In this document: positions 1 to 64,000 of the stretch, in pieces
Layout: each line of letters opens with the position of its first letter
How positions within the stretch are numbered: position 1 is the stretch's first letter
NCBI RefSeq assembly: GCF_000798815.1
Contig: NZ_JTLD01000022.1
Location: 1 to 64,000 of the forward strand
Length of the DNA: 64,000 nucleotides
Origin: Alistipes sp. ZOR0009
Lineage (GTDB): Bacteria; Bacteroidota; Bacteroidia; Bacteroidales; ZOR0009
Direction: 5' to 3'
Made by a program: the position numbers and the translations under genes
The notes under the pieces: generated by a model
Seen by the model: only the letters and a program-made list of their open reading frames with translations
Told to the model about the DNA's origin: nothing
Database searches by the model: none

Positions 1-71
1 GTCCATTCGTCTAGGGGTTAGGACGCAAGATTTTCATTCTTGTAACAGGGGTTCGATTCCCCTATGGACTA
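1..71 (+). tRNA. tRNA-Glu (anticodon TTC), missing its first base
   Basis: The cloverleaf is readable. The anticodon stem CAAGA/TCTTG encloses loop TTTTCAT with anticodon TTC. The T arm is AGGGG-TTCGATT-CCCCT at 47-63, and the D-arm region CGTCTAGGGGTTAGGAC is typical of bacterial tRNA-Glu. The 3' acceptor strand ATGGACT (64-70) pairs with GTCCAT at 1-6 only if one more base precedes position 1, so the window edge cuts off base 1. The discriminator is A71 and no CCA is encoded. Confidence 0.93.
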
Positions 72-73
72 CA

Positions 74-99
74 AAGGCTACCAAACGGTAGCCTTTTTT
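74..99 (+). terminator. Rho-independent terminator of tRNA-Glu
   Basis: A perfect 9-bp stem, AAGGCTACC with GGTAGCCTT around a 4-nt loop, runs into a T tract directly after the tRNA. Confidence 0.85.
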
Positions 100-170
100 C
101 GTTGCATTTTGCTTGTGTAGGTCTCTCCGGTTTATTACCTTTACCCCCTATTTTCTTAAAAAATTTACAT

Positions 171-1043
171 ATGAGAATTATTGAACCATCAGAATTACTC
201 ATTAGAGAAGATGGTAGCATCTACCACCTACACCTGCTCCCAGAGCAACTTGCAGATACTGTTATTTTAGTTGGAGACCCTGGTCGTGTTGAGACAGTTG
301 CGGGCTATTTCGAGAGCATTGAGTGCAAAGTATCCAACCGCGAATTCTATACTATTACAGGTAAATATAATGGGCATAGAGTTTCTGTAATCTCTACTGG
401 TATCGGAACCGATAATATTGATATTGTTGTAAACGAACTCGACGCTTTAGTAAATATTGACTTTGCAACAAGAACGGTTAAGCCAGAATTTAAGAAGCTA
501 ACTCTTGTTAGGTTGGGTACATCTGGGGCTATTCAGGGGAATATTCCGTTGGGAACTAAGCTTATTTCAGAGATCTCTGTTGGCTTTGATGGCCTTCTGA
601 ATTTCTATGCAAATAGAGACGCTATTTCTGCCTTAGATTTAGAAGCCGCATTTATCCAACAAACCGGATGGAACGCTCAGCTACCTAATCCGTATTTTGT
701 TTACTCCTCAAAAGAACTTTTAGACCGCTTTTCTGGTTTTACAATGAAAGGAGCAACCATATCGGCTCCAGGGTTCTATGGTCCTCAAGGTCGCGTGCTA
801 CGTTTGCCTTTGGCTGACGAAAAAATTAACGATAAAATTGAGGCTTTTGAGCATAATGGAGTAAAAATTACTAACTTCGAGATGGAAAGTTCTGCATTAG
901 CAGGTTTAGCTAAGCTCCTAGGTCATGATGCTACAACCATTTGTACCATTATTGCCAACCGAGTTAACAAAACAGCGCTGGGGGACTACTCGACCGCTGT
1001 AAATGAAATGATAGAAAACACACTAAAGTGCCTACTGCCATAA
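171..1043 (+). CDS. Nucleoside phosphorylase (uridine phosphorylase-like)
   Basis: Predicted cytosolic pyrimidine or purine nucleoside phosphorylase of the NP-I family, which cleaves nucleosides with phosphate to free base and ribose-1-phosphate for salvage. The phosphate-binding motif GDPGR is at residues 35-39. A GTSGAIQG stretch follows mid-protein, and the C-terminal NFEMESSAL segment carries the glutamate that contacts ribose in this family. Length is 290 residues, slightly longer than E. coli Udp. ATG 171 was chosen because the open frame upstream (from 102) encodes a poorly conserved-looking leader that begins just after the tRNA terminator. The next gene starts 5 bases after the stop, suggesting co-transcription. 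The exact base specificity (uridine or other) cannot be read from the sequence. Confidence 0.85.
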   Translation: MRIIEPSELLIREDGSIYHLHLLPEQLADTVILVGDPGRVETVAGYFESIECKVSNREFYTITGKYNGHRVSVISTGIGTDNIDIVVNELDALVNIDFATRTVKPEFKKLTLVRLGTSGAIQGNIPLGTKLISEISVGFDGLLNFYANRDAISALDLEAAFIQQTGWNAQLPNPYFVYSSKELLDRFSGFTMKGATISAPGFYGPQGRVLRLPLADEKINDKIEAFEHNGVKITNFEMESSALAGLAKLLGHDATTICTIIANRVNKTALGDYSTAVNEMIENTLKCLLP

Positions 1044-1048
1044 GAAAG

Positions 1049-1915
1049 ATGCTAAAAGAGGAAGTAAATGCATTGGTTTCGCTAATTGATGACCCCGCAC
1101 CCGAGGTTTTTGAAGCGGTATCACAGCGCCTTTACGAACTAGGTCGAGATGCAATTCCTGTACTCGAAGAGTATTGGGCTCATTCGACCAACGAGTATCA
1201 GCAAAAGCTGATTGAGGGAGTTTTACAGCGTATTAATGATAATATTGCTGGCGAAGAAGCCCGCAATTGGCTGGCTAAAGGATGTAAAGATATTGTAGAA
1301 GGTGCCCACCTAGTGGCGCATCTTCTCTTTCCAGAGCTGCCGCTTTCCGACCTGCAGCTGCAGGTTGATAAGCTGGCCAAGGAGGTTTGGCTCGAAATCA
1401 ATAACAACCTGACCGCTTTTGAAAAAGTGAAGGTGATAAATCGCGTATTGTACGAGGAGTACCACTATTCTCCCGATCCGTTAAACCTGTTTGCGCCACA
1501 TTATTTTGCTCTAAACCACGTAATTCTAACCAAAAAAGGGAATCCTCTGAGTCTTTCGCTTCTTTACATGGCAATTGCTCAGCAGCTAGGAATGCCGATT
1601 TATGGGATAAGCTTACCACGGAATTTTATTCTGGCTTATAAAGACCCCTACCACGGAGATGATGATACGTTACCCGTATCGCAGCGCGTTCTCTTTTACA
1701 TAAATCCGTTTAATAGGGGGAGCGTTCTTAGTAAAAAGGAAATTGACTACTACCTAAATCAAATAAAAGAAACTCCGATAGATGCCTACTATCTACCTTG
1801 CGACAATCGAACCTCCATTATAAAGGTGCTTGAGAATCTTAAGCTTGTATACGATCAGGCAAAAAATGAGGCACAGGTTGCACGTGTAGAGGCGCTGCTA
1901 AAAATTATTGGCTAG
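1049..1915 (+). CDS. Transglutaminase-like (SirB1-type) protein
   Basis: A 288-residue cytosolic protein. The first third is helical and HEAT-like (repeated acidic/leucine helices around VFEAVSQRLYELG). The rest matches the transglutaminase-like core 2 / SirB1 family, with the signature NPLSLSLLYMAIAQQLG followed by an aromatic/His segment, FILAYKD. The biochemical role of this family is not established, and transpeptidase activity is not assumed. ATG 1049 lies 5 bases after the phosphorylase stop; an in-frame GTG at 1028 would overlap the upstream gene and is the alternative start. Its TAG shares a CTAG palindrome with the stop of the convergent small ferredoxin gene. Confidence 0.8.
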   Translation: MLKEEVNALVSLIDDPAPEVFEAVSQRLYELGRDAIPVLEEYWAHSTNEYQQKLIEGVLQRINDNIAGEEARNWLAKGCKDIVEGAHLVAHLLFPELPLSDLQLQVDKLAKEVWLEINNNLTAFEKVKVINRVLYEEYHYSPDPLNLFAPHYFALNHVILTKKGNPLSLSLLYMAIAQQLGMPIYGISLPRNFILAYKDPYHGDDDTLPVSQRVLFYINPFNRGSVLSKKEIDYYLNQIKETPIDAYYLPCDNRTSIIKVLENLKLVYDQAKNEAQVARVEALLKIIG

Positions 1916-2118
1916 TCAAAATTTATCCGTAGCTGGGAATTTTGCTCGTGGAGGTTTTCAAGCTCCTTCGAAAGTATGGTGTGTATGATTCCTTTACATC
2001 TGCCACATCCCGTAGATGCTTTGGTGAGCATCTGTATATCAACAATATTTTGGGCTCCTCCTTTTACGGCTTTTACAATTTCGGACTTGGTTACGCCCTT
2101 ACAGCTGCAAATAATCAT
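1912..2118 (-). CDS. BFD-like [2Fe-2S]-binding protein
   Basis: A 68-residue protein with cysteines at positions 4, 6, 38 and 41 (CxC-x31-CxxC), the pattern of the bacterioferritin-associated ferredoxin (BFD) [2Fe-2S] fold. Members either mobilise iron from bacterioferritin or occur as domains of NAD(P)H-dependent redox enzymes. No bacterioferritin lies in the window, so the partner is unknown. Its stop overlaps the stop of the convergent transglutaminase-like gene by 3 bases. Its 5' end faces the rpsF promoter, about 30 bp away. Confidence 0.85.
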   Translation of the reverse strand: MIICSCKGVTKSEIVKAVKGGAQNIVDIQMLTKASTGCGRCKGIIHTILSKELENLHEQNSQLRINFD

Positions 2119-2146
2119 ATAAATAGTAATACTGTGGTTGAAAAGA

Positions 2147-2177
2147 TTTGCGAATTAAGTAAAAATGCGTAACTTTG
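2147..2177 (+). promoter_or_regulatory. Canonical Bacteroidota promoter of rpsF operon
   Basis: TTTG at 2147-2150, then 19 bases, then TAACTTTG at 2170-2177. This fits the Bacteroidota -33/-7 consensus exactly (TTTG, 19-21 bases, TAnnTTTG). The predicted transcript starts about 25-30 bases upstream of the rpsF ATG. Confidence 0.8.
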
Positions 2178-2210
2178 CGACCTATTTTAACAAAACAAAA
2201 ACACGATCGT

Positions 2211-2564
2211 ATGTTAAATCAGTACGAAACCGTTTTCATCGTAACTCCCGTTTTATCTGATACTCAGGTAAAGGAAACGGTAAACAAATTTAAAAGCGTT
2301 ATCGCCGACAATGGTGGCGAAATCGTTTATGAAGAAGATTGGGGTCTTAAGAAATTGGCTTACCCTATCAACAAAAAAACTACAGGTTTTTACTACCTAG
2401 TTGAGTTTAAGGCTAACGGCGAACTTATCGACAAGTTAGAGACTCAATATCGTCGTGACGAGCGTATTATCCGTTTCTTGACATTCAAGATGGATAAGTT
2501 CGCTGCAGAGTACGCAGTAAAGAGAAGAAGTAACAAATCTGTAGAAAAAAAAGCGGAGGAATAA
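2211..2564 (+). CDS. rpsF: 30S ribosomal protein bS6
   Basis: A 117-residue protein beginning [14 protein letters not shown], the conserved first strand of bS6, which pairs with bS18 in the 30S platform. The [20 protein letters not shown] segment and the [13 protein letters not shown] segment are typical of the family. ATG 2211 gives the family-standard N terminus; an in-frame upstream extension would overlap the promoter. First gene of the rpsF-rpsR-rplI operon. The C-terminal lysine-rich tail is usual for Bacteroidota. Confidence 0.97.
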
Positions 2565-2567
2565 GCC

Positions 2568-2837
2568 ATGGCTCAAGGACAAAGTGAAATCAGATATCTT
2601 AACCCACCTACAGTAGACGTTAAGAAGAAGAAGTATTGCCGTTTTAAAAAGAACGGAATTAAATATGTTGATTATAAGGATGCAGAATTTCTTAAGAAAT
2701 TCTTAAACGAGCAAGGTAGAATTCTTCCACGCCGCATCACTGGAACTTCTCTTAAGTTCCAAAGAAGAGTTGCTCAGGCAGTGAAAAGAGCTCGTCATCT
2801 TGCGCTGCTTCCATTTGTAACCGACATGTTGAAGTAA
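2568..2837 (+). CDS. rpsR: 30S ribosomal protein bS18
   Basis: An 89-residue protein with the bS18 core: a [17 protein letters not shown] segment, [15 protein letters not shown], and the C-terminal [13 protein letters not shown] helix. It lies 3 bases after rpsF and has a visible GGAGG about 9 bases upstream of the ATG, unusual in this phylum but common in ribosomal operons. In the 30S platform it binds next to bS6, in keeping with the gene order. Confidence 0.97.
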
Positions 2838-2858
2838 TAACCCGGAGGACTAATAGAG

Positions 2859-3299
2859 ATGGAAATCATACTTAAGCAAGATGTAGAAAACCTTGGTCAC
2901 AAGGATGAGATCGTTGTAGTTCGCAACGGTTATGCTAATAACTTCCTTATCCCTCAAGGTATGGCAATGGTTGCTACTCCTTCAGCGAAGAAAGTTCACG
3001 CTGAAAACATGAAGCAACGTGCACACAAGGAAGCTAAGATTAAGAACGACGCTATCGAGCTAGGAAAGAAAATCGAAACTCTTACACTAACTATTGGTGC
3101 TAAGGTTTCTAACACTGGTAAGATCTTCGGTTCTGTAAACAATATCCAAATCGCAGAAGCTCTAGAGGCTCAAGGTTACAGCATTGATCGTAAGATGATT
3201 GTTGTTAGCGATGTAAAGGAAATTGGAACTTACACTGCTGATGTTAAGCTTCACCGCGAAGTAAAAGTTAAGGTTAACTTCACCGTTATCGCTGAGTAA
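2859..3299 (+). CDS. rplI: 50S ribosomal protein bL9
   Basis: A 146-residue protein starting MEIILKQDVENLGHKDEIV. The NGYANNFLIPQGMA motif is diagnostic of bL9 (N-terminal 23S-binding domain). A long connecting helix (residues about 45-75) and a C-terminal domain with GKIFGSVNNIQIAEAL follow. A GGAGG lies upstream of the start. Last gene of the operon, followed by a strong terminator. Confidence 0.97.
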   Translation: MEIILKQDVENLGHKDEIVVVRNGYANNFLIPQGMAMVATPSAKKVHAENMKQRAHKEAKIKNDAIELGKKIETLTLTIGAKVSNTGKIFGSVNNIQIAEALEAQGYSIDRKMIVVSDVKEIGTYTADVKLHREVKVKVNFTVIAE

Positions 3300-3318
3300 T
3301 CTTACCTTAAAATATTTG

Positions 3319-3348
3319 AAGGACCTCCATTTTGGGGGTCCTTTTTTT
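3319..3348 (+). terminator. Terminator of rpsF-rpsR-rplI
   Basis: AAGGACCTCC pairs with GGGGGTCCTT around a short A/T loop and runs into seven T residues. Confidence 0.88.
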
Positions 3349-3367
3349 ATACCTACGTTATTATAGC

Positions 3368-3375
3368 TACTTTTG
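3368..3375 (+). promoter_or_regulatory. -7 promoter element of the helicase gene
   Basis: TACTTTTG matches TAnnTTTG and lies 23 bases before the ATG. The -33 region falls in the T tract of the preceding terminator and is not distinct. Confidence 0.5.
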
Positions 3376-3398
3376 ATTGTAGTAAAAGGCATATTGAA

Positions 3399-5882
3399 AT
3401 GGATAAAATGGAAAACCCACAGCTGCAGCTTGCCTCCGACTTTGTAAGGTATACCAACAAGAATATCTTTCTAACGGGAAAGGCCGGTACTGGTAAAACA
3501 ACGTTTCTGCACAACCTTAAGAGGGAGGCTGTAAAGCGGATGATAATAGTGGCACCAACAGGTGTTGCGGCCATAAATGCAGGGGGAGTAACCATACACT
3601 CGTTTTTTCAGCTTCCATTTGGTCCCCAAATTCCGAAGCGAACCGGTGTAGTGTCCGATTTTGAGGAGCCACCCGTAAATGCTGATAAGCAGTCGGCGCA
3701 GCATAAGTTTAGCAAGGAGAAGGTAAATATTATACGAAGCATCGACTTGCTGGTGATCGATGAGATAAGCATGGTGCGCGCTGATATGCTGGATGCCATA
3801 GATGAGGTTTTACGGAGGTATAGGGATAGGTACAAGCCATTTGGAGGTGTACAGCTGCTTATGATTGGGGACCTGCAGCAGCTGGCTCCCATTGTGAAGG
3901 ATAGCGAGTGGGATTTGCTTAGAGCGTACTACGATACGGTATTCTTCTTTAGCAGCCTAGCTCTGCGTCAGACAGAGCTGGTGTCTATCGAACTTAAGCA
4001 TATCTATCGCCAGAGCGATGAGCGATTTATTCGGATTCTGAATCAGGTTAGAGAGAATAGGATAGATACGGAAACGTTAGCCGAGCTGAATAAACGCTAT
4101 ATTCCCAACTTTGAGTACGACGAGTCGGAGCGCTACATTACGCTTACAACTCACAACAATCAGGCGCAATCCATAAACAGCAAGAAGCTAGATGCCATAA
4201 AGGAAGCACCAGTACGCTTTACGGCAACGGTATCTGGAGACTTTCCCGAGTACTCGTACCCAACCGATAAGGAGCTAACGTTGAAGCAGGGAGCACAGGT
4301 GATGTTTGTGAAGAACGATAGCTCGCGCGAGAAATTATACTATAACGGCAAGATAGGTAGTATTGTAGATATTGACGAAGAGGTAATATGGGTGCAATGC
4401 CCCAACGAAGAGGATGCGATTGCGGTTCAGCGCGCCGAATGGCAGAGCTTTAAGTTTAGCATAGACCCAAACACTGACGAGATTACCGAATCGGTAATAG
4501 GATCTTTTATTCAGTATCCCTTGAAGCTGGCCTGGGCAATTACCATTCATAAAAGCCAAGGGTTGACATTTGAACGGGCAATTGTTGATGCGCAGCTTTC
4601 GTTTGCCAGCGGGCAGGTGTACGTGGCGCTTAGCCGTTGCAAAACGCTCGAAGGGCTTGTTCTGCGCAGCCCTATTCAGGCTAGCAGCATCAAAACAGAT
4701 GTTACCGTCGACTCTTTTTCGAGGCATGTGGAGGAAAATTTGCCGTCGGAGCAGCAGCTTGCCGCAAGCAAGCGCGAGTACGAGCGGCTGTTGCTGGTTG
4801 ATCTTTTTGGATTCGAACATATTGGCCGTATGCTAGGCTACACCCGAAAGGTGGCTGCGGAGCATGCCGAGTCGACTGGAGATGTGCTTAGAAATGCGCT
4901 TGCTGTGGTGGCCGAACGCTTTAGAACCGAGATTGCCGATGTGGCCGCGAAGTTTCAGTACCAGCTTTCGCAGTTTTGCGCGATGCCCCAAGAGGTGGAG
5001 ACAAATGAGTTTTTGCAGGAAAGGGTCATAAAGGGGGCTGGCTACTTTAAAGAAAAGGTGAATGCCATTTTGGTGGATGAGCTTGATAGCTTGGCCATCG
5101 ACATTGATAATAAGGCCGTGAAGAAGTCTATTGTAGACTCGATTGGTCGTATAGAGAACGAGGTTAGACAAAAGCTGGTTTGCCTTGAAGCTACCCAAAA
5201 AGGGTTTAAGGTGGCCGACTACCTGCATACCCGAGCTGTTTCGGCTATCGATAAGGCTGCTCCTAAAAAGGATACTCCCTCTAAGGTGTCGTCGGAGATT
5301 GTTAACCCGCAGCTGTACCTGGCGCTTAAGAACTGGCGTAACCTAAAGGCTGAGGAGCTAAATGTTCCCCACTACCTGATTATGCCGCAGAAGACGCTTT
5401 TCGAGATATTGGATAAGCTTCCAACATCGGTTGACGCGCTGAAGAGGGTAAAAGGATTTGGGGAAAAGAAGGTGCGGCAGTTTGGCTCTGAGATTGTCCA
5501 GATTGTAATGGACTACTGCGATGACGAGGGCATAGACTACTCGAAAGCGTACAAGATGGAGATGCCAGAAGAGCCCAAGAAGCAAAAGGTGGATACCAAA
5601 ATGGAAACGCTACGCCTGTTTAGGGAGGGCCGATCGCTACAGGAGATTGCTGATGAGCGAAACTTTTCCCGATCGACCATAGAGAAGCATATAACCGACT
5701 TGATTGCAAACGATGATGTTGCTGTTGAAGCGCTGTTGGCCGAGGAGCGCATAGACGAAATTACCCGCTGCATGCGCGAGGCTAAGAGCCGAAGCGTATC
5801 CGAGCTAAAAGCAGCGCTGGGTGATGGCTATTCCTATGCCGAGATTCGGTTTGTGTTGGCTAGCCTAAATGTTGGCAGCTAA
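3399..5882 (+). CDS. PIF1-like helicase with HRDC and C-terminal HTH
   Basis: An 827-residue predicted superfamily 1B DNA helicase. Walker A GKAGTGKT is at 27-34, Walker B DEIS at 121-124, and motif III GDLQQLAP at 157-164. A C-terminal helicase half has AITIHKSQGLTF and VYVALSRCKTLEG (motifs V/VI). After a helical linker, an HRDC domain (about 640-712, with LPTSVDALKRVKGFGEKK) and a helix-turn-helix near 745-800 (GRSLQEIADERNFSRSTIEKH) complete it. This architecture is widespread in Bacteroidota. PIF1 helicases act in replication and repair, including G-quadruplex unwinding; the role here is inferred. ATG 3399 is used, and Met4 (3408) is an alternative. Monocistronic by context. Confidence 0.88.
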   Translation: MDKMENPQLQLASDFVRYTNKNIFLTGKAGTGKTTFLHNLKREAVKRMIIVAPTGVAAINAGGVTIHSFFQLPFGPQIPKRTGVVSDFEEPPVNADKQSAQHKFSKEKVNIIRSIDLLVIDEISMVRADMLDAIDEVLRRYRDRYKPFGGVQLLMIGDLQQLAPIVKDSEWDLLRAYYDTVFFFSSLALRQTELVSIELKHIYRQSDERFIRILNQVRENRIDTETLAELNKRYIPNFEYDESERYITLTTHNNQAQSINSKKLDAIKEAPVRFTATVSGDFPEYSYPTDKELTLKQGAQVMFVKNDSSREKLYYNGKIGSIVDIDEEVIWVQCPNEEDAIAVQRAEWQSFKFSIDPNTDEITESVIGSFIQYPLKLAWAITIHKSQGLTFERAIVDAQLSFASGQVYVALSRCKTLEGLVLRSPIQASSIKTDVTVDSFSRHVEENLPSEQQLAASKREYERLLLVDLFGFEHIGRMLGYTRKVAAEHAESTGDVLRNALAVVAERFRTEIADVAAKFQYQLSQFCAMPQEVETNEFLQERVIKGAGYFKEKVNAILVDELDSLAIDIDNKAVKKSIVDSIGRIENEVRQKLVCLEATQKGFKVADYLHTRAVSAIDKAAPKKDTPSKVSSEIVNPQLYLALKNWRNLKAEELNVPHYLIMPQKTLFEILDKLPTSVDALKRVKGFGEKKVRQFGSEIVQIVMDYCDDEGIDYSKAYKMEMPEEPKKQKVDTKMETLRLFREGRSLQEIADERNFSRSTIEKHITDLIANDDVAVEALLAEERIDEITRCMREAKSRSVSELKAALGDGYSYAEIRFVLASLNVGS

Positions 5883-6040
5883 TGGAACTGAATGCTCCGT
5901 TAACGAGCCTATAGTAGTAATAATTTATCTGTAAATGGGCTCGATTTAACAATCTACAATGCTTTAAATCTCTGAAATTTACCGCCGTTTTGTTACTCCC
6001 TTACACCTTTTACCAACAGAAGGTGGTAACACAGTTGGCT

Positions 6041-6547
6041 ATGAAACGAGGCGTTAGGTTAGGACTGGTGCTGCTTGCTACTTGGATGGCAACCAGCGCT
6101 TACGGACAGGTGAGCGATTCTGCTGCCATATATGTAATAAAGCGGGCTTTTCTATTTACAAAATCTGATACCATCGATGTCTCCAAAAACTTTTTGGCCG
6201 ATACTTCTGCTGTAGTTATTGCCACCGAGGGACGAGATACTTCCTACTTTACTATTTCTAATTTGCAGGGTAAGCAGATATGCGTTGGAGAGGTGCTACG
6301 CGAGGCAATCCCCTTGCAGGATGGTGTAGTTACCTACTCAGGGAGGTTTGTTTGCGACCTTGGGCGGGTGGTTACCGGCAACCATCTCTTTATAACCGAG
6401 CAGGCTGTGGAGCGGTACAACGGAGCCGATTCTCTTTTTATTGTCGATATTATCTTCGATCAGCCAATTTCACTGCGGTTTATTACCGATAAAATCAAGG
6501 GCGTGATATCGCATTCGCCCATTGCCTCTACAGGGGCCGACCTTTAA
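6041..6547 (+). CDS. Secreted protein of unknown function
   Basis: 168 residues starting with a clear signal peptide (MKRGVRLGLVLLATWMATSAYG, cleavage near residue 22). The remainder is beta-rich, with no motif I recognise and no cysteine pattern beyond two single Cys. ATG 6041 is preferred because it puts the signal peptide at the very N terminus; the frame is open further upstream (from 5990). The gene is isolated: the helicase gene ends about 160 bp before, and a repeat-bearing gap follows. Confidence 0.6.
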   Translation: MKRGVRLGLVLLATWMATSAYGQVSDSAAIYVIKRAFLFTKSDTIDVSKNFLADTSAVVIATEGRDTSYFTISNLQGKQICVGEVLREAIPLQDGVVTYSGRFVCDLGRVVTGNHLFITEQAVERYNGADSLFIVDIIFDQPISLRFITDKIKGVISHSPIASTGADL

Positions 6548-6779
6548 CGATAGAGGTATATAGATCCGATATATACTAAAAAATACTCGTAGGACGTTTA
6601 GTCTCGATCCAACATCCATTTTTTTATATGTAACAGTACTCCAAGTGCCTCACTCTAACGGTGAGGTATTTCTGCCTTTGTCTCCGTTTTGGGGCGAATG
6701 TAATCCCATACTATGGCTCGATAGACTTTGCTGCATATCCTGATTAACTCTAGAAGAGGCTTATAGAAGATGTTGCTTG

Positions 6780-6932
6780 GGTTCGTACTAGAGAGATGAT
6801 GGGTTCGATAGAACCCAATCGAGGGTTCGATGGAACCCAACGGAGGGTTCGGTGGAACCCAACGGATGGTTCGGTAGAACCCAACGGATGGTTCGGTAGA
6901 ACCCAACGAATGGTTCGGTAGAACCCTCGAAG
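6780..6932 (+). repeat. 22-bp tandem repeat of small hairpins, seven units
   Basis: Seven head-to-tail 22-bp units begin at 6780, 6802, 6824, 6846, 6868, 6890 and 6912. The first is degenerate and the last incomplete. Each good unit carries the palindrome GGTTC-GGTA-GAACC followed by CAACGGAT or a close variant, so each RNA copy could fold into its own 5- to 6-bp hairpin. Because 22 is not a multiple of 3, reading frames on the minus strand run through it, but the resulting EPSVGF / RTIRW peptides look like artefacts. It sits in the 549-bp gap (6548-7096) before gldF, which otherwise shows only the gldF promoter. Confidence 0.9.
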
Positions 6933-7044
6933 AGTAGGAGAAAGCCATTTGTGAGTTGTCCTAAGGCATTTGAGTAGGGTAGAGGGGGGCGTAGGTGCCT
7001 CTCGTATTCTTTCTTTCATAAAGTAGTATTTTATAAGGTTAATC

Positions 7045-7076
7045 TTTCGGCTAATTACTTTTAGATGCTACTTTTG
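7045..7076 (+). promoter_or_regulatory. Promoter of gldF operon
   Basis: TTTC at 7045-7048 (one mismatch to TTTG), a 20-base spacer, and TACTTTTG at 7069-7076 (TAnnTTTG). It lies 20 bases before the GldF ATG at 7097. Confidence 0.55.
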
Positions 7077-7096
7077 TACTCAAATCATTGGGAATA

Positions 7097-7831
7097 ATGA
7101 GAAGTATTCTTTTTAAGGAGGTAAGCACCTTCTTTTCCACCATAACAGGGTATGTTGCTGTGGGCATTTTCTTGGCCATAAACAGCTGGTTTATGTGGAT
7201 ATCGCCAGGCGACTATAACGTTATCGATGGGGGCTACGCCTCGCTCGATACGCTCTTCTTTATTGCACCTTGGGTGTTTTTGCTGCTGGTACCAGCGGTA
7301 ACGATGCGCTCGTTTGCCGAGGAGAAGAAGACGGGAACCATGGAGCTGCTGCTTACACGACCTCTTACCGACTTTCAGCTGGTGATGGGGAAGTTTCTAG
7401 GAGCCGTAGTGCTGGTTGTAATTGCGCTGGTGCCAACGCTAATCTACTTCTTTTCGGTGTACCAGCTGGCCAACCCGGTTGGTAATGTAGATATGGGTGC
7501 GCTGTGGGGCTCTTTTATTGGGCTCTTCTTTTTGGCCGCCAGCTATGCCGCCATTGGAATATTTTCCTCTTCGTTAACCGATAATCAGATCGTGTCGTTT
7601 ATTCTTGCAGCGGTTCTTTGCCTGTTCATGTACATTGGCTTCGATTCGTTGGGGGCGTTTCCCATCCTAAAATCGGTGGATAGCTTGGTGGTGAACTTTG
7701 GTATAAACGAGCACTACAAGTCGATGAGCAAGGGGGTGATTGATACCCGCGATGTCATCTACTTTGCTAGCAGCATTGGCGTTTTTATATACGCCACGAT
7801 GCTAAAAATACAATCACGTAACTGGAAATAG
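7097..7831 (+). CDS. gldF: Gliding-type ABC transporter permease GldF
   Basis: A 244-residue ABC-2 type permease with about six membrane segments, beginning MRSILFKEVSTFFSTITGY. The cytoplasmic MRSFAEEKKTGTMELLLTRP segment after the second membrane helix is the hallmark of GldF / NosY-like permeases. In Flavobacterium johnsoniae GldF with GldA (ATPase) and GldG forms an ABC transporter required for gliding, but homologues occur in many non-gliding Bacteroidota. The ATPase GldA is not in this window. ATG 7097 is chosen over TTG 7088. gldG follows after 6 bases. Confidence 0.88.
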   Translation: MRSILFKEVSTFFSTITGYVAVGIFLAINSWFMWISPGDYNVIDGGYASLDTLFFIAPWVFLLLVPAVTMRSFAEEKKTGTMELLLTRPLTDFQLVMGKFLGAVVLVVIALVPTLIYFFSVYQLANPVGNVDMGALWGSFIGLFFLAASYAAIGIFSSSLTDNQIVSFILAAVLCLFMYIGFDSLGAFPILKSVDSLVVNFGINEHYKSMSKGVIDTRDVIYFASSIGVFIYATMLKIQSRNWK

Positions 7832-7837
7832 GGAAAG

Positions 7838-9550
7838 ATGAAGATACCGTTTCGCATAAAAGATGTAAGGCGCGCAAAGTCGCTGAAGAGTTTGGGTCTA
7901 TTTTTGGTGGCCGTGGTGGCCATCAACATCGCGGCATCGTTCCTATTCTTTCGGCTCGATTTAACCTCGGATAAGCGCTACACGCTCTCGAAGCCTACCA
8001 AGCAGATGCTTGCGGGCATTAAGGATATTGTTTACGTCAAGGTATACCTCGATGGGGATATGCCCATTGCCTTCAAAAAGATGAAGCGCAGCATCCGCGA
8101 GATGCTCGACGAGTTTCAGGCATACAGCCACGGCAACGTGCAGTTCGAGTTTATCAATCCGGCAGCCGAAGGTGGTGATAAGAGGAGCACGTTAATTGCT
8201 AGCCTGTACGAAAAGGGGCTCCGTCCGGTTAATATTCAGGAGAATAATGCCGACGGCGGGATGAACCAACGTACGCTATTCCCTGGGGCAATTGTGCTCT
8301 ACAACGGCTTCGAGATAGGCGTGAACCTGCTTACCAACAACTCTAGGGTTTCTCCCGAGGAGAGCCTCAATATTGGACTTCAGAACCTGGAGTACAACCT
8401 TGTATCGGCTATCGATAAGCTAACCAAAACAAAGCTGCCCAAGATTGGGTTCATACAGGGACATGGCGAACTCGATGCCATGCATGCTCAGGGGGCACTA
8501 CAAACGCTTGCAGAGTACTTCAACCTCGATTCTATAACCATTGCTGGCCGCATGAACGTGCTAAACACCTTCCAAACCGTAATCGTGGCAAAGCCTACTA
8601 GGGCTTGGAGCGAGGCCGATAAGCTGGTGCTCGACCAGTACATTATGAAGGGCGGTAAGGTTGCTTGGTTTGTCGATGAGGTTACCGTAAACGACGATAG
8701 CCTTGCTACAGGAGATGTAACCTTCGGTTTGGTAAATGAGCACAACCTCGACGATCAGCTCTTCCGTTACGGAGTGCGCATCAACCCATCGGTGCTGCAG
8801 GATGCGCAAAGCGTGCTGGTGCCGGTAAATATGGCCGCACCGGGAGCGCAGCCTCAGTTTGTGCCATCGCCTTGGTACTACTATCCGCTGCTTAATGCTC
8901 CTAACGATAACATTATTACCAAAAACTTGAACGTCATAATGTCCAAGTACCCATCGAGCATAGATACGGTAGGGGTAGGGCATGACGTCAAGAAGACGGT
9001 GCTGCTGGCTACCTCGCAGTATTCGCGCGAAACATTGGCCCCTACGATGGTAAGCCTATCGCAGGTTACGCGCAAGTTTCAGCCTCGCGACTTCAACCGT
9101 CCTTGGGCTCCGGTGGCGGTGCTACTCGAAGGGCAGTTCCCCTCGCCATTCCAAAACCGTATGGTAACGGGTGTGGTGGGTAGCACTTCGAGCATCATCG
9201 GCAAGAGCCGGCCAACCAAGATGGTGGTGGTGGCCGATGGCGACATCATACGCAACGATGTGGTTCGCAACGCCAACGGTGTTCATCCCTATCCGCTAGG
9301 ATTTGATAGGTATATGAACCAGCAGTTCGGAAACAAAGACTTCCTTTTAAATGTTATAAGCTACCTAAACGACGATACCGGTTTGATGCAAATTCGCAAT
9401 CGCGAGTTAGTTATCAGGCTGCTCGATAAGAACAAAATTTATACGCAGCGCGGTAAGTGGATCATCATCAATACGGTAATTCCGCTGTTGATGCTAATCG
9501 CATTTGGCGCTGCCTTTATATGGTTAAGAAAAAGACGGTACGCCCGCTAG
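7838..9550 (+). CDS. gldG: Gliding-type ABC transporter auxiliary protein GldG
   Basis: 570 residues: an N-terminal membrane anchor (about 20-40), then FFRLDLTSDKRYTLSKPT, the conserved entry to the periplasmic ABC-type uncharacterised domain. A long extracytoplasmic region includes FIQGHGELD (about 207-215), and a C-terminal membrane helix is followed by basic residues KKRRYAR. This matches the GldG / substrate-binding-like component of GldAFG. Translationally linked to gldF (6-base gap) and followed 92 bases later by a DUF4340-type gene, the usual partner of this system. Confidence 0.88.
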   Translation: MKIPFRIKDVRRAKSLKSLGLFLVAVVAINIAASFLFFRLDLTSDKRYTLSKPTKQMLAGIKDIVYVKVYLDGDMPIAFKKMKRSIREMLDEFQAYSHGNVQFEFINPAAEGGDKRSTLIASLYEKGLRPVNIQENNADGGMNQRTLFPGAIVLYNGFEIGVNLLTNNSRVSPEESLNIGLQNLEYNLVSAIDKLTKTKLPKIGFIQGHGELDAMHAQGALQTLAEYFNLDSITIAGRMNVLNTFQTVIVAKPTRAWSEADKLVLDQYIMKGGKVAWFVDEVTVNDDSLATGDVTFGLVNEHNLDDQLFRYGVRINPSVLQDAQSVLVPVNMAAPGAQPQFVPSPWYYYPLLNAPNDNIITKNLNVIMSKYPSSIDTVGVGHDVKKTVLLATSQYSRETLAPTMVSLSQVTRKFQPRDFNRPWAPVAVLLEGQFPSPFQNRMVTGVVGSTSSIIGKSRPTKMVVVADGDIIRNDVVRNANGVHPYPLGFDRYMNQQFGNKDFLLNVISYLNDDTGLMQIRNRELVIRLLDKNKIYTQRGKWIIINTVIPLLMLIAFGAAFIWLRKRRYAR

Positions 9551-9642
9551 CATTTTAGCGGTTTATGGGGATAGCACCACACGCAGGCTTACCGCCTGAT
9601 GCTTCCAAAACCGCGGGGTACCTCAAAACTGCGAAATAACTT

Positions 9643-10632
9643 ATGTCTAAAAAATTGATTATTGGGCTTGCAGCTGCGGTAGTGCTAGCCACTGTTTTTA
9701 CGGGTGTTTACTACTTTACCGACATCTTTAGAGACTCCAAGCAGTTTGCGGTAGCAGATGCCGGGTTGGTTACCAAAATTACTATCGAGAAGGATAGCGC
9801 CTCGGTTGTGCTAGAGAAGAAGAATGGCGAATGGGTGGTAGATGGCAAAGGAAAGGTAAAACCAGCTATGATGCAGCGGTTACTCTTCTTCCTTCAAAAT
9901 GTGGAGGTAAAAGCTCCGCTGCCTAAGGTGGCGCGCAAGGCTGCTGCCGATGCGCTCGATAAGGGCTTTTTGATAACTGCCGAGGCTAATGGAACGGTTG
10001 TGGCCGAGTTTACCGTGGCCGAAATACCAAACATGCCGCTGGGTACCATTGGACAGCTTAGCGGGAAATCGGCTATGTACCTGCTGCACATTCCTGGAAC
10101 CAACTTTAGCGTCGCTTCAATGCTAACCGTTGATGCAGCCTTGTGGCTCCAAAATCTGCTTCTGTCGCTAAATCCCGACGATATTGTCTCCATTACGGTT
10201 GATAACGTGGCTAAGCCAGAGCGTAGCTTTAAGATATTTAAGGGCAACGAGGGAGCCTTTAAGGTGTACGACTCCTACAACCAGCACGAGCTGGAGAATG
10301 TAAATGCCGAGCAGCTCGACTTCTACCTGTCGTTCTATGCCAGCTTAGGCTTTAAGGAGCTGGTAAAGATGGATCCTATTGATTTTAATACCTTGATCCT
10401 ATCCGAACCAGAGGCAATGGTAACCATACACCAAACGGATGGTAAAACGCAGTTGCTGAAGCTGTACCTGATGCCTGTTGGCGACGACTACGACGCCGTT
10501 GGCCGTCCGCTGAAGTTCGACCGAGATAAGCTCTATGTCGTATATGACGATAACAACAAGGTGGCCATTGCCAATTGGGTGGATTACGACTTACTTTTGA
10601 AAGATGTTAATTTCTTTTTAATAACTAATTGA
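9643..10632 (+). CDS. DUF4340-type membrane-anchored protein of the GldFG cluster
   Basis: 329 residues with an N-terminal membrane anchor (about 5-25) and a long periplasmic portion. Segments such as ITIEKDSASVVLEKKNGEWVV and later SITVDNVAKPERSFKIFK resemble the repeated strands of DUF4340, a domain found beside GldG-type ABC transporters. The function is unknown; a structural or substrate-handling role with GldF/GldG is inferred from gene order. Followed by a clear terminator, so gldF-gldG-DUF4340 forms one transcription unit. Confidence 0.72.
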   Translation: MSKKLIIGLAAAVVLATVFTGVYYFTDIFRDSKQFAVADAGLVTKITIEKDSASVVLEKKNGEWVVDGKGKVKPAMMQRLLFFLQNVEVKAPLPKVARKAAADALDKGFLITAEANGTVVAEFTVAEIPNMPLGTIGQLSGKSAMYLLHIPGTNFSVASMLTVDAALWLQNLLLSLNPDDIVSITVDNVAKPERSFKIFKGNEGAFKVYDSYNQHELENVNAEQLDFYLSFYASLGFKELVKMDPIDFNTLILSEPEAMVTIHQTDGKTQLLKLYLMPVGDDYDAVGRPLKFDRDKLYVVYDDNNKVAIANWVDYDLLLKDVNFFLITN

Positions 10633-10660
10633 GAAAAGGGGTGTAAATGCCCCTTTTTTT
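10633..10660 (+). terminator. Terminator of gldF operon
   Basis: AAAAGGGG and CCCCTTTT flank an 8-base loop and are followed by further T residues. Confidence 0.82.
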
Positions 10661-10667
10661 TAGTATT

Positions 10668-10701
10668 ATTGAGTTCTGAAGATTGTCAGAAAATACGTTT
10701 G
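10668..10701 (+). promoter_or_regulatory. Promoter of dnaN
   Basis: TACGTTTG at 10694-10701 fits TAnnTTTG exactly. A weak ATTG at 10668-10671 lies 22 bases upstream, slightly beyond the usual spacing. It is 19 bases before the ATG. Confidence 0.5.
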
Positions 10702-10720
10702 AAAATTAAACACATAAGGA

Positions 10721-11851
10721 ATGAAATTTGTAGTATCCAGCACCGAACTCTTGAGCCACCTTCAGCTTATCAGCAGGGTGATTAACAGCAAGAATACGCT
10801 TCCTATTTTGGATAACTTCTTGTTTAAGCTTCATAACAATGAGCTAAAGGTTACAGCTTCAGATTTAGAGTCGACTATGGAAACCACTCTTCACATCGAA
10901 AATGTGCTTGAAGAGGGCGATATTGCAATCCCTGCAAAGCTGTTGACCGACACCTTGAAGGAGTTTCCAGAGCAACCTCTTACGTTTATTGTAAATCCTG
11001 ATAACCTCGATGTGGAGATTAGCTGGGAAAAGGGTAAGTTTAACATTCCTGGTGCAAGTGCCGAAGATTTTCCTGAGGTTCCAGCCATTAAGGAGGAGAC
11101 CAAGTTCGAGGTTGGCATTAACGCAGACGCTCTTTTTGATGGAATTACCAAAACCGTTTTCGCAACAGCCGACGATGAGCTTCGTCCGGTAATGAACGGT
11201 ATTAATATCGATTTTACTACAGATTCTGCAACCTTTGTAGCATCTGATGCACATAAGCTTGTTCGCTACAAGCGTACCGATGTTACACCTTCTGGGGCAT
11301 CGTCTTTTATTCTACCAAAGAAGCCAGCCAATCTTTTAAAGGTGCTTTTGGCTAAAGAATCTAACGATGTTAAGGTTGAGTTTGATGCAAAAAACGCTGC
11401 ATTTACCCTAACCAACTTCCGTTTGGTTTGCCGCTTGGTAGAGGGAACTTACCCTGCCTACAACTCGGTGATTCCAACCAATAATCCCAATAGGCTTACA
11501 ATAGATAGGGCGGAGCTTTTGAACTGCGTACGCCGTGTATCTGTTTGTTCGAATCAGGCAAGCAACCTTATTAAATTAAAGATAACCGGAAATCAGCTAA
11601 CCGTTTCGGCTCAAGATTTAGACTTCTCCATCTCTGCAATTGAGCGTCTAAACTGCCAGTACGAAGGCGATAATATGGAAATCGGATTTAAGTCAACCTT
11701 CCTTTCAGAAATCCTTTCTAATTTGGAAAGCGAAGAGGTGATGCTTGAGCTTGCCGATCCATCGCGCGCTGGGCTTATCCTTCCATCAACACAGGTTGGA
11801 GAGCACGATGAAACGCTGATGCTTTTAATGCCAATGATGATTAACGCATAG
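10721..11851 (+). CDS. dnaN: DNA polymerase III beta sliding clamp
   Basis: 376 residues with the three-fold clamp architecture. It starts MKFVVSSTELLSHLQLISRVI and has NTLPILDNF near residue 30, the typical N-terminal domain signature. It ends LMLLMPMMINA, equivalent to the family's conserved C-terminal hydrophobic MPMR-like motif that lines the client-binding pocket. The clamp encircles DNA and tethers polymerase and repair factors. No dnaA or recF lies beside it, which is normal for Bacteroidota. Confidence 0.96.
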   Translation: MKFVVSSTELLSHLQLISRVINSKNTLPILDNFLFKLHNNELKVTASDLESTMETTLHIENVLEEGDIAIPAKLLTDTLKEFPEQPLTFIVNPDNLDVEISWEKGKFNIPGASAEDFPEVPAIKEETKFEVGINADALFDGITKTVFATADDELRPVMNGINIDFTTDSATFVASDAHKLVRYKRTDVTPSGASSFILPKKPANLLKVLLAKESNDVKVEFDAKNAAFTLTNFRLVCRLVEGTYPAYNSVIPTNNPNRLTIDRAELLNCVRRVSVCSNQASNLIKLKITGNQLTVSAQDLDFSISAIERLNCQYEGDNMEIGFKSTFLSEILSNLESEEVMLELADPSRAGLILPSTQVGEHDETLMLLMPMMINA

Positions 11852-11985
11852 CATAACATACTCCAGTTGGTAAATATCCAAAGGGATTATTTGATATTGT
11901 TGGGTTGTTCCAATATTAGCAGGTAGTCTTTTTGGATATTTTTTTATACCTAAAATTTGGGTCGTTCATACAAAAAGTTCCATTG

Positions 11986-12804
11986 ATGAAAATTGTCGCA
12001 ACAGATTTGGATGGCACGATACTTCCTGCTGGAGGAAAGGTGTCTAGGCAGGATTTGGAAACCTTGAAGATGTTAGGAAACAGGGGTGTTGTTAGAGTTA
12101 TTGCGACAGGTCGCTCTTTTTACGCCATCTTGCAGCATATCCCTCGTACCTTTCCAATCGATTACCTCATATTTTCGACAGGTGTCGGGTTAATGAATTG
12201 GCGAACAGGCGAAATTATAATATCGACGCATATTAAATCTAACCGAGTAAAGTTTTTGGTAGAGCACATGTTACGGCATAACGTCGATTTTATGCTGCAC
12301 AGCCCCGCTCCAGATACCCATAAATTTTACTATTCTGGAACAGACGCTCCTATAATTGACTATTCTGAGCGCCAGAAGCATTACTCAGATTTCTGTCATC
12401 CTTTAAAAAAGGGGTATTATCCAGATTCTAGCCAAGCATTAGCGTTCATTCCCAATGACGATAACCTTTACCAGCAGGTTACTTTGGGTTTGGAGGACTA
12501 TAAGGTAATAAGAACAACCTCTCCGATAAACGAAGAAAATATTTGGATAGAGGTTTTTGAAAAAAATGTTTCTAAAGGCCATACTTTGGAGATGCTGGCA
12601 GGTATGCTTAATGTTTCGAAAAGAGATGTAATGGCAATAGGGAACGATTTTAACGATATTGATATGCTGGATTTTACAGCTAATAGCTTTGTTGTTGAGA
12701 ATGCCCCTGAAGTACTAAAAGAAAAGTACAGGGTAGTTGCGAATGCGGCTAATTCTGGATTTACACAGGCGGTTAAGTTGTTTTTAAGTGATGCCCGAAA
12801 ATAA
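11986..12804 (+). CDS. Cof-type HAD hydrolase
   Basis: A 272-residue HAD-superfamily (subclass IIB) phosphatase. Motif I is DLDGT at residues 7-11 (MKIVATDLDGT), motif II is ATGRS, and motif III/IV is GNDFNDIDML near residues 220-230. The cap domain lies between. Such enzymes dephosphorylate sugar phosphates or cofactor intermediates; the substrate cannot be predicted. ATG 11986 puts the nucleophile Asp at the standard distance from the start. An upstream in-frame start (11932) would add an uncharacteristic 18-residue leader. Confidence 0.85.
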   Translation: MKIVATDLDGTILPAGGKVSRQDLETLKMLGNRGVVRVIATGRSFYAILQHIPRTFPIDYLIFSTGVGLMNWRTGEIIISTHIKSNRVKFLVEHMLRHNVDFMLHSPAPDTHKFYYSGTDAPIIDYSERQKHYSDFCHPLKKGYYPDSSQALAFIPNDDNLYQQVTLGLEDYKVIRTTSPINEENIWIEVFEKNVSKGHTLEMLAGMLNVSKRDVMAIGNDFNDIDMLDFTANSFVVENAPEVLKEKYRVVANAANSGFTQAVKLFLSDARK

Positions 12805-12849
12805 CTTTTGGCACGGCAGTTGTGTTTATCTTATAAAACAAAGAAAGTT

Positions 12850-13317
12850 ATGAGGTATATTTTTATTTCGCTTGCAGCGGTTGCTCTTTTTGCGAGCTGC
12901 ACTTCATCAAAGGTTGCTAAAACAGGTAAAAACGAAGGCACAAAGGTTGAGGCTGCTGTGTTTACGGAAAGTATGCTTTATGCTACTCCGTGGCGTATAG
13001 AAAAGTTGGAAGTAGATGGTAAAACGCTGGAGGTCCCAAAGGATGTCGAGGCGACCATTGTATTTGACCAGAAGGATTCACGTGTTCATGGACGTTGCTG
13101 TAACAGCTATTTTGGCTCTTTTACTTTAAAAGGGAACGTTCTTTCTTTTAGTAAAATGGGATCGACTAAAATGCTATGTCATGGTATCATTAATGATATA
13201 GAGATGGCCTACCATCAGGCCCTTTCTGTTCCTCAAACTGTTGCTGTAAGTGGCAAAACACTTACGTTTAAATCAGATAAGGGTATAATTACTTTTTCAG
13301 CATTTAACTTGGAGTAG
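12850..13317 (+). CDS. META-domain lipoprotein
   Basis: 155 residues with a lipoprotein signal (MRYIFISLAAVALFASC, lipidated Cys17), then a META/HslJ-like domain: PWRIEKLEVDGKTLE, FDQKDSRVHGRCCNSYFGSF and a closing SGKTLTFKS strand. The usual family motif G..GCN.y is present as GRCCNSYFG. META domains are envelope proteins linked to heat or antibiotic stress in some bacteria; the function here is unknown. Placed outside the cytoplasm on the basis of the lipobox. Confidence 0.82.
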   Translation: MRYIFISLAAVALFASCTSSKVAKTGKNEGTKVEAAVFTESMLYATPWRIEKLEVDGKTLEVPKDVEATIVFDQKDSRVHGRCCNSYFGSFTLKGNVLSFSKMGSTKMLCHGIINDIEMAYHQALSVPQTVAVSGKTLTFKSDKGIITFSAFNLE

Positions 13318-13336
13318 TTGCATACCTATTATTATA

Positions 13337-13369
13337 AAAGGGGCGCCTCTATAGTGGTGCCCCTTTTTT
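13337..13369 (+). terminator. Terminator of the META lipoprotein gene
   Basis: AAAAGGGGCGCC and GGTGCCCCTTTT pair around TCTATAGT and end in T residues. Confidence 0.8.
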
Positions 13370-13416
13370 GTAGCAACAAGTAAAGCCCCTTATGGTAGTC
13401 TACCTTCAGGTATTAT

Positions 13417-13989
13417 TTATTGATGGAATTCCAACTTAAGGTTGATGGTAACATCTTTGCCAACCATTGCCCCTCCAGCCTCAGTTAGCTTATTCCATTT
13501 TAGGTTAAACGCAGTTCTGTCAATAGTTGTTGATGCTTTGAATCCGGCAACAGATCCTTTTGATGTTTTTAGGCTTCCATTGTAGGTTACTGCAAATTTT
13601 ACCTTCTTCGTTACGTCTCTTATTGTTAAGTTACCTTCGAGTGAGTACTGGTTTCCTTTTATTTTTTTGAAGGAGGTGCTGGTAAAAGACATTTGAGGGT
13701 ATTTTTCAGCATTAAAAAAGTCGTCGCCTTGTAGGTGCTTATCGCGCATTTCATTGTCGGTGTTGATGCTGTTAACATCAACAGTAAAGCCTATTTTAGC
13801 ATCGGTAAAATCGGGTTTAACGCTTTCGATATTGCCATCAAATTTGGTAAAGCGTCCTTCAACTTCAGAAACAACGAGATGGGCAACTGAAAAACCAATG
13901 GTGGAGTGTGATTGATCAACATTCCATTTTTGTTGAGCAAATGCGGTGGTTGATGCAAGCAGCACCAAAAATGTAAGCACGTTTTTCAT
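13417..13989 (-). CDS. YceI family periplasmic protein
   Basis: 190 residues with a signal peptide (MKNVLTFLVLLASTTAFAQ). The YceI lipocalin-like fold is shown by WNVDQSHSTIGFSVAHLVVSEVEGRF at the mature N terminus and by DKHLQGDDFFNAEKYPQMSF, the family's most conserved segment. YceI proteins bind isoprenoid or other long amphipathic ligands in a beta barrel; the ligand here is unknown. Single gene, convergent with the META lipoprotein. Confidence 0.92.
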   Translation of the reverse strand: MKNVLTFLVLLASTTAFAQQKWNVDQSHSTIGFSVAHLVVSEVEGRFTKFDGNIESVKPDFTDAKIGFTVDVNSINTDNEMRDKHLQGDDFFNAEKYPQMSFTSTSFKKIKGNQYSLEGNLTIRDVTKKVKFAVTYNGSLKTSKGSVAGFKASTTIDRTAFNLKWNKLTEAGGAMVGKDVTINLKLEFHQ

Positions 13990-14117
13990 TGTGATGGTAT
14001 TTAATTTTCTGTTCTAAATAGTTGTTTGCGTATAACACGGATTGTTTTTAAATGTTGAATGGCTCTGTAAATATATTTCTAACATGGTATTATCTGTATT
14101 ATCGTTTGTCCATTTAG

Positions 14118-14125
14118 TATATTTG
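14118..14125 (+). promoter_or_regulatory. -7 element of the radical SAM gene
   Basis: TATATTTG fits TAnnTTTG exactly, 22 bases before the ATG. TCTG at 14093-14096, 21 bases upstream, is a one-mismatch -33 box. Confidence 0.5.
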
Positions 14126-14147
14126 CATCCTAAATATAGAAACGGCA

Positions 14148-16310
14148 ATGCGCACTCTCTTAGTAACTCCACCGCTTACACAGCTTAATACACCCTATCC
14201 TGCAACAGCCTATCTTGCTGGTTTTTTATCGAAACAAAAGGTCGAAGTGCATCAGCTAGATTTAGGTATAGAGTTAATTGATAGGTTGTTTACAGCAAAT
14301 ATGTTGGCTTCTGTTTTTGACTCAGTTGATGTAGCGAGTGCATCAACTTTTGCCGATACAAAAATGCTGGCGCTTCGCAATAGATACGAGGATACCATTG
14401 ATGCTGTTGTAAATTTTCTCAGAGGAAACGATTTGTCGCTAGCCAATAGAATCGTCAAGCGCAATTTTTTACCAGAAGGAGATCGTTTTAAGAATGCAAT
14501 CGATTTGGAGTACGCGTTTGGGGAAATGGGGATAGTTGATTTAGCTAAGCATCTTGCAACCCTGTATATTGAAGATATTAGCGATTTTATTCGTCGCAAT
14601 ATTTCTCCTCATTTCGAGCTGATTCGGTATGCAGAATCGCTGTGCATTGCACTTCCTTCTTTTGATGTTTTGAAGGAGCAGGTTGATGCATCGTCAAATT
14701 TGATTGATGGGTTAATATTGAAAATTTTCAAGGAAAAGGTGGATGAGGTTTGCCCGTCATTAGTTGGTTTTTCTGTGCCTTTCCCTGGAAATCTTTATGG
14801 GGCATTGATTTGTGGGAAGTGGTTGAAGGAAGCACATACTGACATCAAGATTCTAATGGGTGGAGGGTATGTAAGTACCGAACTTCGGAGTATGTCTGAT
14901 GCTCGTCTTTTTGATTATATTGACTATCTTCTCTTTGATGATGGCGAAATATCTATTCATCGTCTAATTCAACACCTAAAAGGAAATGTGAATGCACAAG
15001 ATTTGGTTCGAACAACCTTTAGGGATAATGGACAGGTGGTTGCTGTTGATAATGGGCATTTAAATATAAAAGGATCAGATCGTCCTGCCCCTTTGTTTTG
15101 CCAGCTGCCAACTCATAAGTATCTAGATATGGTGGAAACAGCCAACCCTATGCTAAAATTATGGAGCGATGGGCGTTGGAATAAGCTGATTTTGGCTCAT
15201 GGCTGCTATTGGGCAAAATGCGCTTTTTGCGATACATCTTTAGACTATATTGCTCGATTTGAGCCATACGATCCTGTTACAATTGTGGATATGATGGAGG
15301 AGGTAATCGCCCAGACGGGGCAATCTGGTTTTCATTTTGTGGATGAAGCAGCTCCTCCAGCATTACTTAAAAAGGTTTCGCTCGAAATATTGAAACGAGG
15401 ATTAAGCGTTAGTTGGTGGGCAAACGTCCGTTTCGAAAGAAGTTTCAATAAAGACTTATGCCTCCTAATGGCACGTGCTGGTTGTGTTGCAGTCTCTGGA
15501 GGATTAGAAGTCGCTTCTGATAGAATCCTAGCCTTAATAAACAAGGGTGTAGATATTAAGCAAACAGCGCAGGTGACAAGCGCCTTTTCGTCTGCAGGCA
15601 TAATGGTTCATGCTTATTTGATGTACGGATTTCCTACCGAAACAACTCAGGAAACAATTGATTCTCTAGAAGTTGTCCGTCAACTTTTTGAGCAAAATCT
15701 AATACAGTCTGCATTTTGGCATCGTTTTGCAATGACAGTTCACAGTCCTGTTGGTTGCAATCCAGATAGATATGGCGCAAGTTCGCTTTCGAAAGGTCGC
15801 AATTCATTTGCCAATAACGAGGTGTTTTTTGTCGACAAGTCTGACGCCGATTTAGATATGCTTGGTGATGGGTTGCGTAAGGCTACTTATAACTATATGC
15901 ACAAGGTTGGATTTGAAAAAACGGTTAGTAGTTGGTTTTCTGCAAAAGTAGGAAGAACGCAGCTGGCGCCAACCTTAATCCAAGGATATTTGGTTACTAT
16001 AAAAAATGATACGCTGCCCGATCAAGGTCGTTTTGTATGGATTGGAGATGGCTATCATTTGCAGTTGACGGATAGCCGTCGTCCTAAGCTGCATATTTTT
16101 GGGCAAAACAAGCTGGTTGAAGTTATCTTTAGGCTTGAAGAAATTGCATTTTGGGAAGATTTTTTTGGAAATCTGGAAGAAAATGACAATTCTGTTGGCG
16201 TAGATGTGTTAAAAACCTTAGCAAATCAGCATTTGGGAGGTGGTAGTGCGGCATTATTGTCTTCTAAAGTCTGGAAAACTCTTCGAAAAAACGGATTAAT
16301 CCAGGTTTAA
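14148..16310 (+). CDS. B12-binding-type radical SAM protein
   Basis: A 720-residue class B-like radical SAM enzyme. The N-terminal PPLTQLNTPYPATAYLAGFL and, after a long helical insertion (about 40-195), LVGFSVPFPGNLYGALICG and ILMGGGYVSTEL form a Rossmann-type B12-binding domain. The base-off DxHxxG motif is not seen. The [4Fe-4S] cysteines are C353, C358 and C361, giving CX4CX2C rather than the canonical CX3CX2C. A TIM-barrel core follows (SGGLEVASDRILALINKG; MVHAYLMYGFPTET). The substrate is unknown, and no RiPP precursor or partner gene is adjacent. Appears monocistronic. Confidence 0.82.
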   Translation: MRTLLVTPPLTQLNTPYPATAYLAGFLSKQKVEVHQLDLGIELIDRLFTANMLASVFDSVDVASASTFADTKMLALRNRYEDTIDAVVNFLRGNDLSLANRIVKRNFLPEGDRFKNAIDLEYAFGEMGIVDLAKHLATLYIEDISDFIRRNISPHFELIRYAESLCIALPSFDVLKEQVDASSNLIDGLILKIFKEKVDEVCPSLVGFSVPFPGNLYGALICGKWLKEAHTDIKILMGGGYVSTELRSMSDARLFDYIDYLLFDDGEISIHRLIQHLKGNVNAQDLVRTTFRDNGQVVAVDNGHLNIKGSDRPAPLFCQLPTHKYLDMVETANPMLKLWSDGRWNKLILAHGCYWAKCAFCDTSLDYIARFEPYDPVTIVDMMEEVIAQTGQSGFHFVDEAAPPALLKKVSLEILKRGLSVSWWANVRFERSFNKDLCLLMARAGCVAVSGGLEVASDRILALINKGVDIKQTAQVTSAFSSAGIMVHAYLMYGFPTETTQETIDSLEVVRQLFEQNLIQSAFWHRFAMTVHSPVGCNPDRYGASSLSKGRNSFANNEVFFVDKSDADLDMLGDGLRKATYNYMHKVGFEKTVSSWFSAKVGRTQLAPTLIQGYLVTIKNDTLPDQGRFVWIGDGYHLQLTDSRRPKLHIFGQNKLVEVIFRLEEIAFWEDFFGNLEENDNSVGVDVLKTLANQHLGGGSAALLSSKVWKTLRKNGLIQV

Positions 16311-16656
16311 TTAAATATAAATTAAGCCTCGTCTTTGTTTTGTAGTTGTTGTGTTGTTGGATATGTTTTTGGTTATTAGATGTGTGCCTGTATGCCTATT
16401 TTGTGTCCTATAGTTAATATATTGCATTCGTCTAAATTTTATTTACATTTTTCGAGAAAATAATTTCAAAAAATGTTGATTATTAGGAAAAAGAATCGAT
16501 ATTTGTAATTGAATTTGTTGCCGACAGAGTTTATAGCTAAGTCAGATTGTTGTTTTGGAAAGTATTCATAAGAAAGCACTCCCAGAAAAAGTCATCGTCG
16601 ACCTCATCTACAACTCATCGAGAACAAAGGTAATCAGCATTAATTTTTTTTGACAA
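16311..16656 (+). other. AT-rich leader region of the RRM gene
   Basis: 346 bp without a gene. It is strongly AT-rich, then turns mixed near 16560-16630. A promoter-like GATATTTG near 16497-16504 (one mismatch to TAnnTTTG) would give a 5' leader of about 150 nt, which is long for this phylum. No known riboswitch was recognised. Confidence 0.5.
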
Positions 16657-16971
16657 ATGAACATTTTTATTTCGAACTTGAGTTTTAGAGTCAACGATGA
16701 TGACCTAGCACAACTTTTTGAAGAGTACGGACAAGTTAGCTCTGCAAAAGTTATTACCGACAAAGCTACTGGCCGTTCTAGAGGCTTTGGTTTTGTTGAA
16801 ATGGCTAACAATGAAGAAGCTACTCGTGCTATCGAAGAGCTTAACCAAGTTGAGTATGACGGAAGAACTATCTCTGTATCTGAAGCTAAGCCAAGAGAAG
16901 AGAAGCCAAGAAACTCTTTTGGTGGTGGTGGCAACAGAGGCGGTGGAAACCGTGGCCCAAGACGCTACTAA
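16657..16971 (+). CDS. RRM-domain RNA-binding protein
   Basis: 104 residues. A single RNA recognition motif spans about 1-80, with RNP2 as IFISNLSF and RNP1 as RGFGFVEM. A short Gly/Arg/Asn-rich tail (FGGGGNRGGGNRGPRRY) follows. Such proteins are numerous in Bacteroidota; the Bacteroides Rbp family regulates polysaccharide-use genes through RNA binding. A global post-transcriptional role is inferred. The long AT-rich leader could be a site of autoregulation. A bidirectional terminator follows. Confidence 0.92.
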   Translation: MNIFISNLSFRVNDDDLAQLFEEYGQVSSAKVITDKATGRSRGFGFVEMANNEEATRAIEELNQVEYDGRTISVSEAKPREEKPRNSFGGGGNRGGGNRGPRRY

Positions 16972-16991
16972 TTGAACAGCAAAATAGAAAA

Positions 16992-17018
16992 GAACCGCTC
17001 ATAGAGCGGTTTTTTTTA
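16992..17018 (+). terminator. Terminator after RRM gene
   Basis: AACCGCTC pairs with GAGCGGTT around a short loop and is followed by eight T residues. It overlaps the end of the convergent YciO-type gene. Confidence 0.85.
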
Positions 17019-17627
17019 TTCAATAAGTTCTCCTTTCCCTTCTCTAACAATTTCGAATTCTTCGGAAGTGCAATTAACCACTGTCGTTCCAATATTGCCA
17101 CCGTATCCTCCATCTATCGTTAAATCGACTAAATGTCCATAGCGTTCGTAAATGAGCTCTGGGTCTGTTGTGTACTCTATTATCTCGTCATCATCTTTGA
17201 GCGATGTTGTTATCATTGGGATACCTAATGCCTCGGTTATTGCTATTGGAATAGGATTTTCAGGGATTCTTATGCCTACCGTCTTTTTTTTGTCCAAAAA
17301 AGTGTCAGGGATTCGATTTGAGGCTGGGAGTATAAAGGTAAAAGGACCTGGGAGATTTTTTTTCATCAGCTTAAAGGTTGCGTTGTCCACCTTTGCGTAG
17401 TGAGATAGGTTGCTTAAGTTTGTGCAAATGATAGAAAAGTCAACATCTTTTTGCTTTATTCCTTTCATTTTTAAGATTCGCTCTAAACCTTTTTTACTTT
17501 TTAAGCTGCATCCAAAGGCATAAACCGAGTCGGTGGGGTATATTATTACACCGTCGTCTTGGAGTATTGCCGCGACTTTTTCAATTTCTCTAGGATTGGG
17601 GTTTTGAGGATAAATTTTAATTAGCAT
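17016..17627 (-). CDS. Sua5/YciO/YrdC family protein
   Basis: 203 residues matching the YrdC fold, which makes threonylcarbamoyl-AMP for tRNA t6A37. The N-terminal GVIIYPTDSVYAFGC is the nucleotide-binding signature (usual form PTDTVYGLG). It is followed by KMKGIKQKD, NLPGPFTFILPAS and GIRIPENPI. The deviations from the canonical motif and the length fit the YciO branch, whose tRNA role is less certain than that of Sua5/TsaC. Single gene. Confidence 0.85.
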   Translation of the reverse strand: MLIKIYPQNPNPREIEKVAAILQDDGVIIYPTDSVYAFGCSLKSKKGLERILKMKGIKQKDVDFSIICTNLSNLSHYAKVDNATFKLMKKNLPGPFTFILPASNRIPDTFLDKKKTVGIRIPENPIPIAITEALGIPMITTSLKDDDEIIEYTTDPELIYERYGHLVDLTIDGGYGGNIGTTVVNCTSEEFEIVREGKGELIE

Positions 17628-17807
17628 TACCTTTTATTTTAGTAGACGTAAGATAAGCAATTTTAATCTTTTGTTGTATATGTTAAACAACCTGAATGGA
17701 AAAATGGCGCTAAAAAATGGCCTGTTTTTTCTGGAAATTAGATTTTTAGAAGTAATATGCTCCTCTAGATAAGTTTTAATGCTCTAAGCCGTGCATACAT
17801 AAGGTTA

Positions 17808-17837
17808 TTGACGTAGGCCTTATATTTTCTATCTTTG
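17808..17837 (+). promoter_or_regulatory. Promoter of rsmE
   Basis: TTG at 17808-17810 (within TATTG), a 19-base spacer, and TATCTTTG at 17830-17837. This is a good fit to the Bacteroidota consensus and lies 15 bases before the ATG. Confidence 0.65.
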
Positions 17838-17852
17838 TATAAAACTGATGAA

Positions 17853-18554
17853 ATGAATATCTTCTACACTCCTGACATTGAAGGCAACACCTATACGTTA
17901 AACGAAGAGGAGTCGAAGCATTGCGTGCGCGTGCTGCGGATGATGGTAGGAGATGCTATAAATCTTGTTGACGGGAAGGGTGGCTTTTATACGGCTAAGA
18001 TTGCGGATGCTAATCCTAAACGATGTAGGGTCGATGTTGTTAGCAAGATTGAGGACTATGGTAAGCGCCCCTATTACCTTCACATTGCCATTGGCCCGAC
18101 GAAGCTGATTGATAGATATGAGTGGTTTCTTGAAAAGGTTACCGAAATAGGAATTGATGAAATCACGCCTTTAGAATCGTTTCATTCGGAGCGAAGAGTG
18201 GTAAAGCAGGAAAGGTCTGAGAAAGTTGTTACTGCAGCGGTAAAGCAATCGATGAAAGCATTTCATCCGATTGTCAACGAAATTACTTCATTTAAGGAGT
18301 TGGTAAAGTTACCGTTTAATGGGAAAAGGTTGATCGCTCACTGCAATGCAGGAAATAAGATTTTACTTAAGAAAGCGTTAGAGCCTAACGAAAATGCGCT
18401 AATACTAATAGGACCTGAAGGTGATTTTAGCATGGAGGAGGTTGAAATGGCAGTCCAAAATGGATTTATTGAAATATCTTTAGGGGATAGTCGCTTACGG
18501 ACAGAGACCGCTGGTGTGGTTGCTTGTGATACGCTATCATTTATAAACCAGTAG
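17853..18554 (+). CDS. rsmE: 16S rRNA m3U1498 methyltransferase RsmE
   Basis: A 233-residue SPOUT methyltransferase that methylates U1498 of 16S rRNA. The N-terminal PUA-like domain carries EEESKHCVRVLRM. The C-terminal knot shows IGPEGDFSMEEVE and SLGDSRLRTETAGVVA, the SAM-binding signature. ATG 17853 is used because upstream in-frame codons lie inside the promoter. Length is close to E. coli RsmE (243). Confidence 0.93.
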   Translation: MNIFYTPDIEGNTYTLNEEESKHCVRVLRMMVGDAINLVDGKGGFYTAKIADANPKRCRVDVVSKIEDYGKRPYYLHIAIGPTKLIDRYEWFLEKVTEIGIDEITPLESFHSERRVVKQERSEKVVTAAVKQSMKAFHPIVNEITSFKELVKLPFNGKRLIAHCNAGNKILLKKALEPNENALILIGPEGDFSMEEVEMAVQNGFIEISLGDSRLRTETAGVVACDTLSFINQ

Positions 18555-18579
18555 CTTTTTATATTTACGATTTTGTTGC

Positions 18580-18614
18580 GAGCTGCTTTTTTTGAACATG
18601 TTGCAGCTCTTTTC
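18580..18614 (+). terminator. Probable terminator of rsmE
   Basis: GAGCTGC at 18580-18586 pairs with GCAGCTC at 18603-18609 and runs into TTTTCCCC. The 16-base loop is long. The rest of the 285-bp gap to the next gene shows nothing else clear. Confidence 0.5.
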
Positions 18615-18839
18615 CCCTTTTTTACAACATTTTCCTTCAAAAACAGTTTATTCTTCATTAGTTGAAGGGCTAGGTTGCTTGCCCGTAAACTTTTTGAAAT
18701 AGAATCTCTGTGGCTTGGGTTGGTTGATTTATCAATTTATTCCATGTGAGATCAATGGTAAATTTTGTGGAGATGTTGCGTTTTGAGTATAAATGCAACG
18801 TGTCCAATTCTGTAATTAAACAAGAAAACATTTATTCGG

Positions 18840-21050
18840 ATGAAAAAGACGCTCATTATTATTGGGGCAATTGTTGGATTGTTTCTACTACTACTCACTC
18901 TTGCCTCTATTTTCGGTCCATCTATAGCAAAGAAATACATCGAAAAGCATAGTAGAGAGTTGGTTGGTAGGCAGGTTTGGATAAGTAAGTTGCATTTAAA
19001 CTTGTTTACAGGCAGTGTTGGGGTAGATGGTTTTAGGATGATGGAAAAAAATGATAACGATATTTTCGTTTCATTTGATACGCTGGAGGTGAATGTGAAA
19101 ATACGAAATCTTTTAGCAAAGGAGTTATATATAAGGAATATATCGGTTGTCTCTCCCAAAATAGTTATTCTTCAAAAGGGGAGTAATTTTAATTTTTCCG
19201 ATTTGCTAAATAGGCCAAAGGATACAACTAATGCCGATACCTCTAAATCTTCTTTTTCTTTTAAGATCAACAATATTGTGCTTAGGCATGGTGGCGTTTA
19301 CTATAAAGATCAGCTCTTAAATAGCTCGTGGGATATGACGAATTTGAGCCTTAAAATTCCAAGCCTTTATTTTAGCGGAGAAAAAACGGATGTAGGTCTC
19401 GAATTCGCATTTGCTTCAGGCGGGTATTTTAAAAGTCGTTCGGATTATAACATAGAAACTGGGAGGTATAATCTAAATATAGACCTTAAAGATTTAGATT
19501 GCGCTGGCGCTTTGCCATACATACAGCAGTATGCAAAAGTGAGCTCATTTGCAGGCTTGCTTTCTGCCAAATTGGCGATTAATGGTGATGTTAATCATGT
19601 TTTAGACTTGATGATAAAAGGTTCTGCCACGGCTAAAAAAGTTTCGCTTAGTGATCAAGGGAATGCAAAAGTTGCAGATATCGGTAATGTTAGCTTGACA
19701 TTCCGTGATATAAACTTTAAGGAGAATCGTTTTTTGTTTGATAGTTTTAGGATAAATGGAGCAACCATAAATTTTGAAATGTTGAAAACAGGGAATAACC
19801 TTTCACAGCTGGTAAAACCTGCTTCATCCACCAATAAAAATACTCCTTCCACCAAAAGAGATGAGCGGCCTATCCGTTTTGAGATTAAGGAGGTGGCTTT
19901 GTCCGGTATCAATCTTAATTTTTCTGACAAAACTTTGCGGCGTCATTTTATCTATCCGATAACGAATATCAGCATTCGCTCTAATAACGTGGGCTTAAAT
20001 GGAATCAATAATGTAAGATTGAGTGCTTCGTTGCCTGGTGGTGGAAAAACATCTTTGGAATGGAATGGGCATCTAAACTCTATGGCGAATCAAAATTTAT
20101 CGGTAGATGTGAAAAATTTGTCGTTAAAATATTTTTCTCCTTACGTTGAGCAGTATACGGCCTATCCGTTAACTAAGGGTGTCCTGTCCTTATCTAGCAT
20201 AAACCATGTAAAGAGTTTTATGTTAGATGCTAAGAATAAGTTTGAAGCATTTAAGGTTGAGGCAGGGAAAAAGGATAAGGGGCTAAAACCAAAGGTGAAA
20301 GTTCCTTTGAGAACGGCTTTGTACATTGTAAAAGACAAAGATGATAAGATTAAATTTGATGTTCCTGTAAAGGGCCTAATTAACTCACCTGAGTTTTCGT
20401 ACCGCAAGATTGTCTTTAAAACGATTATTAATTTGTTGGTAAAAGTGGCAGTTGCTCCTGTAAATTTTATAGGTAAGCAGCTTGGATTGACAAGCGATAT
20501 TCCAAAGGAAATATCTTTTGACTTAGTTCAAACCGATTTGAACACGCAGCAAAATGCCGTGTTGGGTGATTTAGCGGCTATTGTAAATTCAAAGCCAGAG
20601 TTGGTACTTTCTTTTACTCAGCAGGTAGATACTCAGGCTGTGATGCAGCAAATTGCTTTTGCTAAGACTCGGATTGCCTACTATTTAAAAATGAACAACA
20701 TAAAAGATACCTCATTCACAATAGAACAGAAAGAGGCCATTGCAAAAATTGGTATAAACGATCCGATGCTGGGGAACTTTATTGATAACTTAACCCAGAT
20801 TTCCTCAGGGACAATGGCGGAAAAAATGTTGACGCTTTATTCTAGACAAGAGCTGGGATATGCAGCCGAAAAAATATTTAACACTCAGGTTAGAAGTATT
20901 ATCGGATATTTAACTACGGTTCAAAATGTTCCTGCAAGAAACATTAAGGTTATTACTAGCAAAGATGTAGGCAAGGGAGGTAAAGAAAGTAAGAATACGT
21001 TATATCTTATTAGTTTAGGATTGGAAGGCGAAGATTTCATCGAGAATTAG
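18840..21050 (+). CDS. AsmA/DUF748-like envelope protein
   Basis: 736 residues with an N-terminal membrane anchor (about 3-25) and a long beta-rich periplasmic region. FDTLEVNVKIRNLLAKELYIRNISVVSPKI near residues 80-105 is the typical AsmA/DUF748 opening. The C terminus has a charged OmpA/DUF748-like tail around LDLxQR-like helices (SFTIEQKEAIAKIG). AsmA-like proteins are bridge-like lipid-transport or outer-membrane biogenesis proteins; this assignment is by fold pattern only. Followed by a strong terminator. Confidence 0.75.
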   Translation: MKKTLIIIGAIVGLFLLLLTLASIFGPSIAKKYIEKHSRELVGRQVWISKLHLNLFTGSVGVDGFRMMEKNDNDIFVSFDTLEVNVKIRNLLAKELYIRNISVVSPKIVILQKGSNFNFSDLLNRPKDTTNADTSKSSFSFKINNIVLRHGGVYYKDQLLNSSWDMTNLSLKIPSLYFSGEKTDVGLEFAFASGGYFKSRSDYNIETGRYNLNIDLKDLDCAGALPYIQQYAKVSSFAGLLSAKLAINGDVNHVLDLMIKGSATAKKVSLSDQGNAKVADIGNVSLTFRDINFKENRFLFDSFRINGATINFEMLKTGNNLSQLVKPASSTNKNTPSTKRDERPIRFEIKEVALSGINLNFSDKTLRRHFIYPITNISIRSNNVGLNGINNVRLSASLPGGGKTSLEWNGHLNSMANQNLSVDVKNLSLKYFSPYVEQYTAYPLTKGVLSLSSINHVKSFMLDAKNKFEAFKVEAGKKDKGLKPKVKVPLRTALYIVKDKDDKIKFDVPVKGLINSPEFSYRKIVFKTIINLLVKVAVAPVNFIGKQLGLTSDIPKEISFDLVQTDLNTQQNAVLGDLAAIVNSKPELVLSFTQQVDTQAVMQQIAFAKTRIAYYLKMNNIKDTSFTIEQKEAIAKIGINDPMLGNFIDNLTQISSGTMAEKMLTLYSRQELGYAAEKIFNTQVRSIIGYLTTVQNVPARNIKVITSKDVGKGGKESKNTLYLISLGLEGEDFIEN

Positions 21051-21076
21051 AGAATATTGATAGTAATATTTTAGGT

Positions 21077-21105
21077 AAGGCTACCTCGTAGAGGTAGCCT
21101 TTTTT
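21077..21105 (+). terminator. Terminator of the DUF748 gene
   Basis: AAGGCTACCT and AGGTAGCCTT flank CGTAG and end in T residues. Confidence 0.88.
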
Positions 21106-21316
21106 ATATAAAACAAATTTAAGTGAACTGATTAACCATAGGCGTATGTATTGGTAGTTTTTTGTATTAGACCGCAGGTAGTATCAGTATATATCAATGT
21201 TTTAAATGGTTGCTAGTTTACTAAACTGAATAGGCGAAAAGTAGTGTGATCTTATTTGCATTTATAGAATATTTGTGTTAATATAAACCTCAATTTATTA
21301 TTCAAAATTATTTGAT

Positions 21317-24300
21317 ATGAGCCCTATTTTTGCACGTTTCAGGCCTTTGCTCATTTTGGTTTTATCCTTCCATCTTTTAGTAGGATGTAATAACAAAATG
21401 ACGGATATTCCTGTTGTAGATCCTGAATTTGCCGAGTATGTATCTGCCTATACATCTGGACTTGTACCTTCTGATGGAGATATTCAGATCGTATTGCAAA
21501 ACGACTCGTACATGTATACCGGTAATGGTAAGGAGGTCAGTGATGAACTCTTTAATTTTAGCCCAAGTATAAGCGGAAAATCTTATTGGAAAGATAGTCG
21601 AACTATTGTTTTTAAGCCTGAAAAGCCGCTAGAGTCTGGTGAAATCTACATTTGTACCTTTAAGTTAAGCAAGGTTTGCGATGTGAAGGATTCGAAGTTC
21701 AATAGCATGAAGTTTGGCTTTAAGGTGATTCCGCAGGATTATGAGGTGGAAATTGTAGGTGTCTCTGCTTCGGATCAACAGAAAGATGTTTATAAGCTGG
21801 AAGGATATGTAAATACGGCAGATAAGGCCGATTTAGAGTTGGTTAAGAAGATGGTGAAGGTAGATTTAGATGGCAAGATGCTTTCTACCTCTTGGCGCGT
21901 ATCGGATGGAGCGCGTCGGTTTGTTTTTGAGGCCACAGGAATTCGTTGTACTAGCGAGATTCAAAAGTTAAACATTGCATGGGAAGGTAAACCGTTAGGT
22001 GTAGATATGCAAGGTAAAAAAAGTATAACCATTCCAACTAAAAATGAATTTAGGGTACTTTATGTATCTAACGATAGGCAGCAGCAGTCTCCAACTTTTG
22101 TGGTTTCCTTTAACGAGACAATTGCGCAGAATCAAGATTTAACTGGTTTAATTGCTTTTAGTACACCTACAACCGTAACCTATAGTATCGAAGGAAATCA
22201 GCTATGGGTATATGCCTCGGCGATGGATGGGAATGTGCGTTTTACAGTTAATCCAGGTATTTTAAGTGTCACCGGGAAAAAATTGCAGACTTCGTTTGAA
22301 ACAACAGTGAATTTTGGAAAAGCAAAACCACAGCTGCGTAGTGTGGGAAGCGGTAATATTCTTCCAAGTTCACAATCGCTTATCTACCCATTTGAGGCTA
22401 TTGGTCTTAAATCGGTAACGGTACAGGTGGTGCGTATCTATGAGCGGAATGTAGGGCAGTTTTTTCAAGTAAATAATATTGATGGAAGCAACGAATTGCG
22501 TCGAGTCGGAATGCCAATTTATAAGAAAAAAGTAGACTTACAGTCCGTTGGTAGTCTTAATGTTAATCGGTGGTGCCGTTATGCTCTTGATCTGACTAAA
22601 GTTATAAATAGTGAACCTGGTGCTATCTACCAAGTAAGTATCTACTTCCGAAAAAATGATGTTGCTTACAGAAATTGTCCTGAGGCTGCAGAGTTGGAAG
22701 AACCCGTTGTGCAAGATGAGGGGGAACAGAATTGGGATAACGAAACTGGTTATGGTGATTATACTGATTACTACTATGGTCCTGATTATGATTGGCAGCA
22801 GCGTGATAATCCTTGCAACTCGGCCTACTATTCCTCCGAAAAAATGATTGCTCAGAATTTATTGGCTTCAGATTTAGGGATTATTGCTAAGCGGGGTAAG
22901 GAAAATCAGCTCCATGTAGCTGTAAGTAATATTAAGGATGTTTCTTCTATGTCTGGTGTAGAGGTGGAGGTTTACAATTACCAGCAAGTTCTATTGGGAA
23001 AAGGAAAAACGAATAGTGATGGGTTGGCCACAATTGCCTACCAAAAAGGTTTGCCATTTTTAATTATAGCAAAGTGGAAAGAGCAACGAGGGTATCTAAA
23101 AATAGATGATGGAAACTCTTTGTCTATGAGTAATTTTGATATCTCTGGAAGTGAAATTCAGAAGGGGATAAAAGGATATATTACGGGAGAACGAGGTGTA
23201 TGGAGACCCGGCGATTCGTTATTTGTGACTTTTATTGTTGAAGATAGGAATCATGCAATACCTAAGGGGCATCCTGTTGTTTTTGATCTTCAAAATCCTA
23301 AAGGTCAGCTGGTAAAACGGGTTGTTCAGCGTTATGATGAATCTAACATGTATGCATTCCGAATCGCAACTTCTGCAGATGCTATTACTGGTAGTTGGTT
23401 GGGAATTGTAAAGATTGGAGGGGTAACCTTCTCTAAGAATTTTAGAATTGAAACTGTAAAACCGAATAGACTCAAAATAAGCCTTTCTGCAAGTACTAAA
23501 CGAATTGGTGATAATGGTAAGTTTTTTGGAAATCTGAATGTTAGATGGTTGCATGGTGCACCTGCACCAGATCTTAAGGCGGTGTATCAGGCAACGCTAA
23601 GTAAAGCGGGAGCAATTTTTAGAGGATATGAGGCTTTTAATTTTGATGATGAAGGTCTTAAATATACACCTCAAACAATTTCCGCATTTGATGGACGGTT
23701 GAATAATACGGGAGATGCAACGGTTAGCTGTTCGTTCAAATCTGGGAATAACCTTCCTGCGGTGCTCAATGCGAACTTTAAAGGAGAGGTTTTTGAGCCA
23801 GGAGGTGAATTTAGTATTGATCAGTTTACGATTCCTTACTATCCTTATGCCTACTATGTGGGTATGCGTCTTCCTGATAAGGATAGCTACTGGTATAATA
23901 CGAATAAAGATTACAATATCTCTATAGTATCGTTGAATAACAGCTTACGTCCTGTGACATCCCGAGTTACTGTTGAAGTTTATAAAATGAACTCAAGTTG
24001 GTGGTGGGACAGAGATAACGAATCGGATGTTTCATATATTAGCCAGTCGTATAGCAAATTAATAAGTCGTCAGGTAGTGGCAACTCCTAATGGACGAGGT
24101 CTGTACAAATTTAGAATTAACTATCCAGAATGGGGATCATACTACATTCGAATGATCGACGCCAATAGTGGTCATACAACGGGAAGGGTGGTTACTGTGT
24201 ACTGGCCTTATGAAATGGGAGTAGCAGATAATATGCCCGAAGGTGCTGCATTACTGCCAATTGCTTCAGATTTAAGTACAGTTGATGTTGGGAAAAAGTG

Positions 24301-26842
24301 TACGATTCGTTTCCCTGGATCGGAGGGAGCAAGGGCACTTATTAGCATTGAAAATGGATCGAGGGTGATTAAGCAAGAATGGGTTGATGCCAGTAAGAGT
24401 TCCAATACCTACATGCTGAAGACAGATGATCGGATGACGCCTAACATCTATGTAAGCATCTGGTTGGTTCGTCCTCATATTCGGAAAGAAAATGACTTAC
24501 CCATTCGTCAGTATGGATTATTGAAGCTGAAGGTGGAAAACAAGGCAACGCATTTGGAACCAATTATCAGCATTCCTGCAGTGATAAAACCAGAGCAAAA
24601 TGTTTCTATTACCGTTTCGGAAAAGAATGGTAGACCAATGAACTACACAATAGCCGTGGTTGATGAAGGATTGTTGGATATTACTCGATTTAAAGTCCCA
24701 AACCCATGGAGTACTTTTTATGCAGAAGAGGCGTTAGGGGTTAAAAGCTGGGATGTTTATAACCGCGTTATTGGAGCATATGGGGGGCTAATTGAAAAAT
24801 ATTTTACGATTGGAGGCTCTGAAGAATTACGTAGTGCAGAGCAAGGCAAAGCTATCCGATTTAAGCCCGTTGTTAAATTTTTCGGTCCATATAAGCTTAA
24901 GGGTGGAAAATCGACTCATACTTTTAAGATGCCTAATTATGTAGGTTCGGTAAAAACAATGGTTGTTGCATCCAATAACGATTATGGTTACGGTGTTGCA
25001 GAAAAGGTGTCTACCGTAAAGTTGAACGTGATGGCTGTACCCACGTTACCTCGCGTTCTTGGTCCCAACGAAAGTATATCTATGCCTGTAAACGTGTTTG
25101 CAATGGCCGGAAATATTAGGAATGTAAAAGTTTCAGTAAAGGCTGAAGGTGCCGTGAAAATAGTCGGAGCGTCAACTCAAAATGCGATGTTTAGTAGGGA
25201 AGGCGATAAGATGCTAATGTTTAATCTTAAAGCAATATCAACAACTGGACGTGCAAAAATTACAGTTAATGCAGTAGGTGGCAAGGATGTCTCTACACAG
25301 ACTGTTGAACTATATGTTCGAGAGCCGCGTTCGGTTGAAACTCGTGTTGTAGACGCTGTCCTTGGTGCTGGAAAATCGTGGGTTTACCGTTTTTCTCCAT
25401 TTGGAGTAGGTGGTACCAACTCTACCTCCTTAGAGTTATCAACGTTGCTGCCTATTAACTTGTCATCTCGTTTAGGGTATCTGGTTGCTTACCCTTATGG
25501 GTGTGTAGAACAAACGACCTCAAGCGTATTCCCTCAGCTATATTTAGGCCGATTGATGGTGCTTGATAATCAAACAAAACAGAATGTAGAAAAGAATATT
25601 AAAGTAGGAATTGAGAATTTGCTGTCAATGCAAACTTTGGATGGAGGGTTTGGTTACTGGAAGGGAGCCTCTTCTGCTGATGCTTGGGGAACAAGCTATG
25701 CTGGTCACTTTTTGTTGGAAGCGCGAGCTGCAGGCTATTCCGTCTCTGAATCTGCAATTAATCGATGGATTGGTTACCAGGTAAGTATGTCGCGAAATTG
25801 GACTAGTAGAGGTAATAGTTATGATGATATGCTACAAGCTTACAGATTGTATACATTGGCATTGGCTCAGCGTCCAGAGATGGGGGCTATGAACCTATTG
25901 AAGGAAAAGCAATCGATATCACCACAGGCGTTATGGAGACTTGCCGCTGCTTACGCCTTGGCCGGTCAACGACAGGTGGCTATGGGGATAATAAGGAAGC
26001 TTCCTGTTAAATTTGCGGCGTACAAAAATGACTACTATACATATGGCTCTGATACTCGTGATTTAGCAATGGTGGTGGAGACGCTTGCTGAACTTAATAT
26101 GGTAAATAAGACCGCAGAGCCTGTAAAGCGATTGTCTGCAAAGTTAGGAGGCAGTGGATGGATGAGTACACAGGAAACAGCTTATTCTTTATTGGCAATA
26201 TCAAAAACGCGTAAAGAAATTAAACCCGGTTTGGGTGTAAATGCCTCTGTTACTATAAATGGAAGAGGACAAAAGGTGAGCGCAGATGTTTCTATGGCGC
26301 AAGTGAACTTTCGCCCTATGTCTTCGAATTCTATTTCTGTTGCGAATAATGGGAAACAAACAACCTTTATTCGCTTAATTATGCAGGGAATTCCTGCTCG
26401 ATCATTGGAGCATGGGTATGCCAACAACCTTTCGTTAAAAGTTCGTTATGCCGGAGTTAGGGGAGAGACTGTAGATCCTGTTTCTATTATTCAGGGTACA
26501 GATTTTTTGGTTACGGTTGATGTTACCCATCCTGGAATAGGTGATGATTACAAAAATCTAACACTTAATCAGGTGTTTCCTTCAGGGTGGGAAGCGCAGA
26601 ATCCTCGATTGACAGGAGAAAGTGCAGATGTTGCAGCGAACTTTACCTATCAGGATTTTCGCGATGATCGGGTATACACCCATTTTGATTTACGTTCTGG
26701 TGAAACTAAACGTTTTACACTAAAGGTGAAGGCTACATATGCTGGATATTTCTATCTACCAAGCTTTAAGGCTGAGGCTATGTATGATGCTTCGGTTAGT
26801 GCAGGTGCACCTGGTTTGTGGGTTAAGGTGGTTGCCAAATAG
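21317..26842 (+). CDS. Alpha-2-macroglobulin family lipoprotein with thioester motif
   Basis: 1841 residues. The signal peptide ends in lipobox LLVGC (Cys24), predicting attachment to the envelope. A series of MG-type beta domains follows, with the macroglobulin MG2 signature GYITGERGVWRPGDSLFV near residue 620. A C-terminal all-helical thioester domain contains YPYGCVEQTTS, with Cys1396 and Gln1399 forming the expected internal thioester. Bacterial A2Ms trap proteases in the periplasm and usually pair with PbpC (PBP1C). No pbpC is adjacent; a terminator and an opposite-strand gene follow. A Tyr/Asp/Glu-rich insert near 465-500 is unusual. Confidence 0.93.
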   Translation: MSPIFARFRPLLILVLSFHLLVGCNNKMTDIPVVDPEFAEYVSAYTSGLVPSDGDIQIVLQNDSYMYTGNGKEVSDELFNFSPSISGKSYWKDSRTIVFKPEKPLESGEIYICTFKLSKVCDVKDSKFNSMKFGFKVIPQDYEVEIVGVSASDQQKDVYKLEGYVNTADKADLELVKKMVKVDLDGKMLSTSWRVSDGARRFVFEATGIRCTSEIQKLNIAWEGKPLGVDMQGKKSITIPTKNEFRVLYVSNDRQQQSPTFVVSFNETIAQNQDLTGLIAFSTPTTVTYSIEGNQLWVYASAMDGNVRFTVNPGILSVTGKKLQTSFETTVNFGKAKPQLRSVGSGNILPSSQSLIYPFEAIGLKSVTVQVVRIYERNVGQFFQVNNIDGSNELRRVGMPIYKKKVDLQSVGSLNVNRWCRYALDLTKVINSEPGAIYQVSIYFRKNDVAYRNCPEAAELEEPVVQDEGEQNWDNETGYGDYTDYYYGPDYDWQQRDNPCNSAYYSSEKMIAQNLLASDLGIIAKRGKENQLHVAVSNIKDVSSMSGVEVEVYNYQQVLLGKGKTNSDGLATIAYQKGLPFLIIAKWKEQRGYLKIDDGNSLSMSNFDISGSEIQKGIKGYITGERGVWRPGDSLFVTFIVEDRNHAIPKGHPVVFDLQNPKGQLVKRVVQRYDESNMYAFRIATSADAITGSWLGIVKIGGVTFSKNFRIETVKPNRLKISLSASTKRIGDNGKFFGNLNVRWLHGAPAPDLKAVYQATLSKAGAIFRGYEAFNFDDEGLKYTPQTISAFDGRLNNTGDATVSCSFKSGNNLPAVLNANFKGEVFEPGGEFSIDQFTIPYYPYAYYVGMRLPDKDSYWYNTNKDYNISIVSLNNSLRPVTSRVTVEVYKMNSSWWWDRDNESDVSYISQSYSKLISRQVVATPNGRGLYKFRINYPEWGSYYIRMIDANSGHTTGRVVTVYWPYEMGVADNMPEGAALLPIASDLSTVDVGKKCTIRFPGSEGARALISIENGSRVIKQEWVDASKSSNTYMLKTDDRMTPNIYVSIWLVRPHIRKENDLPIRQYGLLKLKVENKATHLEPIISIPAVIKPEQNVSITVSEKNGRPMNYTIAVVDEGLLDITRFKVPNPWSTFYAEEALGVKSWDVYNRVIGAYGGLIEKYFTIGGSEELRSAEQGKAIRFKPVVKFFGPYKLKGGKSTHTFKMPNYVGSVKTMVVASNNDYGYGVAEKVSTVKLNVMAVPTLPRVLGPNESISMPVNVFAMAGNIRNVKVSVKAEGAVKIVGASTQNAMFSREGDKMLMFNLKAISTTGRAKITVNAVGGKDVSTQTVELYVREPRSVETRVVDAVLGAGKSWVYRFSPFGVGGTNSTSLELSTLLPINLSSRLGYLVAYPYGCVEQTTSSVFPQLYLGRLMVLDNQTKQNVEKNIKVGIENLLSMQTLDGGFGYWKGASSADAWGTSYAGHFLLEARAAGYSVSESAINRWIGYQVSMSRNWTSRGNSYDDMLQAYRLYTLALAQRPEMGAMNLLKEKQSISPQALWRLAAAYALAGQRQVAMGIIRKLPVKFAAYKNDYYTYGSDTRDLAMVVETLAELNMVNKTAEPVKRLSAKLGGSGWMSTQETAYSLLAISKTRKEIKPGLGVNASVTINGRGQKVSADVSMAQVNFRPMSSNSISVANNGKQTTFIRLIMQGIPARSLEHGYANNLSLKVRYAGVRGETVDPVSIIQGTDFLVTVDVTHPGIGDDYKNLTLNQVFPSGWEAQNPRLTGESADVAANFTYQDFRDDRVYTHFDLRSGETKRFTLKVKATYAGYFYLPSFKAEAMYDASVSAGAPGLWVKVVAK

Positions 26843-26887
26843 AACCTTACGAATTTGAGTTAATGACGAATGTAGTTCGTTTTAAAT

Positions 26888-26925
26888 AAAAAAACAGCCG
26901 CAAAATTAGCGGCTGTTTTTTTATT
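26888..26925 (+). terminator. Bidirectional terminator
   Basis: AAAACAGCCGC and GCGGCTGTTTT pair around AAAATTA, with T tracts on both strands. It serves the A2M gene and the convergent glycosidase gene. Confidence 0.88.
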
Positions 26926-26968
26926 TATTGGATGTATAGAATTTATACGAGCCTGTTTTTATGCTGAT

Positions 26969-28051
26969 TTACTTTTTTGTCTCTTTAAGCGCAGATTGAA
27001 CTGCTTTTAGCTGCTCTAGAGTTGGAATCGAATATAGTGAAACTCCATTTGCACCACCTTCAATTGCCATTTTAACACCTTCTTTTAGTTCTTCGATATT
27101 TTTAAAACCTTCGAGAAACAGTCCAGCATAAAGAGGCTTTTTGCCATCCATAAAATCAACACCCTCTTTTACGGCTGTTTTAATCCATGCTGGTTGCTCA
27201 TCGTAGAAACTATGGTATACCATAGGACAAACAGCATCTATTGGAAAGCGAACCCAATCTTGACGGACTAAGCGGCGTGCAACTTCTGGTGTTGGAAATA
27301 CTGCCGCAGAAACTGGTTTTTTATACGTATGGGCAACTTTACAAACTTCGTTTACAATATTTACCACCTGCTCATATCTGAATGCTCTCCATGAAAGTGC
27401 TTGGTCAGGATATTTTATTGTCAAAGGATCAACGCCATACTTTTCAGCATATAGCTTGCGGCAGCGGTCGCAGTAGCAAAAATCGTATTCACCATGCTCT
27501 AGCTGCTGCTCTATGCCGTAGTTTTTCCATAGGGTAAAAGGGAGAATAACATCGCAGTAGCGAACGTAATCGAGGTGAATGCCATCAATATAGTCCTTTT
27601 TGCAAAGCGATTCTACCTCCTTTTTTAATGCTTCGGCAACACCAGGGTGGGTTGGGCACATCCAACGGTAGTAATCAACATACGGAGGGGCATCTGCTGT
27701 CGATTTGCCATTACGGCTTACTGCTGCAAATTCAGGATGTTGTTTAAGTATATCTCCACGATTCATGGTCCACATCCAGCGGTGTGCCTCTAGGCCATGC
27801 TTTTTAGCACTCCGAAATGCCTTTTCTACATCAGCTTCTAGGAAAACTCCTGTGACACCGTAATTTCTCCAAACGGTATAAAGCGAGTCGTAATATCTTT
27901 CTGGAGCTTCCTGAGATGGATTCATCCAGATCCAAAGTTTCTGCTTATTGCTTTTGTCTGCAATGTGCGACTCTGATTTTTTGCTTTTTGCTTGTGCTCC
28001 AAACACTAGCAATAGGGCAAATAGTAGGGGTGTTAACTTGTTAAACTTCAT
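26969..28051 (-). CDS. GHL-type putative glycoside hydrolase
   Basis: 360 residues beginning with a signal peptide (MKFNKLTPLLFALLLVFGAQA). A TIM-barrel-like core follows, with the typical GHL/family-10-like segments RYYDSLYTVWRNYGVTGVFLEAD, IDGIHLDYVRYCD and AVCPMVYHSFY. The DYVRY motif carries the likely catalytic acid. Two CxxC-like cysteine clusters (CYCDRC) are present mid-protein. It is predicted periplasmic or secreted and to act on a glycan; the substrate is unknown. It is divergent from the GH92 gene, hinting at a shared carbohydrate target. The upstream alternative start (28090) would hide the signal peptide. Confidence 0.8.
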   Translation of the reverse strand: MKFNKLTPLLFALLLVFGAQAKSKKSESHIADKSNKQKLWIWMNPSQEAPERYYDSLYTVWRNYGVTGVFLEADVEKAFRSAKKHGLEAHRWMWTMNRGDILKQHPEFAAVSRNGKSTADAPPYVDYYRWMCPTHPGVAEALKKEVESLCKKDYIDGIHLDYVRYCDVILPFTLWKNYGIEQQLEHGEYDFCYCDRCRKLYAEKYGVDPLTIKYPDQALSWRAFRYEQVVNIVNEVCKVAHTYKKPVSAAVFPTPEVARRLVRQDWVRFPIDAVCPMVYHSFYDEQPAWIKTAVKEGVDFMDGKKPLYAGLFLEGFKNIEELKEGVKMAIEGGANGVSLYSIPTLEQLKAVQSALKETKK

Positions 28052-28454
28052 GAGTTTAGTGGTTGTTGTGTTAAATAGTTTTGTTTGCAAACTTCTTATT
28101 CGTTAAAAGTTCGCTTAGCATTGCTAACAAAAATAGTTTAAAAGGGACTAAAAGATGTATAGCAAAAGATGTTATGTAAGATATTTTTGATAGTAAACTT
28201 AGAGAAAAATTATTGTGTTGGTAGGCATAAAAGCTATGCTATATGCGATTAACGGTTTCTTTATAGTAAAAGATGCTAACTAGGGATAAGAAGTGTTGAG
28301 TGCAAATGGTTGCATTGTTATGATGAGCAATGGGTGAGGGGAAAGTGGATTTGGAGACTCTGCTTGGTGCTATAATTCCCCCTTTTAATGTATTTTACGT
28401 ATAGTAATGGTTGGCTAAATTGGTATTTTAGCATCGAAAATTTAAAAGAGCAAT
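28052..28454. other. Divergent intergenic region, GHL / GH92
   Basis: 403 bp between the two divergent glycosidase genes, AT-rich, presumably holding both promoters. No exact TAnnTTTG element was found near GH92; TATTTTAG about 27 bases before the start is a two-mismatch candidate. Confidence 0.5.
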
Positions 28455-30656
28455 ATGAAAGGTTTACTATTAGCGATGGTGTTACCGCTTTCTGTGATGG
28501 CGAAGACTCCAAAGCAGCCATACGATTATGTTAATCCTTTTTTGGGAACGGGTGGGCATGTGCATAATTATCCTGGTGCAACACTTCCTTTTGGCGGAAT
28601 TCAGTTAAGTCCTGATACAGATGTAAAAGGATGGGATTGGTGTTCTGGTTATCACTACAGTGATAGCACTATGATGGGATTTAGCCATACGCATCTTAGC
28701 GGAACAGGTTGGGCTGATTTAGGTGATATCCTTTTAATGCCAACAACTGGAAAATTACAGATGACTCCAGGTGCGAAAAATCGGCCAGATGATGGCTATC
28801 GTTCTCGTTTTAGCCATAAGCACGAATCTGCCGCACCCGGTTATTACCAGGTGTTTTTAGAGGATTATGGGGTAAATGCAGAATTAACGGCGACAGAGCG
28901 CGTGGGAGTACATCGGTATACATTCCCCAAAAGCAACGAGTCAAATGTTATTATTGATCCGACTAGTAAAATTTTCGGAAAGGTTATAGAAACGAGTGTA
29001 CGTATTGAGAAAAATGAAGTAACAGGCTACTGCCTAAGCGAAGGCTGGGGAGGTAGGCGCTATACCTATTTTGTTGCAACTTTTTCTAAACCTTTTGCCT
29101 CATCGGGGACTTGGATTGGCGATGCAATGAATGCATCGAAGGATGTAAAAGGTAAAGATGCTAAAGCATGGGTTCGTTTTGCAACTGCTAAAGGCGAAAA
29201 AATAGAGGTCAAGGTAGCTCTTTCAGCCATTAGCTTAGAAGGTGCAAGAGCCAATATGGCTGCAGAGGCAGCAGGCAAAAACTTTAGCAAGGTGCTTGCA
29301 GAGGCTAAAACAAAGTGGAATAAGAAACTTAATCTTATTGTTGTTGAAGGCGGTACAGAGGATAGTAAAACTATTTTTTACACAGGTTTGTACCATTGTT
29401 ATTTAGCACCAACTCTATTTATGGATGTTGATGGGAAGTATATTGCAGCCGGAAAAACATTGAAGGCTAAAGGTTTTACGAATTATTCCACATGGTCGCA
29501 TTGGGATACCCATAGGGCTGTACATCCACTATTTACAATTATAGAACAGAAGGTTACCACCGATTTTGCTAATTCTCTGATTAGCCGTCATTCAGATGCA
29601 GCAGATCACATGCCAATTTGGGAATTGTGCGGATTTGATAACATGTGTATGATTGGCTATCATACTGTTTCCCTAATTTGGGATGCTATTGCGAAGGATA
29701 TTCCTGGAATTAATTACGATAAGGCTTTAGCTGCAATGAAGGATGCTTCTGTTACCGAAAAGATTAGTTCGAGTGATGGTAAAGGCGGAATTCTGGAGTA
29801 TATCAATTTAGGTTATGTTCCTAGCCATATCGATAAATCTGTGAGTAAAACGCTGGAATACTCTTACGATGATTGGTGCATTGAACAGCTGGCAAGAAAA
29901 ATGGGAAGGTCCGAAGATGCAAAAGTTTATGCTAAGCGGGCTGCTTCTTTTGAAAATATTTTCAATCCAGCCAAGAAGGCATTCTATCCAAAATATGCGG
30001 ATGGACGCTGGCATGAAGATTTAAATATGAGCGATTGGAATGCGTTGACTCCTCACTACATTTCAGGTAACTTTTGGGACTATGAATTCTACTTGCCTCA
30101 TGCGATTGATCGCTTGATTGAGCTTAAAGGTGGAAAGGTGGCTTTTGAGCAGTCGTTGGATACTCTTTTTAATACAGAACTTAAAATGCAAGGGGAGCAG
30201 CATGTGGATATTTCTGGCTTCTTTGGTAAGTATGCGCACGGGGATGAGCCAGGGCATAACATCCCTTACTTATACAACTACACCAAATCACCGTGGAAAA
30301 CACAGGCTTTAATTCGTAAGATTTGCAGGGAGTTTTATGCAAATGATCCTGTTTCTATGCCAAATAACGAGGATTGTGGGCAGATGTCTGCTTGGTATAT
30401 CTTTTCGTCGCTTGGCTTCTATCCGATGTGCCCAGGGATGCCTGAATATACCATTGGTGCACCGCAATTTTCTAAGGCTACAATTACATTAGAGAATGGG
30501 AAGCGATTTGTTGTTAATGCTAAGAATTTATCCGATAAGAATATGTATGTTTCAAAGGTTTCGCTTAACGGTAAGCCAATTTCTTCTTGGACTTTACTAC
30601 ATAAGGATATTATAAAGGGAGGCGAACTTACTTTTGAAATGGCAGATAAACCTTAG
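28455..30656 (+). CDS. GH92 alpha-mannosidase
   Basis: 733 residues with a signal peptide (MKGLLLAMVLPLSVMA). GH92 enzymes are calcium-dependent exo-alpha-mannosidases that remove mannose from N-glycans or mannans. The N-terminal beta domain opens YDYVNPFLGTGGHVHNYPGAT. The (alpha/alpha)6 domain carries GFSHTHLSGTGW, HGDEPGHNIPYLYNY and NEDCGQMSAWYIFSSLGFYP, all family signatures. Periplasmic or secreted. No SusC/SusD pair is in the window, so it is not part of a visible polysaccharide-utilisation locus. Confidence 0.95.
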   Translation: MKGLLLAMVLPLSVMAKTPKQPYDYVNPFLGTGGHVHNYPGATLPFGGIQLSPDTDVKGWDWCSGYHYSDSTMMGFSHTHLSGTGWADLGDILLMPTTGKLQMTPGAKNRPDDGYRSRFSHKHESAAPGYYQVFLEDYGVNAELTATERVGVHRYTFPKSNESNVIIDPTSKIFGKVIETSVRIEKNEVTGYCLSEGWGGRRYTYFVATFSKPFASSGTWIGDAMNASKDVKGKDAKAWVRFATAKGEKIEVKVALSAISLEGARANMAAEAAGKNFSKVLAEAKTKWNKKLNLIVVEGGTEDSKTIFYTGLYHCYLAPTLFMDVDGKYIAAGKTLKAKGFTNYSTWSHWDTHRAVHPLFTIIEQKVTTDFANSLISRHSDAADHMPIWELCGFDNMCMIGYHTVSLIWDAIAKDIPGINYDKALAAMKDASVTEKISSSDGKGGILEYINLGYVPSHIDKSVSKTLEYSYDDWCIEQLARKMGRSEDAKVYAKRAASFENIFNPAKKAFYPKYADGRWHEDLNMSDWNALTPHYISGNFWDYEFYLPHAIDRLIELKGGKVAFEQSLDTLFNTELKMQGEQHVDISGFFGKYAHGDEPGHNIPYLYNYTKSPWKTQALIRKICREFYANDPVSMPNNEDCGQMSAWYIFSSLGFYPMCPGMPEYTIGAPQFSKATITLENGKRFVVNAKNLSDKNMYVSKVSLNGKPISSWTLLHKDIIKGGELTFEMADKP

Positions 30657-30670
30657 TCAAGGTATAACTA

Positions 30671-30700
30671 TAAGGGGGGGCTTTGCTCCCCTTACTTTTT
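30671..30700 (+). terminator. Terminator of the GH92 gene
   Basis: TAAGGGG and CCCCTTA pair around a G/T-rich loop and are followed by CTTTTT, 15 bases after the stop. Confidence 0.7.
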
Positions 30701-30722
30701 GTTGCTAGCATTGCTGGCTAAC

Positions 30723-30754
30723 ACAAAAGGCGTATCTTTCGATACGCCTTTTGT
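30723..30754 (-). terminator. Terminator downstream of first tRNA-Met
   Basis: A perfect 14-bp stem (30723-30736 with 30741-30754) around TTTC, lying just past the 3' end of the minus-strand tRNA. The T tract is short. Confidence 0.65.
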
Positions 30755-30760
30755 CTAAAG

Positions 30761-30834
30761 TAGCGAGAGAGAGACTTGAACTCTCGACCTCATGATTATG
30801 AATCATGCGCTCTAACCAGCTGAGCTACCTCGCC
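30761..30834 (-). tRNA. tRNA-Met (CAT), copy 1
   Basis: On the minus strand the gene starts GGCGAGGTAGCTCAGCTGG. The anticodon stem CATGA/TCATG encloses TTCATAA, giving anticodon CAT. The acceptor stem has a terminal G-U pair and no CCA is encoded. It resembles elongator tRNA-Met; a lysidine-modified Ile (CAU) isoacceptor cannot be excluded without modelling. It is identical to copy 2. Confidence 0.9.
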
Positions 30835-30892
30835 ATTTTGAGAGAACTCCCTCATTATATGGTTACCCATTTAAAGGGTGAAATTTCGATAA

Positions 30893-30925
30893 AAAAAGGC
30901 ACTTCATAAGAAGTACCCTTTTCCC
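30893..30925 (-). terminator. Terminator between the two tRNA-Met genes
   Basis: On the minus strand, GTACTTC pairs with GAAGTGC around TTAT and is followed by a run of T residues. It separates the two tRNA genes into independent units. Confidence 0.65.
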
Positions 30926-30976
30926 CAAAACTAACTATTAACTAATAACTAAAAGAAACCCTGCCGTGACAGGTTG

Positions 30977-31050
30977 TAGCGAGAGAGAGACTTGAACTCT
31001 CGACCTCATGATTATGAATCATGCGCTCTAACCAGCTGAGCTACCTCGCC
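30977..31050 (-). tRNA. tRNA-Met (CAT), copy 2
   Basis: Identical over all 74 bases to copy 1, including the upstream flank ATTTTGAGAG on the plus-strand side. This points to a tandem duplication of about 85 bp with its immediate 5' flank. Confidence 0.9.
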
Positions 31051-31314
31051 ATTTTGAGAGGTGCTATCCTCTCGATTGCGGATGCAAAGGTAGATAAAAT
31101 TTGATACCCTGCAAGAGATTTTTCAAAAAAAAATTGCAATAAAATCCACTTGAAATTATCTGTATGTGCTATTTTCAAGATTTCTAATAATTTAAAAAGG
31201 TGGCTTAGATTAAAAAAAATAAAACGAGAGGGCAGTCTGAAAAATCGTTTAACTTTGTGGCTATGTAATATGCTAGTTAAGTAAGGTTACAGGTTTTTAA
31301 ACGGTATTTTATTA

Positions 31315-32757
31315 ATGAAGACTTTACATCGGTTTGTACTGAAAACATTTTTCGGTCCTTTTATACTCAATTTTGCCTTAGTAATGTTTATTCTGCTTAT
31401 GCAATTCCTTTGGAAGTGGGTGGATGCATTGGTCGGTAAGGGACTTGAATGGACTGTTATTGCTGAACTTATATTCTATATTGCGGTGGGGCTTATGCCG
31501 TTGGCACTTCCACTGGCTATGCTACTTTCTACCTTAATGGCCATGGGTAACATGGGGGAAAATAATGAAACCTTAGCCTTAAAGGCGGCAGGGGTTTCTC
31601 TTATTCAAATCATGGCACCTATTTTTTATGCAGGAACCATAATCACGATAGGAGCATTTTTTCTATCGAATAACGTTGTTCCATATACCAACCTGAAGGC
31701 CTACTCTTTGCTTTTTGATGTTCAGCAAAAGCGTCCTGAATTACAAATTAAGGAGGGGGTGTTTTATAATGGAATCCCTGGATTTAGCTTAAAAATAGGA
31801 GAGAAGGACGAAAAAACAAACCTGCTTAAGCGTCTTATCATTTATAATCATAGCAGTGGTATGGGAAATACCGAGGTTACAATTGCTGATTCTGGCTATA
31901 TGAAGGTAACTTCCGACCAGCGTTATTTAATAGTAACTCTTTATAGTGGTAATATTTATCAGGATGTTACTGATAATACCAGCCCTAATGCGTACGAATT
32001 AAAGCCTTTTAGAAGTACTTCTTTTTCCAAGCAGCAGGTTACCGTTCCGCTTGATAACTTAAAGTTGGATAGGAGTAGCGAAGGTCTGCTAAAGGATAAT
32101 GAGCGAATGCAAAATTTGGGGCAGTTAAAAATAATGAGAGATACAACTGCAATAAAGCGGGATGGGTTAGTTCGCTCTTTTGTATTGAATATTATTCATT
32201 CGGGATATTTTAGAAAATCAAGGGAGTTAGATAGCACTCTTAAAGAGAAAGATCTTAATAAATTTAAAACCTTTAAGTTCGATTCTGTATACAAAAGTTT
32301 TGATACAGAGAATAGGATGCGAGTGGTAGAAGCCGCCTTAAGTAGTGCGAAATCAACTCAAATGTCTGTTGTATCAAATAGTTTCGAATTAAGCGGGTTA
32401 ACGGAGCGAATTAATAGGATAGACGTCGAGCGGCATAAAAAGTTCACCCTATCATTAGCGGCGCTGCTGTTTTTCTTTATAGGGGCACCGTTGGGAGCTA
32501 TCATTCGGAAGGGAGGTTTTGGAATGCCAATTGTTGTTTCTGTGCTATTCTTCATTGTCTACTATATAATTTCTATCACAGGAGAAAAATTTGCGAGAGA
32601 AGGAGTTTGGTCCATAGTTTCAGGAACTTGGTTTTCTACATTCATACTTCTTGCCGCGGGTATATTCTTATCCTATAAAGCAACTCATGAGTCTCAGATA
32701 ATGAGTATGGATGCTTATACCAACTTTGTCAAGAATATCTTTAAAAGAAAGAAATAA
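31315..32757 (+). CDS. LptF/LptG-type permease (YjgP/YjgQ family)
   Basis: 480 residues. Three N-terminal membrane segments (with VLKTFFGPFILNF and LPLAMLLSTLMAMGNMGENNE, the coupling-helix signature of the family) are followed by a large periplasmic jellyroll region (about 130-340) and three C-terminal membrane segments (APLGAIIRKGGFGMPIVVS). It is an inner-membrane part of the LPS transport complex LptB2FGC, moving LPS from the inner membrane to the Lpt bridge. Whether it is LptF or LptG cannot be told from one paralogue. TAACTTTG at 31250-31257 is a possible -7 element. Confidence 0.88.
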   Translation: MKTLHRFVLKTFFGPFILNFALVMFILLMQFLWKWVDALVGKGLEWTVIAELIFYIAVGLMPLALPLAMLLSTLMAMGNMGENNETLALKAAGVSLIQIMAPIFYAGTIITIGAFFLSNNVVPYTNLKAYSLLFDVQQKRPELQIKEGVFYNGIPGFSLKIGEKDEKTNLLKRLIIYNHSSGMGNTEVTIADSGYMKVTSDQRYLIVTLYSGNIYQDVTDNTSPNAYELKPFRSTSFSKQQVTVPLDNLKLDRSSEGLLKDNERMQNLGQLKIMRDTTAIKRDGLVRSFVLNIIHSGYFRKSRELDSTLKEKDLNKFKTFKFDSVYKSFDTENRMRVVEAALSSAKSTQMSVVSNSFELSGLTERINRIDVERHKKFTLSLAALLFFFIGAPLGAIIRKGGFGMPIVVSVLFFIVYYIISITGEKFAREGVWSIVSGTWFSTFILLAAGIFLSYKATHESQIMSMDAYTNFVKNIFKRKK

Positions 32758-32760
32758 GAG

Positions 32761-32791
32761 TCAAAAGTTGCTCCCTTGGGGCAACTTTTGA
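32761..32791 (+). terminator. Hairpin after the Lpt permease gene
   Basis: TCAAAAGTTGC and GCAACTTTTGA form an 11-bp perfect stem right after the stop codon, but there is no T tract beyond the stem. Confidence 0.55.
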
Positions 32792-32877
32792 TCTATATAA
32801 CAGAGCCAAATTTAGCAGATTGGATAAAAGATGTAATTTTACGGCCTCAATCAAATCTGTAAGTAACACAGGAAATA

Positions 32878-34131
32878 ATGTTGAATAATCAAGATATGAG
32901 TTTAAACTTTAAGCTCAACACTATTGCCGAAGCATTAGAGGAGTTAAGAGCGGGGAAACCAATCATTGTAGTAGACAATGAAGATCGGGAAAACGAGGGC
33001 GATTTTGTTGCTGCTGCCGAACTTATAACACCCGAAATGGTGAACTTTATGGCAACTCATGGACGAGGTCTTATCTGTACTGCCTTAACGGAGGAGCGCT
33101 GCAATGAGCTTGAACTCGAAATGATGGTTGGTCGTAACTCATCTTTGCATGAAACGGCGTTTACCGTATCTGTCGACTTGCTAGGAGAGGGATGTACTAC
33201 AGGAATCTCAGCTAGCGATAGAGCCAAAACAATAAAAGCGCTTGTTAATCCAAATACCAAACCCGAGAATTTAGGTCGTCCAGGCCATATTTTTCCGTTA
33301 AAAGCAAAAGAAAAAGGGGTGCTTCGTCGTCCAGGCCATACCGAAGCGGTGGTTGATTTGACTAGAATGGCTGGCTTGTATCCTGGTGGTGCTCTTGTTG
33401 AGATTATGAACGAGGATGGCACTATGGCTCGCCTTCCGGAATTGGTGGAGATCGCCAAAAAGTTTGACTTGAAGATTGTTTCAATTGAGGATTTAATCAA
33501 GATTCGTTTAGAGCAGGAAAGCCTAATAGAAAAGGGCGAGCGGGTAATGATGCCAACAGAGTTTGGGATGTTCAACCTTATTCCTTTTCGTCAAAAAAGC
33601 AATGGATTAGAGCATGTTGCTCTTATAAAGGGGGAGTGGACCGAAGATGAAGCCATTCTTGTTCGTGTTCATTCGTCTTGTGTAACTGGTGACATTTTTG
33701 GATCGTATCGTTGCGATTGTGGGCCACAGCTTCAAGAAGCGCTCAAAATGATTGATAAGGAAGGCAAGGGTGCGCTTGTATACATGAATCAGGAAGGTAG
33801 AGGAATTGGACTTTTTAATAAAATTCATGCTTATAAATTGCAAGAGGAAGGTTATGATACGGTAGAGGCTAACCTAAAGTTGGGGTTTGCTCCAGATGAG
33901 CGCGATTACGGTGTTGGTGCTAGCATTCTTCGGGAGTTGGGTGTAAAGAAAATTCGTCTAATGTCTAATAATCCAAAGAAAAGAATTGGGTTAGAGGGAT
34001 ATGGAATGGAAATTATAGAGAATGTACCTATTGTTATCGAACCTAATAAGCATAATGAATTTTATCTTCAAACAAAAGAGGAGAAGATGGGGCATTGGCT
34101 AGGTTTATTTAATACTAAAGAGAAAAAATAG
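32878..34131 (+). CDS. ribBA: Bifunctional DHBP synthase / GTP cyclohydrolase II (RibBA)
   Basis: 417 residues catalysing two entry steps of riboflavin synthesis. The N-terminal RibB domain (about 10-210) shows [20 protein letters not shown] and RPGHTEA. The C-terminal RibA domain (about 215-410) has the zinc-site [20 protein letters not shown] (three cysteines) and NQEGRGIGL. No FMN riboswitch was seen in the 120-bp leader. Met7 is an alternative start. fmt follows after 6 bases. Confidence 0.96.
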
Positions 34132-34137
34132 GTTGAT

Positions 34138-35100
34138 ATGAGTCCTCTTCGGATAGTTTTTATGGGTACCCCCGAATTTGCAGTTTCCTCGCTTGATGCC
34201 ATTTTTCATAGCGAGCATGAGGTTGTTGGGGTTGTAACCGTTCCCGACAAGCCTGCAGGGCGAGGTCAGAAGCTACAGCAATCAGCCGTAAAGCAGTATG
34301 CTGTAGAGAAAAACATACCTGTTTTACAGCCTGAAAAACTTAGGAGTGAAGACTTCCTACTGGATTTGCATGCGCTAAATGCCGACTTATTTGTTGTTGT
34401 CGCATTCAGAATGCTTCCTGAAGTTGTTTGGCAAATGCCTCCTAAAGGAACTTTCAACTTACATGGTTCGTTGTTGCCTCGTTATAGAGGTGCTGCTCCA
34501 ATTAACTGGGCTGTTATTAACGGAGATAGTAAGACTGGGGTTACAACATTTTTCCTAAAGCACGAAATAGATACAGGAAATATTATATATCAGGAAGAGG
34601 TTGCTATTACAGCTGAGGATAATGCTGGCTCGATACACGATAAATTAATGGTCGTTGGAGCTAAGTTGGTTGTTAAAACGCTTGATGCTATTTCTCAGGG
34701 TGCAGCTCCAATTGTTAGCCAGGAGGAGTTGATTGCTAAAGGATACGAACCGTTGCATGCTCCTAAAATTTTCAAGGAAGACTGTAAGGTAGATTGGAGC
34801 ACAGATGTTACCTCTATTCATAATTTGGTTAGAGGGCTATCTCCATATCCTGCAGCATGGAGCGAATTGGTTAAATCCGACGAGTTGCTGAGCATGAAAA
34901 TATTTAAAACGGAGAAAGAGGTGACGGAGCATGACTATACGGTTGGAACCTTACTTACCGATGCTCGATCATTCTTGAAAGTTGCTTGTGTCGATGGATT
35001 TTTATCAATATTAGAACTTCAGCTGGCAGGTAAAAAGCGAATGCCTATTCGAGATTTTCTTCTTGGATTTAAAAATATTGCAGACTATCTGGTGAAGTAA
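34138..35100 (+). CDS. fmt: Methionyl-tRNA formyltransferase
   Basis: 320 residues. Formylates Met-tRNAfMet using 10-formyl-THF. IVFMGTPEFAVSSLDA at the N terminus is diagnostic. The catalytic-region motif NLHGSLLPRYRGAAPINWAVINGD and the C-terminal OB-fold domain (from about 210) are present. In the same operon as ribBA (6-base gap). Confidence 0.97.
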   Translation: MSPLRIVFMGTPEFAVSSLDAIFHSEHEVVGVVTVPDKPAGRGQKLQQSAVKQYAVEKNIPVLQPEKLRSEDFLLDLHALNADLFVVVAFRMLPEVVWQMPPKGTFNLHGSLLPRYRGAAPINWAVINGDSKTGVTTFFLKHEIDTGNIIYQEEVAITAEDNAGSIHDKLMVVGAKLVVKTLDAISQGAAPIVSQEELIAKGYEPLHAPKIFKEDCKVDWSTDVTSIHNLVRGLSPYPAAWSELVKSDELLSMKIFKTEKEVTEHDYTVGTLLTDARSFLKVACVDGFLSILELQLAGKKRMPIRDFLLGFKNIADYLVK

Positions 35101-35114
35101 TTGTATATAGCCGC

Positions 35115-35157
35115 AAAAGCCAACGGGGTGACAATACTTGTCACCCCGTTGGCTTTT
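35115..35157 (+). terminator. Bidirectional terminator, fmt / corA
   Basis: A 19-bp near-perfect stem (AAAAGCCAACGGGGTGACA and its complement) around ATACT, with A/T tracts on both sides. It lies between convergent genes. Confidence 0.92.
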
Positions 35158-35170
35158 TATAAAACTGGAG

Positions 35171-36121
35171 TTATAGCCATTTCTTTTTCTTAAACATCAA
35201 AAGAAATCCTGTTGAAGATGCGATCATAAATAGTATGGCGAAAAGATAGCCATACTTCCATTCTAGCTCGGGTAAAATTTTGAAGTTCATCCCGTAAACG
35301 CTTGCTATTAGGGTGGGGGGCATAAATACAACAGAAACCACCGTAAATATTTTGATAATTTTATTTTGCTCGATATTGATAAGACCGAGAAATGTATTCT
35401 GTAGGTATTCTAAACGTTCGAAGCTAAAGTCTGTGTGGTTGATAAGGGAACCAACGTCCTTAAGCATAATGGTAACCTTGGGGTAAAGATCGTTCGGAAA
35501 CCGTTCGCTCTTTAGTATCCCGGAAAGCACACGTTGCTTATCAATGATATTTTCACGAAGCAGCATCGAGTTTTCCTGCAGCTGGTTAATGTCTAAAAGA
35601 ACCTCCTCGTCAACATTTCCCGAAAGGGTTATTTCCTTACTTACTTTTGCAATTTCTTTTGCAATAATCTCCACCATGTCGGCATCAAGGTCGATTCGGG
35701 TTTCAAGAATTGCAACCATTAGGTGGAACGAAGTTGGGAACGCTTTATTGTTTAGCAAAAATTTACGTATGGTATCGGAGAATACTTTTAGTTCAATATT
35801 CTTAACCGTTACCAGGATCCCTTCCTTAACAATAAAAGAAACGGCCTCATAGGTAAACTCGTCATCATCCTGAATCAGGAAGTTGGAGTTGGCCATTATG
35901 GTTGATTCCGATTCAAAGTAGCGCGAAGAACTTTCAATTTCTTCCGCTTGCTGTCGGGTTGCAAGATTTACATGTAAGAAATTCTCAATTGCCTTTTTCT
36001 CCTTAAGGCTTGGATTGGTCATATCAATCCAAATGATATCGTCAAAACCTAGTTCATCTAGGAGTTCTAGCTCAGTCTCTTGTATGATTTTATTATCACC
36101 ACGAACGAATATGGTTACCAT
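35171..36121 (-). CDS. corA: CorA family Mg2+/Co2+ transporter
   Basis: 316 residues: a large cytosolic alpha/beta domain, a long stalk helix, then two C-terminal membrane segments. The selectivity motif YGMN has GMN at residues 277-279, directly after the first membrane helix, and the protein ends in basic KKKKWL. It forms a pentameric divalent-cation channel. Single gene. Confidence 0.93.
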   Translation of the reverse strand: MVTIFVRGDNKIIQETELELLDELGFDDIIWIDMTNPSLKEKKAIENFLHVNLATRQQAEEIESSSRYFESESTIMANSNFLIQDDDEFTYEAVSFIVKEGILVTVKNIELKVFSDTIRKFLLNNKAFPTSFHLMVAILETRIDLDADMVEIIAKEIAKVSKEITLSGNVDEEVLLDINQLQENSMLLRENIIDKQRVLSGILKSERFPNDLYPKVTIMLKDVGSLINHTDFSFERLEYLQNTFLGLINIEQNKIIKIFTVVSVVFMPPTLIASVYGMNFKILPELEWKYGYLFAILFMIASSTGFLLMFKKKKWL

Positions 36122-36621
36122 CGACCCTCGTTTTTACAGGTTACACAATGGGGGTATTTTGCTCTGGAATGTTGTAGGCTAAACGTATTAGCCCTCTTCA
36201 GCGCAAAGCGAGGTCGGCAAGTCGCACAGTCGGAAAACCGGCTGCAACGACCATCTTCGTCGTTTGTGGTTAAATATTTGTTGGAGAAACTTGGAGTAAC
36301 GCGAGGTTGCGCCTTGTATGGATATTTTGTAATGATTTACATAGCCGATTGCTGCTGTTGCATCCGGCAAGTTCGTGCTTTTAAACCCGTTATGTATTGG
36401 GGTAGTGCTTGCTGAAGGCACCGCCGTAACTTTTTTTAAAACCATTCTATCTCAATTTATCCCGAAGGCATTTGTTGGGTTACTTTGATTATCGGCACAA
36501 AGGTAAGACAATATTTGCAATCGTAAACAAAAAATAGGTTTAAAAGCTCATTTCGTTATTTTAGCGCGCTAGATAACCCCCTTTTTTGATAAATTTGCAT
36601 GTCAAAAATAAATTCTAAAAA
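36122..36621. other. Divergent intergenic region, corA / purB
   Basis: 500 bp between divergent genes, less AT-rich than usual for an intergenic region here. Short inverted repeats are visible (GTCGG...CCGGC near 36231; AACGAC...GTCGTT near 36245-36263). A minus-strand open frame (36188-36445, 85 codons) shows no recognisable domain and is not called. No Mg riboswitch pattern was recognised. Confidence 0.5.
36590..36597 (+). promoter_or_regulatory. -7 element of purB
   Basis: TAAATTTG fits TAnnTTTG exactly and lies 24 bases before the ATG. No clear -33 box is seen. Confidence 0.5.
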
Positions 36622-37968
36622 ATGGAATTACAGAAGTTAACAGCCATTTCACCAGTCGACGGTCGTTACAGAGGACAGGTAGTAGAACTTGCAGACTATT
36701 TCTCTGAATTTGCCCTTATTCGTTATCGCTTAAAGGTTGAAGTTGAGTATTTTATTGCATTATGCGAACTTCCTCTACCTCAGTTGACTGATGTTAATAA
36801 GGAGGTGTACCCTCTGCTACGCGACATCTACAATAGCTTTACTGATGCTGATGCTCAAAAGGTAAAGGAGATTGAAAAGGTAACCAATCATGATGTTAAG
36901 GCGGTTGAGTACTTCCTAAAGGAAAAGATGGAAGCTTTAGGCTTGTCAAAGCAGCTTGAATTCATCCATTTTGGTCTTACTTCTCAGGATGTTAACAACA
37001 CTGCAACTCCACTTACCTTGCGCGATGCCATTGGCGAGGTGTACTACCCTCTTTTAGACGAGCTGGTAGAGAAGCTGGATCAGCTCTCTCGCGAGTGGTC
37101 AGAGGTGCCGTTGTTGGCGCGTACGCACGGACAGCCTGCGTCTCCAACCAAGTTGGGTAAGGAGATAATGGTATTTATAGAGCGTATTCAAAAGCAGGTC
37201 GACTTGCTTCAAGAAGTTCCTGTTAGCGCTAAGTTTGGCGGGGCAACAGGTAATTTTAATGCGCATCATGTTGCCTACCCCGAAATTAACTGGATAGACT
37301 TTGGTAATGATTTTGTGAATAACGTGCTTGGACTTACTCGTTCGCAGTATACCACGCAGATTGAGCATTACGATAATATTGCTGCTATCTTTGACTCCCT
37401 TAAACGTATTAATACTATTATAATAGACCTTTCTCGTGACTTCTGGACGTATATCTCTATGGATTACTTTAAGCAGCGAGTTAAAGAGGGAGAGGTTGGT
37501 TCGTCTGCAATGCCTCATAAGGTAAATCCTATTGATTTTGAAAATGCAGAAGGAAACTTAGGAATGGCGAATGCTATCTTTGAACACCTTTCTGCGAAGC
37601 TTCCCATATCTAGGTTGCAGCGCGATTTAACCGATTCTACCGTTCTTCGAAATATTGGGGTTCCTATGGCTCACACTATTATTGCCTTTAAGTCGGTACT
37701 TAAGGGATTAAATAAGGTTTACCTAAACCACGAGGCGATTAACCAAGATTTAGAGGACAACTGGGCTGTTGTTGCCGAAGCTATTCAAACCATTTTGCGT
37801 CGAGAGGGTTATCCAAAGCCATATGAAGCGCTAAAGGAGTTAACAAGAGGTAAGGCTGGTATTACGCATGAGGCAATCCGTGAGTTTGTAGAAACTTTAA
37901 AGGTTAGCGAAAGCGTTAAGAATGAAATTCTTCGAATCACCCCTCAGAATTACACCGGAATATATTAG
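36622..37968 (+). CDS. purB: Adenylosuccinate lyase
   Basis: 448 residues of the fumarase/aspartase superfamily, catalysing two purine-biosynthesis steps (SAICAR to AICAR, adenylosuccinate to AMP). It opens LTAISPVDGRYRGQV. It contains HDVKAVEYFL, FGLTSQDVNNTA, the ARTHGQPASPT catalytic-His segment and the signature loop SSAMPHKVNPIDFENAEGN. Length and order fit the E. coli-type enzyme. Confidence 0.97.
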   Translation: MELQKLTAISPVDGRYRGQVVELADYFSEFALIRYRLKVEVEYFIALCELPLPQLTDVNKEVYPLLRDIYNSFTDADAQKVKEIEKVTNHDVKAVEYFLKEKMEALGLSKQLEFIHFGLTSQDVNNTATPLTLRDAIGEVYYPLLDELVEKLDQLSREWSEVPLLARTHGQPASPTKLGKEIMVFIERIQKQVDLLQEVPVSAKFGGATGNFNAHHVAYPEINWIDFGNDFVNNVLGLTRSQYTTQIEHYDNIAAIFDSLKRINTIIIDLSRDFWTYISMDYFKQRVKEGEVGSSAMPHKVNPIDFENAEGNLGMANAIFEHLSAKLPISRLQRDLTDSTVLRNIGVPMAHTIIAFKSVLKGLNKVYLNHEAINQDLEDNWAVVAEAIQTILRREGYPKPYEALKELTRGKAGITHEAIREFVETLKVSESVKNEILRITPQNYTGIY

Positions 37969-37990
37969 TAGTTACTTTATAACATGGCAT

Positions 37991-38015
37991 AAGGCAGGGA
38001 AGTTCCCTGCTTTTT
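37991..38015 (+). terminator. Terminator of purB
   Basis: GCAGGGA and TCCCTGC around AGT, followed by TTTTT. Confidence 0.82.
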
Positions 38016-38044
38016 GCTATTTTTGGCTCCATTAATAATCGCAA

Positions 38045-39859
38045 ATGAAGAATATTTATAAAATTTTCCGATTCATGGTTCCCTACAGGGGACGCATAGT
38101 TGCATTTGTATTTCTGTCTATTCTACTTGCAATTTTTTCGGTAGCATCCATTTCCGTTCTGATTCCTTTCTTACAGATTCTATTTAAGCAATCTGTAGTT
38201 GTGTCAAATCCCGTAGCATGGGAGTTTACTTCAGATGCTATTCGTCATAACATATCGTACTATATTAGCCAATACGTTGTTGAACATGGCGCTATTGCTA
38301 CCCTTGGAATTTTAAGCATTGGGGTGGCGTTGCTATTCTTTTTTAAGAATCTATTCGAATACCTCACCAGCTTTGTGATGATTCCACTTCGCAACGGTGT
38401 GGTTATGGATATTCGCATGTCGCTATACCGTAAAATAATGGAGCTGCCATTGGGCTACTATAGCGAAGAGCGAAAAGGGGATGTGATGGCAAAAATGACG
38501 AACGACGTAAACGAGATTGAAGCATCAGTAGTTCGTTCTTTAGAGCTTCTTTTTAAGGATCCTCTTTTGCTGATAGCCTATCTTACCGCACTTATTATTA
38601 TAAGCCCTCAGCTATCGCTATTCGTTTTGGTGATGATTTTGGTGACGGTTTTTATTCTAGGGCGGATTGGAAAATCGCTTCGTAAAACATCCTATAAGGC
38701 GCAAAATAGCTTGGGCGATATTCTTTCTGCTATAGAAGAAACGCTTGGTGGATTGCGCGTTGTAAAAGGGTTTACAGCAGAACGACAAATGACTGCAAAG
38801 TTTAAAAGCCTAAATGATAGGTACCGAAAACTTTGTAACCATGCTTCATGGCGTAGGGATTTGGCTTCTCCTTTAAGCGAGTTTTTGGGAGTTGGCGTTG
38901 TTGTTGCCGTACTTATGTATGGTGGTAGGTTGGTTTTAAGCGATAAGCCAACTTTAACTCCAGCTGAGTTGATTGCCTACCTTGCTGCATTCTCGCAGCT
39001 GCTTAACCCCGCAAAACGTTTCTCACAATCGTACTATAACATAGTAAAAGGTATGGCATCTGCCGATCGTATCGATGCGATTCTTTCGGCTGTTAACCCA
39101 ATTAAGGATAACGAAGATGCACAACCGATTGCTGGGTTTAAAAGTCAAATTGAGTTCAGGAATGTAAGCTTCAAGTACGGAGACGAATGGGTGCTTCGGA
39201 ATGTGTCTTTTACCGTTGAAAAGGGGAAAACAATTGCTTTGGTTGGACAATCGGGATCTGGTAAATCCACCATTGTAGATTTGCTTCCTCGTTTTTGGGA
39301 CATCCAAGAAGGTGAAATACTAATTGATGGCGTGAACGTCAAGAACTATAAGCTGCACGACCTGCGTCTTTTAATGGGTATTGTTAACCAGGAGCCGATA
39401 CTATTTAACGACACCTACTTCAATAACATCGCATTTGGTGTTGATAATGCAACTGAAGCGGAGGTTATTGCAGCCGCAAAGGTGGCAAACGCTCACGAGT
39501 TTGTGGCGGCTACACCAAACGGCTACCAAACGGTAGTAGGAGATAGAGGAAGTAAGATGTCTGGCGGACAGCGTCAGCGTATTTCTATTGCACGTGCTGT
39601 TTTGGCCAATCCTCCTATTATGATTTTGGACGAGGCAACTTCTGCTTTGGATACCGAAAGCGAAAAAATAGTACAATCGGCGCTTGACAATCTGATGCAA
39701 AATCGTACTTCTATTGTTATTGCTCACCGTCTTTCTACTATTAGAAACGCGGATGAAATTCTGGTTGTAAATGAAGGACAAATTGCCGAGCGTGGTTCCC
39801 ACGAGTCGTTACTGTCTCTAAATGGAATTTACCATAAGCTACATTCGATGCAGAAGTAG
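38045..39859 (+). CDS. MsbA-like ABC exporter (permease-ATPase fusion)
   Basis: 604 residues. An N-terminal six-helix export domain (about 1-330) is joined to an ATPase domain with Walker A GQSGSGKST at 401-409, signature MSGGQRQR, Walker B IMILDEATSALD and the switch IVIAHRLST. The architecture fits MsbA-type lipid A flippases; other lipid or drug substrates are possible. The nearby Lpt permease gene makes an LPS role reasonable but not proven. Confidence 0.88.
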   Translation: MKNIYKIFRFMVPYRGRIVAFVFLSILLAIFSVASISVLIPFLQILFKQSVVVSNPVAWEFTSDAIRHNISYYISQYVVEHGAIATLGILSIGVALLFFFKNLFEYLTSFVMIPLRNGVVMDIRMSLYRKIMELPLGYYSEERKGDVMAKMTNDVNEIEASVVRSLELLFKDPLLLIAYLTALIIISPQLSLFVLVMILVTVFILGRIGKSLRKTSYKAQNSLGDILSAIEETLGGLRVVKGFTAERQMTAKFKSLNDRYRKLCNHASWRRDLASPLSEFLGVGVVVAVLMYGGRLVLSDKPTLTPAELIAYLAAFSQLLNPAKRFSQSYYNIVKGMASADRIDAILSAVNPIKDNEDAQPIAGFKSQIEFRNVSFKYGDEWVLRNVSFTVEKGKTIALVGQSGSGKSTIVDLLPRFWDIQEGEILIDGVNVKNYKLHDLRLLMGIVNQEPILFNDTYFNNIAFGVDNATEAEVIAAAKVANAHEFVAATPNGYQTVVGDRGSKMSGGQRQRISIARAVLANPPIMILDEATSALDTESEKIVQSALDNLMQNRTSIVIAHRLSTIRNADEILVVNEGQIAERGSHESLLSLNGIYHKLHSMQK

Positions 39860-39875
39860 CGTAAAACTTACTACG

Positions 39876-39911
39876 AAATCCCCTTAGATTTATCTAGGGG
39901 GATTTTTTTTG
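39876..39911 (+). terminator. Terminator of the ABC exporter gene
   Basis: AATCCCCTTAGAT and ATCTAGGGGGATT pair and are followed by a long T tract. Confidence 0.88.
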
Positions 39912-39976
39912 ACCCTAAACGATCCTTCCTGATAGGAGAGAATGGCTATATTTGGTTTCCTAAAATAAAGCTGGAT

Positions 39977-40378
39977 ATGAAAAAAGTTGTTCTGTTATTG
40001 CTAATGGTCTTTGTTGGATTTACAGCATTTTGTGGCAGTGTGGATTTGTCTGTACTAATTGATTCTCCTTCAAAAAGCAAGGGGAAGTCGGTTGTTGTTT
40101 CTGGGATGGTTTACTCTGTTTGTCCTAAAAACGATAGGCGTATCTTTATTTCTCCTGTAAACGATCGAACGAAACGAATTCCGGTCATGCTTCAAACCAC
40201 ATCTGACGCGTATCAGGGAAAGGTGGTAGAGGTTACGGGCGTTGTCAAAAAAACGGCGTATGTCGCTCCGAAACCATGCGGTAGGTGCGATGGGGCAGAC
40301 TGTGGAAAGAATGCTGCGGAGCAAAGTAAAGACGCCTCCTACTTCATAGAAGCAAAAACGGTAAAGGTTATAAAATAG
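39977..40378 (+). CDS. Small secreted protein, OB-fold-like
   Basis: 133 residues with a signal peptide (MKKVVLLLLMVFVGFTAFCG). The mature part has alternating strands (KGKSVVVSGMVYSVCPKNDRR; YQGKVVEVTGVVKKTAYV) that suggest a small OB-fold, then a cysteine cluster CGRCDGADCGK that could bind metal. The Cys19 neighbourhood is not a clear lipobox. Function unknown. TATATTTG at 39947-39954 is a likely -7 promoter element. It converges on the OmpP1 gene across a terminator. Confidence 0.7.
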   Translation: MKKVVLLLLMVFVGFTAFCGSVDLSVLIDSPSKSKGKSVVVSGMVYSVCPKNDRRIFISPVNDRTKRIPVMLQTTSDAYQGKVVEVTGVVKKTAYVAPKPCGRCDGADCGKNAAEQSKDASYFIEAKTVKVIK

Positions 40379-40406
40379 AAAAAAGCGAGGGAGACCTCGC
40401 TTTTTT
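40379..40406 (+). terminator. Bidirectional terminator
   Basis: AAAAAGCGAGG and CCTCGCTTTTT around GAGA, with T/A tracts on both strands, between convergent genes. Confidence 0.9.
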
Positions 40407-40407
40407 A

Positions 40408-41775
40408 TTAGAACCTAAAGCCAACTTCAAACTCCCATTGGCTCATCTGTAGCTTTATTGTTTGAGCAGGATCAAGCGGATTGCTGCCCGTTACTTTTTT
40501 GTTGAAAGCGAAAACAAATGCGAAATCAAGCGCTTTGTTACCAAATGTTTGGGTAAAACCGGCAGTTAGGTGGTTCTCTATGACTCCCGGTGCAAGGATG
40601 TTGAAAAGTACTTCGGATGATTTTACTGGCGAGTTACCATGCGAATATCCGATGCGGATGGTAGAGGATGGTGCAACCATGTACTCTCCTCCAACCTTAA
40701 TAATAAACATATCCTTCCATCCAAATCCGCTGCCATTGTTGCTTCCTAGCGGAGTGTATTGTGGGTTATTGATAAATCCGCCCGATCCATTTGGTACCAT
40801 AGGCATTAATGCCATCGTGCTTAAAGGGTTTCCTACGGAGTTTACTTTGCTGTAGAATATTTGTTTGAAATCTATGGCAAAGTTCATCTTCCCGCATGGC
40901 CGGTAGGCAAGTCCTGCGCTCCAGTTTGCAGGAATGTCGAACTTTCCTCTTTCAGCAAATAGGCCTTTATACTTATCAAAGGCTTGCATCCAAATAGGTG
41001 TTTGGAAGGTAGCACCAATGCTGAGCTGATCGGTGAGCTTTCCTAAGACTCCTATTTTGCCCCCAATTCCGAGGACCTTATCTGCGCCTCGGTTGGTTAC
41101 GTTAGCGGGCGATTGGGACATCCCAAAATTTACGAAAGCTTGTAAACCTTTTGCCTCAAACGACTGCCATCCGCCAATAACGCTAATACCGACACTCCAG
41201 TTTTCACCTATTGCACGGCTATATTGAACAGCGGCAAATAGCTGCATCAGATTTACTCCTGTAGGTTTCGAAACGCCCTGCATGGGGTTGCTTCCATCTG
41301 GCATTACCGCTCCGTCCAGATATTGGGAGTAGAATGTTTTGGTGTCGTAGTCCGTATTCATTCCTCCATTTCCATAAATTGCTACGCCTAACGCGCTTTG
41401 GCTGTCAACCATAAAGTTTGCAGCTACCGAAGGCATGACAAAGTACTTGCTGTCGCTGGTTATTTTACCGGGAGCTAATCCAAATGCAGGTGGAAATGAC
41501 GATGGAACGCTCGGATTACCTGTTACGGTGTAGGATCTGTTAGGGCTGAATAGGCCAAGGGCGGCACCGTATCCTTTGCCATACCTTACCAATCCTGCTG
41601 GGTTGTTAGCTCCAAATAGGGAGGTCTCGTATAGCGCAATACCTGCTCCACCCATTCCTTTGCTTCGAGTTCCGTAGGCAACACTGAAGTATCCGTCTGT
41701 TGCATGCGCCATTTCTGATGCCATAAGTACCACAGCTAAGCATACTGTAATACTTGCGTAATGAATTTTTCTCAT
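40408..41775 (-). CDS. OmpP1/FadL-like outer-membrane protein
   Basis: 455 residues with a signal peptide (to about residue 25, ending AHA). The mature protein opens TDGYFSVAYGTRSKGMGGAGIALYE, the N-terminal hatch signature of the FadL/TodX/OmpP1 family, including a conserved NNPAGL. It ends WEFEVGFRF with a terminal Phe, as expected for a BAM-assembled beta barrel. FadL proteins import long-chain fatty acids or hydrophobic compounds; the substrate is not known here. Confidence 0.9.
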   Translation of the reverse strand: MRKIHYASITVCLAVVLMASEMAHATDGYFSVAYGTRSKGMGGAGIALYETSLFGANNPAGLVRYGKGYGAALGLFSPNRSYTVTGNPSVPSSFPPAFGLAPGKITSDSKYFVMPSVAANFMVDSQSALGVAIYGNGGMNTDYDTKTFYSQYLDGAVMPDGSNPMQGVSKPTGVNLMQLFAAVQYSRAIGENWSVGISVIGGWQSFEAKGLQAFVNFGMSQSPANVTNRGADKVLGIGGKIGVLGKLTDQLSIGATFQTPIWMQAFDKYKGLFAERGKFDIPANWSAGLAYRPCGKMNFAIDFKQIFYSKVNSVGNPLSTMALMPMVPNGSGGFINNPQYTPLGSNNGSGFGWKDMFIIKVGGEYMVAPSSTIRIGYSHGNSPVKSSEVLFNILAPGVIENHLTAGFTQTFGNKALDFAFVFAFNKKVTGSNPLDPAQTIKLQMSQWEFEVGFRF

Positions 41776-42137
41776 ATTCTTAGCTATTTTAGTTTGTTTA
41801 GTTCTGTGCTGTTATTCGCTTCCTATTTCATAATCCAATTTAGGGCTAATTATTAAACAAATACAAATCAGAAAATGTGATATTTATCATGTTTTAATAA
41901 TACGGTGTAAAATATTTTGATGAAGTAATTATGATTTGAGAATAAAAACTCTTGTTTTATTACGTTAAATAGATAAATTGCATGTAGAGATTGTTGAAAA
42001 AAATATAAGGTTTATTTAAACATTATAACGTTAATAGCTCTTATTATAAAAATACCCTGCGCTATCAGCAGGGGCGCGTAGCTCGAAAGTAAGTATTGGA
42101 TTACCCTAGTTCGGATTAAACTCAAGGAGATGTTGAA
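41776..42137. other. Divergent intergenic region, ompP1 / epimerase operon
   Basis: 362 bp, very AT-rich to 42050. CCCTGC and GCAGGG (42055-42073) form a small hairpin in the probable leader of the epimerase operon, without a T tract. It is followed by the sequence GGCGCGTAG (see rejected items). Confidence 0.5.
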
Positions 42138-43154
42138 ATGAAAATTTTGATTACTGGTTCGGCGGGATTTATAGGGGCACATGTAACAGCTCGGTTGCTC
42201 GAAATGGGGCATACCGTTGTTGGCATCGATAGTATTAACGACTACTACGATGTGGATCTTAAGCTCAATAGGCTGCAATCGTTAGGCGGAATTTTGGCAT
42301 CGGAGATTTCCGAGTTGGATTTTGTACAGAGCCGTAAGTACGAACGCTACCGATTTATTCGACTTAACACGCAACAAAGGGAACGTATTGCCGAGATATT
42401 CAGCTCTGAGAGGTTCGACGCGGTATGCCACCTAGCTTCGCAATCGGGTGTTCGATACTCTGTCGAGAATCCGTACGCCTATATAGATAACAACATAAAC
42501 GGGTTTATACCCATCCTTGAAGGGTGTCGGCACAACGGTGTTGGTAAGCTGGTTTACGCGAGCTCGAGTAGCGTTTACGGCGACAGCGACGTAGTTCCCT
42601 TTTCGGAGGAGTTCTGTGTAACGCGCCCTGCCAGCCTTTATGCAGCAACAAAGAAGGCCAACGAGCTGATGGCCTATTCCTATAGCAGCTTATATCAATT
42701 TCAAACTGTAGGTCTTCGATTTTTTACGGTATACGGTCCTTGGGGCCGTCCCGATATGGCTCCTTTTCTCTTTAGTCGTTCAACCATCGAAGGTAGGCCC
42801 ATAAAGGTGTTCAACAACGGGGATTTATACCGCGACTTTACCTATATCGACGACATAGTAGAGGGGATTGTGCGGATACTTTTTGATTATACGAACGAGG
42901 AGGAGGTTCCTTACAGCGTTTTCAATATAGGAAACCATACGCCCGTTAAGCTTACCGATTTCATTAAATGCATCGAGCAGGCTTGCGGTAAATCTGCCAT
43001 AGTTCAAAATGAGCCTATGCAGCTTGGAGATGTCCACACAACCTACGCCGATGTATCTAAGCTCATAAATGCGGTTGGCTTTGCGCCCAATACCTCGCTT
43101 ACCGATGGCATTGGGCGGCTCGTTGATTGGTTGAGATGGTATTATAAGATGTAA
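42138..43154 (+). CDS. UDP-glucuronate 4-epimerase
   Basis: A 338-residue extended SDR enzyme. Gly-rich NAD site GSAGFIGAH is at residues 7-15. IDSINDYYDVDLKLNRL and RFFTVYGPWGRPDMAPFLF are specific hallmarks of UDP-glucuronate 4-epimerases (LpsL/CapI type), which make UDP-galacturonate. Catalytic YxxxK is in SLYAATKKANEL, and SSSSVYG provides the Ser/Thr. First gene of a five-gene plus-strand operon, with PHP next after 26 bases. Confidence 0.92.
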   Translation: MKILITGSAGFIGAHVTARLLEMGHTVVGIDSINDYYDVDLKLNRLQSLGGILASEISELDFVQSRKYERYRFIRLNTQQRERIAEIFSSERFDAVCHLASQSGVRYSVENPYAYIDNNINGFIPILEGCRHNGVGKLVYASSSSVYGDSDVVPFSEEFCVTRPASLYAATKKANELMAYSYSSLYQFQTVGLRFFTVYGPWGRPDMAPFLFSRSTIEGRPIKVFNNGDLYRDFTYIDDIVEGIVRILFDYTNEEEVPYSVFNIGNHTPVKLTDFIKCIEQACGKSAIVQNEPMQLGDVHTTYADVSKLINAVGFAPNTSLTDGIGRLVDWLRWYYKM

Positions 43155-43180
43155 CCATTAACAAATAATGTCTGATAGCT

Positions 43181-44419
43181 ATGAAAAGAGTTGCGTTTGT
43201 AGGCCGCTTATTGTTGTTAGTCGTTTTGTTGGCCTTTACTATTATTGGTATATTTTACCTTTTTGCCCCGGTATACGACTTTAAAACTCCGCAGCAGTTT
43301 AGCGGAGATCTCATCTACAATCCTTACCAAAATATCGATTCCGCAACGTGGAAAAAGGCCAACTTCCATTGCCACACAACGGCATCCGATGGGCACGATA
43401 AGCTGGCGGTTGTACAAAAGGCGTATCGGAGCTATGGCTACGATATTTTAGCCGTGTCGGATCACAACTTGGTTATCAGCCAAGGGCTACCTGCCCAAGA
43501 GGAGATTCCAACCTACGAGCATGGCATCAATATTAGCAAGTTTCATTCGGTGGTGATTGGTGCAAAGCACGGTTCTATCTTTGATTTTGTTCTGCTTCCT
43601 ACCGAGTCGAACCATTTTTACACGCTAAAATGGCTTCGGACACAGGGCGACATTGTAATATTTGACCATCCCGACCGGACTCGATGGTTGGAGCCCGAAG
43701 ATGTGAAAAATCTGAGCTACTACGACATGATGGAGGTGGAAAGAGGCTTTACGAATGGTGTTTTGAGCTACTACGACGAGGCTCTTTCGCATGGGCATTA
43801 CTCATATGTCTTGGCTAGCGACGATTGTCACGAGGTGGGAAATCCAAAGCACTTTGGTCGGGCGGCAACCTTTGTAAGTACGCCAACAAAGCGCTATGCA
43901 GACGTTAAAAAGGCCTTACTGTCGGGACATAACTTCGGGTTAACCATTCCAGCATTTCGGGATAGCAATTATAGACGGTGGAGGCATTTCCATTTGCCTA
44001 AAATTCAAAGTCTAAAGGTAAGAAACGATAGCTTAGAGCTGGTTCTGTCGGAGCCGGCAACCATAAAAGTGTTTGGACATAGCGGAGTAATGCAGTTCGA
44101 GTACGTGGCTACCAACCAGGCTAAGGTGCCGTTTGTAAAAACGGATACCTACTTGAGGTTTGCTGCAATATTTTCTGATAGCGTTACCCTTTACACCAAC
44201 CCAATTGCCCGCTATAAGGGTGGAGCCTTCCCTGTTTTTCAGGATACCTCTTCGGTAAACTATCCGCTAACGGTATTGTACATTTTAGGGGTCTCCCTAA
44301 TTGTACTCTTCTCCTTATTCCTATTCTTTTTAGTGCTGGTGCGCACTTTGCCCACACGTTTTTTTCGAAAGGTAAAGCGGAGTAAGGTTGCCTGGCAGTA
44401 TGCAAAAAGCGAAAGTTAG
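43181..44419 (+). CDS. Membrane-anchored PHP-domain phosphoesterase-like protein
   Basis: 412 residues. An N-terminal membrane segment (about 9-30) is followed by a PHP-like metal-binding core: NFHCHTTASDG (His63, His65), AVSDHN (Asp94, His95), IFDHPDRTRW and LASDDCH. A soluble beta region and a second membrane helix near 370-395, with a basic tail, complete it. PHP domains hydrolyse phosphoesters, including phosphosugars. The core is predicted to face the periplasm, because it lies between two membrane helices. The substrate is unknown, and its place inside a glycolipid operon is the main clue. Confidence 0.85.
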   Translation: MKRVAFVGRLLLLVVLLAFTIIGIFYLFAPVYDFKTPQQFSGDLIYNPYQNIDSATWKKANFHCHTTASDGHDKLAVVQKAYRSYGYDILAVSDHNLVISQGLPAQEEIPTYEHGINISKFHSVVIGAKHGSIFDFVLLPTESNHFYTLKWLRTQGDIVIFDHPDRTRWLEPEDVKNLSYYDMMEVERGFTNGVLSYYDEALSHGHYSYVLASDDCHEVGNPKHFGRAATFVSTPTKRYADVKKALLSGHNFGLTIPAFRDSNYRRWRHFHLPKIQSLKVRNDSLELVLSEPATIKVFGHSGVMQFEYVATNQAKVPFVKTDTYLRFAAIFSDSVTLYTNPIARYKGGAFPVFQDTSSVNYPLTVLYILGVSLIVLFSLFLFFLVLVRTLPTRFFRKVKRSKVAWQYAKSES

Positions 44420-44507
44420 GGACGTATTTTTTGGTAATGGACTACTTTAGTTAGTAAATATTTGTTAAATTGTATAGGTCTTACAAATGCTGCAAACTTG
44501 TTGTGCT

Positions 44508-45446
44508 ATGTACGAACTCTCTTTAGTTATCACGCTGCTTAACGAGGAGGAAAATATCTCTCCGCTACATTCGGCCATTAGGGCGGCCTTGTCGGGATAC
44601 AACTACGAGGTAGTTTTTGTCGATGATGGCTCCACCGACGGCACTGTCAGAGAAATAAAGAAGCTACAGAACGACCGCGTAAAGCTGGTGAAGCTTAGCA
44701 AGAACTACGGGCAGAGCATCGCCATGAGTGCGGGTATTGACCATGCTCAAGGCGAATACATTGTGCTACTTGATGGAGATTTGCAGAACGATCCGGCCGA
44801 CATCCCTTTTATGCTCGAAAAGCTCAAGTCGGAAGATTGGGATGTGGTGGCCGGAAACCGACGAAACAGGCAGGATGGCATGTTCCTCCGCAAGCTTCCC
44901 AGCAATATCGCCAATGCAATGATCCGCCGATATACCGGTGTGCATCTTAGGGATTACGGATGTACGCTTAAAATATTCAAGCACGAGATTGCCAAAAATC
45001 TAGATCTCTACGGCGAGCTGCATCGGTTTATTCCCGTGCTGGCAAGCCTGCAGGGAGCTCGCATTGTGCAGGTAGACGTGCACCACCATGCCCGCAAGTT
45101 TGGCCACTCGAAGTATGGCATTGGTAGAACCTTTAAGGTTGCTAGCGACTTGATACTAATCCTATTTCTACAGCGCTACCTCCGCAAGCCCATGCATCTA
45201 TTTGGAGGGATAGGGCTTTTCCTGCTGCTTCCGGGTATTCTTATAATGCTGTACATGCTGGTCATAAAGCTGCTGGGCGAAAATATTTGGGGAAAACCGA
45301 TCCTGATACTGGGCGTTTTGCTCATAATTATTGGCGTTCTATTCATTATGATGGGCATAATGACCGAATTGCTAATGCGAATTTACTATGGTACCGGCAA
45401 TCGGAGGCTATACCTGGTGAAAGAACTCTACAATGGCGCAAACTAG
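44508..45446 (+). CDS. GT2 polyprenyl-phosphate glycosyltransferase
   Basis: 312 residues. A cytosolic GT2 domain has VVFVDDGSTDGT and LLDGDLQNDP (DxD region). Two C-terminal membrane segments follow (about 230-290). This is the DPM1/GtrB/ArnC/RgtE layout, which transfers a sugar from UDP-sugar to undecaprenyl phosphate. Next to a UDP-GlcA epimerase, the donor is probably UDP-GalA (inference). An upstream ATG at 44487 is an alternative start. The next gene overlaps its end by 14 bases. Confidence 0.88.
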   Translation: MYELSLVITLLNEEENISPLHSAIRAALSGYNYEVVFVDDGSTDGTVREIKKLQNDRVKLVKLSKNYGQSIAMSAGIDHAQGEYIVLLDGDLQNDPADIPFMLEKLKSEDWDVVAGNRRNRQDGMFLRKLPSNIANAMIRRYTGVHLRDYGCTLKIFKHEIAKNLDLYGELHRFIPVLASLQGARIVQVDVHHHARKFGHSKYGIGRTFKVASDLILILFLQRYLRKPMHLFGGIGLFLLLPGILIMLYMLVIKLLGENIWGKPILILGVLLIIIGVLFIMMGIMTELLMRIYYGTGNRRLYLVKELYNGAN

Positions 45447-46293
45447 GGTATACCGAGTTCTTACTGCTGCTGCCAAAATTGCCATTTCGGGAGGTGCGGT
45501 TTGGTTTGTCCTTTCTAAAGTAGACGGAAGAGAGCTTATCGGTGCATTTCGGAATGTGTGCTGGTGGATGCTTATCTTGTCGGCCGTGCTGTTTGTGGAA
45601 TCCAAGGTGGTGTCGGCCTATCGGCTGCAGGTATACTTTCGGAATGTAGATGTGGCTATTACTCCCTCCACCAACCTTCGGCTCTACTGGTTAGGAATGT
45701 TCTACAACCTCTTCTTACCCGGCGGTATTGGTGGCGATGGCTACAAGGTGTGGCTGCTGCATCGGCAGGCGGGTTACTCGGTTAAAAGAACCGCTGCTGC
45801 GGTGCTTCTGGATCGTGTAAATGGGATGCTTGCCATTGTATTGTTGGCCTTGCTACTGGCGCTTTTTATCCCCGAGCTGGGCTGGTATCGGTATGCAGCA
45901 GCGCTGCTACTCCCTTTATCCGTATTGCTATACAGCTATCTGGTGGCGAAGCTCTTTCCATCATTTTATACAAGCATTCGCGCTACAACGCTGCTCTCTT
46001 TTGCCGTACAGCTGCTTCAGGTTTTGTCGGTGCTGCTGATTATTGGAGCCATTGGCATTACCAGCTTCTATCTCGAGCTGGTGCTGGTATTCCTTATCTC
46101 CTCGGCGGTTGCGGTGCTGCCCTTTACCATTGGAGGGGTTGGCGCGCGCGAGGTGGTTTTCCTCTACGGAAGCACCATCTTAGGGCTCGACTCTTCGCTT
46201 TCGGTGGCCATCAGCTTTATCTTCTTTACGATTACGGCGGTGGTGTCGTTGGGCGGAGTTTACTATAGCATTGCTAAAATATCCATTAAATAG
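45433..46293 (+). CDS. UPF0104/LPG-synthase-type flippase-like membrane protein
   Basis: 286 residues with about seven to eight membrane segments. The conserved loop FLPGGIGGDGYK is characteristic of the lysylphosphatidylglycerol-synthase transmembrane (UPF0104) family, whose MprF member flips modified lipids. VAVLPFTIGGVGAREVVFLYG is the second signature. A role flipping a polyprenyl-phosphate sugar across the membrane is inferred from gene order. It overlaps the GT2 gene by 14 bases, and the ArnT-like gene starts 11 bases later. Confidence 0.85.
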   Translation: MAQTRVYRVLTAAAKIAISGGAVWFVLSKVDGRELIGAFRNVCWWMLILSAVLFVESKVVSAYRLQVYFRNVDVAITPSTNLRLYWLGMFYNLFLPGGIGGDGYKVWLLHRQAGYSVKRTAAAVLLDRVNGMLAIVLLALLLALFIPELGWYRYAAALLLPLSVLLYSYLVAKLFPSFYTSIRATTLLSFAVQLLQVLSVLLIIGAIGITSFYLELVLVFLISSAVAVLPFTIGGVGAREVVFLYGSTILGLDSSLSVAISFIFFTITAVVSLGGVYYSIAKISIK

Positions 46294-46304
46294 CGTATCC
46301 CATT

Positions 46305-47900
46305 ATGGTAGAAAAACTGTTGAAAAGAAAAGGTTGGCTGCTGCTGCTGCTTGTTTTTTTGGTGGCTTTCATTGCCTACTCCAGCGGAATAGGGCGCAGC
46401 AGCATCTACATACTGGATGAGAGCAAGAATGCCCAATGTGCATGGGAGATGATGCACTCTTCCGATCATATTGTGCCCACCTTTAACGGCAAGCTGCGTA
46501 CCGACAAGCCATCGTTGCACTACTACGCCATGATGCTGGGCTATTCGGTTTGGGGGAAGACGCCCTTTGCTGCACGTGTGGTATCTTCGTTGGTAGGAGC
46601 CCTTTTAATGGTGGTATTTGCCGCCTTTGTGACCCGATATGCCTCCCGCAGGGTTGCCTTTTGGAGCGTTGTGGTGCTCCTTTCATCCATAATGTGGGTT
46701 ACCGAGTTTCATCTTTCGGTGCCAGATCCCTATCTTATTGCATTGGTGGCACTTGGGCTGATGGCCTTTTACCACTTTATAGAGAGCCGGCAGCTTTGGA
46801 GCGTGCTGCTGATGTACCTTTTCTTTTCGCTGGGATTTTTGGCTAAAGGACCTATTGCCGTGGGGCTACCGGGGCTAATAGTACTCCTGCATCTGCTTGG
46901 CATACGCCAGCTGAGCTGGAAAACCATCTGGCAAATGCAGCCCGTGGTGGGACTAGCCATATTTGCCGTTGTGGCATTGCCTTGGTACTATATGGTTCAT
47001 GTGGAGACCGCTGGCGAATGGACGCGCGGCTTTTTTCTCGACCACAATATCAACCGATTTGCCGACACCAAGGAGGGGCATGGCGGTATTTTCCTTATAA
47101 CCATCCTATACTTTCTGTTTGGCTTACTTCCTTTTGCCGTGCTGGTGGTGGGGGCCACAAAAAATGCTTGGCGCGATAGGGGCAACCGCCTCACCAGATT
47201 TGCCTCTGTGGTGGTTCTTACCTTTTTACTTTTCTTCTCCATTAGCAGCACCAAACTTCCCAACTACGCCATGCCGTGCTTCCCCTTTGCTGCCATACTT
47301 TTGGCGCTGTACCTCGATAAGCTGCAGCGGGGTGTGCTACCTATCACCAAAAATGTGCGGGTTGGGCTATGGATTCTTTTTGCTTTCTCGCTGCTAGTTC
47401 CCCTTGCGCTAACATTCGGAACGGTAGCCGAACCGCTTTGGGCCAACCAGCATAGCTGGGGCTTATGGTTGCTCTTTTTTCCGGTAGGCGTATGGTTCGC
47501 CATTAGGCTAGTAAGCAGGGGAGAGGTGGAGCGCGGCTTTATGCTTGTCTTTGCCACCTTCTTTATGGTTACCGCCATCATTCATCTGGTGCTTATCCCT
47601 AAGGGCGATAAGCTTAATCCCGTGCAGGCTACCCTTCCTATGCTGCAAAAGGCCAAAGAGGTGCGCTACTTCAAAACTATCAACCCATCATACGTTACCA
47701 ACTTTGGGTTGATTAAGGAAATGGACGATACGGTAGGCGTTGCCAGCTACCTAAGCGCTCCTGGCAACCTACTTATAACCTCCCGCAAGGTGGTAAGGCG
47801 CGATTCGACCTACTGGCAGCAATTCCAAATGGTCTACTCGGCAAAAGATATATTCGACAATAACCACACCGTAATATTTGAAGGAAAAGGGGCTCGCTAG
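46305..47900 (+). CDS. ArnT-like GT39/GT83 glycosyltransferase
   Basis: 531 residues, about 12 membrane segments. The first periplasmic loop has the ArnT/PMT signature: ILDESKNAQCAWEMMHSSDHIVPTFNG followed by KLRTDKPSLHYY, equivalent to the DE and KP motifs that bind the polyprenyl-phosphate sugar. It belongs to the family that moves a sugar (L-Ara4N in ArnT, GalA in RgtA-D) to lipid A or core. Last gene of the operon, before a terminator. Confidence 0.88.
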   Translation: MVEKLLKRKGWLLLLLVFLVAFIAYSSGIGRSSIYILDESKNAQCAWEMMHSSDHIVPTFNGKLRTDKPSLHYYAMMLGYSVWGKTPFAARVVSSLVGALLMVVFAAFVTRYASRRVAFWSVVVLLSSIMWVTEFHLSVPDPYLIALVALGLMAFYHFIESRQLWSVLLMYLFFSLGFLAKGPIAVGLPGLIVLLHLLGIRQLSWKTIWQMQPVVGLAIFAVVALPWYYMVHVETAGEWTRGFFLDHNINRFADTKEGHGGIFLITILYFLFGLLPFAVLVVGATKNAWRDRGNRLTRFASVVVLTFLLFFSISSTKLPNYAMPCFPFAAILLALYLDKLQRGVLPITKNVRVGLWILFAFSLLVPLALTFGTVAEPLWANQHSWGLWLLFFPVGVWFAIRLVSRGEVERGFMLVFATFFMVTAIIHLVLIPKGDKLNPVQATLPMLQKAKEVRYFKTINPSYVTNFGLIKEMDDTVGVASYLSAPGNLLITSRKVVRRDSTYWQQFQMVYSAKDIFDNNHTVIFEGKGAR

Positions 47901-47929
47901 CCCTTTCTGTAGCATGTATATATATGTTT

Positions 47930-47963
47930 AGAGCCAAGGATTTCCTTGGCTCTAAATTTTTTG
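47930..47963 (+). terminator. Terminator of the epimerase-PHP-GT operon
   Basis: TAGAGCCAAGGA and TCCTTGGCTCTA around a 2-3-base loop, followed by AATTTTTT. Confidence 0.88.
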
Positions 47964-48592
47964 ATTTTAAAATCCCATCTTTCACGTTGAGATTAACTAG
48001 GCTGTGATCATTTAAGGTTCTCGTTCATTCTAATCCTGAAAGTAAATGCGATAGCATCTCTTTTTAACCTTTTCCCAAAACTATAGCGGTAACTTTTTGT
48101 GCATATATTTTCCTTAAAAATAGGCTTATAGGTGCTACCTGCCAAATGCAATTACCTACAAATGTGATTATACGGCTCGGTAGGTAGCTTATGATGTGTA
48201 AAAACGCGATTATTCTGCGTATATTTTTTGGTGGTAGGCCGATTATTCTCCCTCTTTTTGCTACTTTACAGGTGATATTGGCGCTAAGGAAGATGCGGTA
48301 GCGCTACTACGGCGCTACTTTTTGGTTGCTTTTTTGTATTGCCGCTATTTCTATATTTGCAGGATGATGGCGATAGAGGTTTGTGCCACCTAGGTAGCAG
48401 GTATTCGGAAGGGGCACAATTCGGAGAAGAATGTAACCCCAATAGGTGCAAATCTGCGTGCTAAGGATGGTAGCTAGCCGCACTAAACGGCGCTAGTGCA
48501 GGTCAGGTTCCAAACCTTACCAGTGTGGCAGATCATCAATTTACCTCTGCAGCCCAATGTCGAGCTTACGATTAATAAAAAAATATATCCGT
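47964..48592. other. Long intergenic region, no gene recognised
   Basis: About 630 bp. It starts AT-rich and becomes mixed. TATATTTG at about 48352-48359 is an exact -7 element that could give a leader of about 230 nt before the next gene. Small inverted repeats with GCGCTAC and CTAGC/GCTAG arms occur near 48298-48330 and 48476-48500. It fits no riboswitch class I know. Confidence 0.5.
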
Positions 48593-49237
48593 ATGAAAAG
48601 AGCCTTTTTACTTTTAGTAATGGCGCTAGCCAGCCTTCAAATTTATGCCCAGCGAATAGAGTTTGATATTTTTGGTAACCTAGAATACCGATCGAAAAAC
48701 CAGAGCTACCGCGCCTACCTGAAGGAAGATATCTTTAAAAACCTGATATTTACAGATAGCGAGAATAATGAGCTAACCTATAAGAAGGAGTATATTGATA
48801 TGGCCTACCCTAATCTGTTAGGATCTAAGGGGGAGAAGGTTGACTTCTTTAAATTTCTGCTCGAAAGATGCCGCCACGAAAGTGCCTACAAGGTAACCTA
48901 CTCGGTAGATATAATGGGTAAAACTATTATAGAGGATAGCAAAAACGGAAAGGTTGAAATGGAGAATGATATTTTTGGAAATCCCTCCTATAAGGAGACC
49001 AAAAATGGGAGAACGCTATCTATACGGAAGAATTTGATGGGAGAGTGGGAGTACCGATCTGGTATGCAGTCGGCAACCTTGAAAATGGATATCTTTAAGA
49101 AGTGGATCTACTCCGATAGCAGTAAAAATAAGTTTGAGTTTGGCGATAAAACGTGGGATAAGCTCCTGCAGCAATGTGGTAACGAGGAGGGCGTCTTTAT
49201 GTTCTTGCTTGATACCTTTATGTTCGACAGCTACTAG
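48593..49237 (+). CDS. Secreted protein with six ~20-residue DIFGN-type repeats
   Basis: 214 residues with a signal peptide (MKRAFLLLVMALASLQIYAQ). After the signal, roughly six units of about 20 residues recur with the pattern D-I-F/M-G/K-x-x-x-Y/I-x-D/E-S-K/E-N: DIFGNLEYRSKN, DIFKNLIFTDSENN, DIMGKTIIEDSKNG, DIFGNPSYKETKNG, NLMGEWEYRSG and DIFKKWIYSDSSKN. A non-repeat stretch (about 70-100) breaks the array. The repeats look like beta-hairpin or beta-solenoid turns. I do not recognise the family. ATG 48593 fits the signal peptide; an upstream start at 48557 does not. Confidence 0.78.
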   Translation: MKRAFLLLVMALASLQIYAQRIEFDIFGNLEYRSKNQSYRAYLKEDIFKNLIFTDSENNELTYKKEYIDMAYPNLLGSKGEKVDFFKFLLERCRHESAYKVTYSVDIMGKTIIEDSKNGKVEMENDIFGNPSYKETKNGRTLSIRKNLMGEWEYRSGMQSATLKMDIFKKWIYSDSSKNKFEFGDKTWDKLLQQCGNEEGVFMFLLDTFMFDSY

Positions 49238-49277
49238 GCGTAAAGCCTGTGTGGACAAATATTTTTTGTATTCTTCT

Positions 49278-49322
49278 CATCCCTGATATTTGCATAGCAC
49301 ATTTGTCAGGGATCTTTTTTTT
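49278..49322 (+). terminator. Terminator of the DIFGN-repeat gene
   Basis: ATCCCTGA and TCAGGGAT pair perfectly around a 19-base loop and run into a long T tract. Confidence 0.78.
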
Positions 49323-49570
49323 GTCTTACCGATAGCTTTTTATCTACTTGTGTTACAGCAATTGGAAATAGTGCTGTAAAGGTTTAGTTGTAGACAATTC
49401 GGAGTAGCGCGAAAGGGTAACGGACATTTTATTAAATCTTCTTGCATCCGCTTTTGGCGGTTACCTACTTTTTTAAAGCAAAGAATACTTAGCTTTTTGT
49501 GTTCGAGTTTGTTTAAGAGATGCCGATAATAGGGTTTAGGCTAATATTTGATAATCGTAAACGAATTTTT

Positions 49571-50215
49571 ATGGCAAGCAACGAGCAGAAGCTTTACAGG
49601 CAGGCATGGTACCTAAGCCTTTTTACCATATTCTACAATCTGGTAGAGGGGATTGTGTCTATAACGTTTGGGTATGCTGATGAAACGCTTGCTTTGCTGG
49701 GATTTGGATTTGATAGCTTTGTTGAGATAATCTCGGGTATTGGTATAGCAGTTATGGTAACTCGTATTAGCCGCAATCCTGCTAGCGAAAAGTCTCAATT
49801 CGAGAAAACAGCCTTAATAGTTACGGGTGTTTCTTTTTACCTCCTTTCTGCAGGTCTGCTTGTTGGTATTGTTGGTAGCGTAATGAAAAACCATAGGCCG
49901 GAAACGACGCTAGCTGGTGCCATAATATCTTTGATCTCTATCGTTGTAATGGTTTGGCTTACAATTGCGAAAAAATGGATAGGAAGAAAGCTTGGTTCTG
50001 AACCGATTATTGCAGATGGTAACTGCACTAAATTATGCGTTTACATGTCCATTGTCCTGTTTGCTGCTAGCATAATTTATGAACTTACAGGTTTTGCCTA
50101 TGCAGATGTACTAGGTACGGCAGGATTGGTATACTTTTCCATTACAGAGGGGCGCGAATCTTTCGAAAAGGCAAAGGGTAAGGAGTGTGGATGCGAAGGC
50201 CGCTGCAAGCCGTAG
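49571..50215 (+). CDS. CDF-like cation transporter
   Basis: 214 residues, about six membrane segments. EGIVSITFGYADETLALLGFGFDSFVEIISG covers membrane helices 1-2 with the conserved Asp of the metal site. The second site is suggested by ELTGFAYADVLGT in the penultimate helix. The C terminus is short and Cys-rich (CGCEGRC) instead of a full cytosolic metal-binding domain. The protein is shorter than typical CDF transporters (about 300). Export of Zn, Co or other divalent metals is inferred. ATG 49571 chosen over 49520. Confidence 0.78.
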   Translation: MASNEQKLYRQAWYLSLFTIFYNLVEGIVSITFGYADETLALLGFGFDSFVEIISGIGIAVMVTRISRNPASEKSQFEKTALIVTGVSFYLLSAGLLVGIVGSVMKNHRPETTLAGAIISLISIVVMVWLTIAKKWIGRKLGSEPIIADGNCTKLCVYMSIVLFAASIIYELTGFAYADVLGTAGLVYFSITEGRESFEKAKGKECGCEGRCKP

Positions 50216-50513
50216 CCAGCGCCTTTACTTTTCGTAGTGTTCAAAATCGCTAGCCTTTGCATGGTAGGTATGGCCTGCATTTGTGCTTCATGGAGTTTAG
50301 GAGGTAGGCCAAAGCCTGTTGCTTTTGATGGCGTAGCTTCTTCACTTCGAGCTGCTTTTTTTGTGCTGGAAGTTTAATTTTGAGGATAACCTTATGCAAG
50401 CTGACGTTGAAGGTCGCCATTTATTTGAGGTTGTATTGGAGTTAGGACATATAAAAAGGGAACCGAAGAGGTTCCCTTCTTTTTTTATGATTTTGTTTTT
50501 GGTTCTTGTTTGC
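50216..50513. other. Intergenic region with terminator hairpin
   Basis: 298 bp. No gene is evident. GGGAACC and GGTTCCC (about 50458-50477) form a hairpin with T tracts on both strands, which can end the minus-strand DUF6261-like transcript and possibly the transporter transcript. Confidence 0.6.
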
Positions 50514-51257
50514 CTATTTGGAGGCTTGCTTATCCTCCCTCTTTTTCTTGAGGGCGGTTTGTCGCACGGCTTCGCTCTGCTCAAACTTGCTGTTTAGGAT
50601 TGCAAGCTTGTTGCTAAGCTCCTTCCACTTGGGGTTGTCCTGCTCGGCAGCCATTATGTCTACAAACTTCAGCAGCTCCTGTAAGCTTTCTTCGAGCTTC
50701 TTTCGGAGGTTCGATGAGGCTTCTACATTATCGCTGTTGGAGTCTTGGTCTACGCTTTGCAGGTATACCGATTCGTATTCGCCTTCGTCCTTAAGCAGCT
50801 GCGCTACCTTTGTCTCCAGCTTTAAGGTGGCAATGGCCGCCTTACATTCTGGCTCGTCCAGTAGGGCAATAAAGCGTACAAGTAGGCTGGTAGATCCGCT
50901 AATGGTCTTCCTGCTAAACTCGTCGGAGTACTGTAATAGGAGCCTGTTTAGTAATGTTGCCGCCTGCTTCTCTGCGGCAATATCGGAGTAAAGAAAGCTT
51001 TTTACCGCTAGGCTCAGGGCCTTGAACGAAAGCTTTCGCTTGCGTATTTTTTCCTGCAACTTTTCGGTGTACGGGTTTTTTCGATCCTGCTTGTAGCCTA
51101 ACAAAATGTCGTCGTACACTCCCTTAAACTTTACATAGGTCTTGCTCGTTAGCAGCTCAGGTATGTTAACCGCAGAGATAACGAGTAGCATCTCTTTTAT
51201 GTAACCCAGCAGGTTATCTAGGACGCACCTGCCTAAGAATGTAAAAAATTTGCTCAT
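50514..51257 (-). CDS. DUF6261-like protein
   Basis: 247 residues, helical and charged, beginning MSKFFTFLGRCVLDN. Repeated helical segments with Leu/Lys/Glu heptads run through it (LRKKLEESLQELLKFVDIMAA). It ends in a basic, charged tail (KKKREDKQASK). This length and helix pattern match the DUF6261 family of Bacteroidota, but the match is by impression and needs a profile search. No signal peptide or catalytic motif is seen. ATG 51257 is preferred over 51299. It faces the 42-bp repeat region. Confidence 0.6.
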   Translation of the reverse strand: MSKFFTFLGRCVLDNLLGYIKEMLLVISAVNIPELLTSKTYVKFKGVYDDILLGYKQDRKNPYTEKLQEKIRKRKLSFKALSLAVKSFLYSDIAAEKQAATLLNRLLLQYSDEFSRKTISGSTSLLVRFIALLDEPECKAAIATLKLETKVAQLLKDEGEYESVYLQSVDQDSNSDNVEASSNLRKKLEESLQELLKFVDIMAAEQDNPKWKELSNKLAILNSKFEQSEAVRQTALKKKREDKQASK

Positions 51258-52492
51258 AATAGAACTTTTTAGTTTATATGAACTATGAACCAAAAACAAA
51301 AAACATCAATGTGGGTAGGGGTGGCAAGCTTTTGCAGCGGCGGCAGGCTTGTGGTACGGTAGGCGGCTTGCTGGTAGTGGCGCTGGTGGCGTGCCGGCGG
51401 GTAGCTGTACCGCTTGCGTTGGGTAGCTCTTTGGTGCGCTCTGCAAAAGGGAAGCGTTAGCCCCTAAAAAAGCCTGCTGTAAACGATGTGCAGGATGCTG
51501 TTGCCTTGCCTTTGCCGCTGCTACCCGGTTGGGAGCAGCCTTTACAGGCAAAAATGGTTGCTGTATATTTACAGAATGTACTTTCCGTTGCAAAAGGTGC
51601 CGTTGTATAGTTACAAAACCATCTTTTAGCTCCGAAATGGCCTTTTGTAATTTTACAGGGTGAATTTTTGCTGCTCCAACGCTACTTTGTAAAGCTACAT
51701 TGGGGCTTTTGGGTTGTGCAGATGGCGTTGTAATGTTTCAAAGGGGCTGTCGGATACCAAAAGGGCCTTTTGTAATTGTTCGTGGAGCCATTTGGAACCC
51801 AGAAGTACCCGTTGTACTTTTTTGAAAGCGGCTAGCAGCCGTAAAGCTGCCCTTCCAACATGTCTGCAGGCCTCCGCTACTAGCGGAAGCTGCTGCTGCA
51901 CCTGTTGGTGGAGTGCCTACCATCCGTTTTTATCCTGCTGCATCATGTCAAAGAGGCCTTGGTGATGTCGAATCGCCAGCTGCGCTTTTGCGGATGGTAG
52001 CTGCCGCTGGTGGGCGGCCCATCGCGTAAAGGTTGCTGGCCCTTACGGCTTCGATATTCCTAAAAATGCTACACTGCTGATGCGGTTTTAACCCGATTAT
52101 ACCGTCCCGACTGGGACTCCGCCTTGGTGGTGCTCCTTTTGCGTGGTTGCGGCTAGGAGCGCTACTACATCCGCCTCGACTTTCTTTAATATAACAGCTA
52201 AGTAACCGTATACCATAAATGTGAACCCAAATTACATCGCAATTTTTTTTAGTTCAATGGGTGAGTAATGGAATGTATGCGTCGAGTAAGTTTTTTTTAA
52301 TAAAATAAAGCAAGACGTATTGTTAATTATTTAAAAGTTGAATGTATTTTTCAAAGTAGTGTTTGTTTTGTTTGTGTTTTTAATTTGTTGTTTAATAGTT
52401 TATTGTATTTTATTGCTAGCTAAAAGTCGAGAAGTTAGATTTTTTTTAATGTTTATTGTTTAACTTAGATGTATTAATATAAAAGGTTTTTT
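51258..52492. other. 1.2-kb gene-poor region
   Basis: No convincing gene. 51300-51545 is GC-rich and low in complexity (GGCGGC / GGTGGC runs). 51556-51850 is a 42-bp periodic array (listed separately). 51850-52190 is GC-rich without recognisable coding signal. 52200-52492 turns abruptly AT-rich and probably holds the promoter of the following orphan gene. Short frames on both strands are interrupted and look non-coding or decayed. Confidence 0.6.
51556..51850. repeat. Degenerate 42-bp periodic repeat array, about seven units
   Basis: Blocks containing TTGTA...TTACA recur near 51561, 51602, 51646, 51688, 51727, 51770 and 51812, spaced 39-44 bases. Each block continues with a G-run/T-run/CCAAA pattern. 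Four adjacent units are exactly 42 bases; the rest differ by one or two. The period equals 14 codons, and on the minus strand two frames give loosely repeating peptides broken by stops in the same unit position. The array may be a decayed repeat gene or a non-coding element with TGTAA/TTACA palindromes. Confidence 0.65.
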
Positions 52493-52915
52493 ATGAATTG
52501 TTTGTTAGTAGAATTTATCGAACATTACAAGAGTTCTAACGATGTAAGTTTTGAAGGTTTGAACGGACTACGAAATCGGTTAAATCCAAGTGAATTAGAA
52601 AAATGCAACCTACCTAAAAGGTTCCAAAACCTTTCATATATGTTGGGTAGATGGATAAGTCGTTTAAGAGAAAAACCAATTATGATAGATCATTCTTTTT
52701 CTGATATTAGAAATAGTTTGTATGATTCTCTTATTGATTATGAATATAGATACCATAAATCTATTGATGGACATACTGTTAAGGAACACGAAAGGCCGAT
52801 TCGAGTTAAGTTAATTGAAGATTTAATAAAGATACAAACATTGGCAAATGATAACAGGTTGGATATAGAAGCCGTTGAATGTGTTTTGATTGAAATGAAT
52901 GAACGTTTAAGGTAG
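52493..52915 (+). CDS. Orphan hypothetical protein
   Basis: 140 residues starting MNCLLVEFIEHYKSSNDVSFEGLNGLRNRL. Mostly helical and charged; no motif, signal peptide or membrane segment is evident. The reading frame is uninterrupted, has an AT-rich upstream region, and its base use is more AT-rich than genes on either side, suggesting recent acquisition. Stop TAG at 52915. Confidence 0.55.
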   Translation: MNCLLVEFIEHYKSSNDVSFEGLNGLRNRLNPSELEKCNLPKRFQNLSYMLGRWISRLREKPIMIDHSFSDIRNSLYDSLIDYEYRYHKSIDGHTVKEHERPIRVKLIEDLIKIQTLANDNRLDIEAVECVLIEMNERLR

Positions 52916-53310
52916 GGCTACTACTGCTTTCTATTTTGTTGTGTAATAATGATTACTTTCTTTAAAAAAGGAACGGTTTCTATTAGGTAACGCTGCGTTT
53001 TGTCCTGATCTTCAATTTTCTTAGGTTACTGTAGACTGCCCTTCCTTAAAATAGGAAGAAGAGTTAATGAAATAGCAAAAGGGAGAGAAGGTAACAGAGA
53101 TGCGTAGCGCTCTTGGAAAAGCGGATTTAGCAGGTTTTGCAGCCTGTTGTTAAGGTAGCCAGAAGCAGCGAGCCGTAAAGCGGAGGGAAGGCCTATTCGA
53201 AGTATCCGAGAGGTTGTAAGCGAGCAAGTAACGTGGTAGCTATTGGCGCAGAGGCTAGGTTCTTACGCGAATAGCAGCACAAGTAACAAACTATAATTAA
53301 CCTATTTAAC
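52916..53310. other. Intergenic region, nothing recognised
   Basis: 395 bp of mixed composition. A poly-purine stretch lies near 53055-53110 (GGGAGAGAAGG type). No promoter element with good consensus or RNA family was recognised. Confidence 0.4.
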
Positions 53311-54210
53311 ATGGAAGAGACCTTGGAGTTGAACATCATGCAGTTTCAGACCGCCTACAACTGGGTGAACACGGAGCCGGTGCCCGATATGGCGGAAAAT
53401 GAGCTGGCAGTCAGTAGCGGTTTCGATTACGAAACCTTGTCTAACGGGAAAAAACGTTTTTACATAGATATTGGCATTAAAACCGCTGCGCTGTCGGTTG
53501 ACTATCGATCGGGGTTTGAGTTCGATGGCGAGGGGTTATCGTGGTCGATGATGTTAAGTCCCGGATTTGTGAAGCTATTGGTGGGTCTGGCCACTAAAAA
53601 CAGCCATAAGGCCTTTTTGGAGAGTGCCAGTAAGTGTAACATCGCGTATCCGCATAATTTTGAGATTGACGAGGAGAATGTTGACAGAATTACCAACCTT
53701 ATTGTCGATCAGTATGTAAACTACCGCAAAGAAAACGATAAGCTAAACGCGAAAGCAATGAGCGACTACTTTCTCGAATGGGAATCGGGAACTGAAGTAG
53801 CGCTTGTATTCGACTGCATGTACATAATTTTGGATGCGGTTCTTTTTGTAGAGCCTGCATTCAGCAGGGATCACAATATCGATGTGATTACCGACTACAT
53901 ATTTATTTCGCGCTACAACACCATAAAGCATCGCTGCATGACCGAGAAGGCGGAGGTGGTGGAGCTTACCGTGTTTGACAGCATACTCTTCCTCGAATGT
54001 CTTAACTGTTCGCTGCAGCTGCTCGTTGGCCGACGATCCGACATGTTCGAAGCACTCTTGGAGCGTAAAGGCTTCGAAAAGGAAGATATCAGGCGGTTTA
54101 TAACGCTGGGTACCGAAGTATTTGCCGAATGCAACGATATGCTTGCCCGCGCGGGAGCCCGCCTAATACCTTTAGAGAACCAACCTCTTTGGGACGACAT
54201 AATTTGGTAG
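53311..54210 (+). CDS. Hypothetical protein, 299 residues
   Basis: Begins MEETLELNIMQFQTAYNWVNTEP. A beta-rich first part (to about 95) is followed by a helical, acidic C-terminal part (about 110-290) with VFDCMYIILDAVLFVEP and LFLECLNCSLQLLVGRR. No signal peptide, membrane segment or enzyme motif. The frame is clean and GC-richer than the preceding orphan gene. Function unknown, no operon partner. Confidence 0.65.
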   Translation: MEETLELNIMQFQTAYNWVNTEPVPDMAENELAVSSGFDYETLSNGKKRFYIDIGIKTAALSVDYRSGFEFDGEGLSWSMMLSPGFVKLLVGLATKNSHKAFLESASKCNIAYPHNFEIDEENVDRITNLIVDQYVNYRKENDKLNAKAMSDYFLEWESGTEVALVFDCMYIILDAVLFVEPAFSRDHNIDVITDYIFISRYNTIKHRCMTEKAEVVELTVFDSILFLECLNCSLQLLVGRRSDMFEALLERKGFEKEDIRRFITLGTEVFAECNDMLARAGARLIPLENQPLWDDIIW

Positions 54211-54609
54211 CCTTAGGTGGTGCATTACCACGATGTAACGCTTTATTGGGTTATGGGCACCGCCTGCTGGCAGCAACGTAAAGCCGCTACCAACAAATGA
54301 GTAGGGTGTCCGTAAGCCAAGTAGGGGATGGAGGATTAAAAGATAATGCGAGTAGCCGCTTATTGCTGCAGGTTGCCGCTGATGGGCAAGGGCTTCTTTC
54401 TACGAGGCCTGCTTAATTCTTTTAAGCTGATATTCTAGTTATAGGGTTGGTGGTACACCGCATTTGCATCGGATTACAGCAAGTATGGGGGATGGTAAGG
54501 ATCTACTTTAGGGAATCCTCATCCCTGCTACTTCTTTTGCTTGTATGCGCCGCTTTGGCGTTATGGCATACCTCATTACCGTACATTCGTACCATTGGCG
54601 TGCTTTTCG
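54211..54609. other. Intergenic region between convergent genes
   Basis: 399 bp with no clear coding signal. Short frames are present, but they show no domain. No strong terminator hairpin was spotted, which is surprising between convergent transcription units. Confidence 0.4.
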
Positions 54610-55500
54610 CTACTCCACTACCTGCAGGAAGCTATCAAGGATAGGGTTGGGGTTTTTGCTGCTCCACACAATATTTAGGGTGGTACGCTGTGGAATTGCT
54701 TTTAGCTCCACAAACTTAATCTTCATGCTGTAGCCAAGGGTAAGCGAGGTGGGCACAATGGAGATGCCAAATCCGTTCTCCACAAGCCGAAAGATGGAGC
54801 TGGCGTTTACCGTATAGTGCGAGACAAGGGGGGTAAACCCGCTGCTGTCGAACAGCTGCATCACGTTAACGTAGTACGATTCGCTGAACGAGGAGTCAAA
54901 GAGGATGAAAGATTCGTCCTTTAGCTGGGCAAGGCTAGTAAAGTTCGATTCGCTTACGGGATGATCTTGTGGGAGAACCAGCGAGAAGGTGTCTTCGAAC
55001 ACCGAGCGAATGTTGAGGCCACGTGGTACCCGCTCCATTCTAACAAAGCCAACATCAATATCCTGATTTAGGAGCGCCTGTAGCTGCTCCTCATTGTTCA
55101 TTTCATTTAGGCTAAAGATAATATTGGGATGTCGGGTTTTGAACTTTAGCAGCAGTTCGGGAATAACCTTTTGCATGGCGGAGCCGATATATCCCAGCTT
55201 CAAATTGCCGTCGATGCCATCGTTGAGGAGCTTGGCGTGGGCAAAAATATCGTCGAGCTGCTTGAAGGTTTTAGCGAGCTCGTCGCGAAGGTATGCGCCG
55301 GCTTGTGTAAGCTCCACCTTTCGGTTGTGCCTTACAAAAAGTACCGTACCAAGGTCGTCTTCCAGCTGCTTTATCTGGCGGCTTAACCCGGGCTGCGATA
55401 TGTATAGCCGCTCGGCAGCCTTCCGAAAGTGTAGGTCCTGCGCTAAAGCAAGGAAATACTTGAGATGTCGGAGCTCTATTTGATTACTGGTGGTTATCAT
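54610..55500 (-). CDS. LysR family regulator beside hutU
   Basis: 296 residues. The N-terminal winged HTH (RHLKYFLALAQDLHFRKAAERLYISQPGLSRQIKQLEDDLG) is typical of LysR. The C-terminal effector domain (about 95-290) has LKLGYIGSAMQKVIPELL and DIDVGFVR. It is divergent from hutU, so it probably controls histidine degradation, with urocanate or a related inducer as ligand (inference). Classical Gram-negative hut repressors are GntR-type HutC, so a LysR regulator here is unusual. Confidence 0.92.
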   Translation of the reverse strand: MITTSNQIELRHLKYFLALAQDLHFRKAAERLYISQPGLSRQIKQLEDDLGTVLFVRHNRKVELTQAGAYLRDELAKTFKQLDDIFAHAKLLNDGIDGNLKLGYIGSAMQKVIPELLLKFKTRHPNIIFSLNEMNNEEQLQALLNQDIDVGFVRMERVPRGLNIRSVFEDTFSLVLPQDHPVSESNFTSLAQLKDESFILFDSSFSESYYVNVMQLFDSSGFTPLVSHYTVNASSIFRLVENGFGISIVPTSLTLGYSMKIKFVELKAIPQRTTLNIVWSSKNPNPILDSFLQVVE

Positions 55501-55519
55501 TAGCTGATGAAAGTAGTCT

Positions 55520-55537
55520 TATTTGGTATCAAAAATA
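55520..55537. promoter_or_regulatory. Candidate LysR operator
   Basis: Inverted repeat TATTT-N8-AAATA, 20-37 bases upstream of the LysR start. A T-N11-A core can be placed inside it. It overlaps the region where the divergent promoter is expected. Confidence 0.45.
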
Positions 55538-55541
55538 GCTG

Positions 55542-55549
55542 TATTTTTG
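55542..55549 (+). promoter_or_regulatory. -7 element toward hutU
   Basis: TATTTTTG matches TAnnTTTG. TTTG at 55522-55525 is only 16 bases upstream, shorter than the usual 19-21. If used, hutU would have a leader of about 310 nt. Confidence 0.4.
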
Positions 55550-55864
55550 TATAAAAGGACGAAAAGAGGCGGCTATTTGCCAACGGCTACCAAGATATTT
55601 TAGCCTGCAGCAAGGCGCTTTAAAAGAAGCACCTAAAGTACGAGGTTGGGCGTTTGTCCCTGCGATAGGCTCCTCGTTGCTGGCCGACCAAGCGGTAGGG
55701 GATGTACATCCACCTAGGGCAATGGTACAATGGGAGATGGGCTAGCGTTAAGCGGCTTCCTAAAGCAGCGGTTAGGCCATTGCCTAAGGTTATGGTAGAG
55801 AGCTACCCGTAGGCCGCATCCTTTTTATTGTTGATGATAATAGCTAACTAGTTAATATAGGATT

Positions 55865-57862
55865 ATGACATTTCAAGAACAGATATTGCAGGGTATTCCT
55901 GCTACGCTTCCTGCTAAAAGGGAGCTGCCTAAGGATGCCAACAGGGCTCCTAAGCGAAAGGATATTCTATCACCCGAAGAGAAGCAGCTTGCCGTTCGTA
56001 ATGCGCTTCGCTACTTTCCTAGCGAGTGGCATAAGGAGCTGGCCGTGGAGTTTGCTCAGGAACTTCAGGATTATGGACGCATATACATGTACCGCTTCAA
56101 ACCCGAGTACAAGATGTACGCTCGTCCAATAGAGGAGTATCCTGCCAAGTCGAGACAAGCAGCAGCGATAATGCTGATGATACAAAACAACCTCGATCCT
56201 GCCGTGGCTCAACACCCCGAAGAGCTTATCACCTATGGTGGTAACGGGGCCGTTTTTCAAAACTGGGCGCAATATCTGCTAACTATGCAGTATTTAGCAA
56301 CCATGACCGATGAGCAAACGCTAAATATGTACTCTGGACACCCAATGGGACTATTCCCATCGTCGAAAGAGGCACCTAGAGTTATTGTTACCAACGGTAT
56401 GGTTATTCCTAACTACTCGAAACCCGACCACTGGGAGAAATTTAATGCACTTGGCGTATCGCAGTATGGTCAAATGACAGCTGGGTCGTACATGTATATC
56501 GGTCCACAAGGCATTGTGCACGGTACAACCATTACCGTGATGAACGCTTTCCGTAAGATGCTTAAAAAGGGCGAAAGCTCTACCGGTAAGGTATTCCTAA
56601 CGGCAGGTTTAGGCGGAATGAGCGGCGCTCAACCTAAGGCAGGTAACATTGCCGGATGTATTACCGTTTGCGCAGAGGTTAACCCCAAAGCGGCAACCAA
56701 ACGTTACGAGCAGGGTTGGGTAGATGTGCTTATCGACTCGATGGACGAGCTGGTGGCACGCGTAAAGCAGGCTAAGGCAAACGACGAGGTGGTGTCTATT
56801 GCGTACATAGGTAACGTGGTGGATGTATGGGAGCGCTTCGATAAGGAGGATCTATTTATACATATTGGTTCTGATCAAACCTCACTTCATATTCCGTGGA
56901 CTGGCGGATACTATCCTGTAGGAATTTCTTACGAAGAGTCGAATAGGTTAATCCGTGAGGAGCCCGAGCTCTTTAGAGAGAAAGTTCAGGAGTCGTTGCG
57001 TCGTCATGCAGCTGCAATAAATCGCCACACAGCAAAGGGAACCTACTTCTTTGATTACGGAAATGCATTCCTGTTGGAGGCTTCGCGTGCTGGAGCCGAT
57101 ATTATGGCTGCTAATGGTATCGATTTTAGGTATCCATCCTACGTTCAGGATATTTTGGGACCAATGTGCTTTGACTATGGTTTCGGTCCGTTCCGTTGGG
57201 TTTGTGCTTCGGGCAAGCCAGAGGATCTTGATCAAACCGACGAGATTGCCATGAACGTGCTACAGGGCATTATGGAAAACTCTCCAGAGGAAATTCAGCT
57301 GCAGATGCAGGACAACATCACCTGGATTAAGAATGCCAAGAAGAATAAGATGGTGGTAGGATCGCAAGCTCGTATTCTTTACGCCGATGCCGAAGGCCGC
57401 TCGAAAATTGCAGAGGCTTTCAACAACGCCATTGCTCAAGGTAAGATTGGTACCGTAGTTTTGGGTAGAGACCATCACGATGTAAGCGGCACCGACTCGC
57501 CTTACCGCGAAACATCCAACATATACGACGGTAGCAAGTTTACGGCCGATATGGCCATTCAAAACGTAATTGGCGATAGCTTTAGAGGCGCCACCTGGGT
57601 ATCCATCCACAACGGAGGTGGTGTAGGCTGGGGCGAGGTAATTAACGGTGGCTTTGGTATGGTGCTAGATGGCACACCCGAAGCTGATGCCCGCCTAAAG
57701 CGAATGCTATTTTACGATGTAAACAACGGTATTGCCCGTCGTAGCTGGGCTCGTAACAAGGAGGCGCTATTTGCCATCAAGCGCGAGATGGAGCGCACCC
57801 CCGAGCTAAAGGTTACCATCCCTAATATTGTTGAAGATGACGTGCTAAAGAACCTATTCTAG
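55865..57862 (+). CDS. hutU: Urocanate hydratase
   Basis: 665 residues, converting urocanate to imidazolone propionate, the second step of histidine degradation, with tightly bound NAD. The NAD-site segment LTAGLGGMSGAQPKAGN and the HTAKGTYFFDYGNAFL, YPSYVQDILGPMCFDYGFGPFRWVC and VGSQARILYAD blocks are diagnostic. It is about 100 residues longer than the classical Pseudomonas-type enzyme, fitting the long form known in several anaerobes. The 300-bp region upstream carries no gene. A hairpin terminator separates it from the hutG-like gene. Confidence 0.96.
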   Translation: MTFQEQILQGIPATLPAKRELPKDANRAPKRKDILSPEEKQLAVRNALRYFPSEWHKELAVEFAQELQDYGRIYMYRFKPEYKMYARPIEEYPAKSRQAAAIMLMIQNNLDPAVAQHPEELITYGGNGAVFQNWAQYLLTMQYLATMTDEQTLNMYSGHPMGLFPSSKEAPRVIVTNGMVIPNYSKPDHWEKFNALGVSQYGQMTAGSYMYIGPQGIVHGTTITVMNAFRKMLKKGESSTGKVFLTAGLGGMSGAQPKAGNIAGCITVCAEVNPKAATKRYEQGWVDVLIDSMDELVARVKQAKANDEVVSIAYIGNVVDVWERFDKEDLFIHIGSDQTSLHIPWTGGYYPVGISYEESNRLIREEPELFREKVQESLRRHAAAINRHTAKGTYFFDYGNAFLLEASRAGADIMAANGIDFRYPSYVQDILGPMCFDYGFGPFRWVCASGKPEDLDQTDEIAMNVLQGIMENSPEEIQLQMQDNITWIKNAKKNKMVVGSQARILYADAEGRSKIAEAFNNAIAQGKIGTVVLGRDHHDVSGTDSPYRETSNIYDGSKFTADMAIQNVIGDSFRGATWVSIHNGGGVGWGEVINGGFGMVLDGTPEADARLKRMLFYDVNNGIARRSWARNKEALFAIKREMERTPELKVTIPNIVEDDVLKNLF

Positions 57863-57903
57863 GGGTAGCATTGGCATAAAAATATTCGGTTTTATTGCTT
57901 TAA

Positions 57904-57949
57904 ATGGATATGGGGAGAGGGTTTTGCCCTTTTCCATATCCATTTTTTT
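57904..57949 (+). terminator. Terminator between hutU and the hutG-like gene
   Basis: TGGATATGG and CCATATCCA pair, with an inner AGGG/CCCT stem, and are followed by a T tract. Read-through or a second promoter is needed for the next gene. Confidence 0.78.
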
Positions 57950-58009
57950 AGAATGCTTGCTCTTTTAACTCCAATTGTACAAGTCCGTTTACCATAAAAC
58001 AAAGCAGCA

Positions 58010-59020
58010 GTGAGTAACGCCATTAATGCAGATTATAAGCTTGCCGAAAAGAGCAGCTGGGAGGGAAGAAAATCTAACCCCGACAAAGGTAACCAGTACT
58101 GGCATCAGCAGATAGAGCTGCTGGATATCAATAACCTCTCAAAACAGTATCCCGGTTCGCCCGCTATTGATGTTGCCATTATAGGTTACGTATGCGACGA
58201 AGGCGTAAGGCGCAATAGGGGGCGAATAGGAGCCCATGAGGGGCCCAAAGCTATTCGTGAGAGGCTGGCAAAGCAGCCCATACATTTCGAATCGAAACGT
58301 GTAGTTGATGTGGGGGATGTTATTTGTATCGACGACGATATGGAGGCATGCCAGCAGATGTTTGCCCTTGCCATTACCGATCTGTTGAGGCATAAAATAT
58401 TTCCAATCGCTTTTGGTGGCGGTCATGATATGGCATACGGCCACTTTATGGGAATCTGGGAGGCCATTAAGGCAACACCCAAGCGTCGTGTAGCTATCAT
58501 AAACTTTGATGCGCACTTCGACCTTCGTCCTGTAGAGGGACGCGGAAACTCTGGCACCCCATTTAACCAAATACTAACAGAATTTGAGCAGCTAGGGCAG
58601 CCGGTAGACTACTTTGCAATCGGAATTCAGCAGCAATCCAACACCAAGGAGCTTTTTGAAATTGCCCGGGAGAAGAATGTTGGCTACGCCATAAACTACG
58701 ACTGCGAATCTTCGAGCGTAGAGCTGGCTGCTTTGAAAAAAAGGCTCGAACCAATAGTAGAGCGCAACGATTATATTTACATCTCCATCGACCTTGATGG
58801 CTTTTCGTCGGCCTACGCGCCCGGTGTAAGCGCCCCTTCGCCACTTGGCTTTACGCCCTACTTTGTGTTTAAGCTCCTAAGCTATCTGCTGGATACGAAA
58901 AAGGTGGTAGCGTTAGACCTTGCCGAGCTAAACCCTTCGATAGATAGGGACAGGCATACCGCAACGTTGGCCGCCAAGATTGTAGACTTTACCGTAATGA
59001 ACTACAAGCCTATTTGGTAG
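58010..59020 (+). CDS. hutG: Arginase-family formimidoylglutamase-like protein
   Basis: 336 residues of the ureohydrolase family. Metal-site motifs: FGGGHDMAYG, NFDAHFDLRP and SIDLDGFSSAYAPGVSAPSPLG. The neighbouring hutU and the N-terminal DVAIIGYVCDEGVRRNRGRIGAHEGP point to formimidoylglutamate hydrolase (to glutamate and formamide). Agmatinase or arginase are less likely alternatives. The start is GTG 58010. hutH and hutI are not in the window. Confidence 0.87.
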   Translation: MSNAINADYKLAEKSSWEGRKSNPDKGNQYWHQQIELLDINNLSKQYPGSPAIDVAIIGYVCDEGVRRNRGRIGAHEGPKAIRERLAKQPIHFESKRVVDVGDVICIDDDMEACQQMFALAITDLLRHKIFPIAFGGGHDMAYGHFMGIWEAIKATPKRRVAIINFDAHFDLRPVEGRGNSGTPFNQILTEFEQLGQPVDYFAIGIQQQSNTKELFEIAREKNVGYAINYDCESSSVELAALKKRLEPIVERNDYIYISIDLDGFSSAYAPGVSAPSPLGFTPYFVFKLLSYLLDTKKVVALDLAELNPSIDRDRHTATLAAKIVDFTVMNYKPIW

Positions 59021-59164
59021 GGTAAGCTGCTGCACCGCGAGCATACGCCTGCATTTGGGTCTGTTGTAGCTTCTACTCTACGTTTATCTTTTAAGCTGTA
59101 GCCATGCAATATGGGCAAGTGGCTACTCGGTATTGCTTTAGTAGGCTACAACGTTTACTTCTAT

Positions 59165-59172
59165 TAACTTTG
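59165..59172 (+). promoter_or_regulatory. -7 element of the flavoprotein gene
   Basis: TAACTTTG fits TAnnTTTG. There is no good -33 box at the usual spacing. The leader would be about 90 nt. Confidence 0.45.
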
Positions 59173-59269
59173 TAGGGAGGAAGTCTTGGCATTTTTTATT
59201 TGTCGAGATTTACCTTTAGTACTTTGGTTTTTACTAAATTGTCGCTTGATACAACAGGAACTAAACAGT

Positions 59270-59905
59270 ATGAAAGTAGTTGCAGTTAACGGAAGTCCCC
59301 GCAAAGAGGGCAATACCTACCATGCTTTAATGCAGGTTGGGAACACGCTAAAGGAAAATGGTATCGACTTTGAGATTCTCCATGTTGGCAATAAGGCGGT
59401 ACGCGGATGTATTGCCTGTGGCCAATGCGCAAAAAATAGGGACGAGAAGTGTACCATTACCACCGACCCGGTAAATGAGTGGATACAGGTGCTAAAGGAG
59501 GCCGACGGCATTATTATTTCTTCGCCCGTTTACTTTTCGGGTGTTGCAGGCACAATGAAAAGCTTTCTGGATAGGGCCTTTTACGTGTCGGGTGCCAATG
59601 GTGGCCTATTCCGCCAGAAGGTGGGCGCTGCAGTTGTGGCCGTTCGCCGTTCGGGAGGCTCGGCTACCCTCGACAGCCTGAACCATTACCTTACCTACTC
59701 GGAGATGATGATTGCAACGGCCAACTACTGGAACATAACCCACGGAAGAACACCTGCAGAGGTGCTTCAGGATGGCGAGGCGATGCAGACGATGGAAGTT
59801 TTGGGGCGTAATATGGCCTGGCAGCTCAAGATGCGCGAGCAAACAAAGGATTCTATTCCTGCACCAGCCCCAACTGCCAAGGTAATGACCAACTTTATAC
59901 GATAG
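59270..59905 (+). CDS. Iron-sulfur-flavoprotein-like FMN reductase
   Basis: 211 residues of the flavodoxin / NADPH-dependent FMN reductase fold. The FMN-phosphate loop is NGSPRKEGNT at residues 7-16. SSPVYFSGVAGTMKSFLDRAFY is the second family signature. A cysteine motif GCIACGQCAKNRDEKC near residues 45-60 resembles the compact Fe-S cluster motif of iron-sulfur flavoproteins. The frame is open upstream (59186), but the extra leader is hydrophobic and atypical, so ATG 59270 is used. Electron-transfer role; the substrate is unknown. Confidence 0.87.
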   Translation: MKVVAVNGSPRKEGNTYHALMQVGNTLKENGIDFEILHVGNKAVRGCIACGQCAKNRDEKCTITTDPVNEWIQVLKEADGIIISSPVYFSGVAGTMKSFLDRAFYVSGANGGLFRQKVGAAVVAVRRSGGSATLDSLNHYLTYSEMMIATANYWNITHGRTPAEVLQDGEAMQTMEVLGRNMAWQLKMREQTKDSIPAPAPTAKVMTNFIR

Positions 59906-59926
59906 GTATAGCACCTTAAATAGATG

Positions 59927-59960
59927 AAAAGGTAGCGGAAGAACTCCGCTACCTTTTTTT
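59927..59960 (+). terminator. Bidirectional terminator, flavoprotein / MFS
   Basis: AAAAGGTAGCGGA and TCCGCTACCTTTT around AGAAC, with T/A tracts, between convergent genes. Confidence 0.9.
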
Positions 59961-59987
59961 GTAGGGTATTGTTGGGGTGTGTGGGGA

Positions 59988-61577
59988 CTACTCTTCGGGC
60001 GCAAGCTTATCAAGCTTAAGTTCGTGCTTAAGGGCGCGCCTTATACTTTTAAATTTAGGATGTAGCGATTGGGGGCGTAGGGAGCTCTCTCGAAGGAGAA
60101 AGGCTAACAGGCAAAAAATGCCTAGCAGACCAAGCCATCCATATATTTCTTTCATACTTAAGAGCATTGCATGCTGCTGTAAGCCACCGTAAATATTTCC
60201 GGCAGGGATATGGCTTACCGCTGTATTAACCCTATCAAGATTAGGGCTTAGCAGCACTATATTTTTGGCTGTTACATGCTTAAATGCATAGGTTAATATG
60301 GCGGTGCCAAGCATCGACCCCAAGCAGGCGCTCATGAACGATTGTACCGTTAATGACTGGGCAAAATGGTGAAAGGGGACAACCGAAAGAGCGGTAATTA
60401 GGGTTATGGTAATGATTATGGAACCCACCCCGCGTAGCAGTAGGGGCAGAAATAGCATCTCTTTTGGGAGGTTATAGTCGATGGTGAAGTACATTACCAT
60501 TAAGTATCCGACCAAAAAGGAAAAGCCAATTGTAGTCATCGTCTTGTATCTCCATTTCAGCTTGGCAAAGGTTGCATAGGTAAAAACTGCGCCGCATATA
60601 ATGCCCAATAGTACTATCCAGTTTAAAGATATAAGATTCAGCTCGTCATATCTCAGAATGGAGGAGGTGTAGATATGTTCCAAGGTGTGGGATGGACCAA
60701 GAAGGATGTTGGTTACAGCAAGCAGCAGGAATGTTAGCCACACGTTACGGTACCTCCAAGTTTGGTTGGAGATAAATGGATGCCGAATAAATGAGGCTCT
60801 CCATACGTTTAGCACTAAAGCCGCTGCACCGGCCAAGGTGCCCATCCATATATACCTCGAATCGTACCAATTGTAGTAGTCGCCATAGTTAAGAACGAAT
60901 ATCGAGCAGAGTAAGGTGGTGGCCCATAATGCAGCCCCCATCCAGTCGATGCCAAAAAGGGGAAGTGGCTTCATAAACCGGTGGTGGCGGAACGTAACCT
61001 GTGTTACTAACGTCAGCACGAGCAGGCATCCGATGATTAACCAGTGCATGTACTCCCACTGCGATAGAAAGGCTACGTAGATGGTGGTTAAGCCCGAAAG
61101 CTGGAGAAAGCATTGTACGCATAGCTGGATATAGCAAAACCACACGGCCATATTGCGCGTTGGAGTTACCCAAAGCTGGATGGTGCTGTTGCAGGCGAAT
61201 GTTCCCCACATCCTAAAAAATCCTGCAACGAAGCTCGCTGCCACCAAAATGGGTACGCTGCTGGTATGCGCGCAGATTAAGTTGCAGGCAACCAGCCCAA
61301 GTGCCGTTGCAGTAAGCGATGTTTTGGTCGAAAAGCGAAATTTTAACCGAAACATGATGGTAAAGGTTAGCCCCAACCCAACAAGGGAGGCGAACCCGGC
61401 CATCAAAATATCCTCCTGCATTAGCGCCAACGAGCCAGACATGTCGGCAACGGCTGCCATATATACCCCGCCAGAGAGCTGGTAAATGATGAAGAAGACA
61501 AAAAGGATCCAGGGCTTCACCTTTTCGGGAATAAAGCTTTTTATCTCGGGGATGGAGAACGGTGCGTTGTGGTGCAT
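59988..61577 (-). CDS. MFS efflux transporter (14-TM type)
   Basis: 529 residues with about 14 membrane segments, the DHA2/EmrB-like layout, although the usual conserved motif A is not obvious. The first periplasmic part after helix 1 and the long central helices fit drug/H+ antiporters. The HlyD gene stop is only 4 bases upstream, so it is the last gene of the tolC-hlyD-MFS operon. It is the inner-membrane pump of a tripartite exporter (inference from gene order). Confidence 0.85.
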   Translation of the reverse strand: MHHNAPFSIPEIKSFIPEKVKPWILFVFFIIYQLSGGVYMAAVADMSGSLALMQEDILMAGFASLVGLGLTFTIMFRLKFRFSTKTSLTATALGLVACNLICAHTSSVPILVAASFVAGFFRMWGTFACNSTIQLWVTPTRNMAVWFCYIQLCVQCFLQLSGLTTIYVAFLSQWEYMHWLIIGCLLVLTLVTQVTFRHHRFMKPLPLFGIDWMGAALWATTLLCSIFVLNYGDYYNWYDSRYIWMGTLAGAAALVLNVWRASFIRHPFISNQTWRYRNVWLTFLLLAVTNILLGPSHTLEHIYTSSILRYDELNLISLNWIVLLGIICGAVFTYATFAKLKWRYKTMTTIGFSFLVGYLMVMYFTIDYNLPKEMLFLPLLLRGVGSIIITITLITALSVVPFHHFAQSLTVQSFMSACLGSMLGTAILTYAFKHVTAKNIVLLSPNLDRVNTAVSHIPAGNIYGGLQQHAMLLSMKEIYGWLGLLGIFCLLAFLLRESSLRPQSLHPKFKSIRRALKHELKLDKLAPEE

Positions 61578-61581
61578 ATTG

Positions 61582-62616
61582 TTAGTACTTTACCTCGCAT
61601 TCTGCGTTCATCCCAGAACGTAATAAATTCATGTTGCTGATGCTGTTTGATTTGGAAAGGTTTATTCGAACAGGTATTCGTTGCTCTACCTTTACAAAAT
61701 TCCCGGAGGAATTGTCTTGAGGGAAAAGGGAGAAGCTAGCACCTGTTGCGCGAGATATCGATCCGACTTCCCCTTTAAAAACAACGTTGGGTATAGCATC
61801 CACCTTGATATCTACCGAAAGCCCTTCGCGAATATTGGGCATTTGGGTTTCCTTGTAGTTGGCCACAATCCATTTATCGGTTTCATTAACTAAATCGAGC
61901 AACGCCTGTCCTGGCTGAATAAGCTGCCCCTCTTCGATGTTTTTACGGCCTGTAGTTCCATCGCATGGGGCAACGATAATGGTGTAGGAGAGATTCAGTC
62001 GGGCGAGCTCGAGCGCCGCTTTGGCAACCTTTATTCCTGCGTCGTTTTGGTTGAGGCGTAAGGTTTGCTCCTCCTTAACGAGGGAGGTGGTGTTGCGTTG
62101 GCGTTGTAGCTGCTCGTAGCGCGCCTTGGAAGCTTTGTAGTTGGCCAATATGGCGTCAAACTGCTGTTGGGTTACCGACTTCTGGGCCAATAATATTTTA
62201 TGGCGATTATACTCCTTTTCGGCATTTTCTAGTCGGATGCGGCTTTCTTCCACTCCAGCTTCTGTTACGCCAATGTTGCTTTGTGTGGTAAGAACGCTGG
62301 TTCCCATTGCTCTTTTGCCAATCACCGCATTTCGGTAGTCTGCTTCGGCTTGCGCTAGGCGGTACTGGTATTCGGCATCGTCAATTACTACCAGCGTATC
62401 TCCTTTGTGTACTCGCTGGTATTCTTTAAAGTAAACCTTTTTGACAAATCCTTGTACACGTGAGCTTATCGGTACAATTTGCTGTTTGACTTGCGCATTG
62501 TCTGTAAATTCTACGTTGCCAAGATGTACAAATCTGGAACAAACCCATGCAATGCCGCATGTAAGTAGTATGCCGACAACAATATTATAGGCTAGCTTCA
62601 TCTTCTTCTTTACCAT
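61582..62616 (-). CDS. HlyD family membrane-fusion protein
   Basis: 344 residues. An N-terminal membrane helix (about 8-25) is followed by a biotinyl-lipoyl-like half motif (SSRVQGFVKKVYFKEYQRVHKGDTLVVID), a long coiled-coil hairpin (about 80-200), the second half motif (LSYTIIVAPCDGTTGRKNIEEGQLIQPGQALLDLV) and a beta barrel. EmrA-like periplasmic adaptor. It lies 30 bases after the TolC-like gene and 4 bases before the MFS gene. Confidence 0.93.
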   Translation of the reverse strand: MVKKKMKLAYNIVVGILLTCGIAWVCSRFVHLGNVEFTDNAQVKQQIVPISSRVQGFVKKVYFKEYQRVHKGDTLVVIDDAEYQYRLAQAEADYRNAVIGKRAMGTSVLTTQSNIGVTEAGVEESRIRLENAEKEYNRHKILLAQKSVTQQQFDAILANYKASKARYEQLQRQRNTTSLVKEEQTLRLNQNDAGIKVAKAALELARLNLSYTIIVAPCDGTTGRKNIEEGQLIQPGQALLDLVNETDKWIVANYKETQMPNIREGLSVDIKVDAIPNVVFKGEVGSISRATGASFSLFPQDNSSGNFVKVEQRIPVRINLSKSNSISNMNLLRSGMNAECEVKY

Positions 62617-62646
62617 GGTATGTTTTTTTTTAAATTGAACCTTTTG

Positions 62647-63978
62647 CTATTTATCTCCCTTGCTTCCAATCTCGCGCTGTAGCCAGTAGTAGCAATAAAT
62701 TACATCGAGCTTGGCATTTACTACCTGTAGCTCGGCATTGAGTTTCGTATTGCTTGCATCGAGCATTTCGGTAATAAGAACCAGCTCGCTTAGATAGCGG
62801 TTATTTACTATTCGGTAGTTTTCGTTGGCTAGCTGGCTGCTGGTTTTATAGGTTGCGAGCTTTTCGAACGACTCTTTGAACTTGGTATATGCTCGGTAGA
62901 TTGATACTTGCGCTTGTTCCTGTGCGATGGATTCGGCAGCGGCGGCTAGGTGCTGCTTGCTGGTTGCCAGCTGTACTTTCCGGTTGGCTTTGTAGAGCGA
63001 TGCAAGGTTGTATCTTATTCCTATGCCAACGTACCAGTAGTTAAAGTTGCGGTTTATTGTGGGCACTTCGATAAGTATGGGCCCATTAAAGCTGTTAGCT
63101 GCAGCTAATGCAACTTTGGGGTAGTAATCCGACTTGGCAATTTGCAGCTCTTTTGTAGCAATGTCTTTATTAATGGCTGCAGCTTTTAGCTCGGGTAAGT
63201 TGGCCGCGGCTTGTTGTAGTAGGTTATCTTTTATTACTGTGCTTAAATCCATTTCGAGAATCGAAGAGTCGGGCTCGATTTGGATGTTATCTGGTAATCC
63301 AAGGGTGGCTACTAGCTGGTTATTTATGATTTTACGGTTGTTTTCTATTTCTAGCAGAGACAGCTTTAGGTTCTGCATCTGTAGCTCGTGGCGGGTTATG
63401 TCGTTGCCTAAAACCATGCCTTGAGCCTCTTTAGATTTTACCTGTTGTAGTAGGTGCTCTGTTTGCTCTACGTTCTTTATAAAGACTTTACGTTGATTTT
63501 TTAACTTGTATAGGTCTAAATAGTATCCTGTAACCAGAAAGCAGATGTCTAGCTCATTACGGTCGTAGTTAAGCTTGGCAACTTTTTCTTCGAGCTTTGC
63601 TTTTTCTATGCTCGAAGAAATCGCTTTGCCTGTAAAGATTACCTGAGAAGCCTCCATCCCAAAGCTATTTCCGAAATGAGGCATAGAAATGGCTTGCGGG
63701 TTGGTAAAGTTTCGATTCATCAGCGTTCCATTTCCAATATACGAAGCCGAAAGAGAGGCTTCTAAAGAGGGAGATAGTGCCGTACGTACCACTTTTGTGG
63801 CTGTTTGTGCTGTTTCTACTTCTGCCTGCGAAAGTTTTAGCAGTTTGCTATTCGCAATGGCCAACTTATAAGCCTCTGCAAGGGTTAGCGTTCTTTCTGT
63901 TTGAGAAAAACTGCAAGGAGAAATGAAAAGTAAGGAGCAAATAGCTGTAATAGAAAAACTTGTTTTCCGTAAATTCAT
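62647..63978 (-). CDS. TolC-family outer-membrane efflux protein
   Basis: 443 residues with a signal peptide (to about residue 26). LTLAEAYKLAIANSKLLKLSQAEVETA is the usual opening of the TolC/OEP fold. Two OEP-type repeats of long helices follow, with the second starting near AAANLPELKAAAINKDIATKELQIAKSDYYPKV. The first gene visible in the tolC-hlyD-MFS operon. The Cys in SPCSFSQ is preceded by Pro, so lipidation is doubtful. A regulator may lie beyond the window edge. Confidence 0.92.
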   Translation of the reverse strand: MNLRKTSFSITAICSLLFISPCSFSQTERTLTLAEAYKLAIANSKLLKLSQAEVETAQTATKVVRTALSPSLEASLSASYIGNGTLMNRNFTNPQAISMPHFGNSFGMEASQVIFTGKAISSSIEKAKLEEKVAKLNYDRNELDICFLVTGYYLDLYKLKNQRKVFIKNVEQTEHLLQQVKSKEAQGMVLGNDITRHELQMQNLKLSLLEIENNRKIINNQLVATLGLPDNIQIEPDSSILEMDLSTVIKDNLLQQAAANLPELKAAAINKDIATKELQIAKSDYYPKVALAAANSFNGPILIEVPTINRNFNYWYVGIGIRYNLASLYKANRKVQLATSKQHLAAAAESIAQEQAQVSIYRAYTKFKESFEKLATYKTSSQLANENYRIVNNRYLSELVLITEMLDASNTKLNAELQVVNAKLDVIYCYYWLQREIGSKGDK

Positions 63979-64000
63979 TACAATTCTGTTTAATTTGTCG

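Follow-up and report, generated by a model that had tools for sequence, protein, structure and literature searches.

A PHP-fold protein proposed as a periplasmic lipid A phosphatase in a putative five-gene envelope modification operon of Alistipes sp. ZOR0009

Described systems and how the locus compares

In Capnocytophaga canimorsus lpxE and eptA form an operon, and EptA acts only once LpxE has removed the 1-phosphate (PMC4730577). Lipid A phosphates set the strength of TLR4 stimulation by Bacteroidota and their resistance to cationic peptides, as shown for this species (PMC4730577). The LpxE-EptA operons of C. canimorsus and Helicobacter pylori (PMC4730577) resemble the loci considered here in that the gene of a phosphatase, here a putative one, overlaps or abuts that of a lipid A transferase, and the same logic of removing a phosphate and then capping is proposed. 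LpxE, however, is a PAP2-type integral membrane protein whereas a PHP fold is predicted here, and the capping enzyme in the window (the whole 64,000-nucleotide stretch of Alistipes sp. ZOR0009 DNA that was analysed) is ArnT-like instead of EptA.

The rhizobial combination of LpxE/LpxF with RgtD, RgtF and RgtE (PMC7663294) shares with the route proposed below UDP-GalA, polyprenyl-phosphate-GalA and a GT-C enzyme that adds GalA at a dephosphorylated lipid A position. In contrast to it, the present genes form one operon, include one for a UPF0104 protein, have PHP in place of PAP2, and encode proteins that sequence matches place with ArnC and ArnT, seemingly as opposed to Rgt proteins. Three-component systems (GtrA-GtrB-Gtr*; PMC11127046) also have a GT-A polyprenyl-phosphate sugar synthase, a putative flippase and a GT-C transferase. 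The first and last of these have counterparts in the ArnC-like GT2 and the PMT_2 protein, but a UPF0104/TIGR00374 protein stands where GtrA (SMR) or MATE would be expected, the PHP protein is additional, and the acceptor is probably lipid A. Lipid-linked pentose systems employ HAD and Rv3807c phosphatases (PMC11127046); these were weighed as models and set aside, as the sugar is different and the enzymes are unrelated.

The operon

All five reading frames of the preliminary description are present in the order and on the strand that it gave (Table 1), and its tight packing, with gaps of 11 to 88 bases or an overlap, agrees with measurement: from the first gene to the fifth there is a gap of 26 bases, one of 67 (or 88 if the GT2 gene starts at the internal ATG at 44508), a 14-base overlap and a gap of 11. 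Where a terminator was said to close the operon there is likewise a terminator-like stem-loop, the sole stem of 14 pairs found; taken as a class, sites of this kind show no excess, 11 being found against 8.1 expected from shuffles. The 4.4-Mb genome has a single PMT_2 gene and one copy of the PHP gene, so their proximity is unlikely to be due to chance. A gene for LpxK is present in the same genome, which counts in favour of the function proposed below.

Table 1. Features of the operon in window coordinates
Feature	Position	Strand	Remarks
NAD-dependent UDP-glucuronate 4-epimerase-type protein, 338 aa	42138..43154	+	PF01370 1.1e-53; likely UDP-GalA producer
PHP-fold (predicted) metallohydrolase, membrane-anchored, 412 aa	43181..44419	+	Candidate phosphatase for lipid A, periplasmic
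ArnC/GtrB-type polyprenyl-phosphate glycosyltransferase, 319 aa	44487 (or 44508)..45446	+	PF00535 2.4e-33
UPF0104/LPG_synthase_TM flippase-like membrane protein, 286 aa	45433..46293	+	PF03706 3.5e-34
ArnT-like PMT_2 (GT-C) lipid-sugar transferase, 531 aa	46305..47900	+	PF13231 3.4e-11
Intrinsic-terminator-like stem-loop, 14 pairs, T tail	47926..47957	+	

The epimerase matches PDB entries 5u4q (1.1e-107) and 6zl6 (2.1e-46), and in the alignment with 6zl6 its R204, in FTVYGPWGRPDMA, falls on Arg185 of BcUGAepi, a residue that contacts the carboxylate of UDP-GalA (PMC12338863). With this arginine, the FTVYGP..RPDM motif and its closeness to characterised enzymes it has the features of a UDP-glucuronate 4-epimerase and is likely, judged by sequence, to make UDP-GalA; the sugar installed would most likely be galacturonic acid. 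For Bacteroidetes, the literature search yielded no paper describing a GalA cassette of this kind. The sugar of the operon might also be one other than GalA.

By sequence the GT2 and GT-C proteins belong with the subfamilies of the enteric ArnC/ArnT aminoarabinose pathway: the GT2, which has two hydrophobic stretches at its C-terminus, matches ArnC (PDB 9hwj, 2e-50), and the last protein matches ArnT (PDB 5ezm, 5.8e-22). Arn-type modification with Ara4N was nevertheless rejected, since ArnA, ArnB and ArnD are absent from the five operon genes and the equivalog cut-offs are missed by far (190.5 against 529 bits for ArnC and 145.4 against 567 bits for ArnT); the operon has a UDP-uronate epimerase, unlike the enteric pathway. 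The UPF0104 protein scores 60.0 bits with TIGR00374, above the cut-off of 43.2.

The PHP protein

No Pfam model matches the PHP protein, and its score with NF038032 (CehA/McbA; 3.8e-16, 59.4 bits) lies below the curated cut-off of 80. The AlphaFold2 model (pLDDT 92.3) predicts a PHP fold, with a Z of 16.4 against the PHP structures 2anu and 3e38, and the HxH, acidic, His and DxH metal ligands of the superfamily are in place as H63, H65, E113, H163, E185, D215 and H217; their lack would have counted against the preliminary description. The PAP2 signature of LpxE/LpxF (PF01569) is absent, the predicted PHP fold being found instead, and none of the structures listed in the comparison is a lipid A enzyme, though this does not amount to evidence of absence. 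Hydrophobic stretches at residues 1-34 and 358-395, flanked by basic residues, are predicted to be two transmembrane anchors that would leave the metal site in the periplasm.

Fold and metal motifs are shared with CehA/McbA and the other PHP-fold proteins (2anu, 3e38), but the window family differs from them in its hydrophobic anchors at both ends, its NPY and YEHG....KxH motifs, its C-terminal beta-sandwich and its linkage to lipid A transferases. The basic residues H114, K120 and H122 are invariants specific to the family. Nearly all of the 88 members retain most metal ligands, though in eight members of the family Gln replaces both motif-I histidines (QxQ), motif II is variable, and one relative (locus L012) has lost all of them.

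Neighbours of PHP genes in relatives

The window PHP protein alone gave no match in the scan of the genome collection, for which an alignment of relatives was required. Across 94 PHP loci, 47 genes for EptA-type phosphoethanolamine transferases and 17 for ArnT-like PMT transferases are at most 1.5 kb from PHP, and in one case (L029) PHP and PMT are fused; farther out, in the remaining 790 kb of these loci as against 273 kb near PHP, neither occurs. No such transferase is nearby in 27 of 95 loci. The EptA partner in B. caecigallinarum passes the curated model for lipid A phosphoethanolamine transferases, NF007160. PHP relatives in gut and environmental Bacteroidota are beside, or fused to, two unrelated kinds of lipid-modifying transferase. 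EptA and ArnT-like transferases have no donor in common, that of EptA being phosphatidylethanolamine and not undecaprenyl phosphate; what they have in common is lipid A as acceptor. The five-gene set as a whole recurs nowhere among the sampled genomes, an outcome that the preliminary description had named as counting against it, but its modules do recur, GT2-UPF0104-ArnT in other genomes and PHP with a transferase as above, and these modules would explain the PHP protein.

Where PHP is missing beside homologous EptA or ArnT-like genes, a PAP2 phosphatase often occupies its slot: this holds for four of seven EptA loci and for 26 of 30 genomes with the ArnT-like gene (22 of these from one family). 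PAP2 is found within 1.5 kb of PHP in one of 95 loci; at locus L125 PAP2, PHP and EptA are all together. The EptA contrast comprises few loci (seven) because strict cut-off searches for EptA gave few genomes (5 of 257, 2 of 395 and 2 of 160), and the PAP2 genes need not be lipid A phosphatases, since their best models, with weak scores, are of undecaprenyl-diphosphatase.

Proposed function and alternatives

The best overall explanation, to which we give an even chance, is that the PHP protein acts in the periplasm as a lipid A phosphatase and that the operon caps the hydroxyl so exposed, most likely with GalA. The epimerase would convert UDP-GlcA to UDP-GalA, the ArnC-like GT2 would load GalA onto undecaprenyl phosphate, the UPF0104 protein would perhaps flip the lipid-linked sugar, the PHP protein would hydrolyse a phosphate off the lipid A backbone on the periplasmic side, and the ArnT-like GT-C enzyme would move the sugar to the hydroxyl thus laid bare. 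The acceptor would be lipid A or inner-core LPS, at a position from which phosphate has been removed. The GalA route of the preliminary description, from UDP-GalA through a lipid-phosphate-GalA and possible UPF0104 flipping to ArnT-like transfer, stands as regards the protein families and the specificity residue of the epimerase, while its sugar and acceptor are still proposals. Its suggestion that PHP releases phosphate ahead of glycosylation is strongly, if indirectly, supported by the pairing with EptA and ArnT-like transferases and by the PAP2 slot in homologous cassettes. That the phosphate comes off lipid A is inferred from gene-slot substitution only, and the catalytic activity, the choice of lipid A as the substrate, the position (1 or 4′), the sugar and the flipping are our reading of the genes.

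More broadly, and with a chance put just short of even, the family may be an undescribed class of PHP-fold lipid A phosphatases spread across Bacteroidota and common in gut Bacteroidales, which has displaced PAP2-type LpxE/LpxF beside EptA and ArnT-like transferases and is even fused to one. In function it is proposed to stand in for the PAP2 enzymes, to which it is not homologous, with ArnT-like partners in some lineages and EptA in gut Bacteroidales. The literature search found no paper linking PHP proteins to lipid A or phosphoethanolamine transferases. If true, a family that lacks a Pfam model would gain a function, it would be easier to tell from genomes what lipid A structure many gut commensals have, and ‘dephosphorylate, then cap’ would have evolved with two unrelated enzymes. 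Aquifex lipid A has GalA with no LpxE/LpxF found there (PMC7663294), and the PHP family would then offer a candidate type for such organisms.

It is rather unlikely that the PHP protein is instead an editing phosphodiesterase that takes phosphoethanolamine or a glycosyl-phosphate off lipid A and so tunes its partner's addition. PHP-family diesterases are known (PMC11656708), and a common acceptor would account for both kinds of partner. A fused writer and eraser would, however, reverse its own work, and the PAP2 substitution pattern points to a step that precedes capping.

The namesakes of CehA/McbA, the best named model, are carbamate hydrolases, so the PHP protein, judged by its relatives, might cleave an ester or an amide. 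That it cuts a bond of this sort (an acyl ester or amide) in lipid A or LPS, or is a non-catalytic transferase subunit that presents lipid A, is an improbable reading, to which the QxQ members and the relative without ligands would lend themselves, as would the PHP-PMT fusion in the case of a presenting subunit; against it are the retention of most ligands across the family and the PAP2 slot, which favours phosphate removal.

PMT_2 transferases have many acceptors, a variety that would suit glycosylation of some other envelope component (O-antigen, lipoprotein or protein glycan), with PHP acting on that glycan. The layout of GT-A, transporter and GT-C is that of three-component systems (PMC11127046), but the EptA partner of PHP scores as a lipid A transferase and PHP is common to EptA and PMT loci, which makes this distinctly unlikely.

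Least likely is that PHP sets the carrier free or disposes of a by-product, for instance through hydrolysis of a sugar linked to undecaprenyl phosphate, the role suggested for UshA and UpsH of B. subtilis: enzymes freeing undecaprenyl phosphate from its sugars, or from polymers on the diphosphate, are known (PMC11898649), the window cassette employs a lipid carrier and DPM-like GT2 genes adjoin PHP in three loci, but UshA and UpsH are cytoplasmic-side (PMC11898649) whereas PHP is predicted to be periplasmic. The commonest partner, EptA, does not use that carrier, and because of this pairing the carrier recycling entertained in the preliminary description is disfavoured as the main role; in some EptA loci, moreover, there is a lipid kinase gene that on our reading would deal with diacylglycerol.

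PHP proteins beside lipid A-capping transferases

The five-gene set of the window is a lead to a wider association, apparently undescribed, between a PHP-fold membrane protein and lipid A-capping transferases; no earlier report of it was found in the open-access literature, and it would follow a known logic, dephosphorylation and then capping. A profile-based scan of named genomes gave 284 relatives of the PHP protein, from which 80 loci were retained, nearly all from Bacteroidota and many from gut Bacteroidales. Directly downstream of PHP in Bacteroides caecigallinarum, Phocaeicola, Alistipes, Muribaculaceae and others is a gene for an EptA-type phosphoethanolamine transferase (PF08019 and PF00884), that of B. 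caecigallinarum scoring above the curated NF007160 cut-off (609.5 versus 561). The neighbor in other lineages is a PMT_2 (ArnT-like) transferase, and in one genome (locus L029) PHP and PMT_2 form a single protein of 927 residues. Within 1.5 kb of PHP, which amounts to 273 kb over 94 loci, EptA is present in 47 and PMT in 17, and the remaining 790 kb of these loci contain neither; 27 of 95 loci have neither within that distance, and these locus counts include one genome twice, as L009 and L164 appear to be one contig. In a quick tree with long branches nearly all EptA-linked members fall in one nested clade and PMT linkage requires at least four changes, so PHP has probably switched transferase partners on more than one occasion. 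At two PHP-EptA loci (L145 and L151) a gene for a YegS/diacylglycerol-kinase-type lipid kinase adjoins EptA, which fits recycling of diacylglycerol from EptA.

The EptA donor is phosphatidylethanolamine and that of ArnT-like enzymes an undecaprenyl-phosphate sugar; the lipid A acceptor is their common feature. The lpxE and eptA genes of C. canimorsus overlap within a single operon, EptA there requires prior removal of the 1-phosphate by LpxE, and LpxE likewise precedes EptA in H. pylori (PMC4730577), a phosphatase standing beside a lipid A transferase as is proposed for PHP and EptA; in rhizobia and Oligotropha LpxE/LpxF are paired with GalA transferases (PMC7663294). Given the common acceptor and these precedents, the neighbors of PHP-less EptA and ArnT-like genes were examined. 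An adjacent gene of the PAP2 phosphatase family, which includes LpxE and LpxF, is present at four of seven such EptA loci (L174, L175 and L176 via Pfam, L179 via a purpose-made PAP2 profile), two of the other three being at contig ends; PAP2 is absent from L209, the sole EptA match of these searches with PHP. Relatives of the window ArnT-like gene have PAP2 next to them in 26 of 30 genomes, four in three families and 22 in one family of two genera (f76), so that family dominates the PAP2 counts, and few loci underlie the EptA comparison. The nearly fixed order PAP2, ArnT-like, ArnC-like GT2, UPF0104 in the 22 f76 genomes (L185-L203, also L089-L091) is likely itself an operon for the dephosphorylation and glycosylation of lipid A. 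It has the GT2-UPF0104-ArnT core in common with the window operon, which carries PHP and no PAP2, whereas f76 carries PAP2. PAP2 occurs within 1.5 kb of PHP at a single locus, L125, where PHP and EptA stand next to a PAP2 protein that looks secreted; at two more loci the distance is about 3.5 kb. The best NCBIfam matches of the PAP2 genes are weak and to undecaprenyl-diphosphatases, and their lipid A phosphatase role is putative. PAP2 or PHP beside the same transferases is a substitution pattern, short of proof of activity.

The PHP protein

The PHP gene is present in one copy in the 4.45-Mb draft genome (99.99% complete). Its product has no Pfam match and scores below the CehA/McbA cut-off (59.4 versus 80 bits). 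Over residues 55-258 its AlphaFold model (pLDDT 92.3) resembles two PHP structures, both at Z 16.4: 2anu, with 180 residues aligned at rmsd 3.1, and 3e38, with 202 aligned at rmsd 3.8. A beta-sandwich lies near residues 272-345. The PHP domain lies between hydrophobic stretches at 1-34 and 358-395 and, because these carry basic residues at both outer ends, is predicted to be, and should be, periplasmic.

All metal ligands are present in the window protein. E113, H163 and E185 occur in all 88 family members, D215 and H217 in 87, and H63 and H65 in 80; H114, K120 and H122 are also invariant across the 88 but not in outgroup PHP proteins. Motif II is lineage-dependent: EptA-linked members have Asn-His, most PMT-linked ones have Asn-Tyr or Asp-Tyr, and the window protein has the canonical Asp-His. 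Eight PMT-linked members, L116 and L010 among them, have QxQ in place of both motif-I histidines and keep the other ligands, as if the metal site had been changed rather than decayed. As some loci are orphans and these eight have glutamine at both positions, family members need not all share one activity. A relative in genome G015 (at L012) is without essentially all metal ligands; elsewhere that genome has the nearest relative, among order mates, of the window ArnT-like cassette, with no adjacent PAP2. At L115 a cytosolic-type GT2 is fused in frame to the PHP N-terminus, and in its relatives L098 and L102 GT2 and PHP are separate neighbors.

The operon and its proposed pathway

The five ORFs have the order, strand and spacing of the preliminary description, with intergenic distances of 26, 67 (or 88), -14 and 11 bases. 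The set is a local assembly, with a G+C content of 48% versus 43% for the window; two congeneric species that were sampled yielded neither the PHP nor the ArnT-like gene. These genes may have been acquired by transfer or lost from the sister species.

The best solved relatives of the epimerase are Klebsiella 5u4q (1.1e-107) and 6zl6, which we take to be the B. cereus UDP-GlcA 4-epimerase. It retains the motif FTVYGPWGRPDMA, and its R204 aligns with the position of Arg185, which holds the UDP-GalA carboxylate (PMC12338863). The genome encodes four strong members of the UDP-glucose/GDP-mannose dehydrogenase family, so UDP-GlcA is probably available, and the product is likely UDP-GalA. The GT2 is similar to ArnC (PDB 9hwj, 2e-50) and the last gene product to ArnT (5ezm, 5.8e-22), with D38 and D141 at aligned conserved positions, presumably the catalytic acidic residues of the ArnT structure. 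Both are far under the Arn equivalog cut-offs and no Arn-specific sugar genes are among the operon genes, which rules out an aminoarabinose operon.

In the most likely order of steps, the epimerase would convert UDP-GlcA to UDP-GalA, the GT2 would make Und-P-GalA and UPF0104 would presumably flip it; PHP would then remove a lipid A phosphate in the periplasm, at position 1 or 4′, and the ArnT-like enzyme would move GalA onto the freed hydroxyl. The 4′-phosphate is probably made, since LpxK is found in the genome. The preliminary description suggested that PHP could release phosphate or recycle the carrier; what it observed stands, and its interpretation does so only in part. Carrier recycling does not fit the EptA pairing, where the by-product is diacylglycerol, with its own kinase at L145 and L151.

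Features of the window and of PHP-family loci
Feature	Location	Strand	Remark
MsbA-like ABC transporter	38045-39859	+	Upstream of operon; TIGR02203 493.8 bits, below 602 cut-off
Terminator-like stem and T tail	47926-47957		14 pairs
Secreted-looking protein	48557-49237	+	226 aa
PHP relative, G015	L012:2841-4004	-	
GT2-PHP fusion	L115:5966-8197	+	743 aa
Lipid kinase	L145:7898-8734	+	
Lipid kinase	L151:4458-5369	-	

An outer-membrane FadL-type gene lies on the opposite strand between the MsbA-like gene and the operon. The secreted-looking protein, without a Pfam or NCBIfam match, carries repeated DIFGN/DIFKN-like motifs.
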